Part shown: piece after piece, positions 1-32,787 of the stretch | Position numbering within the stretch: the stretch's first letter is position 1 | How the letters are laid out: each line of letters begins with the position of its first letter | From: Anaerolineales bacterium | GTDB lineage: Bacteria; Chloroflexota; Anaerolineae; Anaerolineales; UBA11858 | Assembly: GCA_016783125.1 (NCBI GenBank) | Contig: JADHXE010000014.1 | Location: 1 to 32,787, forward strand | Direction of reading: 5' to 3' | Length of the DNA: 32,787 nt | The notes under the pieces: model-generated | Databases searched by the model: none | The model's input: the letters and a program-made list of their open reading frames with translations, nothing else | What the model was told of the DNA's origin: nothing | Made by a program: the position numbers and the translations under genes

Positions 1-62
1 AAACCCGTAAATAGGGGTGTGGGGGGGGGGTACCCCCCCCGCACACCCCTATTTCCGGGTTT
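1..62. repeat. GC-rich hairpin repeat
   Basis: Near-perfect inverted repeat. The left arm begins AAACCCG and reaches a run of ten G; the right arm starts with eight C and ends CGGGTTT. The arms share the GGGTGTG/CACACCC word seen in the hairpins at 3440-3492 and 5724-5792. It begins at the window edge, so it may extend further left. It could be a terminator-like hairpin of an upstream gene or a dispersed palindromic element; no T-tract follows. The homopolymers of 10 G and 8 C could carry length errors. Confidence 0.75.
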
Positions 63-63
63 A

Positions 64-86
64 CTTCCACTGGAATGAAACGCACC
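64..86 (-). repeat. Copy of the GGTGYGTTTCA repeat end
   Basis: Read on the minus strand this is GGTGCGTTTCATT followed by a diverged tail. It matches 9333-9355 at 19 of 23 positions by eye, and its first half matches the repeats starting at 9203 and 12726. At 9203-9356 the same word forms the outer inverted ends of a larger element, so here it is probably a solitary or decayed end. Confidence 0.5.
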
Positions 87-120
87 TGTTTCATTTCGGT
101 TGAACGTCTTGCAGCGAATA

Positions 121-171
121 GCGTATTTCGTATTGCGTATTTTGGAGTGCGCTACGCAATACGAAATACGC
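121..171. repeat. Perfect 19-bp inverted repeat made of CGTATTN heptamers
   Basis: Arms at 121-139 and 153-171 are perfectly complementary across a 13-nt loop. The left arm is built from consecutive heptamers CGTATTT, CGTATTG, CGTATTT. The same heptamer family forms the perfect palindrome at 17820-17875. It lies just upstream of the M42 peptidase start and could form a hairpin in its leader if transcribed from further left. Confidence 0.8.
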
Positions 172-209
172 AATACTATGGAATACACAAAATCAACTTC
201 GGCGGTGTT

Positions 210-1262
210 ATGAAAAAACTACCTAATATCAACACTCAATACATGCTCGATTTCCTCACCGGTTTGCTGGAGATTCCCAGCCCAACAGGACTCACCCAGG
301 CGGCGATAGATTACACCGAAAAGGCTTTGCGGGAATTCTCGTTTTTGGAGATCTCCCGCACCCGCAAGGGAGCCCTGGTAGCCCTCTGGCCCGGAGATAT
401 GTCTGATGCTCCACGAGGCTTGACCGCCCATGTGGATACGCTGGGGGCCATGGTCAAGGAGATTAAATCCAATGGGCGACTCAAGCTGACCAAGATCGGC
501 GGCTTCCCTTGGAACACCGTTGAGGGTGAAGGCTGCACGGTGTTTACCAGAGACGGCGAGAAAGTGCGCGGCTCATTCCTGCTGACCATGGCCTCGGCGC
601 ATGTGTATGGGAACAAAGTAGGGGATACTAAGCGCGAAGACGACAATGTGGAAGTCCGTCTGGATGCGCGTACTATCTCAGTTGATGAAACTCGAGAGCT
701 GGGTATCGAAGTTGGTGATTTCGTGACCTTCGACCCGCGCGTCGAAGTGACCAACGGATTCGTGCGATCGAGGCATCTGGATGACAAAGCCTGCGTAGCC
801 AATATCCTGGCTGCGGTCAAAGCCTTTGACGATGCCGGGTTGAAACCAGCCCAAACCACGATTATACTGATCAGCAATTACGAAGAAGTTGGACATGGCG
901 CCTCGACGGGATTCCCCGCAGATATGACCGAATTGGTTACTGTTGATATGGCCGCCGTCGGTGAGGGGCAGACCTCGGATGAGTTCCACGCCACTTTGTG
1001 TGTGAAAGATTCTGGCGGCCCATATCACCATGGCCTAAATCAAAAGCTGCGCAATTTGGCAGATCAGTACGAAATTCCCTACAAAGTGGATATTTATCCC
1101 TACTACGGCTCTGATGGGGAAGCATTTTGGCGGGCTGGCGGCGATGTGGCTGTGTCCCTGATCGGCCCTGGTGTGGATGCCTCGCATAACTATGAGCGCA
1201 CGCATACTGAAGCACTGGTTGCCACTACTCAATGGATCATGGCATACTTACTTGCGCAATAA
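210..1262 (+). CDS. M42 family metallopeptidase (glutamyl aminopeptidase/endoglucanase M type)
   Basis: Predicted 350-aa cytosolic metal-dependent aminopeptidase; family members form large tetrahedral assemblies that trim peptides from the proteasome or other proteases. Visible M42 metal and catalytic motifs are AHVDTLG (His74, Asp76), RHLDDKA (Asp191/192), SNYEEVGHG (Glu225/226), VDMAAVGEG (Asp246) and the C-terminal DASHNYERTH (His326). I chose the ATG at 210 because the protein begins there with the family N-terminus (MLDFLTGLLEIPSPTG). The open frame continues upstream to 75, but only through repeat DNA. No strong Shine-Dalgarno is seen. The exact peptide specificity cannot be read from sequence. 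It is followed 23 bp later by a HicB-like gene. Confidence 0.93.
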   Translation: MKKLPNINTQYMLDFLTGLLEIPSPTGLTQAAIDYTEKALREFSFLEISRTRKGALVALWPGDMSDAPRGLTAHVDTLGAMVKEIKSNGRLKLTKIGGFPWNTVEGEGCTVFTRDGEKVRGSFLLTMASAHVYGNKVGDTKREDDNVEVRLDARTISVDETRELGIEVGDFVTFDPRVEVTNGFVRSRHLDDKACVANILAAVKAFDDAGLKPAQTTIILISNYEEVGHGASTGFPADMTELVTVDMAAVGEGQTSDEFHATLCVKDSGGPYHHGLNQKLRNLADQYEIPYKVDIYPYYGSDGEAFWRAGGDVAVSLIGPGVDASHNYERTHTEALVATTQWIMAYLLAQ

Positions 1263-1285
1263 TTACAGCAACAAGGAGCACTATT

Positions 1286-1495
1286 ATGTCAAAGGAAGTT
1301 ATTTTTATGATAGAGGAAGCCCCTGAAGGTGGATATACTGCTCATGCACTTGGGTATTCGATTTTTACTGAGGCGGATACATGGGAAGATCTGAAAGAAG
1401 CAGTTCAAGAAGCGATTCTTTGTCATTTTGATGATGATGAAATGCCCAGCTTTTTACGCTTGCACGTTGTGCGTGAGGAGATCGTACCTGTATGA
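1286..1495 (+). CDS. HicB-family antitoxin-like protein
   Basis: Small 69-aa protein with the partial RNase-H-like HicB fold signature: a short beta strand, EAPEGGYTAHALGYSIFTEADTWEDLKEAVQEAI, then an acidic tail. The start at 1286 is set by AAGGAG seven bases upstream; the frame extends upstream into the peptidase gene but has no ribosome site there. The stop overlaps the next ATG by four bases (ATGA at 1492-1495), so the pair is translationally coupled. Known HicB proteins neutralise HicA and often repress their own promoter. No helix-turn-helix extension is visible here, so this is the short form. The order is antitoxin first, the reverse of the E. coli hicA-hicB order. Confidence 0.82.
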   Translation: MSKEVIFMIEEAPEGGYTAHALGYSIFTEADTWEDLKEAVQEAILCHFDDDEMPSFLRLHVVREEIVPV

Positions 1496-1734
1496 GGTTG
1501 CCACGCGATATTAGTGGGGAGGATTTAGCCAATCTGCTTCGACAATATGGTTATGCTATAACACGTCAGAAGGGCAGACATATGCGACTTACAACCGACC
1601 GTGGTGGAGAACATCATATAACCATACCTCGCCACAAGTCACTGCGAGTTGGCATTTTGAACGGGATCATCAAGGATGTAGCTCAACATCTAAACATCGA
1701 ACGAGATGATCTAATCAGATATCTTTTTGGCTGA
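1492..1734 (+). CDS. HicA-family toxin-like mRNA interferase
   Basis: An 80-aa protein of the HicA/YcfA family, a small double-stranded-RNA-binding-like fold that cleaves mRNA when free of HicB. The diagnostic parts are present: the N-terminal helix SGEDLANLLRQYGY, the central strand with the catalytic-type histidine (QKGRHMRL), and the basic strand ITIPRHKSLRVGIL followed by a C-terminal helix. Length is normal for the family. It overlaps the upstream hicB-like gene by four bases and ends 2 bp before the LLM oxidoreductase start, so the flanking genes may share a transcript with it. Confidence 0.87.
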   Translation: MRLPRDISGEDLANLLRQYGYAITRQKGRHMRLTTDRGGEHHITIPRHKSLRVGILNGIIKDVAQHLNIERDDLIRYLFG

Positions 1735-1736
1735 AT

Positions 1737-2738
1737 ATGATGAAAATCGACACCACCCTCTCCCCCACCTTCCTAAAATCCGTCCCCGATCTGGCGCGCG
1801 CCGCAGAAGCCATGGGCTTTGATGGCATTTGGACTACCGAAACCCAGCATGACCCGTTCTTGCCTGGGGCATTGATCGCCGAGCACACGCAAAATATACA
1901 CTTCGGCACGGCGGTTGCCATCAGCTTCGCGCGCAGCCCGGCTACCATGGCCTACACCGCCTGGGATTTGGCTCAAGCCTCCAAGGGGCGTTTCATCCTT
2001 GGGTTGGGCACCCAGGTCAAAGGGCACATCGAGCGCCGGTTTGGCATGAGCTGGCCCAATTCCGCTGTCGGCAAACTGCGCGAGCAAATCGGTGCGATAC
2101 GAGCTTTCTGGAATACTTGGCAAACCGGCGAGCGGCTGAACTTCCGCGGCGAATACTATAAGCTCACTCTGATGTCGCCTTTCTTCAACCCCGGTCCCAA
2201 CCAATATCCCGACATTCCCATCTATATCGCCGGGGTCAACACCGGTCTGGCCCGACTGGCCGGGGAAGCAGCCGATGGTTTCCATGTTCATCCGCTCAAT
2301 TCGCCGCGTTATCTACGGGAAGTGATCATCCCGGCTATCGAAGATGGGGCATCTCAGGCCGGTAGAAGTCGATCTGATGTGGCCATAACCGTATCAGCTT
2401 TTGTGGCCACAACGCCTGAGGATAAATATTTCACGCGTCAGCAGATTTCTTTCTATGCTTCTACGCCGTCTTACCGAAGGGTGTTTGAACTGCATGGGTG
2501 GGATGAGATCGCCCAGCAGCTCTCGGAACTGGCTGCCCGGGGAAAATGGGATGAGATGCCTGATCTGATCAGTGATGAGATTCTGACTACCTTTGCGGTG
2601 GTCGCTGCTTCCGAAGAAGTGCCCTATGCTTTGAGAGAACGCTACGAAGGCTTGGCTGATCGGCTGGGTTTGTACATCCCCTTTATTCCCGAAGAGCGAG
2701 ACGAATTCTGGCGTCATCTACTCAAAGAGATGGCCTGA
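1737..2738 (+). CDS. LLM-class F420-dependent oxidoreductase (TIGR03617-like)
   Basis: A 333-aa TIM-barrel luciferase-like monooxygenase-class protein. The N-terminus (LARAAEAMGFDGIWTTETQHDPFLP), AVAISFARSPATMAYTAWDL, the turn FILGLGTQVKGHIERRFG and PIYIAGVNTGLARLAGEAADGFHVHP are typical of F420-linked rather than FMN-linked members, which fits a Chloroflexota host. The substrate is unknown. ATG codons at 1737 and 1740 are adjacent and either could be used. It starts 2 bp after hicA and ends 3 bp before pcm, giving a compact run of same-strand genes. Confidence 0.9.
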   Translation: MMKIDTTLSPTFLKSVPDLARAAEAMGFDGIWTTETQHDPFLPGALIAEHTQNIHFGTAVAISFARSPATMAYTAWDLAQASKGRFILGLGTQVKGHIERRFGMSWPNSAVGKLREQIGAIRAFWNTWQTGERLNFRGEYYKLTLMSPFFNPGPNQYPDIPIYIAGVNTGLARLAGEAADGFHVHPLNSPRYLREVIIPAIEDGASQAGRSRSDVAITVSAFVATTPEDKYFTRQQISFYASTPSYRRVFELHGWDEIAQQLSELAARGKWDEMPDLISDEILTTFAVVAASEEVPYALRERYEGLADRLGLYIPFIPEERDEFWRHLLKEMA

Positions 2739-2741
2739 GCC

Positions 2742-3431
2742 ATGCGTGCCGATAATCAGGACGATATGTATCTCGAAAAACGCGAGCGGATGGTGCGTGA
2801 GCAGATCGAGCGCCGGGATATCCGAACCCCGAGCGTACTTGAGGCGATGCGCGCCGTCCCCAGGCATTTGTTCGTCCTGCCAGATCAGCAAAATCATGCT
2901 TACTCGGATGGCGCCTTGCGCATCGGCCACGGTCAGACCATCTCCCAACCTTATATCGTAGCCCTGATGACCGACTTATTAAAATTGCAAGATGATGAAA
3001 CTGTTCTGGAGGTGGGTACTGGGTCGGGTTACCAGGCCGCTGTCTTGGCGCATATTGCGGAAGAAGTACACACGATTGAACGGCATGCTGCCCTTTCGGA
3101 TAATGCAGCGCTGATATTTGAAGAGTTGGGGATCGAGAATGTCCATCTATATGTGGGAGACGGCACACTGGGATTACCAGACCAGGCGCCTTTTCAGGCG
3201 ATTATGGTCACTGCCGCTGCCCCGAAAGTGCCCCAAGCGCTCCTTGATCAACTCGACGATGGGGGCAGGTTAGTACTCCCCGTTGGACGCCGCTTCAGCC
3301 AGGTATTGGAAGTTTGGCAGCGTGTTGGCGCCAAGTATGAGCAGGAAGCCGTCACTGCTGTAGCTTTTGTGCCCCTGATTGGGGAAGAAGGCTGGTCGGA
3401 AGGGACGGGAGATCGCTCTCTTATGTGGTGA
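2742..3431 (+). CDS. pcm: Protein-L-isoaspartate O-methyltransferase
   Basis: A 229-aa SAM-dependent enzyme that methylates isoaspartyl residues in aged proteins so that they can revert to aspartate. Family motifs are in order: MVREQIERRDIRTPSVLEAM, VPRHLFV, GQTISQPYIVA (substrate region, about residues 64-74), the SAM motif EVGTGSGYQAA (90-100), VHTIER, and the C-terminal VPLIGEEGW. An internal ATG at 2766 (Met9) has a better ribosome site (CAGGA) and may be the true start. The preceding gene ends 3 bp upstream. The strong hairpin after the stop ends the transcript. Confidence 0.95.
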   Translation: MRADNQDDMYLEKRERMVREQIERRDIRTPSVLEAMRAVPRHLFVLPDQQNHAYSDGALRIGHGQTISQPYIVALMTDLLKLQDDETVLEVGTGSGYQAAVLAHIAEEVHTIERHAALSDNAALIFEELGIENVHLYVGDGTLGLPDQAPFQAIMVTAAAPKVPQALLDQLDDGGRLVLPVGRRFSQVLEVWQRVGAKYEQEAVTAVAFVPLIGEEGWSEGTGDRSLMW

Positions 3432-3439
3432 GGTTGACC

Positions 3440-3492
3440 AAAAAAAGGGTGTGAGATGGTTGCGCAGCAACCCATCTCACACCCTTTTTTTT
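3440..3492. terminator. Bidirectional intrinsic terminator between convergent genes
   Basis: A long nearly perfect hairpin with seven A before and eight T after, so either strand carries a U-tract. It lies between the convergent pcm (+) and RNase J (-) stops and would end both. The arm begins AAAGGGTGTGAGATGG. It is longer than a normal terminator and contains the GGGTGTG word of other palindromes in this window, so it may be a dispersed palindrome that now works as a terminator. Confidence 0.88.
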
Positions 3493-3502
3493 GGAGCTTA
3501 TA

Positions 3503-5137
3503 TTACACCCAGCTTAGGGTTACCAGTACCATTGGACGGCTTTTGGTTTCATTGTAGAGGAACGACCGCAAAGTTTGAACTACATGATCGTGGATATTGC
3601 CATTGCTATTTTCAACCGCTTCAACCGCGCGTTGGGTGGCAGCTTCAAGCAGTTCATCCGCGCCGTGTTTGTAGACAAAACCGCGCGTGATGATCTCCGG
3701 GGTCTCGATCAAGCGCCCTCCCTGATCCAGAACCAGGCTGACCAGGACAACACCATCACGAGCCAGGGCTTCGCGTTCGCGCACCACGCTAGGACCAACA
3801 TCCCCGACGCGCGATCCATCGACGAAGATATATCCGCCGGGAACGCGATCACCCAGGGTCAGTTCGCCGTCCACGAATTCGATGATCTGGCCATTCTCGG
3901 CGACCTTGACCTTTTCCTCAGGCATTCCGGCTTCTTGAGCAATCACGGCGTGTTGTCGCAAGTGGCGCAGCTCCCCGTGGATGGGAATCAAGTATTCTGG
4001 CTTGACCAAATGGATCATCAAGGCCATCTCATCCTGGCTGGCATGTCCGGAAACGTGTACCGATGCAAGGGGTTCGTAAATCACGTTCGCCCCGCGGCGG
4101 AAAAGCCGGTTGATGGTGCGATAAATTCCCTCTTCATTGCCCGGAATGGGGTGCGAGGAGAGCACAATTGTATCGCCCTCTTTGACGCTGAAACGCCGGT
4201 TTGTACCCGTGGACAACCTTCCCATGATCGAAGAAGGCTCTCCTTGCGAGCCTGTACACATGAGTATGACCTCGTCATCGGGCATTTTCAGCGCTTGATC
4301 CAGGCTGACCAGGGTTTCGTCGGGGATATCGAGATAGCCCAGTTTCAGAGCCATTTTTGAGTTTTCGGTCATGCTGTAACCCACAAAGGCCAGCTTGCGC
4401 CCATGGCGCTCAGCGGCGTCAGCGACTTGCTGCATGCGGGAAATCAGCGAGGCGAAGGATGCGACGATGATGCGGCCAGGAGCTTCACCAAAAACATCAT
4501 CGAAGGCCGGGTCGATCATCCGTTCCGATGGTGTCCAGCCAGGTTTGTCAGCATTGGTAGAGTCGGCCAGGAGAGCCATGACACCGCGACTGGAGAATTC
4601 AGCCAGTTTAGCGAAATCTGTGGGCCATCCGTCTACGGGAGTAGGATCGAATTTGTAGTCGGCAGTGTGCACGACCAATCCTGCCGGGGTCGTAATTCCT
4701 AAACCTACAGCATCAGGGACAGAGTGACAAACATGGAAAAACTCAACCTGGAAGGGTCCAATATCGACCGAATCTCCCGCCTGGATAGTATGTAAATCTG
4801 CTTTGCCCAGCAACCCACCCCGGGATAGTTTGACCTCCAGGAGGCCCCTGGTCAGGGCAGTTGCATATATAGGAGCGTTGATCTTCTCCAATACGTGGTG
4901 GATAGCTCCTGTGTGATCCTCGTGCCCGTGGGTGACCACAATACCGCGCACTTTGTCGCGATTGGGCAGCAAATAATCGAAATCAGGGATGATATAGTCA
5001 ATCCCTAGCATGTCATTGTCGGGAAACATGATGCCTGTATCGATGATGAGAATTTCATCGTCGTATTCATAGGCCATCATATTCTTTCCGACTTCCCCAA
5101 GTCCTCCCAGGGGAATAATACGTAATTTATTAGTCAT
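3503..5137 (-). CDS. rnj: Ribonuclease J
   Basis: A 544-aa metallo-beta-lactamase/beta-CASP ribonuclease, with 5'-3' exo- and endonuclease activity in mRNA decay and rRNA maturation. Signature residues are the N-terminus IPLGGLGEVGKNM, the zinc motif HGHEDH (residues 70-75), CHSVPDAVG, HTADYKFD, the beta-CASP region with TGSQGEP, SGHASQDEM and PIHGELRHL, and a C-terminal domain. Length is normal for the family. The ATG at 5137 has AAAGG eight bases upstream. The gene is solitary, converges on pcm, and has an unusually long upstream region (5138-5977). Confidence 0.95.
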   Translation of the reverse strand: MTNKLRIIPLGGLGEVGKNMMAYEYDDEILIIDTGIMFPDNDMLGIDYIIPDFDYLLPNRDKVRGIVVTHGHEDHTGAIHHVLEKINAPIYATALTRGLLEVKLSRGGLLGKADLHTIQAGDSVDIGPFQVEFFHVCHSVPDAVGLGITTPAGLVVHTADYKFDPTPVDGWPTDFAKLAEFSSRGVMALLADSTNADKPGWTPSERMIDPAFDDVFGEAPGRIIVASFASLISRMQQVADAAERHGRKLAFVGYSMTENSKMALKLGYLDIPDETLVSLDQALKMPDDEVILMCTGSQGEPSSIMGRLSTGTNRRFSVKEGDTIVLSSHPIPGNEEGIYRTINRLFRRGANVIYEPLASVHVSGHASQDEMALMIHLVKPEYLIPIHGELRHLRQHAVIAQEAGMPEEKVKVAENGQIIEFVDGELTLGDRVPGGYIFVDGSRVGDVGPSVVREREALARDGVVLVSLVLDQGGRLIETPEIITRGFVYKHGADELLEAATQRAVEAVENSNGNIHDHVVQTLRSFLYNETKSRPMVLVTLSWV

Positions 5138-5200
5138 TTGTTTTACCTTTCATTTACCACCCCGGATACAAATAGTTGGAATCGCAGAGGAAATTTTTCC

Positions 5201-5228
5201 CCTATAATCTCACGCCGACCGCGTTAAA
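5201..5228 (-). promoter_or_regulatory. Possible rnj promoter
   Basis: On the minus strand TTTAAC (5223-5228) is followed after 16 nt by TATAGG (5201-5206) within GATTATAGG. Both boxes are only partial matches to the sigma-70 consensus. Position, about 65 bp before the RNase J start, is the main support. The alternative is transcription from the strong promoter at 5614-5642 by read-through of the terminator at 5519-5555. Confidence 0.3.
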
Positions 5229-5419
5229 CGAGCTTTCTTATTTTGTGAAAAATCGCAACTGCTAGGCCAAGGAATGGATTGCCCGAAAAAAGGGTGTTTC
5301 CTAACCTGGCTAAGTAGAACGAAGCATCAAAAAAAATGATCCACCAATTAACGCCTGGGCATTGAGAGCGATCAACCCAACCGTTGATGTCCGGAGAGGT
5401 AGTATTTAGTTTTTTACAA

Positions 5420-5513
5420 ACCCTCCCAACATGGAGGGATAGTTTCAATTCAAATGGCAGTGAAATTTCTAACGCTGCTCGCTGAAAGCGGATAGTGTTT
5501 CTTTGACACTATC
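5420..5513. other. Two hairpins in the rnj upstream region
   Basis: Two short stem-loops lie between the candidate small RNA and rnj. One has arms CCCTCC/GGGAGGG around ATGTT on the minus strand (about 5420-5440). The other pairs GATAGTGT with ACACTATC across seven bases (5491-5513). They may belong to an RNase J leader or be independent palindromes. I see no convincing protein-coding frame in 5138-5510. Confidence 0.45.
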
Positions 5514-5518
5514 GTTTC

Positions 5519-5555
5519 AAAAAAAAATCCCGGTCGGGGGATGCTCCGGCCGGGG
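5519..5555 (-). terminator. Intrinsic terminator of the candidate small RNA
   Basis: The stem 5528-5537 pairs with 5546-5555 over ten pairs including two G-T, with an eight-base loop. On the minus strand the stem is followed directly by nine T (5519-5527). This is a textbook Rho-independent terminator facing left. Confidence 0.85.
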
Positions 5556-5607
5556 CTAACGATTACATCCAAATATCAGCAAATCTAGAACTGCTGTCTT
5601 ACCAACC
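5519..5607 (-). ncRNA. Candidate 89-nt small RNA or transcription attenuator upstream of rnj
   Basis: The segment is bounded by a consensus-like promoter (5614-5642) and an intrinsic terminator (5519-5555), with no open frame of note. The predicted transcript starts near G5607, has an internal hairpin of CAGCA with TGCTG around the TTCTAGAT loop, and ends in the terminator stem plus nine U. I do not recognise the family; it lacks tRNA D- and T-arm conservation and the SRP RNA tetraloop motif. It could be a stand-alone small RNA, or an attenuated leader of RNase J, which is encoded on the same strand about 380 bp downstream. Confidence 0.55.
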
Positions 5608-5613
5608 GGCAGG

Positions 5614-5642
5614 ATTGTAGCACGGTGATAATAATTTGTCAA
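5614..5642 (-). promoter_or_regulatory. Consensus-like sigma-70 promoter TTGACA-17-TACAAT
   Basis: On the minus strand a perfect -35 TTGACA (5637-5642) and a -10 TACAAT (5614-5619) are separated by exactly 17 nt. The predicted start is near 5607. The first terminator is reached about 90 nt later, so the product is a small RNA or an attenuated leader. Confidence 0.75.
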
Positions 5643-5685
5643 AAGCTGAATTGTAAACATTTTGTTAGAACGTAGCTACCCTGGT

Positions 5686-5833
5686 AATGATACGTGAGCG
5701 CGCAAAACATGTCAGAGATTATTCCGAAAAATGGGTGTGTGGCGTACCGCCATAGGCGTGCAAAGCAAGCACGCCACACACCCATTTTTCGGTACTCTTT
5801 CCTGACAACATTTGCGCGCGCATAATGATATAC
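5686..5833. repeat. Long interrupted inverted-repeat element (~150 bp)
   Basis: The core is a perfect 22-bp inverted repeat (5724-5745 with 5771-5792) that starts CCGAAAAATGGGTGTG. Further outward, GTCAG/CTGAC and GCGCGCAAA/TTTGCGCGC also pair, then TGATA/TATCA, so complementarity extends over roughly 150 bp with mismatched bulges. It contains no gene and resembles a miniature inverted-repeat element. It lies about 145 bp upstream of the large regulator, and its GGGTGTG word links it to 1-62 and 3440-3492. Confidence 0.75.
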
Positions 5834-5977
5834 TGATAGTGTGATGGTTATGCCTTCACTCGACTGATCCAGAGAAATACTGATCCCCGGCGGAGCGGAG
5901 TCCTGAACAAGCGTGTATAAATATTTTTTCTGGCAATATTTGATTATGTAGTTTGTATTTATCGGGCGGAAGTACAT

Positions 5978-8900
5978 ATGTCGATTCTCATTACAAAAGT
6001 CAGTTTACCTGAACGGCGCAAGGATGTTTTGCGCCGTGTACGACTCGTTGACGCTCTGCATCAAAATCTTCACCGGAAGATGACTTTTATCTCAGCACCA
6101 GCAGGTTATGGGAAAACCACCCTGCTCGTGGACTTCGCAAGTGATGTGGATGCCATTGTCTGTTGGTATCACATAGGCCCAGACGATACAGATTTAAATT
6201 CGTTCGCTCAACATCTTGTGGCTGCTTTTCGCCAGAAGTTCCCCAGGTTTGGTGATGAATTGATTGATACATTTCACACCAGTGGTGCGCTTGCTCCCCA
6301 AGATATCGCAGCTGAAATTATCAATGAAATCGTGGTGCATATTGATGACTATTGTGTGTTGATGCTTGATGATTATCATCTCGTGGGTGAGAACCAGATC
6401 ATTGTGGATTTCATTGAGGTTTTGCTTGCACACTTACCAGATCAGGTACGCATTGTAATCGCATCTCGAAGCATTTATGGTGTTCCATCTGCAACGCTAT
6501 ATGTCCGTGATGAGTTCACGACGATTGGGGCTAAAGATTTACGTTTTCGGGCAGATGAACTGCAAGCACTCATCCGGCAAAGCCATCACTTTATCATCTC
6601 GGATGAACAGGCTGCTGAATTGGCAGCGCGCTCAGATGGTTGGATTGTAGCTATTATGCTGGCAATTCGCACTATGAAGCACGGCGCCTTACCGAAATTT
6701 GATGAGGCTGTTGATCAGGTTTATGCTTTCCTCGCCGAGGAGGTCGTAAATCAACAACAACCACAGCTGCAAGAATTTTTACTGGCCACTTCGATTCTTG
6801 AAGAATTTGACGAGGCGTTGTGCAATCATTTACTTCGAACATTGTCGTCTGGCGATTTGCTAAAAGAATTACAGGAGCGTAACCTATTCGTCACGCGAAT
6901 CGAAACTAACCAGGGAGTGAATTATCGTTACCATCAACTGTTCTCAGATTTCCTTAGAAAGCGACTATTGGAGATCGATCCTGAGGAGATGCAAAACTTA
7001 CACGCCCGTGCAGCTGATTGGTACAGGCAGCAAGATGCCTGGGAACCCGCGGTGCGTCATATTCTCGCAGCAAATGAACCCAAAAAAGCCGCCCGCTGGA
7101 TGGATCTGGCTGCGACAGAGTTTTTTGTTGGTGGGCGACAGAACATAGTAACCCAGTGGTACGATGCATTGGTTGCAATGCAACTTCAAAACCATGCTCC
7201 GTGTTTGCTTCTATATCAAGCTAAGATGCGGATAAATCAGAGTGCATTCGATGATGCAGAGGAATTGCTAGACATAGCTGAGCCTAAATTAAAGCATGGT
7301 GGAGATATCGATCAAATGGTGAATGTAATTATAACTCGCGGGATGATACGATATTTTCAAGGGGATTTTCATATTGCCCTGGCTCTCGGGGATGCAGCTC
7401 AAAAGATACTCACATCGGAAGATAGACGTGAGAGTTATTGGTGGTGTCAAGCCGACCGCTTGAAGGGAATTTGCCTGAGTTACTTGAATATATCAGACGA
7501 AGCGCTGGATTGTTTACAGATGGCGGTTTCCGGTTTCCGAAGCTCACTGCAAGAAACCGATTTAAATCATCAACGCGCTCAACGAGAACATGATCTGGCA
7601 GAAACATTAAATGATATGGGAGTCGTTTGTATTAGGAAAGGCGATATGCTCGAAGCGCAGATATGCTTTCTCGATGCCTTAGAGATCAAACGGAGGAGAA
7701 GAGGGAATCTAGGCGCATTGTCAGTCGCATTGAACAACGTGGGTTACGTGAATTACCAGATTGGAAATTACACGGAGGCTTGGCGCGCTTATGAGGAAGC
7801 TCTTGAAAACGCTCGATTGTCAGGTTGGAATCGGGTTCTTGTTGATGTCAACAATAGCCGAGGTGACCTGCTACAGGATATCGAAGAATTAGATGCAGCA
7901 GAAATATCATATTCAACTGCACGCGAGATCGGTGAGGCGAGCAACGAACAAATCTCGTTAATAGATACCTATACGGGGCTATCCGAATTAGAGCGAGTGC
8001 GAGGGAATTACCAACAAGCATTTCATTGGCTGCGCGAAGCTGCACGGTGCCGAAACGATACATCCGAGTCGCCCACTTACCAAGCTGGATTAGGAGCAAT
8101 CTATCTAGAAATGGGCCAGCATGAATTAGCCAGCGAGGCATTCGAACAAGCGCTCAAAGCCTGGGAAAACTTGGCCCAGCCACAGCAAGAACAAGTGCAG
8201 GGAGCCTTGCTTTTGGGTGATGCATATTTCAGACAAGATCAGGCACATCGTGCACTAGAATCATTGGCCAAATCATTAAAGTGGTCAGCACAGTTAGGTT
8301 ATGATCAGTTTCTGGTTGTTGCTGGGCATCGCTGTCAGGAGTTCCTCACCCATGCAATACAAGCCTGGCCTGATCATCCTCAGTTGAAATCATTAGTTCA
8401 ACGGATTGAACAATTACCAACTGGACTGGCAAGCTTACGAGACAAAGCTGTCCCAACAGAGATGCCTACAATACATTTGGAGATACGAGCTTTTGGGTCG
8501 AGGCAGGTGCGGTTAAACAGTGAACCGATTCCTCGTTCCAAATGGCGCTCTAGCGGCGCTCGGGCGCTGTTTTTCTACATTGTCTATCAAGAAGATGTTC
8601 GGAAGGAAGATGTTGGGCTGGAATTCTGGCCTGAATTTAGCACAGCTAAGATTAGCAGCAATTTCCATGCTACGCTCTGGCGGGTGCGTCAGGCCTTGGG
8701 AGAGCGTGAAATCATATCTTTCCACGATAAGCAGTATTTCCTGAACCCTTCCGTCACCATATGGTACGATGTCGCGGAGTTCCTTATGCATGTAAAACAT
8801 GCTGAAGCAGATGAATTGTCACCAACAAAACGCACCGAACATTTGAGACAGGCTATCGCGCTCTATCAGGGTGATTACTTGGAAGATATTTATATGGATT

Positions 8901-9199
8901 GGTCAACTCGACAGAGTGGTGAGCTAAAAGAGATGTATATACAAGCCCTTACGAAACTTGCAGGCTGGGAGGCTGATCGCCATCATTATGTTGAGGCCAT
9001 TGCCTATTATGAAAAAGCGCTTGAAGCAGATCCCTATCGCGATGATATCCATCTTGATCTGCTGAAGAGTTTTGCAAATTCTGGGGCACCTACAAGGGCG
9101 AAAGCGCACTTTCAGACTTATCGGGACTTACTACGCAAGGAATTAAAAACAGAACCCTCAGCAGAACTCCAAGATTTCTACGATCACCTATCTAAATGA
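5978..9199 (+). CDS. MalT-like NTPase-TPR transcriptional regulator with C-terminal BTAD (SARP-type) DNA-binding domain
   Basis: A 1073-aa cytosolic regulator. The N-terminal STAND NTPase has Walker A APAGYGKTT (residues 40-48) and Walker B LMLDDYH (128-134). The middle (about 370-800) is alpha-helical with repeated TPR-like units such as ALNNVGYVNYQIGNYTEAWRAYEEAL. From about residue 829 a winged-helix plus BTAD module follows (RAFGSRQVRLN, KWRSSGARALFFYIV, then ALEADPYRDDIHLDLL and KTEPSAELQDFYDHL), instead of the LuxR helix-turn-helix of true MalT. In this class the NTPase/TPR part senses a ligand and oligomerises. The ATG at 5978 has GGAAG upstream. A terminator lies at 9401. It is immediately followed by a repeat and a secreted-peptide operon that it could control or sense; that link is inference. 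Confidence 0.9.
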   Translation: MSILITKVSLPERRKDVLRRVRLVDALHQNLHRKMTFISAPAGYGKTTLLVDFASDVDAIVCWYHIGPDDTDLNSFAQHLVAAFRQKFPRFGDELIDTFHTSGALAPQDIAAEIINEIVVHIDDYCVLMLDDYHLVGENQIIVDFIEVLLAHLPDQVRIVIASRSIYGVPSATLYVRDEFTTIGAKDLRFRADELQALIRQSHHFIISDEQAAELAARSDGWIVAIMLAIRTMKHGALPKFDEAVDQVYAFLAEEVVNQQQPQLQEFLLATSILEEFDEALCNHLLRTLSSGDLLKELQERNLFVTRIETNQGVNYRYHQLFSDFLRKRLLEIDPEEMQNLHARAADWYRQQDAWEPAVRHILAANEPKKAARWMDLAATEFFVGGRQNIVTQWYDALVAMQLQNHAPCLLLYQAKMRINQSAFDDAEELLDIAEPKLKHGGDIDQMVNVIITRGMIRYFQGDFHIALALGDAAQKILTSEDRRESYWWCQADRLKGICLSYLNISDEALDCLQMAVSGFRSSLQETDLNHQRAQREHDLAETLNDMGVVCIRKGDMLEAQICFLDALEIKRRRRGNLGALSVALNNVGYVNYQIGNYTEAWRAYEEALENARLSGWNRVLVDVNNSRGDLLQDIEELDAAEISYSTAREIGEASNEQISLIDTYTGLSELERVRGNYQQAFHWLREAARCRNDTSESPTYQAGLGAIYLEMGQHELASEAFEQALKAWENLAQPQQEQVQGALLLGDAYFRQDQAHRALESLAKSLKWSAQLGYDQFLVVAGHRCQEFLTHAIQAWPDHPQLKSLVQRIEQLPTGLASLRDKAVPTEMPTIHLEIRAFGSRQVRLNSEPIPRSKWRSSGARALFFYIVYQEDVRKEDVGLEFWPEFSTAKISSNFHATLWRVRQALGEREIISFHDKQYFLNPSVTIWYDVAEFLMHVKHAEADELSPTKRTEHLRQAIALYQGDYLEDIYMDWSTRQSGELKEMYIQALTKLAGWEADRHHYVEAIAYYEKALEADPYRDDIHLDLLKSFANSGAPTRAKAHFQTYRDLLRKELKTEPSAELQDFYDHLSK

Positions 9200-9202
9200 G
9201 TT

Positions 9203-9356
9203 GGGTGCGTTTCAAATGACTTGAAAACCCTCCCGCAGGTTTTGCCGAGGTGTACAAACCGCACCCATTTACAGCAGGGGAACCGCTCTACGTTACCCCA
9301 TTTGACAACCTGCGGGAGGGTGATTGGAGCATCTCCAACTGAAATGAAACACACCC
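9203..9356. repeat. Composite inverted-repeat element with nested ~95-bp MITE-like unit (copy 1)
   Basis: The outer ends GGGTGYGTTTCA (9203-9214) and TGAAACACACCC (9345-9356) are inverted. The inner unit 9227-9321 has perfect 15-bp inverted ends ACCCTCCCGCAGGTT (9227-9241 and 9307-9321). A second copy of the inner unit lies at 29572-29665 and shares most of its interior, including CGCACCCATTTACAGCAGGG. It starts 4 bp after the stop of the regulator gene. No transposase is encoded, so mobilisation would need an enzyme in trans. Confidence 0.85.
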
Positions 9357-9400
9357 AAATGATTATAACTTGGGGCATTAGACCCACAAGGATGAAAGCG

Positions 9401-9431
9401 ATAGCTGCTCATTGGTTGAGCAGCTATTTTT
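9401..9431 (+). terminator. Intrinsic terminator
   Basis: A perfect ten-pair stem, ATAGCTGCTC with GAGCAGCTAT, around a seven-base loop is followed by a run of T. It would end transcripts of the large regulator and separate it from the small-peptide operon that starts at 9518. Confidence 0.88.
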
Positions 9432-9459
9432 TAATTCTCCGTCGTTCAGAGGTTCGTTC

Positions 9460-9498
9460 ATAGCTCATAGGATAAGCTATTGCCAACGTTTATCCTAT
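9460..9498 (+). promoter_or_regulatory. Overlapping alternative hairpins / possible operator before the peptide operon
   Basis: ATAGGATAA (9467-9475) pairs with TTATCCTAT (9490-9498). ATAGCT near 9460 can instead pair with AGCTAT near 9475, and the two helices are mutually exclusive. They lie between the terminator at 9401 and the ribosome site GGAGG of the 52-aa ORF. The 9-bp inverted repeat could equally be a protein operator. No confident promoter was seen in the 85-bp gap. Confidence 0.4.
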
Positions 9499-9517
9499 CA
9501 AACTATGGAGGTTTCTG

Positions 9518-9676
9518 ATGACGAAAACAGCATTTTACAAATTATCCAATATTCTTGCTCCAATGATCAGTCCTCAACTTCTCAGACTGATTCTGTTGGT
9601 GGGAATGCTGCTTGCCAGCCTATTTTTTCCGCAAGTAGTTTTTGCAGGACCATCAATCGGAGGTGTTGGGAGCTGA
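9518..9676 (+). CDS. Small secreted peptide precursor (52 aa), candidate signal peptide pheromone
   Basis: A short ORF preceded by TGGAGG seven bases upstream of its ATG. The product begins MTKTAFYKL, has a long hydrophobic stretch (LLRLILLVGMLLASLFF) and a typical signal-peptidase I site ending VVFA. Cleavage there would release only GPSIGGVGS, nine residues rich in Gly and Ser. No homologue is known to me. The layout resembles exported pheromone precursors encoded beside TPR-containing receptors in Gram-positives, and a TPR-containing regulator ends about 320 bp upstream. Alternatives are a bacteriocin-like or membrane-embedded microprotein. The ORF is convincing because of the ribosome site and clean signal peptide; the role is inferred. 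Confidence 0.72.
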   Translation: MTKTAFYKLSNILAPMISPQLLRLILLVGMLLASLFFPQVVFAGPSIGGVGS

Positions 9677-9716
9677 ACCGCGAAGTAACCAAGGTTATTT
9701 TAAAGCGTGGTAAACA

Positions 9717-9965
9717 ATGATAAATAAACTGCATCTAAACGCGATTGTTACTCAAGCACTGCTTGACAGCGAGTTTGAAAAATCTATTCTCAATGGAAAA
9801 CGAAAAGAATGCTTGGGGATGTTCAAATTAGACCAGGTTGAAGTAGACACCATCCTAGCCATTGACGCAGATGGTATTGATCAATTCATTCGCCAGATAG
9901 ATGCGTTGACACATCCCCCGACTGCTGGTTTATACAAAGGGTTATGCATGATGCCTAATCAATAG
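9717..9965 (+). CDS. NHLP/Os1348-type small protein (RiPP-leader-like)
   Basis: 82 aa. The pattern AIVTQALLDSEFEKSIL, then a spacer, FKLDQVEVDTILAIDADGIDQFIRQID, matches the nitrile-hydratase-leader-like layout as I remember it: a helix with 'LL-D-xF', then 'E...L.aID...l..f...l'. Such proteins, including the Os1348 group described from Oscillochloris, are common in Chloroflexota and resemble precursors of ribosomally made modified peptides. The C-terminal tail after the leader is short (LTHPPTAGLYKGLCMMPNQ) with one Cys. The ribosome site is weak. No maturation enzyme, transporter or peptidase is encoded nearby, so a true natural-product role is unproven. Confidence 0.72.
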   Translation: MINKLHLNAIVTQALLDSEFEKSILNGKRKECLGMFKLDQVEVDTILAIDADGIDQFIRQIDALTHPPTAGLYKGLCMMPNQ

Positions 9966-10001
9966 TTGGGGCCAGTGCCTTGAGATTTCAAAAATTAAGC
10001 G

Positions 10002-10247
10002 TTGGTGGAAAATCAGCGTTATTATTTATTGCTGCTCACCGATCCGGTCGAGGCACTGGCTACTGGATCCAACAGTGATCTATTTTATCTGGCTAGTGAG
10101 GAACAAGATTTAATCCTCTCCATTCGCGCCGCATCTCTAGCGGACTTCGCTATGCAATTGGCGACACACCAGAATGGAAATAATAAAAATGGCAATGGCA
10201 ATGGTAACGGTAGTTGGGGAAAGATGCGAGTTCACCAAAAAGTTTGA
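10002..10247 (+). CDS. Second NHLP/Os1348-like small protein, N-terminally short, Asn/Gly-rich tail
   Basis: About 80 aa from TTG at 10002 or GTG at 10005; an in-frame TAA at 9996 bars a longer start. It lacks the first leader helix but keeps 'LLTDPVEAL' and 'SEEQDLILSIRAASLADFAMQL', the second half of the NHLP-like pattern. Residues from about 57 form a low-complexity NGNNKNGNGNGNG stretch, then a short basic end. No good ribosome site is present. It may be a decayed paralogue of the 9717 gene or a separate leader-type peptide. It ends 28 bp before the likely start of the PAS/HD-GYP sensor. Confidence 0.5.
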   Translation: MVENQRYYLLLLTDPVEALATGSNSDLFYLASEEQDLILSIRAASLADFAMQLATHQNGNNKNGNGNGNGSWGKMRVHQKV

Positions 10248-10275
10248 CCGGTCATCATGGATATCTGATAGGCTT

Positions 10276-10812
10276 ATGGAGAAAAACGGTGATATCTCTC
10301 CGGCTGGTACACCCCTTGTCCAGTGGATGGTGGATAAGCAGGGTGTATTTACGCTATCTGAGGGGGAGGGGCTTGCAACGCTGGGTCTTGCACCGGGAGA
10401 GTTTGTCGGGAAGTCAATCTTTGATGTCTATGCCGATGTACCCCAGATTCTGGAGAATGTTCGCAGCGCCTTGGGAGGTCAGATAGTTGAAAGTACTGTA
10501 GAATTCACCGATATGGTGTGGGAGTGCCACTATTATCCCACTGGGGACCCCAACGGTGTAATTTCTGGGGTTGTTGGGACTGCGTTGAACATCACCGAAC
10601 AACGGAAACAAGTACAAGAGCAAGAAGTTGTTGTAAATTTTGCCGCAGCCCTGCGAACCGCCAGCACTCGCGCTGAGATGCCCCCCATCATCCTCGATAG
10701 AATAACCGATTTGCTGAAAGTTGATAATATGGCGCTGATTATCCGCAACCCATCTAATGGAACAATGACCATTGAGCGTGCACAAGGAATCTGGGGGGGG
10801 GGCGAACGGTAA
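10276..10812 (+). CDS. PAS domain plus start of GAF domain; 5' part of a frameshifted sensor
   Basis: This frame gives a PAS domain (TPLVQWMVDKQGVFTLSEG, PGEFVGKSIFDVY, then VVGTALNITEQRK before a linker helix) and the first half of a GAF domain (ILDRITDLLKVDNMALIIRN). It then runs into a stop just after a ten-G tract. The other half of the GAF domain continues in the +1 frame, so this is the N-terminal part of a PAS-GAF-GAF-HD-GYP protein. The ATG at 10276 is preferred because it begins next to the PAS fold and clears the upstream ORF; the open frame extends back to 10174. PAS domains sense small ligands, redox or partner proteins. Confidence 0.75.
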   Translation: MEKNGDISPAGTPLVQWMVDKQGVFTLSEGEGLATLGLAPGEFVGKSIFDVYADVPQILENVRSALGGQIVESTVEFTDMVWECHYYPTGDPNGVISGVVGTALNITEQRKQVQEQEVVVNFAAALRTASTRAEMPPIILDRITDLLKVDNMALIIRNPSNGTMTIERAQGIWGGGER

Positions 10813-12184
10813 AGCCTTTTCAATAGAAATGCATGCCCTGCTGGCTCAAAAATCCAAACAGATTGTTACCAGTGGTCAGGTGTATATTGACAGCGAGTTT
10901 TTACAAATGCCCGACTCCGGTGAAGTATTTGCTGTGGCTGGTATTCCGCTCATCGCACTGGAAAATGCTGTTGGCGTCCTGTGGGTAGGTCGGAATGCTC
11001 CCATTACGGAGGATGAAGTTCATCTACTCATTGCTATTGGTGACATGATCGCCAGCGCTCTCCACCGTGCGGCTGAACACGAACAGACAGAACGTCGTTT
11101 GCAACGCATTGCGGCTCTGCACGCCATTGATCAGGCCATCACCAGCAGCATGGATTTACGAGTCACTTTGAGCGTTCTGCTAGATCAAGTTGTACGGCAA
11201 TTAGAAGTAGATGCAGCCGATGTTCTCCTGAACGATACCCAACTACAGATGCTGAAATATGCCGAAGGGCGTGGTTTCCATTTCAACAAAACAAACAATA
11301 TGGCTCTACGATTGGGAGAGGGTTTAGCTGGGCGTGTAGCCCTGTATCGCCGCCTCATGAGCATCCCCAAGCTCTCTCAGTCCGAAAATACCATTATAAG
11401 AACCTCATTGATAGAAAGTGAAAAATTTGTTGCCTACTACGGTGTGCCATTGATCGCCAAAGGAAAGCTAAAAGGCGTTTTGGAGATATTCCATCGCAAA
11501 CCCCTGAATGTCGAAGCAGAGTGGATTGATTTTTTGGAAACACTGGCAACCCAAACTGCCATTGCGATAGACAGTGCTGAGCTGTTCAACGATATTCAAC
11601 AGTCAAATATGGAGTTAAATCTCGCATATATCGCTACACTGGAAGGCTGGGTTCGCGCCCTTGATCTACGTGATAAAGAAACCGAAGGTCATACACAACG
11701 CGTAACAAAACGAACTGTACAGTTGGCGCGATCAATGGGCATAAGCGAAGAAGAACTATTACATATGCATCGCGGCGCGTTGCTGCACGATATTGGCAAA
11801 ATTGGCATTCCCGATCATATCCTAAATAAAACCGGCCCCTTGACAGATGACGAGTGGAATCTAATGCACAAGCATCCCATCTATGCATATGAGATGCTCA
11901 ACAAGATTGACTTTTTGAAGCCTGCGTTAGATATCCCCTATTTTCATCATGAGAAGTGGAATGGCACTGGTTATCCCCAGGGTTTGGAGGGTGAACAAAT
12001 TCCTCTGGCCGCGCGTATCTTTGCTGTTGTTGATGTATGGGATGCATTGAGCTACGATCGTCCCTACCGCAAAGCATGGCCCCAAAAAGATGTGTATGAA
12101 TATGTCATTGGGCAAGCCGGAAAGCACTTTGATCCCCAAGTTGTGGAAACCTGGTTGGAAGTTTTCGAAATCCAAAAGCATTGA
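10772..12184 (+). CDS. GAF-GAF-HD-GYP cyclic-di-GMP phosphodiesterase; 3' part of the frameshifted sensor
   Basis: The frame contains the remainder of GAF1 (FAVAGIPLIALENAVGVLWVG), a full GAF2 (ALHAIDQAITSSMDLRVTLSVLLDQVV to AIAIDSAELF) and an HD-GYP domain with HRGALLHDIGKIGIPD, KHPIYAYEML, FHHEKWNGTGYP and FAVVDVWDALSYDRPYR. All metal-binding and GYP motifs are present, so c-di-GMP hydrolysis is likely. The first codons (TTG at 10772) have no ribosome site and lie in the other frame's coding sequence. The natural product is probably one protein starting at 10276 and joined by a one-base change in the G tract, about 636 aa. Confidence 0.85.
   Translation: MSVHKESGGGANGKAFSIEMHALLAQKSKQIVTSGQVYIDSEFLQMPDSGEVFAVAGIPLIALENAVGVLWVGRNAPITEDEVHLLIAIGDMIASALHRAAEHEQTERRLQRIAALHAIDQAITSSMDLRVTLSVLLDQVVRQLEVDAADVLLNDTQLQMLKYAEGRGFHFNKTNNMALRLGEGLAGRVALYRRLMSIPKLSQSENTIIRTSLIESEKFVAYYGVPLIAKGKLKGVLEIFHRKPLNVEAEWIDFLETLATQTAIAIDSAELFNDIQQSNMELNLAYIATLEGWVRALDLRDKETEGHTQRVTKRTVQLARSMGISEEELLHMHRGALLHDIGKIGIPDHILNKTGPLTDDEWNLMHKHPIYAYEMLNKIDFLKPALDIPYFHHEKWNGTGYPQGLEGEQIPLAARIFAVVDVWDALSYDRPYRKAWPQKDVYEYVIGQAGKHFDPQVVETWLEVFEIQKH
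10793..10802 (+). other. Ten-G homopolymer at the PAS-GAF/HD-GYP frameshift
   Basis: Ten consecutive G lie exactly where the reading frame of the GAF domain changes. With nine G the upstream frame reads straight into the downstream frame as GIWGG followed by ANGKAF. It may be a sequencing length error, a slippage-prone on/off switch, or programmed slippage. Confidence 0.85.
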
Positions 12185-12204
12185 AATAGAAAGTGGAGTG
12201 AACG

Positions 12205-12747
12205 ATGGCAACAACATCAGAACACAGTGAAAAGGATGTAATTTTGGAATCTAGAGCTCTTGATCTTAATGTGGCTCTGAGTGTACTCTTGGATCAAGTT
12301 GTGAAGCGATTAGAAGCCGATGCAGCCAGGATTTTCTTATGTAATGGCAAAAACAATACACTAACCTATGCTGCCGGGCATGGTGTTCAGCGCATAAATC
12401 CAGAAGAAGACAGCCTTCGATTTGGGGAGGGTTTGGCTGGGCATGTAGCATTGAGACGCCGCCCATTTCATACAAAAGACTTGTCGCACCCTGACCATTC
12501 TCTCGTATACAACTCGCGAATTGAGTGTGAGCGTTTTACATCCTATTGTGGTGTGCCGCTCACTTTCAAAGGAAGGCTAAAGGGGGTTTTGGAAGTTTTT
12601 CACTGCCAATCCTTGTATATGGATAGAAGGTGTTTCGATTTTTTGAATGACTTAGCTGGGGAAATAGCCATCGCTATTGATAGTGCTGAACAATTTGATC
12701 GTATTCTTGTTTCAAATAACGATTCGGGTGTGTTTCAAACGAGTTGA
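12205..12747 (+). CDS. Stand-alone GAF-domain protein, truncated paralogue of the upstream GAF2
   Basis: A 180-aa GAF protein with ribosome site GGAGTG. It parallels GAF2 of the preceding sensor almost throughout: LSVLLDQVV, LxEADAA, GEGLAGxVALxRR, YCGVPLTFKGRLKGVLEVFH, AIAIDSAEQF. The match stops where the sensor continues into its HD-GYP domain. The last codons (SGVFQTS) come from a dispersed repeat (12726-12750). It therefore looks like a tandem duplication that lost its output domain; it might still bind ligand or compete for dimer partners. It starts 20 bp after the sensor gene, and both share the terminator at 12794. Confidence 0.82.
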   Translation: MATTSEHSEKDVILESRALDLNVALSVLLDQVVKRLEADAARIFLCNGKNNTLTYAAGHGVQRINPEEDSLRFGEGLAGHVALRRRPFHTKDLSHPDHSLVYNSRIECERFTSYCGVPLTFKGRLKGVLEVFHCQSLYMDRRCFDFLNDLAGEIAIAIDSAEQFDRILVSNNDSGVFQTS

Positions 12748-12750
12748 AAA
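12726..12750 (+). repeat. GGGTGYGTTTCA repeat copy covering a gene end
   Basis: Matches 9203-9227 at 22 of 25 positions, starting GGGTGTGTTTCA and ending GTTGAAAA. It supplies the final residues and stop codon of the GAF protein. Confidence 0.75.
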
Positions 12751-12793
12751 GTTCCGGAAATATCCGGTAGAGTGAGTCAACCCCAATAAGAGA

Positions 12794-12829
12794 CAAGCCC
12801 CTGGAAAAATCTCCAGGGGCTTGAATTTT
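12794..12829 (+). terminator. Intrinsic terminator between convergent GAF gene and groEL
   Basis: The perfect stem CAAGCCCCTGG/CCAGGGGCTTG (12794-12804 and 12813-12823) has an eight-base loop and is followed by AATTTTTT on the plus strand. It ends the sensor operon. On the minus strand the stem could also stop groEL transcripts, though that side lacks a good U-tract. Confidence 0.88.
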
Positions 12830-12854
12830 TTCTGATGTTGATGCGAAGAAAAGA

Positions 12855-14510
12855 TTACATCATCCCGCCCATGCCGCCTGGCATGCCACCAGGCATACCA
12901 CCAGGCATAGACGCTTCAGGCTCGGGGAGGTCAGTGATCAGGGCCTCAGTGGTCAGGATCATCGCAGCAATCGAAGCAGCGTTCTCCAGAGCACCACGAG
13001 TAACCTTGGCGGGATCGATCACACCGTCTTTCACCATGTCAACGAACTCTTCACTGAGCACGTTGAACCCAATATTGATGTCTTTCTTTTCTGCTTGCTG
13101 ACGGCGGACATTCTCCAGGATCACGGAGCCATCTTTACCAGCATTGGCAGCAATCTTGCGCAGGGGTACTTCCAGAGCACCCTTCACAATGTCGACGCCG
13201 ATCTGTGCATCAGGATAATTCATATTGAGATCATCAAGCACTTTCATAGCGTTGATCAGAGCAACTCCACCACCTGGGACAATGCCATCTTCCACAGCCG
13301 CGCGGGTAGCCGAGAGGGCATCTTCAACACGATGCTTTTTCTCTTTCAGTTCAGTCTCAGTAGCAGCGCCGACACCGATGATGGCCACGCCGCCGGAGAG
13401 TTTCGCCAGACGTTCTTGCAGTTTTTCGCTGTCGTAGTCGCTTGAGCTCTTATCGATCTCGATACGGATTTGGTCGATGCGGCCTTTGATGCCTTTTGCA
13501 TCACCCTTTCCGCCGACGATGGTTGTGTCATCTTTGGAGGAGACAATGCGCTCGGCGCTGCCCAAATCTTCAACGGTCACGCTGTCGAGCTTGCGGCCCA
13601 TTTCCTCGGTAATTACGGTGCCACCGGTCAGAATAGCGATATCCTGCAGCATAGCCTTACGGCGATCTCCGAATCCGGGAGCCTTGATGGCTAATACATT
13701 GATCATACCGCGCAGTTTGTTCAAAACCAGGGTGGCCAGTGCTTCGCCGTCGATATCCTCAGCGATGATAACCAGCTCGCGCTTGCCCATCTGAACCAGC
13801 TTTTCCAACACGGGGACGATATCCTGTGCGGCAGAGATTTTCTTGTCGTGGATCAGGATGTAGGGACTTTCGATACTGGCTTCCATTGCCTCGGGATCGG
13901 TGACGAAATAAGGCGAGAGGTAGCCGCGATCGAACTGCATACCTTCAACATACTCGGTCTCGAATTCCAGACCCTTGGATTCTTCGACGGTGATCACACC
14001 GTCTTTACCAACTTTGTCCATCACGTCAGCGATCAACTCACCAATCGAGCGATCCTGGGCGGAGATCGAAGCCACGTTACCTATTTCTTCTCTGGTGGTA
14101 ACTTCAATAGCCTGCTTGCTAATCTCTTCAGCGACGGCTTCTGAAGCAGCTATAATGCCCAATTTCAACAGCATTGGATTGGCGCCAGCAGCCAGGTTCT
14201 TCATACCAGCGGTCACAATGGCGTGAGCCAGAACGGTAGAAGTTGTGGTGCCATCACCAGCAATATCGTTAGTTTTTGTAGCAGCTTCTTTGAGAAGTTG
14301 GGCCCCCATATTCTCGAAGGGATCTTCTAATTCGATTTCTTTGGCGACAGTCACACCGTCGTGGGTGATGGTTGGGCTGCCGAACTTGCGATCCAGGGCA
14401 ACGTTGCGGCCTTTAGGACCCAGGGTTGTAATCACGGCGCTCGCCAGGGTATCGATACCTTTTTGAAGTTTGCGGCGAGCCTCTTCAGAAAAGACTAATT
14501 GCTTTGCCAT
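12855..14510 (-). CDS. groEL: Chaperonin GroEL (60 kDa)
   Basis: 551 aa, the tetradecameric folding chamber subunit. The N-terminus [22 protein letters not shown] motif [41 protein letters not shown], and [24 protein letters not shown] are present. The C-terminus ends in a long Gly-Gly-Met run typical of GroEL tails. The ATG has AAGGAG upstream. It lies 46 bp downstream of groES and shares the CIRCE-controlled promoter at 14868-14935. It is the only copy in the window. Confidence 0.98.
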
Positions 14511-14556
14511 AGGTTTTTTACTCCTTACGTTATTACTCTTTACCGGCGGGGTAGCA

Positions 14557-14826
14557 TTACCCGACGAGAGCTAAGATGTCATCCTCACGCAAAATGAGAA
14601 CTTCTTTGTCGTCGATCTTGATCTCAGTGCCCGCGTACTTTGCGTACAGAACACGATCGTCAGCGGCGATTTTGCCCTCAACATCGGGGCCAACGGCCAA
14701 GACTTTACCTTGCTGCGGCTTTTCTTTCGCCGTGTCGGGCAATACGATACCACTGGCAGTCTTTTCTTCCTGCTCAATGGGTTCGATTACTACCCGGTCG
14801 CCAAGGGGTTTTACTGATAGAGCCAT
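14557..14826 (-). CDS. groES: Co-chaperonin GroES (10 kDa), short form
   Basis: 89 aa. [45 protein letters not shown] is the classical N-terminus with the mobile GroEL-binding loop, and [26 protein letters not shown] the C-terminus. Between VGP and RVLYAKYAG only about ten residues occur where most GroES proteins have about seven to nine more, so the roof beta-hairpin looks shortened. The ATG at 14826 is fixed by AGGAGGT four bases upstream; the frame extends to 14901 but there it would run through the CIRCE operator. First gene of the groES-groEL operon. Confidence 0.96.
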
Positions 14827-14867
14827 ACGAACCTCCTGTAAATTAAGACGGATTGATTTATTGCGTT

Positions 14868-14894
14868 TTAGCACTCTGTTAATGCGAGTGCCAA
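14868..14894 (-). promoter_or_regulatory. CIRCE operator (HrcA binding site)
   Basis: TTAGCACTC, nine bases, GAGTGCCAA: the inverted repeat of the CIRCE element with one mismatch to the consensus GAGTGCTAA. It lies just downstream of the -10 box, between the promoter and groES, where HrcA repressor blocks transcription until heat shock. No hrcA gene is in the window. Confidence 0.95.
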
Positions 14895-14906
14895 CAAACA
14901 CGCTAA

Positions 14907-14935
14907 ATCATACCGATGATTGAATTGAAAGTCAA
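14907..14935 (-). promoter_or_regulatory. groESL promoter TTGACT-17-TATGAT
   Basis: On the minus strand TTGACT (14930-14935) and TATGAT (14907-14912) are separated by 17 nt. The predicted start near 14900 puts the CIRCE element just inside the transcript. Confidence 0.8.
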
Positions 14936-15084
14936 GAGAGCGGAGGGGATTGTAATAAAATTCTTATACGATTCTGACATTCACGGATGCGCAGGCGCGC
15001 AGACGGGGGTTTGGGTTGGCTGCCGTGTTTGGGCACTGCACTCACCCCAAGGGCGTATACCGTAGGCCGTTCTGAAATTCCCCC

Positions 15085-16443
15085 CTAAGGAGCAGGCGTT
15101 TCTTCGATCAACCGGCAAATCGCCTCATTCTCTTCAACGATCCCGATCAATAGCCCGTTATCTGGAAAAACATCTCGAACGTCAGCCAGCACAAGTAATG
15201 CCTCGGGGCAATAATTCAATCCTGGGCGGCTGAGGGCGGCTAACACTGATCCGTATCTGACGTAATAAAAAGCCACTTCGATATTGGTCAGCGGCAACCC
15301 TGTTACGTCAGCACCGCCGACCTCGTTTTCTTCCGCAGTGCAGCCGAGGACAGCGCACTTCAATACTGGCACGGCGCCCTCATAATTACGCGCCCGGACG
15401 TAGATATCGCCCAATTGCCCATATGAATTAGGGTTGGTTGGATCGAAGTTCAAAGCCTTCTCGCCATTCAGTGCGGCAATGAAAAACTCACCCATGCGGG
15501 AGTAAGTTTTGGCGATGGCGATATAGGGAAGAGGGTCTTGCACGCCATTGGCTTCATTGATCTTGATGGCCTTTTCGAATTGCTCCAAAGCCACATCATA
15601 AACTTCGAGCTCGCGGTAGATCACCCCAATTTGGATGTAAAGGAATGTCAGATTAGGGTTGATCGCCGCAGCCTTTTCATATTCCTCGATGGCGACCCGG
15701 TATTGGCCAAATGTCTCGAGCACTGTGGCATAGACTCGATGTGTATCCATGAGATCAGGGGCCAGCTCCACCGCTTGCCTGGCGTGCTGCTCGGCCTGCG
15801 GCCACTTGCCCTGGTCGAGCAGTACTTCGGCATAATAGGCCAGCGCCAGGGCATTGTTGGGGTCAAGATGGTAGGCCAGGCTGGCGACTTGTTCGGCTTC
15901 CATCAACCACTTCTGATATTGATCGATGGTAACGGCAAACGAAGCGCTCCAATCTAATACCAGCGCGTGGATAGCCTGCACCGTGCTGTCGTCGGGGGCA
16001 AGCTCCACTGCCTTTGCGCTTTCTTCGCGGGCCTCTTCTAGGCGTGCGACTCGTTCAGCGCTGGTCGATAGCAGTCTGGTCGAATAAGTCAACAGGCGTG
16101 CAAGTTCAGCTCTGGCCAGGGCGTTGCCAGGATCAAGTTCTAATGCCAGCCGGTAAGCATCGATTGCGTCGGAATCTGCGGGGTCTTCGATCTTGCCGGC
16201 GTTGAAATAAGCTTCCGCGGCCAGGAGATAAGAATCGGCTGTTCGTGTTGCTGTTGGGGTAGCCAGGAAGAGAGGTTGGACACGGAATTGTGGTCCGATG
16301 CCAACTTGTGAAAGCAGCCAAATCCCCCCGCCGATCAAACCTAGCAAAATCAGGGCGCGGTAGAAATTTGATTTTGGCCCGCTTTGATGAAATGTAGGTT
16401 TCTTTCCGGTAATATTGCGGTCCATAAGAAAGTAAGTGTTCAC
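15085..16443 (-). CDS. Membrane-anchored TPR protein
   Basis: About 452 aa. A short cytosolic start, one transmembrane helix (about residues 28-47, LILLGLIGGGIWLL), a Thr/Pro linker (LATPTATRTADS), then tandem TPR units through most of the length (for example AIDAYRLALELDPGNALARAELARLL and QFEKAIKINE). Such proteins are protein-protein scaffolds; nothing points to a specific partner. The proposed start is GTG at 16443 with a G-rich ribosome site supplied by the adjacent palindrome; ATG at 16425 is an alternative. The upstream gene (16542-17771) is a paralogue with the same layout. Confidence 0.82.
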   Translation of the reverse strand: MNTYFLMDRNITGKKPTFHQSGPKSNFYRALILLGLIGGGIWLLSQVGIGPQFRVQPLFLATPTATRTADSYLLAAEAYFNAGKIEDPADSDAIDAYRLALELDPGNALARAELARLLTYSTRLLSTSAERVARLEEAREESAKAVELAPDDSTVQAIHALVLDWSASFAVTIDQYQKWLMEAEQVASLAYHLDPNNALALAYYAEVLLDQGKWPQAEQHARQAVELAPDLMDTHRVYATVLETFGQYRVAIEEYEKAAAINPNLTFLYIQIGVIYRELEVYDVALEQFEKAIKINEANGVQDPLPYIAIAKTYSRMGEFFIAALNGEKALNFDPTNPNSYGQLGDIYVRARNYEGAVPVLKCAVLGCTAEENEVGGADVTGLPLTNIEVAFYYVRYGSVLAALSRPGLNYCPEALLVLADVRDVFPDNGLLIGIVEENEAICRLIEETPAP

Positions 16444-16526
16444 CCCCCTCCAACTCCCCCCGCCACGGGGGGAGAGTTCTTTGGCTTCCCCCCGTGGCGG
16501 GGGGATTGAGGGGGGTTGGGAGTGAA
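16439..16526. repeat. GC-rich palindromic element between TPR paralogues
   Basis: Imperfect inverted repeat of about 36 bp per arm. The core CCCCCCGCCACGGGGGG (16456-16472) is inverted at 16488-16504, and the outer TTCACCCCCCTCCAAC pairs with TTGGGAGTGAA-type sequence. The start codon of the downstream TPR gene lies inside the left arm. It may attenuate or stabilise the mRNA between the two genes, or be a dispersed element. Confidence 0.8.
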
Positions 16527-16541
16527 CGGTTACATAAGAAG

Positions 16542-17771
16542 TTATGAGTCTGGGGTATCTTCTTCAGGCAATGTTTCTTCGATCCCCGCCTGACATATAT
16601 CTAGTCCAACAGTGGCATTGTAGACTGCAATCTCGTTGTCGGGCACAATAGCCAGCATGGATTGGAAGATAGGGATGGCTTCCCCGCAACGATTCAAGCG
16701 CGCCAGCGTTAGTCCATAGAGTGAATAGATTTCGATGGCGCGAATCTTGTATGAAATAGGGATGCCCTCCACGATCACTCCATCCTCGGTTGTGCCGCCT
16801 CGTACAGCCAGGGTGAGGTGATCGATAGCTTTTTCTAATTCGTTATTCTTGGCATACATAACCCCCAAATTACCTTGCAGCCTGGCATTGGCAGGGTCAT
16901 CTTCGACAGCCTGCTGGGCATATTGAGCTGCCTGGGCGAACTCCCCAATCGTGAAATAAATTCGCGAGGCTTCATATTCAGGTGTCGGGTCAGACGGGTT
17001 GAGGGCGTTGGCCTGGTTGAAATTTTCAACCGATAGATCGTAATCACCCAGGGCAGCATAAATATATCCCGTCATCATGTAGAGATTGGGAATTTTGTTA
17101 TTGATTGCCAGGGCGGCTTTATACTCTTCTAGAGCTAGTTCGTAATTGCTCGTCCAATACAGAACGTAGCCGCGTGCCCGCCGCGCCTCCATTGAAGCTG
17201 GGTCGAGTTCTATCGCAATCCTCGATTCGTCGGCAGCGCGCTCGAAATCTCCTCTGTCGACTAATATCTCGGCGTAGACCGCGTGGGAAACCGGGTTGTT
17301 TTTATCGAGTTCAAGGGCGCGCTTGATGGTGGCTTCTGCTTCTAAATAATTTCCTGTGAAATCCAGCGCCCAGGCGCGCATGGCGTGAGCAATCGGGTTA
17401 TCCGGATTGCGAAGCAAGGCCAGTTCGGCATTTTCCAGACCATCTTCATATCGTCCAGCCAGGATTTGTACTCGTGACAAAGATACGTAATTTGCTGAAT
17501 TCCCTGGATCAGCGAGAATGGCTTGCTCGTAGGATTCGATTGCACTGCCCAGTTTCCCCTCGCTGTAAAAAGCCTCGGCCTCATTGACGAAGGACTCGGG
17601 GCTGACGGTTGGTGTAGCCGTGGGGATAAAGAGGGGAGGCGTCGATGGAACCACGATCTGGTTGATATAGACCGCAGCCGCGATAAACAGAATTAACATA
17701 ATGATGCGCCAGGGATTGGAGCGTTTGCGCCGCTTCCTGCGCATAGACCATTTACTTCCACTCAAGTACAT
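16542..17771 (-). CDS. Membrane-anchored TPR protein (paralogue)
   Basis: 409 aa. A strongly basic N-terminus (MRRKRRKRSNPWR), one transmembrane helix (about residues 21-40), a Pro/Thr linker (IPTATPTVSPE), then many TPR repeats (AIESYEQAILADPGNSANYVSLSRV, AIELDPASMEARRARGYVLYW). By positive-inside logic the TPR part is probably extracytoplasmic. The start at 17771 is uncertain; Met10 at 17744 is also reasonable. Same domain plan as the next gene, with matching C-terminal regions ('GLPLTNIEVAFYYVRYGSVLA' there, 'GIPISYKIRAIEIYSLYGLTLA' here), so the two arose by tandem duplication. Confidence 0.82.
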   Translation of the reverse strand: MYLSGSKWSMRRKRRKRSNPWRIIMLILFIAAAVYINQIVVPSTPPLFIPTATPTVSPESFVNEAEAFYSEGKLGSAIESYEQAILADPGNSANYVSLSRVQILAGRYEDGLENAELALLRNPDNPIAHAMRAWALDFTGNYLEAEATIKRALELDKNNPVSHAVYAEILVDRGDFERAADESRIAIELDPASMEARRARGYVLYWTSNYELALEEYKAALAINNKIPNLYMMTGYIYAALGDYDLSVENFNQANALNPSDPTPEYEASRIYFTIGEFAQAAQYAQQAVEDDPANARLQGNLGVMYAKNNELEKAIDHLTLAVRGGTTEDGVIVEGIPISYKIRAIEIYSLYGLTLARLNRCGEAIPIFQSMLAIVPDNEIAVYNATVGLDICQAGIEETLPEEDTPDS

Positions 17772-17819
17772 GCGGCCATATTACCACCCTCCCAAATAGT
17801 TGTCCATTTTGTGCGTACT

Positions 17820-17875
17820 CCGTATTGCGTATTACGTATTGCGTAAGGTTACGCAATACGTAATACGCAATACGG
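17820..17875. repeat. Perfect 26-bp palindrome of CGTATTR heptamers
   Basis: Arms 17820-17845 and 17850-17875 are exactly complementary across AGGT. The left arm is tandem heptamers CGTATTG, CGTATTA, CGTATTG. It sits between the divergent TPR gene and trmD. The same heptamers occur at 121-171. Confidence 0.9.
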
Positions 17876-17893
17876 TTGACGCCATAAACGAGT

Positions 17894-17922
17894 TAGACTG
17901 GTCGAGCTACTTCGGCTATAAT
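17894..17922 (+). promoter_or_regulatory. trmD promoter TAGACT-17-TATAAT
   Basis: A perfect -10 TATAAT (17917-17922) and a 4/6 -35 TAGACT (17894-17899) with a 17-nt spacer. The expected start falls at about 17929-17930, on the A of the trmD ATG, which predicts a leaderless mRNA. Confidence 0.6.
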
Positions 17923-17929
17923 GTCAACT

Positions 17930-18667
17930 ATGCGTTTTGACGTTTTTACTCTCTTTCCCGAAGCCTTAGAACCATATTTGCAGAGCAGCATTCTGAAGCG
18001 TGCCAGCGAGCGTGATCTGGTTCAGTTCTGGATGCACAATATCCGTGATTGGGCTACAGATAAGCACCATATAACCGATGACGAGCCTTATGGCGGCGGT
18101 GGTGGCATGATAATGAAAGTTGAGCCGATCTTCGCAGCCGTCGAAGATGTGGTTGGCGTTCCCCCCATGTGCCCCGTAATTTTACTCACACCCCAGGGGC
18201 GGTTATTCACCCAAGAAGTAGCGCGAGAACTTGTTCAGCAGCCGCGTTTGGCGTTGATCGCCGGTCGTTATGAGGGGCTAGACGAACGCATTCGACAGCA
18301 CTTGGTCAGTGACGAGATTTCCATTGGAGATTATGTACTCACCGGGGGCGAGCTCCCCGCGCTGGTACTGATTGATGCGATAACGCGGCTGCTTCCAGGA
18401 GTGTTGGGAGACCCCGACGCACCCCTTAAAGACTCTCATGCTAAGGGTTTATTAGAGCATCCTCACTACACGCGCCCGGCCGATTTTCGCGGTTGGGGGG
18501 TTCCCGATGTGCTGCGCTCAGGGAATCATGCCCTTGTTGACCGCTGGCGGCGTGAGCAATCCCTCCGCCGCACCTGGGAGCGCAGAGCAGAGCTGTTGGA
18601 TACAGCAGAACTATCAGAAGAAGACCGTATTTTTCTGGAAGAGCTAAACGTGAAACGTAAAACTTGA
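17930..18667 (+). CDS. trmD: tRNA (guanine37-N1)-methyltransferase
   Basis: 245 aa. It makes m1G37 in tRNAs reading CNN codons and so prevents +1 frameshifting. [73 protein letters not shown] (the SAM-binding knot) and [10 protein letters not shown] are all diagnostic. The ATG at 17930 is chosen over 17921 because family members start MRFDV/MKIDV and because the -10 box overlaps 17921. It is not next to rimM, rpsP or rplS as in many bacteria. Its last residues (NVKRKT) are written by a heptamer repeat. Confidence 0.97.
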
Positions 18668-18719
18668 CGACCGTTTGTTCCTTCGCTCCACGCTCCACGC
18701 TCTACGCTTCACGTTTCAC
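18653..18719. repeat. Heptamer repeat array with inverted arms (GYTYCAC family)
   Basis: From 18685 the heptamers GCTCCAC, GCTCCAC, GCTCTAC, GCTTCAC, GTTTCAC follow without gap. The trmD 3' end carries the inverse GTGAAAC, GTAAAAC, so the two sides can pair. GCTCCAC is the complement of the GTGGAGC heptamer found inside uvrA at 31853-31934. Confidence 0.8.
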
Positions 18720-18760
18720 ATTTTTACTCATTACACTCATTTCTTTACAAGGAGCATCCC

Positions 18761-20008
18761 ATGAAATTCAACTACGGCAAAATATTCCTGCTCGGTTTCG
18801 GCTTCTTTGGCGTCAGTGTCATATGGAGCGTCTACAACGCCTTTGTACCTATCTTTTTAGCTGACCGGTTTGGGTTGGCGCCGGTCTGGATTGGTTTCTT
18901 TATGACGTTGGACAATATCGCAGCGCTCCTCATCCAGCCGCCTGTGGGTGCCTGGTCCGATAAATTGCGCACCCCCGTTGGACGCCGCATGCCTTTTATC
19001 TTGATAGGCGCCCCCATCGCAGCGATTGCCTTTGGCATTATTCCAATGGCTGCGGTTTTGCCTCTCTTCGTGGCGTGCTCCAGTACATTATTGCTGAGCA
19101 TGGCCTTGTGGCGTACGCCTGTTGTAGCGCTGATGCCCGATATCACCCCCTCACCGAAACGCTCTCAGGCCAATGGCATCATCAATTTCATGGGGGGCGT
19201 GGGGGCGATCATTGCTTTCCTGATCGGCAGCAAGTTGTACTCCCAAAACATCGCTTTCCCCTTCTGGATGGGTTCCGGGTTGGTTCTTCTCTCAGCCGTT
19301 CTTGTCTTCATTTTCATTAAAGAACCCAAGGAATATGAAGAAACTGAAGCGCAGCCTAATATGTTCGAGAGTCTGCGTGAAGTGTGGAATGATTCCGATA
19401 AAAGCGCCCTGCGACTCTTCCTGGCGATATTCTTCTGGTTTGTAGGATACAATGCCATTGAAGCTTTCTTCACGCTCTATTCGGTGAATCAATTGCATTT
19501 GAATGCAGCTGACGGCGCCAGCATCTTAGGACACCTATCCTTGTTCTTTGTACTATTTGCCTTAGTGTCCGGATTTGTAGGATCGCGCGTGGGGAGGCGT
19601 GTTTCTATTTCAATAGGCTTGATTCTGCTCGTTGTGTTGATTAGCGCGATGTACGTCTTGCCCCCGGATTTGTTGGCTAATCAACTTACGCAGCTACCGG
19701 TGTTGGGCACCATTCGGGTGATCAGCCTGTTCATGATGGCTGCTGGCGCCGCCTGGGCGTTGATCAATATCAACTCTCTGCCAATGGTGGTGGATATGGT
19801 TGAAGATGCCCGTATTGGCACTTTCACCGGGCTGTATTACCTGTTCGCCACCCTGGCGGCCATCGCCGGCCCCAATGTCAATGGTCTGATTATCCAGTTG
19901 AGCGGCAAGAACTACAATACCATCATGCTTGTCGCCCCCTTCTTCATGGCTTGTGCGTTGATTCTAATGTGGGGCGTCCGCCGCGGAGAGGCTAAGGTGG
20001 CGTCCTAG
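18761..20008 (+). CDS. MFS transporter, SLC45/GPH-like sugar transporter
   Basis: 415 aa with about twelve hydrophobic helices. The N-terminal part resembles the SLC45/GPH (glycoside-pentoside-hexuronide) branch: YNAFVPIFLADRFGLAPVWIGFFMTLDNIAALLIQPPVGAWSDKLRTPVGRRMPFILIGAP contains the cytoplasmic loop-2 motif 'G-WSD+xRTxxGRR'. The second half shows GSRVGRRVSISIGLI and NINSLPMVVDM. The substrate is probably a sugar or glycoside, coupled to H+ or Na+; this cannot be settled from sequence. ATG at 18761 has AAGGAG. It follows trmD by 93 bp of repeat DNA. Confidence 0.85.
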   Translation: MKFNYGKIFLLGFGFFGVSVIWSVYNAFVPIFLADRFGLAPVWIGFFMTLDNIAALLIQPPVGAWSDKLRTPVGRRMPFILIGAPIAAIAFGIIPMAAVLPLFVACSSTLLLSMALWRTPVVALMPDITPSPKRSQANGIINFMGGVGAIIAFLIGSKLYSQNIAFPFWMGSGLVLLSAVLVFIFIKEPKEYEETEAQPNMFESLREVWNDSDKSALRLFLAIFFWFVGYNAIEAFFTLYSVNQLHLNAADGASILGHLSLFFVLFALVSGFVGSRVGRRVSISIGLILLVVLISAMYVLPPDLLANQLTQLPVLGTIRVISLFMMAAGAAWALININSLPMVVDMVEDARIGTFTGLYYLFATLAAIAGPNVNGLIIQLSGKNYNTIMLVAPFFMACALILMWGVRRGEAKVAS

Positions 20009-20028
20009 CGTTTCGTTAAGCATCGAAA

Positions 20029-20124
20029 GATGGGTTCGTAGTGGCGCACGACGCCGAAGGCGGGTCTATGACCAGTGCGTTCTCGCTTACAATGGGCACT
20101 CTCGTGCCCTACTACGAACCCATC
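20029..20124. repeat. 96-bp MITE-like inverted-repeat element
   Basis: Perfect 14-bp ends GATGGGTTCGTAGT (20029-20042) and ACTACGAACCCATC (20111-20124); pairing continues inward with mismatches (GGCGCACGA against TCTCGTGCCC). No coding content. It lies between the convergent MFS and PIN genes and could act as a weak bidirectional terminator. Confidence 0.8.
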
Positions 20125-20144
20125 AAATTCATACTGGCGAGGTA

Positions 20145-20576
20145 CTAGCTTTTGAGAGACAAAAGAGCATCAGTTGGGCTTTGTACGGAGGAGTGAGGCG
20201 ATAGTCGTTCCAGTTGCTGCTTGTCTAATGTCACCAATGTGGTTTCGTACTTCTTGGTAACCGCTGCGTAGACTGCATCGGCGCCTCGCAGTCGATACAT
20301 CGCCCCAAGTTCGCCAGCGATCTGAGTAAGCGTGTCATCTAAAGAAATCCAGTTCTGGCCTGGCAAGGTTTTGATGGCATTCATCAAAGCAATTCCCTGA
20401 TGAGTATTATCAAAAATACGTGCCACTGAAGCTGCTACTTCCACGAGTAATAGCGTTGGGGAATAAATATTGAAAGTTCCCTGGTGTACCTCGGCTAAAA
20501 ATGTCCGACTATCCAGGGAGTTTTCCTCAGCAGTGTTGAGCGCGTTGATGTGCACGCTGGCATCTATGGTAAACAT
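20145..20576 (-). CDS. PIN-domain toxin (VapC-like ribonuclease)
   Basis: 143 aa. The four acidic PIN residues can be seen: Asp5 (TIDASVHI), Glu46 (LLLVEVAAS), Asp100 (RGADAVYAA) and Asp118 (TLVTLDKQQ). PIN toxins are Mg2+-dependent ribonucleases. It begins 2 bp after the stop of the Phd-like antitoxin gene, so the two are co-translated. Typical length. Confidence 0.9.
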   Translation of the reverse strand: MFTIDASVHINALNTAEENSLDSRTFLAEVHQGTFNIYSPTLLLVEVAASVARIFDNTHQGIALMNAIKTLPGQNWISLDDTLTQIAGELGAMYRLRGADAVYAAVTKKYETTLVTLDKQQLERLSPHSSVQSPTDALLSLKS

Positions 20577-20578
20577 TC

Positions 20579-20860
20579 CTATCCCCTGCGGATTTCGTCA
20601 ATTGACGTTTGGGTGTTTTGATCTTCTGGCCATTTTCCCCGCAGGCTGTTTGCCAGAGATTGATAAGTTTCCCAGCCAGCGCCAGAAGATTGTTTGGCTG
20701 CCTCGATCAGTTTTGCTTCAATAGCTTCAGTATCGACAGGCAGAATCAACGCAACCGGTTTCCCTTGATGGGTGATTACATACTCGGCACTTTCTTCCCT
20801 TATGCGTCGCAAAACTTCAGCAGTTTTGGAGCGAAGTTCTCGAACACCTATTAGCGGCAT
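20579..20860 (-). CDS. Phd/YefM-family antitoxin
   Basis: 93 aa. MPLIGVRELRSKTAEVLRRIREESAEYVITHQGKPVALILPV is the Phd/YefM N-terminal DNA-binding fold; the rest is a helical toxin-binding tail. The start at 20860 is set by AAGGAG; the frame extends to 20908 only through the promoter/operator. It is followed directly by the PIN toxin. Autoregulation is suggested by the palindrome and TATAAT upstream. Confidence 0.9.
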   Translation of the reverse strand: MPLIGVRELRSKTAEVLRRIREESAEYVITHQGKPVALILPVDTEAIEAKLIEAAKQSSGAGWETYQSLANSLRGKWPEDQNTQTSIDEIRRG

Positions 20861-20880
20861 GACGTGCTCCTTTTCGTATG

Positions 20881-20912
20881 CACAATTGTATCTTAATTGT
20901 GTACACATTATA
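20881..20912 (-). promoter_or_regulatory. Promoter -10 and palindromic operator of the Phd-PIN module
   Basis: On the minus strand a perfect TATAAT (20907-20912) is followed by CACAATT-N7-AATTGTG (20881-20901), a 7-bp perfect inverted repeat at the expected transcription start. Phd-type antitoxins usually bind such a site in their own promoter. The -35 is weak (TTGCAT, 20929-20934). Confidence 0.6.
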
Positions 20913-20929
20913 TCCTGAGTAACGCGAAA

Positions 20930-21176
20930 TGCAAGCAGAAAAACAGCCTAAAAAGGTATTGGAGCCGGAAATCAGCCGCCTGTGGGTTTTCCACTTACCT
21001 TGTTGTTCAAGCTTTCCACGAAACCACTTGCTGTTGCGTTTCAATATCTCCGTGTAAACTTGTTTACTGAAATGCACTTTCAGCTTTCCTTCGTGTTCGT
21101 CAATGATTTCTTGTAGATTTTCGGGTAAAATGTTAATGGGAGTTTTTTTTTGGATTGTCGTTTTAGTGAACTGCAA
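20930..21176 (-). pseudogene. Possible hypothetical gene fragment
   Basis: The minus frame reads a plausible helical peptide (INILPENLQEIIDEHEG, VYTEILKRNSKWFRG) for about 70 codons, then becomes unconvincing before it runs into the Phd gene region. Its only start is a TTG without a ribosome site. I do not recognise it; it may be the tail of a lost gene. The stretch 20913-21150 holds nothing else I can support. Confidence 0.25.
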
Positions 21177-21488
21177 TTTTGCCAGGAAACTCCCTTTTTT
21201 GCCCTCTATTTAGCGACACTCTCATTATTAGGATTGAAAGCCTTCCACCGCGAGCCTGGAGAAGCCAGTTGGCTTACCCTGGGGTTGACCCTCGTCACAG
21301 TCTTTTTGCTGGCGCTGCCTGTGGTGTGGCATTTTATGCTCAATGGTATCGTGGCTACCTGGACGCTGCCCGATCAGGCCAGCATGTTCTTGGCTTTCAT
21401 TTCGATTCTCCAAATTCTGGTTGTTTCAACCTCTGGTCTGGTACTAACCGGTCTGTCAGCATTGATCGCCCGGTACACCAATCTCTAA
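21150..21488 (+). CDS. Short membrane protein, probably N-terminally truncated
   Basis: Up to 112 aa with three hydrophobic helices (FFALYLATLSLLGL, LGLTLVTVFLLALPVVWHFML, MFLAFISILQILVVSTSGLVLTGLSAL). An in-frame stop at 21126 precedes it and the only nearby start is a TTG without ribosome site, so it looks like the C-terminal end of a larger membrane protein. No family recognised. Its final codons overlap the start of the heptamer array. Confidence 0.4.
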   Translation: MDCRFSELQFCQETPFFALYLATLSLLGLKAFHREPGEASWLTLGLTLVTVFLLALPVVWHFMLNGIVATWTLPDQASMFLAFISILQILVVSTSGLVLTGLSALIARYTNL

Positions 21489-21560
21489 CCTCTAATATCC
21501 AACCTCCAACATCCAATATCCAACATCCAATATCCAATACCCAATATCCAATACCCAAAC
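21484..21560 (+). repeat. TCCAAYA heptamer array before the acylase gene
   Basis: Eleven consecutive heptamers (TCTAACC, TCTAATA, TCCAACC, TCCAACA, TCCAATA and variants, ending CCCAAAC). The array ends 17 bp before the acylase ATG, just ahead of its AAAAGGAG ribosome site. Related arrays: 25753-25804. Confidence 0.9.
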
Positions 21561-21577
21561 CCCAAAAGGAGAAACCC

Positions 21578-24100
21578 ATGCTCAAAAAAATTGGTCGAGT
21601 TTTGCTCATCGTTCTGGCTGTCCTGATCCTCATCGGCGTGGCCGTCGCTATCGCCGCGCCCCCGTGGACGCGCCGCGCGGCCGAAAAATCGTTCCCGCAG
21701 ATCGGGGGCGAGATCCAACTTGCGGGTCTCGACGGCCCGGTAGATATCTACCGCGATTCCTACGGCGTCCCGCATATCTACGGCGCCAGCCAGCACGATC
21801 TCTTTTTTGCCCAGGGCTACGTCCATGCCCAGGATCGCTTCTGGCAGATGGATTTCTGGCGGCATCAGGGCGCTGGGCGGCTCTCGGAACTGCTCGGCGA
21901 TGCCACCCTGGACACAGACAAATTCCTGCGTACCCTGGGTTGGGAGCGCGTTGCCAAAGAAGAATTAGCGTTATTAGACGACTCTTCCCGCGCCATTTTG
22001 GAATCGTATACCGCCGGGGTTAACGCTTACCTGGCGGATCATGAGGGCACCGCCCTGGCGCTGGAATACGCCTTCCTACCCATCATCAACAGCGATTACG
22101 AGCCTACCCCCTGGACGATGCTCAACTCGCTCACCTGGGCCAAAGCCATGGCCTGGGATCTGCGCCGCAACCTGGATACCGAGATCGACCGCGCTATGCT
22201 GCTCAAAACCCTGACCCCCGAGCAGGTCGCCGATCTCTTCCCGCCCTACCCGGGGGATCGTCCGGTTATAGTGCCCGGTTTCTCCAGCACGCAGAACAGC
22301 AATTCAATTGCCAATTCTCAATTGTCAATTGACAATTGGCAATTATTTTCTCAATTATTTGTCGATGCAAGAAGTGAAATTGCTGCCCTTGACGCTTTCA
22401 CCGGGGGCGGATTCGAAGGTATCGGCTCCAACAGTTGGGCCGTCTCCGGCGATCTGACCAACACCGGTATGCCCCTGTTGGCTAACGATCCCCACCTGGG
22501 AGCGCAGATGCCCTCCATCTGGTATGAGGTCGGCTTGCACTGCGCTCCAAAGACGAATGATTGCAACCTGGACGTAGCAGGTTTCTCCTTCGCCGGGGTG
22601 CCGGGTGTGGTCATCGGTCACAACGACCGCATCGCCTGGGGCTTCACCAACGTCGGCCCCGATGTGATGGATGCCTACATCGAGAAGATCAACCCCGAAA
22701 ACCCGAACCAATACGAATTCCAGGGCGAGTGGCTTGATATGCAAATCGTCACCGAGCAGATTCAGGTGGCGGGCGGCGAGACCATCGAGCACACCGTGCG
22801 CCTGACGCATCACGGCCCGATCATCACCGAAGATTACGGCTTGGAGACGTTCGCCGAAGATGCCGGTATCGCCGTGCCCGAAAACTACGCCCTGGCAGTA
22901 AGCTGGACCGCCCTCGAGCCGACCTGCGTCTTTTGCTCGATCTGGAAATTCAACCAGGCCCAAGGCTGGGATGATTTCCGCGCCGCCGCCCAGGATTTTG
23001 TCGTCCCGGCGCAAAACCTGCTCTACGCCGATGTGGATGGCAATATCGGCTACCAGATGCCCGGCAAAATTCCCATCCGTGAGGAGGGCCACGATGGTAT
23101 GCTGCCCGTGCCCGGCTGGACGGGCGAGTACGAATGGCAGGGCTACATCCCCTTCGATGAACAGCCCTACTCTTTCAACCCGGCCGAGGGCTATATCGCC
23201 ACCGCCAACAATGCCGTCGTCGGCCCGGATTATCCCTACCTGATCACCTACCAGTGGTCGTATGGCTACCGCGCCCAGCGCGTCGTCGATCTGCTCCAGG
23301 GTGCGCCGGGTTCCATCGACATCCCATATATTCAACAGATGCAGGGGGATAATATGGATTTGATGGCAGAAGTGCTGCTGCCGGTGCTGATGTCAGTCCC
23401 ATTGGATGATCCTGCCCTTGAAAATGCCGGCGGACTCCTTTCAGGGTGGGACGGCCAGTTGAAGATGGATTCTGCCCCCGCGGCTTTGTACATGGCCTTC
23501 TGGCGCAATCTTTTAGAGTTGACCTTCACCGACGACCTGCCTGAATTTTACAGCGTCGGCGTGGAGTCTGGCGCAAAGGAGATCACCCGCAACTTAGTGG
23601 CACAGCCCGATAGTTCTTGGTGGGACGACAAAAACACCCCTGAGATCGAAACACGCGACGATATCTTCGCCGCCGCCTTTGCCGCCGGTTACAATGAGAT
23701 GCGCAGCTTGCAGGGCAAAGACCCCGCTGATTGGGCCTGGGGAGATATGCACACGCTGACATTCTACAACCAGGTCATGAGCAGCTTCCCCTTCATCAGT
23801 AATGCCTTCAACCGCGGCCCATATCCCACCGCGGGCGGCAGCGCCATCGTCAATGCCACCGGCTGGGATGCATCCTTACCTTATGAAGTGGATTGGCTGC
23901 CCTCCATGCGTATGATCGTCGATCTCGGCGATCTGACCAACTCGTTGGTGGTCAACACCACTGGTCAGTCCGGGCATCCCTATCATCCCCACTATATCGA
24001 CCAGCCCGACCTGTGGCGCAACATCCAATATCGCGATATGCTCTGGGATCGAGATGATGTCGAAGCCGACGCCGAAGGGCATCTCAGATTGGTGCCCTAA
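21578..24100 (+). CDS. Penicillin acylase family N-terminal-nucleophile hydrolase
   Basis: 840 aa. An N-terminal hydrophobic helix (about residues 7-27) anchors or exports it. The alpha-chain region contains GPVDIYRDSYGVPHIYG, HDLFFAQGYVHAQDRFWQMDFWRHQGAGRLSELLG. The precursor is expected to cleave itself before Ser284 in GSNSWAVSG, making Ser284 the N-terminal nucleophile of the beta chain; NDPHLG, PGVVIGHNDRIAWGFTNVG and HGPI follow. Family members hydrolyse amides such as penicillins, acyl-homoserine lactones or other N-acyl compounds; the substrate here is unknown. ATG 21578 has AAAAGGAG; upstream open frame is repeat DNA. Residues about 243-256 are encoded by heptamer repeats. Confidence 0.93.
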   Translation: MLKKIGRVLLIVLAVLILIGVAVAIAAPPWTRRAAEKSFPQIGGEIQLAGLDGPVDIYRDSYGVPHIYGASQHDLFFAQGYVHAQDRFWQMDFWRHQGAGRLSELLGDATLDTDKFLRTLGWERVAKEELALLDDSSRAILESYTAGVNAYLADHEGTALALEYAFLPIINSDYEPTPWTMLNSLTWAKAMAWDLRRNLDTEIDRAMLLKTLTPEQVADLFPPYPGDRPVIVPGFSSTQNSNSIANSQLSIDNWQLFSQLFVDARSEIAALDAFTGGGFEGIGSNSWAVSGDLTNTGMPLLANDPHLGAQMPSIWYEVGLHCAPKTNDCNLDVAGFSFAGVPGVVIGHNDRIAWGFTNVGPDVMDAYIEKINPENPNQYEFQGEWLDMQIVTEQIQVAGGETIEHTVRLTHHGPIITEDYGLETFAEDAGIAVPENYALAVSWTALEPTCVFCSIWKFNQAQGWDDFRAAAQDFVVPAQNLLYADVDGNIGYQMPGKIPIREEGHDGMLPVPGWTGEYEWQGYIPFDEQPYSFNPAEGYIATANNAVVGPDYPYLITYQWSYGYRAQRVVDLLQGAPGSIDIPYIQQMQGDNMDLMAEVLLPVLMSVPLDDPALENAGGLLSGWDGQLKMDSAPAALYMAFWRNLLELTFTDDLPEFYSVGVESGAKEITRNLVAQPDSSWWDDKNTPEIETRDDIFAAAFAAGYNEMRSLQGKDPADWAWGDMHTLTFYNQVMSSFPFISNAFNRGPYPTAGGSAIVNATGWDASLPYEVDWLPSMRMIVDLGDLTNSLVVNTTGQSGHPYHPHYIDQPDLWRNIQYRDMLWDRDDVEADAEGHLRLVP
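22304..22345 (+). repeat. In-frame NCAATTN heptamer repeats inside the acylase gene
   Basis: Six consecutive heptamers (TCAATTG, CCAATTC, TCAATTG, TCAATTG, ACAATTG, GCAATTA) cover 42 bp, exactly 14 codons. They encode the Ser/Asn/Gln-rich stretch SIANSQLSIDNWQL, unlike the flanking GC-rich sequence. The position is between the alpha chain and catalytic Ser284. Confidence 0.85.
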
Positions 24101-24108
24101 AATACCAG

Positions 24109-24141
24109 AAACCCGGTTTCTCACTTGCAGAAACCGGGTTT
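24109..24141 (+). terminator. Hairpin after the acylase gene
   Basis: Perfect 13-bp stem AAACCCGGTTTCT/AGAAACCGGGTTT with a seven-base loop. It starts 9 bp after the stop codon. The T-tract is short (TTTATTG), so termination may be partial. Confidence 0.65.
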
Positions 24142-24155
24142 ATTGATTCCCCGCG

Positions 24156-24184
24156 TTGACGGCCATTTTGGTGAGTGCTACAAT
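24156..24184 (+). promoter_or_regulatory. Promoter TTGACG-17-TACAAT of the macrodomain gene
   Basis: -35 TTGACG (24156-24161) and -10 TACAAT (24179-24184), spacer 17 nt. The predicted start is about 24191, three bases before the ATG at 24194, giving an almost leaderless transcript. Confidence 0.7.
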
Positions 24185-24193
24185 CTTTTTGTT

Positions 24194-24769
24194 ATGACTC
24201 AACCCCTGCGTGAACTTACTTATCCCTCAGGGCAACGCTTTCAAATCGTACAGGGGGATATCACCCGGCAGGATGTGGATGCAATTGTCAATGCCGCCAA
24301 CGCGCGCCTGATACATGGCGGCGGCGTGGCGGGAGTCATTGCCCGCAAGGGCGGGCCTGTCATCCAAGATCAGAGCTGTGCCTGGGTGCGGGAGCATGGC
24401 CCCGTAGGTCATGCTGAACCGGCCTATACATCCGGGGGAAATCTTCCCTGCCGTTATGTGATCCATGCCGTTGGGCCGGTGTGGGGCGAAGGCGACGAAG
24501 ATGCCAAGCTCGACGCGGCTGTTTCAGGCTCCCTGCGCCGTGCCGATAAGTTGAACCTGAAATCCATCGCCCTCCCATCCATCTCCACAGGGATATTTGG
24601 TTTCCCCAAAGCGCGCGCCGCGCAGATTATTTTCAAAGCGCTTGAAGTGTATTTCATTGAAAATCAAAAATCAGCCCTTGCCCTGGTTCGTCTGGTTCTC
24701 TATGACCAAACCACGTTGGATATTTTCGTCCAGGCGTGGGATTCTCGGGCTGGGGAGAAGGGGAGCTAG
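24194..24769 (+). CDS. Macrodomain protein (ADP-ribose/O-acetyl-ADP-ribose-binding, MacroD-like)
   Basis: 191 aa. GDITRQDVDAIVNAANARLIHGGGVAGVIARKGG is the canonical macrodomain nucleotide pocket; AVGPVW and SISTGIFGFP (phosphate loop) follow. Members hydrolyse O-acetyl-ADP-ribose or remove ADP-ribose from proteins or nucleic acids. The start at 24194 is chosen because the fold begins there; there is no ribosome site and the promoter lies just upstream. The stop is 13 bp before the next ATG, so the RNA methyltransferase is probably in the same transcript. Confidence 0.92.
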   Translation: MTQPLRELTYPSGQRFQIVQGDITRQDVDAIVNAANARLIHGGGVAGVIARKGGPVIQDQSCAWVREHGPVGHAEPAYTSGGNLPCRYVIHAVGPVWGEGDEDAKLDAAVSGSLRRADKLNLKSIALPSISTGIFGFPKARAAQIIFKALEVYFIENQKSALALVRLVLYDQTTLDIFVQAWDSRAGEKGS

Positions 24770-24782
24770 GGAGGCTGGGTGC

Positions 24783-25598
24783 ATGGAAACACCCTGGCAC
24801 CTGATCACCCCTGCTCCCACGCACAGCTACATGCTAACTTCTACGAGTAACGACAAAGTCAAACATGTACGCGCTTTGCAGGCTCGATCCCGCAACCGGC
24901 GTGAGGTCCAGGCCTTCGTCGTGGAGGGCGTCCGCCTGGTCGAAGAGGCCTTGAAAACGGGTTGGGACGCGCAATTCATCTTCTACACTGACGATCTCAA
25001 CCAGCGTGGACAAGAGATTGTAGATGCTTTTCGGCAGGTAAATGTTGATGTCGTTCCGGTCAGCCCCGAGGTGATGCGCGCAGCCAGCGACACGCAAACG
25101 CCCCAGGGAATTTTAGCTGTGCTACCGATGGCCCAAGTTTCCCCTCCCACTGATCTGAACTTTGTGCTGCTGCTGGATAATGTGCGCGATCCTGGCAATA
25201 TGGGCACGTTGCTGCGCACGGCGTTAGCCGCCAAAGTGGATGTGGTCTTACTGCCCCCTGGGAATGTGGACCCCTATGCGCCCAAAGTCCTGCGGGCAGG
25301 GATGGGCGCTCATTTTTCCTTGCCTATACAAACGGGAACATGGGATGAGGTTCGGGAAATGATCGAACCCCTACAGGTTTTCTTGTCCGAGGTGGCGGGA
25401 GTGCATATTTATTCTCAAACCGACCTGACAGTGCCCCTGGCGTTGATTATCGGCGGCGAGGCCCAAGGTGCAGGGCCGGAAGCCCGCAGCTTGGGCGGCC
25501 AGACCCTAAATATCCCCATGCCCGGCGGCATCGAGTCGCTCAACGCATCCGCGGCTGGCGCGATCCTGATGTTCGAAATCGTCCGACAGAGACAGTAA
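24783..25598 (+). CDS. SpoU/TrmH-family RNA 2'-O-methyltransferase
   Basis: 271 aa. The substrate-binding N-terminal domain (VKHVRALQARSRNRREVQAFVVEGVRLVEEAL) precedes the knotted SPOUT domain with motif 1 LLLDNVRDPGNMGTLLRTA, motif 2 LIIGGEAQGAGPEA and motif 3 IPMPGGIESLNASAAGAIL. It methylates a ribose 2'-OH in rRNA or tRNA; the exact site (for example 23S G2251) cannot be fixed. ATG 24783 has a good AGGGAGG ribosome site; ATG 24831 is closer to the domain start but lacks one. Confidence 0.92.
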   Translation: METPWHLITPAPTHSYMLTSTSNDKVKHVRALQARSRNRREVQAFVVEGVRLVEEALKTGWDAQFIFYTDDLNQRGQEIVDAFRQVNVDVVPVSPEVMRAASDTQTPQGILAVLPMAQVSPPTDLNFVLLLDNVRDPGNMGTLLRTALAAKVDVVLLPPGNVDPYAPKVLRAGMGAHFSLPIQTGTWDEVREMIEPLQVFLSEVAGVHIYSQTDLTVPLALIIGGEAQGAGPEARSLGGQTLNIPMPGGIESLNASAAGAILMFEIVRQRQ

Positions 25599-25740
25599 CC
25601 AGTGGACTTTATTGGAAATAAGGTGACAGTCACTTGAAGTTAGCCAACCTGAGCATTTTTGACTATAAAACAAGTGGCAAACCAACCCAAAGTGACTGTC
25701 ATCTGCTCCCCCATATTGTTTCCAATAATGTCTAGTGGAC
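25599..25740. repeat. Inverted-repeat element with GACAGTCACTT ends
   Basis: TGACAGTCACTT (left) and AAGTGACTGTCA (right) are inverted around about 57 bp. Outside them ATTGGAAA/TTTCCAAT and AGTGGACT-like words also pair with gaps. The element starts right after the stop of the RNA methyltransferase gene and encodes nothing. MITE-like. Confidence 0.7.
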
Positions 25741-25752
25741 AGTCTCACTAAC

Positions 25753-26893
<1,141 letters not shown>

Positions 26894-27206
26894 ACAGTCG
26901 GAAAACTTGGCATGGTTCAAAATACTGAGAATCTAGCTTGACGAATTTGAAGCAAGAGAAAACATGAATATGCACGAATTGGCCGAATTGCACGAATAAA
27001 GCCATGAAAAATTCGTGTAACTCGTGATATTCGTAATCATTCGTGATGCCAACGGCATGCAATGCCAGAGGCACGCAAAGCGAAGCAAACCTGTGACGCT
27101 AATTGTAAAGGCATGTCCTGAGCTTGACGAAGGGTGTTTTTGGTTCAAAATGAGCCATGCCGGAAACTTCTACTGACTACTGGCAACTGTAAACTGATAA
27201 CTGAAA
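26894..27206. repeat. Repeat-filled intergenic region
   Basis: 313 bp without a gene. From left: a CACGAATT/AATTCGTG inverted pair with several ATTCGTG words (about 26970-27045); a GATGCCAACGGCATG block with internal GCC-NNN-GGC hairpins (about 27046-27076); TGTCCTGAGCTTGACGAAGG (27114-27133), close to a word dispersed in many bacterial genomes; and five ACTGNNN heptamers (27172-27206) ending at the next ATG. No promoter was convincing. Confidence 0.7.
27172..27206 (+). repeat. ACTGNNN heptamer array abutting a start codon
   Basis: Five heptamers, ACTGACT, ACTGGCA, ACTGTAA, ACTGATA and ACTGAAA, end exactly at the ATG of the DUF711 gene, leaving no room for a ribosome site. Confidence 0.88.
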
Positions 27207-28439
27207 ATGAAGATTCGCTCCATCACCTACTTCTGCGATCCCAAATGGCCTCTCGATGACGATGTTCTCCAACAAGCTGGGGATTTCATCGCCGAGGCGC
27301 GCCCGGCTTTTGAAGCCGCGGGCTACCAGGTCCAAACCGTCCGGTTAGCCACGATCCCTTTTCCCCGTTTGGTGAATCTGGATTCTAGAAGCGCTGTTTC
27401 CGAGGCTATTGATCTTGCGCAGGCATTAGAAGCTGCTGTGACACCGCTCGGCTTTGACTATATTGCCATCGGCCCCGCGCTGCCAGCATTCCCAGAAAGT
27501 TACCAGGTCATCCCTGAAGTTCTGGAATCTACAAAGAACGTTTTCGCTTCTGCTGTGATGAGTTCATCAGAAGTGGGGATTTCCTTGCCCGCCGTGCGCG
27601 CTTGCGCTGAGATCGTCCATCGTCTGGCCCCGCAGGACCCCAAAGGCTTTGCCAATCTCTACTTTGCGGCCCTGGCCAACGTCCCGCCAGGCGCGCCTTT
27701 CTTCCCGGCTGCCTATCATGGTGGGGGAGCGCCAGCCTTTGCTATCGCTACTGAAGCGGCAGACCTGGCTGTCGAAGCCTTCAGTGGAGCGAAGAACCTG
27801 GCCGATGCCCGCCATCGCCTATCCAGGAGTATCGAATCTCACGCTGGCAAACTCGTCCAAATCGCTGACTCGCTGACTCGCCAATTCGCAATCCCCTTCG
27901 GCGGCATCGACTTCTCCCTGGCTCCGTTTCCCGAGGGTGCTCTCTCCCTGGGTACGGCTTTCGAGCGACTGGGGGTACCGGCTGTAGGGCTGCACGGTTC
28001 TCTGGCCGCGGCTGCATTGATCACGGAGACAATAGACCGAGCGGACTTCCCCCACACGGGCTTCAGCGGCTTGATGCTGCCGGTGTTAGAAGATTCGGCT
28101 CTGGCCGCCCGCGCCGCTGAGGGTCATCTGACGGTCAAAGATTTACTGCTCTACTCGGCGGTCTGCGGCACCGGGCTGGATACTATGCCTTTACCCGGGG
28201 ACACAACTCCCGGGCAACTAACCGCCATCCTGCTTGACTTGGCTGCCCTGGCTCAACGTCTGGATAAACCCCTCACCGCCCGGCTGATGCCTATTCCCGG
28301 CAAGCGAGCTGGCGACCCCACAGATTTCGATTTTGCCTTCTTCGCCAACAGCCGCGTAATGGCTTTGGAGGCTGAGCCTTTGGAAGGGTTGTTTTCGGGG
28401 GAAGAAGCTTTTAAACTGCGCAGTCGTTTGGATCGCTGA
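27207..28439 (+). CDS. DUF711 (UPF0210-like) family protein
   Basis: 410 aa. MKIRSITYFCDPKWP at the start, ESTKNVFASAVMSS, PGAPFFPAAYH, IPFGGIDFSLAPFP and AVCGTGLDTMPLPGDT identify the DUF711 family, a glycyl-radical-like barrel without a proven reaction. The function is unknown. No ribosome site; heptamers run into the ATG. It contains a period-8 repeat (27863-27894) in frame. A clear terminator follows at 28539. Confidence 0.85.
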   Translation: MKIRSITYFCDPKWPLDDDVLQQAGDFIAEARPAFEAAGYQVQTVRLATIPFPRLVNLDSRSAVSEAIDLAQALEAAVTPLGFDYIAIGPALPAFPESYQVIPEVLESTKNVFASAVMSSSEVGISLPAVRACAEIVHRLAPQDPKGFANLYFAALANVPPGAPFFPAAYHGGGAPAFAIATEAADLAVEAFSGAKNLADARHRLSRSIESHAGKLVQIADSLTRQFAIPFGGIDFSLAPFPEGALSLGTAFERLGVPAVGLHGSLAAAALITETIDRADFPHTGFSGLMLPVLEDSALAARAAEGHLTVKDLLLYSAVCGTGLDTMPLPGDTTPGQLTAILLDLAALAQRLDKPLTARLMPIPGKRAGDPTDFDFAFFANSRVMALEAEPLEGLFSGEEAFKLRSRLDR

Positions 28440-28538
28440 TTGCACTGGTTCTTTGATTCCGCTGAAGAACTCTCAGCGAACTCATTTTATATTCAGCGGG
28501 TCAGTGATCCAATAATGAAGCCAGCCAAATATACAACA

Positions 28539-28586
28539 GGCCTGCTGCCTGGGGAGAACGGATTCCCTTGCAGCAGGCCGCTTTTT
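28539..28586 (+). terminator. Intrinsic terminator after the DUF711 gene
   Basis: Ten-pair perfect stem GGCCTGCTGC (28539-28548) with GCAGCAGGCC (28570-28579); the long loop contains a second small stem GGGGA/TCCC. GCTTTTT follows. Confidence 0.85.
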
Positions 28587-28615
28587 GTCTGATAAAAGTT
28601 TAAATCAAACGGCGC

Positions 28616-29083
28616 TCATCCCTCCCCTGCCGCCTCAAGAATACCTGAATATAATCTTTCAGAAATATGGAACTCCTGGGTATACAAAGCATCCATCAAT
28701 GGCTGCACTTGAGGGATGATTCCACGCTTCTTTGCTCTCAATAGTAACCCCAAGATGCCAATCACATTCAATCCCAGAAATATTGCCAATCGGCGTGCGG
28801 GCAGATCATCAAGTATAAGCTCTTCCGCTTCTAATTCCATCGCTAAAGCAATAGCCTCTCGTTCTCCAGGTCCCAAGCGGGCCGATGTCATTCGAGGAGC
28901 GAGCGGTTGAGTCAGATGTACTACTTTTACCCAATCAGGGAGTGGTTGCTCCTTGAATACTTCATTTTGGACAGCGGGAGGGATGTTTATCTGCTCGAAT
29001 AGTGCAGGAAGTAGATGTTGATATCCAACCCTTTCTAGAGCGATGAATGGACTGGAATTGGCAACGATCTCTGGTCTGCTCAT
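28616..29083 (-). CDS. DUF3368 PIN-like toxin candidate
   Basis: 155 aa. IVANSSPFIALERVG is the DUF3368 N-terminus ('N[ST]SPLIAL'); PPAVQNEV, LGPGEREAIALAMEL and LILDDLPARRLA provide the remaining acidic PIN-type residues, and GILGLLLRAKKRGIIPQVQPLMD closes the fold. DUF3368 proteins are paired with UPF0175 proteins in a toxin-antitoxin-like module. It overlaps the upstream UPF0175 gene by 4 bp (ATGA). Confidence 0.88.
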   Translation of the reverse strand: MSRPEIVANSSPFIALERVGYQHLLPALFEQINIPPAVQNEVFKEQPLPDWVKVVHLTQPLAPRMTSARLGPGEREAIALAMELEAEELILDDLPARRLAIFLGLNVIGILGLLLRAKKRGIIPQVQPLMDALYTQEFHISERLYSGILEAAGEG

Positions 29084-29343
29084 TCTAATTCAGCTTGGTA
29101 GACTTCGTTTGCTAGCTCACCTTCATCCATATCGAAGAACGGAATTCCTAAACGGGCCGCGTAGCGTATGAATTCAAAACGCTCCATGCCCAGTAACTGG
29201 GCAGCTTTCCCACTAGATATTTCGCGACGCCGATACAACTCTAATACAGCCACCTCTTTCACTGCCTCATCGGGCTGTTGGTAATAGGGGCGAAACAACT
29301 CCCATAACTGACGTTCCAGTTTGACGTTTATTGTCGTTTCCAT
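29080..29343 (-). CDS. UPF0175 family antitoxin-like protein
   Basis: 87 aa. The helix VKEVAVLELYRRREISSGKAAQLLGMERFEFIRYAARLGIPFFDM is the UPF0175 helix-turn-helix-like core. The start at 29343 has GGAG seven bases upstream; the frame extends to 29439 through repeat sequence. It is translationally coupled to the DUF3368 gene. A TATAAT lies upstream on this strand (29465-29470), without a clear -35. Confidence 0.87.
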   Translation of the reverse strand: METTINVKLERQLWELFRPYYQQPDEAVKEVAVLELYRRREISSGKAAQLLGMERFEFIRYAARLGIPFFDMDEGELANEVYQAELE

Positions 29344-29369
29344 AATTGACTCCATAGCGCGGCGGAGCC

Positions 29370-29399
29370 GCAAGTCTGCAAGTGGCAAGTCTGCAAGTG
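29370..29399. repeat. Perfect tandem 15-bp repeat
   Basis: GCAAGTCTGCAAGTG occurs twice without a gap (29370-29384, 29385-29399), in the 5' region of the UPF0175 gene. Its sub-words CAAGT recur with spacing 8, 7, 8. Confidence 0.9.
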
Positions 29400-29476
29400 A
29401 CACATAACGTTTAGCGCAACATTCTCGCGGATAGCGCAAAATCTTGCAGAGTAATACTATAGCTATTATACCTCTA

Positions 29477-29566
29477 TTACAAACGCTCCCGATCGTGCGT
29501 GGCCTGGATGTATTTCTGCAAGAACTGCCCCGTATACGACTTCGGGTTGCCGCAGATATCCTCAGT
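29477..29566 (-). pseudogene. Remnant of a second uvrA 3' end (last ~29 codons)
   Basis: On the minus strand this reads EDICGNPKSYTGQFLQKY, then a diverged end and a TAA stop. It aligns codon by codon with the true uvrA C-terminus (EDICGNPNSYTGQYLQKY) without a gap, about 21 of 28 residues identical. DNA divergence is substantial, so it is old or came from a paralogue. Sequence upstream is replaced by the dispersed element at 29572. Confidence 0.85.
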
Positions 29567-29571
29567 CGAAA

Positions 29572-29665
29572 ACCCTCCCGCAGGTTTTAGCGGGGCGTAC
29601 AATCGCACCCATTTACAGCAGGGTAGTCGCTCTACGCTCTCCCATCTGACAACCTGCGGGAGGGT
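29572..29665. repeat. ~95-bp MITE-like element, copy 2
   Basis: Perfect 15-bp inverted ends ACCCTCCCGCAGGTT (29572-29586) and AACCTGCGGGAGGGT (29651-29665). The interior, including CGCACCCATTTACAGCAGGG and CGCTCTACG, matches copy 1 at 9227-9321. Flanking sequence differs except GAAA before and GATT after. It is inserted between the uvrA 3'-end remnant and the true uvrA end. Confidence 0.9.
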
Positions 29666-29687
29666 GATTTTGAGAGGTTATTTCACA

Positions 29688-32675
<2,988 letters not shown>

Positions 32676-32745
32676 AGTAGTTTTTTTTGACACAGACGCC
32701 GTAGGCGCGCCTCTGGCGTCACGGATTTCACGGATCGGAGAATGT

Positions 32746-32765
32746 ATTATAGCACGCTTGTGCTA
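32746..32765 (-). promoter_or_regulatory. uvrA promoter (extended -10) with palindromic operator candidate
   Basis: On the minus strand TGCTATAAT (32746-32754) is an extended -10; no good -35 is seen. The 16-bp palindrome TAGCACGCTTGTGCTA (32750-32765) overlaps it. As uvrA is commonly an SOS gene, this is a possible LexA-type site, but the LexA box of this lineage is not known to me. The leader contains a GACGCC/GGCGTC hairpin. Confidence 0.5.
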
Positions 32766-32787
32766 AAAATGGCCCTGGAAATCAGCC

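Follow-up and report, generated by a model that had tools for sequence, protein, structure and literature searches.

We found that the 52-codon open reading frame (ORF) at positions 9518 to 9676 of the 32,787-nucleotide stretch of Anaerolineales DNA analysed here (the window) is, judging by sequence comparison, a genuine gene. It opens a small operon, behind a large regulator gene and ahead of the gene of an Os1348-like protein of 82 amino acids (aa). Comparison between genomes showed a conserved three-gene cassette with a putative cassette-specific SARP-type operator, apparent selection on coding, and a motif which is varied or multiplied in relatives. As far as these comparisons go the cassette is real and conserved, and it is apparently undescribed within the open-access literature, where we found no earlier description of it. 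In our preferred reading, to which we give a probability of roughly 45%, the microprotein gene would be the output gene of a local SARP circuit and its exported tail a signal feeding back on the TPR regulator. The features of the region are as follows:

5978 to 9199, forward strand: regulator of 1073 aa, MalT-like STAND NTPase with TPR, putative OmpR-type winged helix and BTAD (C-terminal SARP module), from Pfam, NCBIfam and PDB
9400 to 9428, forward strand: intrinsic-terminator-like hairpin closing the regulator transcript; an equivalent hairpin with paired changes is present in the related locus L010
9444 to 9463, forward strand: candidate SARP-type operator GTTCAGAG-N4-GTTCATAG, a direct repeat of period 12, from repeat comparison and shuffles
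9468 to 9476, forward strand: −10-like element (TAGGAT / GATAAG), a few bases 3′ of the downstream repeat; GATAAG is kept in the related locus L136
9507 to 9511, forward strand: Shine-Dalgarno sequence GGAGG, six bases before the ATG
9518 to 9676, forward strand: 52-aa microprotein gene, from ORF translation, homologues and codon selection
9518 to 9646, forward strand: predicted Sec signal sequence (aa 1–43), from composition and the −3/−1 rule only
9647 to 9673, forward strand: predicted mature tail GPSIGGVGS (aa 44–52), from translation and tail comparison
9717 to 9965, forward strand: small helical Os1348/Frankia_peptide-like (NHLP clan) protein of 82 aa, the constant cassette partner, from profiles and a model
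10002 to 10247, forward strand: second Os1348-like ORF with an Asn/Gly-rich tail and an uncertain start, from homology and a weak NF038399 match
10174 to 12184, forward strand: PAS-GAF-HD-GYP signalling gene in two overlapping frames split at a G run, from ORFs and profiles

Conservation of the microprotein gene

The ORF translates as MTKTAFYKLSNILAPMISPQLLRLILLVGMLLASLFFPQVVFAGPSIGGVGS. The N-region of the protein is basic (3 K/R and zero acidic residues ahead of the core), the hydrophobic core scores 2.83 (Kyte-Doolittle) over 14 residues, and V-F-A occupies −3 to −1 of a cleavage site predicted after A43 by the −3/−1 rule only. An earlier note on this DNA had claimed a strong ribosome site, a signal peptide, a VFA cleavage site and a nonapeptide end for this ORF. 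The Shine-Dalgarno sequence is indeed in place, and composition and the −3/−1 rule likewise agree with a signal-like N-terminus, V-F-A and nine further residues. The microprotein had no match in Pfam or NCBIfam.

We searched 61 related genomes for homologues of the microprotein. A full-length 52-aa homologue was found in one congener (52% identity, E = 8e−10) in the same slot, where its neighbours are homologues of the regulator (67% identity) and of the small protein (69–72% identity). Two weak matches (E = 0.1 and 0.4) are also true cassettes, because the same two neighbours flank them. A wider search, with the conserved downstream protein as bait, covered 396 genomes at class level, 400 at order level and 400 at phylum level, and about 170 loci were read from it. 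The cassette was found in tens of Anaerolineae/Chloroflexota genomes with gene order and strand unchanged and, together with the homologue in the same slot of the congener, this indicates that the ORF is more than a product of chance. In 37 of the 48 distinct small genes listed a hydrophobic N-terminal segment is followed by a single tail, 9 have tandem repeats and 2 are leaderless with one tail.

The earlier note had suggested looking for a conserved position with a variable mature end, and had named a lack of homologous ORFs in syntenic loci, or substitutions without codon bias, as evidence against its idea of a pheromone precursor. We found that the position is kept across genomes and that the C-terminal end is short and variable; homologous ORFs do lie in syntenic loci, and the codons of the small gene appear to be under purifying selection (pS = 0.37, pN = 0.11, pooled over 18 close pairs of small genes). 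For the window versus L136 omega was ~0.58, a value near saturation, and in other pairs it ranged from 0.07 to 0.47. The pheromone hypothesis has thus outlived the checks proposed with it. That the ORF is a chance reading frame might be suggested by its very short length and its lack of a database family, but we consider this extremely improbable and ruled it out on conserved synteny, the ribosome site, the operator and selection at the level of codons.

The regulator and a putative SARP-type operator

The regulator ends at position 9199 and the next gene, on the same strand, starts at 9518, an adjacency which is conserved in other genomes. Its BTAD domain scored 71.8 bits in Pfam (cut-off 22.1) and TPR_12 scored 99.2 bits, with several TPR models above cut-off. 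The N-terminal half is MalT-like, matching PDB entry 8bob (MalT) at 1e−31 and NF003420 at 243 bits, which is under that model's cut-off of 537. Only its location in the protein points to the winged helix (about 830–930), for which there was no model match. Three BTAD proteins were found in the genome, including the window regulator; one of the two others was checked at its 3′ side and has no such ORF behind it. Six relatives were found by a regulator-based search of named genomes and, in a regulator tree, the window belongs to a well-supported group of 17, made up of nine single-tail and eight repeat forms.

Upstream of the microprotein gene the half-sites GTTCAGAG and GTTCATAG are separated by GTTC, and the same layout with different half-sites was found in other cassettes (e.g. 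GTTCATAG, GTTGAGGG, CCGTGAGA, GTGTATAG and TAGTAAAT). Direct repeats of period 11/12 were present at −90 to −50 in 19 of 33 non-redundant cassettes (shuffle mean 0.8, maximum 5, 1000 shuffles), while each of the other periods from 8 to 25 was found in at most 2 of the 33 upstream regions. In a wider, partly redundant set, 44 of 60 loci had a period 11/12 repeat, and a −10-like hexamer followed downstream in 41 of these 44, mostly 8–12 bases on (shuffle mean 12, maximum 20). The two-site pattern of the window occurs without mismatch once in the 4.33-Mb genome, and the exact pattern was found in 3 of the 61 related genomes, each time at the cassette (reversed control: 0).

A sigma-70 consensus scan before the ORF found no ordinary promoter, as would be expected for a SARP promoter. 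Published SARP promoters have direct repeats ~11 bp apart just 5′ of the −10 (PMC10936776), and the window repeats, of period 12, likewise lie just upstream of a −10-like element. We infer that the upstream regulator binds the direct repeat at 9444–9463. It should also be noted that a dispersed inverted-repeat element (CTCCCGCAGGTT...AACCTGCGGGAGG) lies at 9220–9370, between the regulator and the microprotein, with a second copy in the window at 29575–29670; of 41 places picked up in the window's genome, almost every one is a match to this element. The spacer of L010 is shorter and does not contain it.

Tail forms and neighbouring genes

Single-tail forms end in GPSIGGVGS (window), GPGTGGTGS (L136), GPTGGGGS, SPDGAGGT, DPLGGGGGGCGC, CPATGGGGCTGG, GPIPGGIGG, DGPSPGPVGG and others. 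The sequence of the tail is variable and its X-P/Gly-Gly character is kept: GG or GxG occurs within the last 16 residues of all 37 forms, and an Ala|x(x)Pro boundary was found in 25 of the 37 by a lenient automatic rule. About a third have no clear Ala|xP site, and several relatives which lack a clean Ala-X-Ala site may perhaps be membrane-anchored.

In other families the microprotein slot is filled by a DUF5317 (PF17248) membrane protein, at about 37 loci (L030, L032–L036, L039, L045, L055 and about 28 further loci), of which 22 have an exact direct repeat of period 11/12 (0.4 expected). We found no relevant paper on DUF5317 in the open-access literature. That DUF5317 takes this slot behind an operator of the same type agrees equally well with a signal and with a membrane or accessory role. 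The microprotein could accordingly be a membrane-anchored or envelope protein that acts through a hydrophobic segment left uncleaved, a miniature substitute for DUF5317 working with the Os1348-like protein, and the single-tail forms without a clear cleavage site would suit such a role. However, close relatives in the regulator clade of the window have no hydrophobic segment and have kept and multiplied the tail motif, and we regard this explanation as unlikely.

These leaderless relatives form a family next to the window in the regulator tree, one example reading MTKNFAFSHPVGGGIGTAPQSNHPVGGGIGTGPGLTHHPVGGGIGTGPGLSHHPVGGGIGTGPTL. They carry 4–5 tandem copies of (N/H)(H/Q)P(V/L/R/I)GGGIGTGP-type units, and half-sites closely similar to GTTCATAG precede most of their genes. 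Copies with the same amino acids in a single gene can be as many as seven synonymous changes apart, which indicates that selection keeps the amino-acid sequence of the unit. Repeat forms have about three origins on the regulator tree, at least two of which are forced by well-supported branches. As relatives vary or lose the leader and keep the motif, as one copy or as 3–5 tandem copies, the tail rather than the leader appears to be the functional unit. The earlier note's formula of a signal peptide plus one nonapeptide does not serve as a definition of the family, given the leaderless genes with 4–5 motif copies in the window's own regulator clade. Its overall reading is therefore kept for the conserved position, the short variable end and the codon selection and dropped for the single nonapeptide with leader as a family rule; the regulator, the operator, the Os1348-like partner and the AfsR-afsS-like layout did not feature in it.

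The repeat forms also bring to mind AfsS, a 63-aa protein with three 12-aa repeats whose gene is adjacent to that of AfsR (PMC2267785, PMC10972967). The leaderless genes of 4–5 repeats have the same shape, so that the family could consist of intracellular, AfsS-like repeat-bearing co-regulators with the exported forms as a side branch; we think this quite improbable in view of the strong signal-like N-termini of the window protein and most of the family. Two further arrangements were observed. L063 (reverse strand, about 2790–3050) encodes a hydrophobic start followed by three copies of LLANPPVGGGSSAT, every copy having an LLA|NPP boundary of its own. In each of L087, L092 and L096 a tandem pair of nearly identical microprotein genes, spaced by about 164 bp, follows one operator.

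The window's 82-aa partner scored 16.7 bits against the NCBIfam profile of the Os1348 family, below the cut-off of 40, which is reached by the relative in the DUF5317-type cassette L032 (40.7 bits). Its model is all-helical (mean pLDDT 81). No significant match was found in a PDB sequence search with the Os1348-like alignment, and none at E ≤ 0.001 in a Foldseek search with the model; VIA gave weak, tied matches of the predicted fold, including the borosin precursor SonA (Z 4.8, rmsd 5.6 over 67 residues), tied with DesB. The second Os1348-like ORF shares 52% of its residues, over a 50-aa stretch, with a further Os1348-like protein encoded at another place in the window's genome. Behind it, a run of ten G (10793–10802) separates the PAS frame (10174–10812) from the GAF-GAF-HD-GYP frame (10772–12184), and this split is probably an assembly error, a slippage site or a true frameshift in one gene. 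Among further neighbours, PAS/GAF genes recur behind 24 loci and response regulators behind 16.

The partner raises the question of whether the microprotein could belong to the small antimicrobial or RiPP-type products that a SARP switches on; the Os1348-like protein would then serve as its leader, partner or immunity factor. Antibiotic genes are commonly under SARPs (PMC10936776), and Pseudomonas sp. Os17 has in Os1348 a small, antibiotic-related precursor (PMC7726476). There are matches of family members to the Os1348/Frankia_peptide models, and the weak resemblance to SonA points the same way. Set against this, no modification enzyme or maturase, protease-exporter, peptide exporter or immunity gene was recurrent near the cassettes, no modification enzyme was present among the window ORFs, and the tails are simple Gly/Pro-rich runs. 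We hold this explanation to be improbable, and a RiPP cluster as such was rejected on the absence of modification enzymes among the recurrent neighbours. Elsewhere in the same genome, L110 (G000:C289:12800-19600) encodes another NHLP-type small protein, whose end, ...RLTMGCWGKSQPIDTCLWE, has the look of a true RiPP precursor core.

Proposed circuit and comparison with known systems

In the peptide-signal reading which we prefer, the STAND/TPR/BTAD regulator would bind the 9444–9463 repeat and switch on the operon of the microprotein and the Os1348-like protein, as the operator evidence strongly suggests. From its sequence, the microprotein would leave the cell by the Sec route, and cleavage by signal peptidase I probably releases the Gly-rich tail GPSIGGVGS or leaves it exposed. 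The tail motif would be the active part, and the Os1348-like protein an intracellular accessory. Our guess is that the tail is a short signalling peptide giving feedback to the regulator's own TPR sensor, like an autoinducing peptide. We make this guess because the TPR regulator adjoins the gene, control is self-contained, the unit is multiplied, precedents exist, the genome encodes signal peptidase I and eight OppA-type binding proteins, and signalling genes lie behind the cassette. One precedent is NosP, cited in PMC10972967 as a SARP whose ligands are peptides derived from a precursor. Adjacency to a TPR regulator and the probable operator before the ORF suit a signal peptide. Further observations count against the mechanism: the tandem forms without a leader must either be exported by a different route or work intracellularly, the microprotein is present in only 2 of the 7 genomes of the genus, and the 1073-aa regulator is far outside the 250–500 aa of RRNPP-type peptide receptors.

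Members of the Chloroflexota abound in wastewater, in sediments and in the deep sea; no peptide signal was found described for them in the open-access literature searched. It is conceivable, if doubtful, that the cassettes represent a phylum-wide form of peptide signalling, in which STAND/TPR/SARP regulators would sense X-Pro/Gly-Gly peptides from the gene they activate, made as one exported tail or as leaderless multi-copy forms. We know of no inducer for large STAND-SARP regulators such as AfsR, nor of an established mode of action for AfsS. A widespread, compact cassette which pairs a STAND-SARP regulator, an operator and a repeat-forming small peptide makes both questions testable.

Like the RRNPP(A) pairs (Rap-Phr, PlcR-PapR, NprR-NprX and others), the cassette has, directly behind a TPR regulator, a small precursor that is predicted to be of Sec type and ends in a short C-terminal part, and that group includes precedents for leaderless signals (RopB, PMC10518010) and internally repeated precursors (Rap-Phr, PMC11343458). 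The window regulator differs in its length and in having a STAND ATPase and a SARP domain, and its host is not one of the Firmicutes. Of five features listed for RRNPP systems (PMC10075063), we found three, namely a propeptide of 10–100 aa (here 52 aa), TPRs in the putative receptor and direct gene neighbours; the regulator is too long, and for Sec export the N-terminus is signal-like with VFA|GP by composition, some relatives being leaderless. With three of five features and a regulator of deviating length, we did not file the system under RRNPP.

The downstream partner falls in or near the Os1348/Frankia_peptide family (NHLP clan; NF038399, PF14407) and is predicted to be all-helical, as is the Os1348 crystal structure. 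Unlike those RiPP precursors, it has no modification genes alongside, it stands behind a SARP regulator and a microprotein or DUF5317, and its score in the window is far below the cut-offs.

The closest precedent for the layout is provided by AfsR and afsS of Streptomyces. AfsR is a large SARP with NOD and TPR domains which activates the adjacent tiny gene afsS via two 11-bp repeats (PMC10936776, PMC10972967, PMC2267785). By the features tested the window cassette is not a member of this system, because the domain order differs (STAND N-terminal and SARP/BTAD C-terminal in the window, SARP module N-terminal in AfsR) and the window product, with its predicted export and single tail, lacks the ~12-aa repeats of AfsS; in addition, an Os1348-like gene follows and the host belongs to the Chloroflexota, not the Actinomycetota. 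What the window shares with the pair in Streptomyces coelicolor is a large STAND regulator with SARP and TPR parts beside a tiny gene, a putative operator of direct repeats spaced by about one helical turn and lying just ahead of the −10 (afs box CGTT(T/C)ATCGNN, window CGTTCAGAGGTT/CGTTCATAGCTC) and, in some relatives only, short repeats in the small product.
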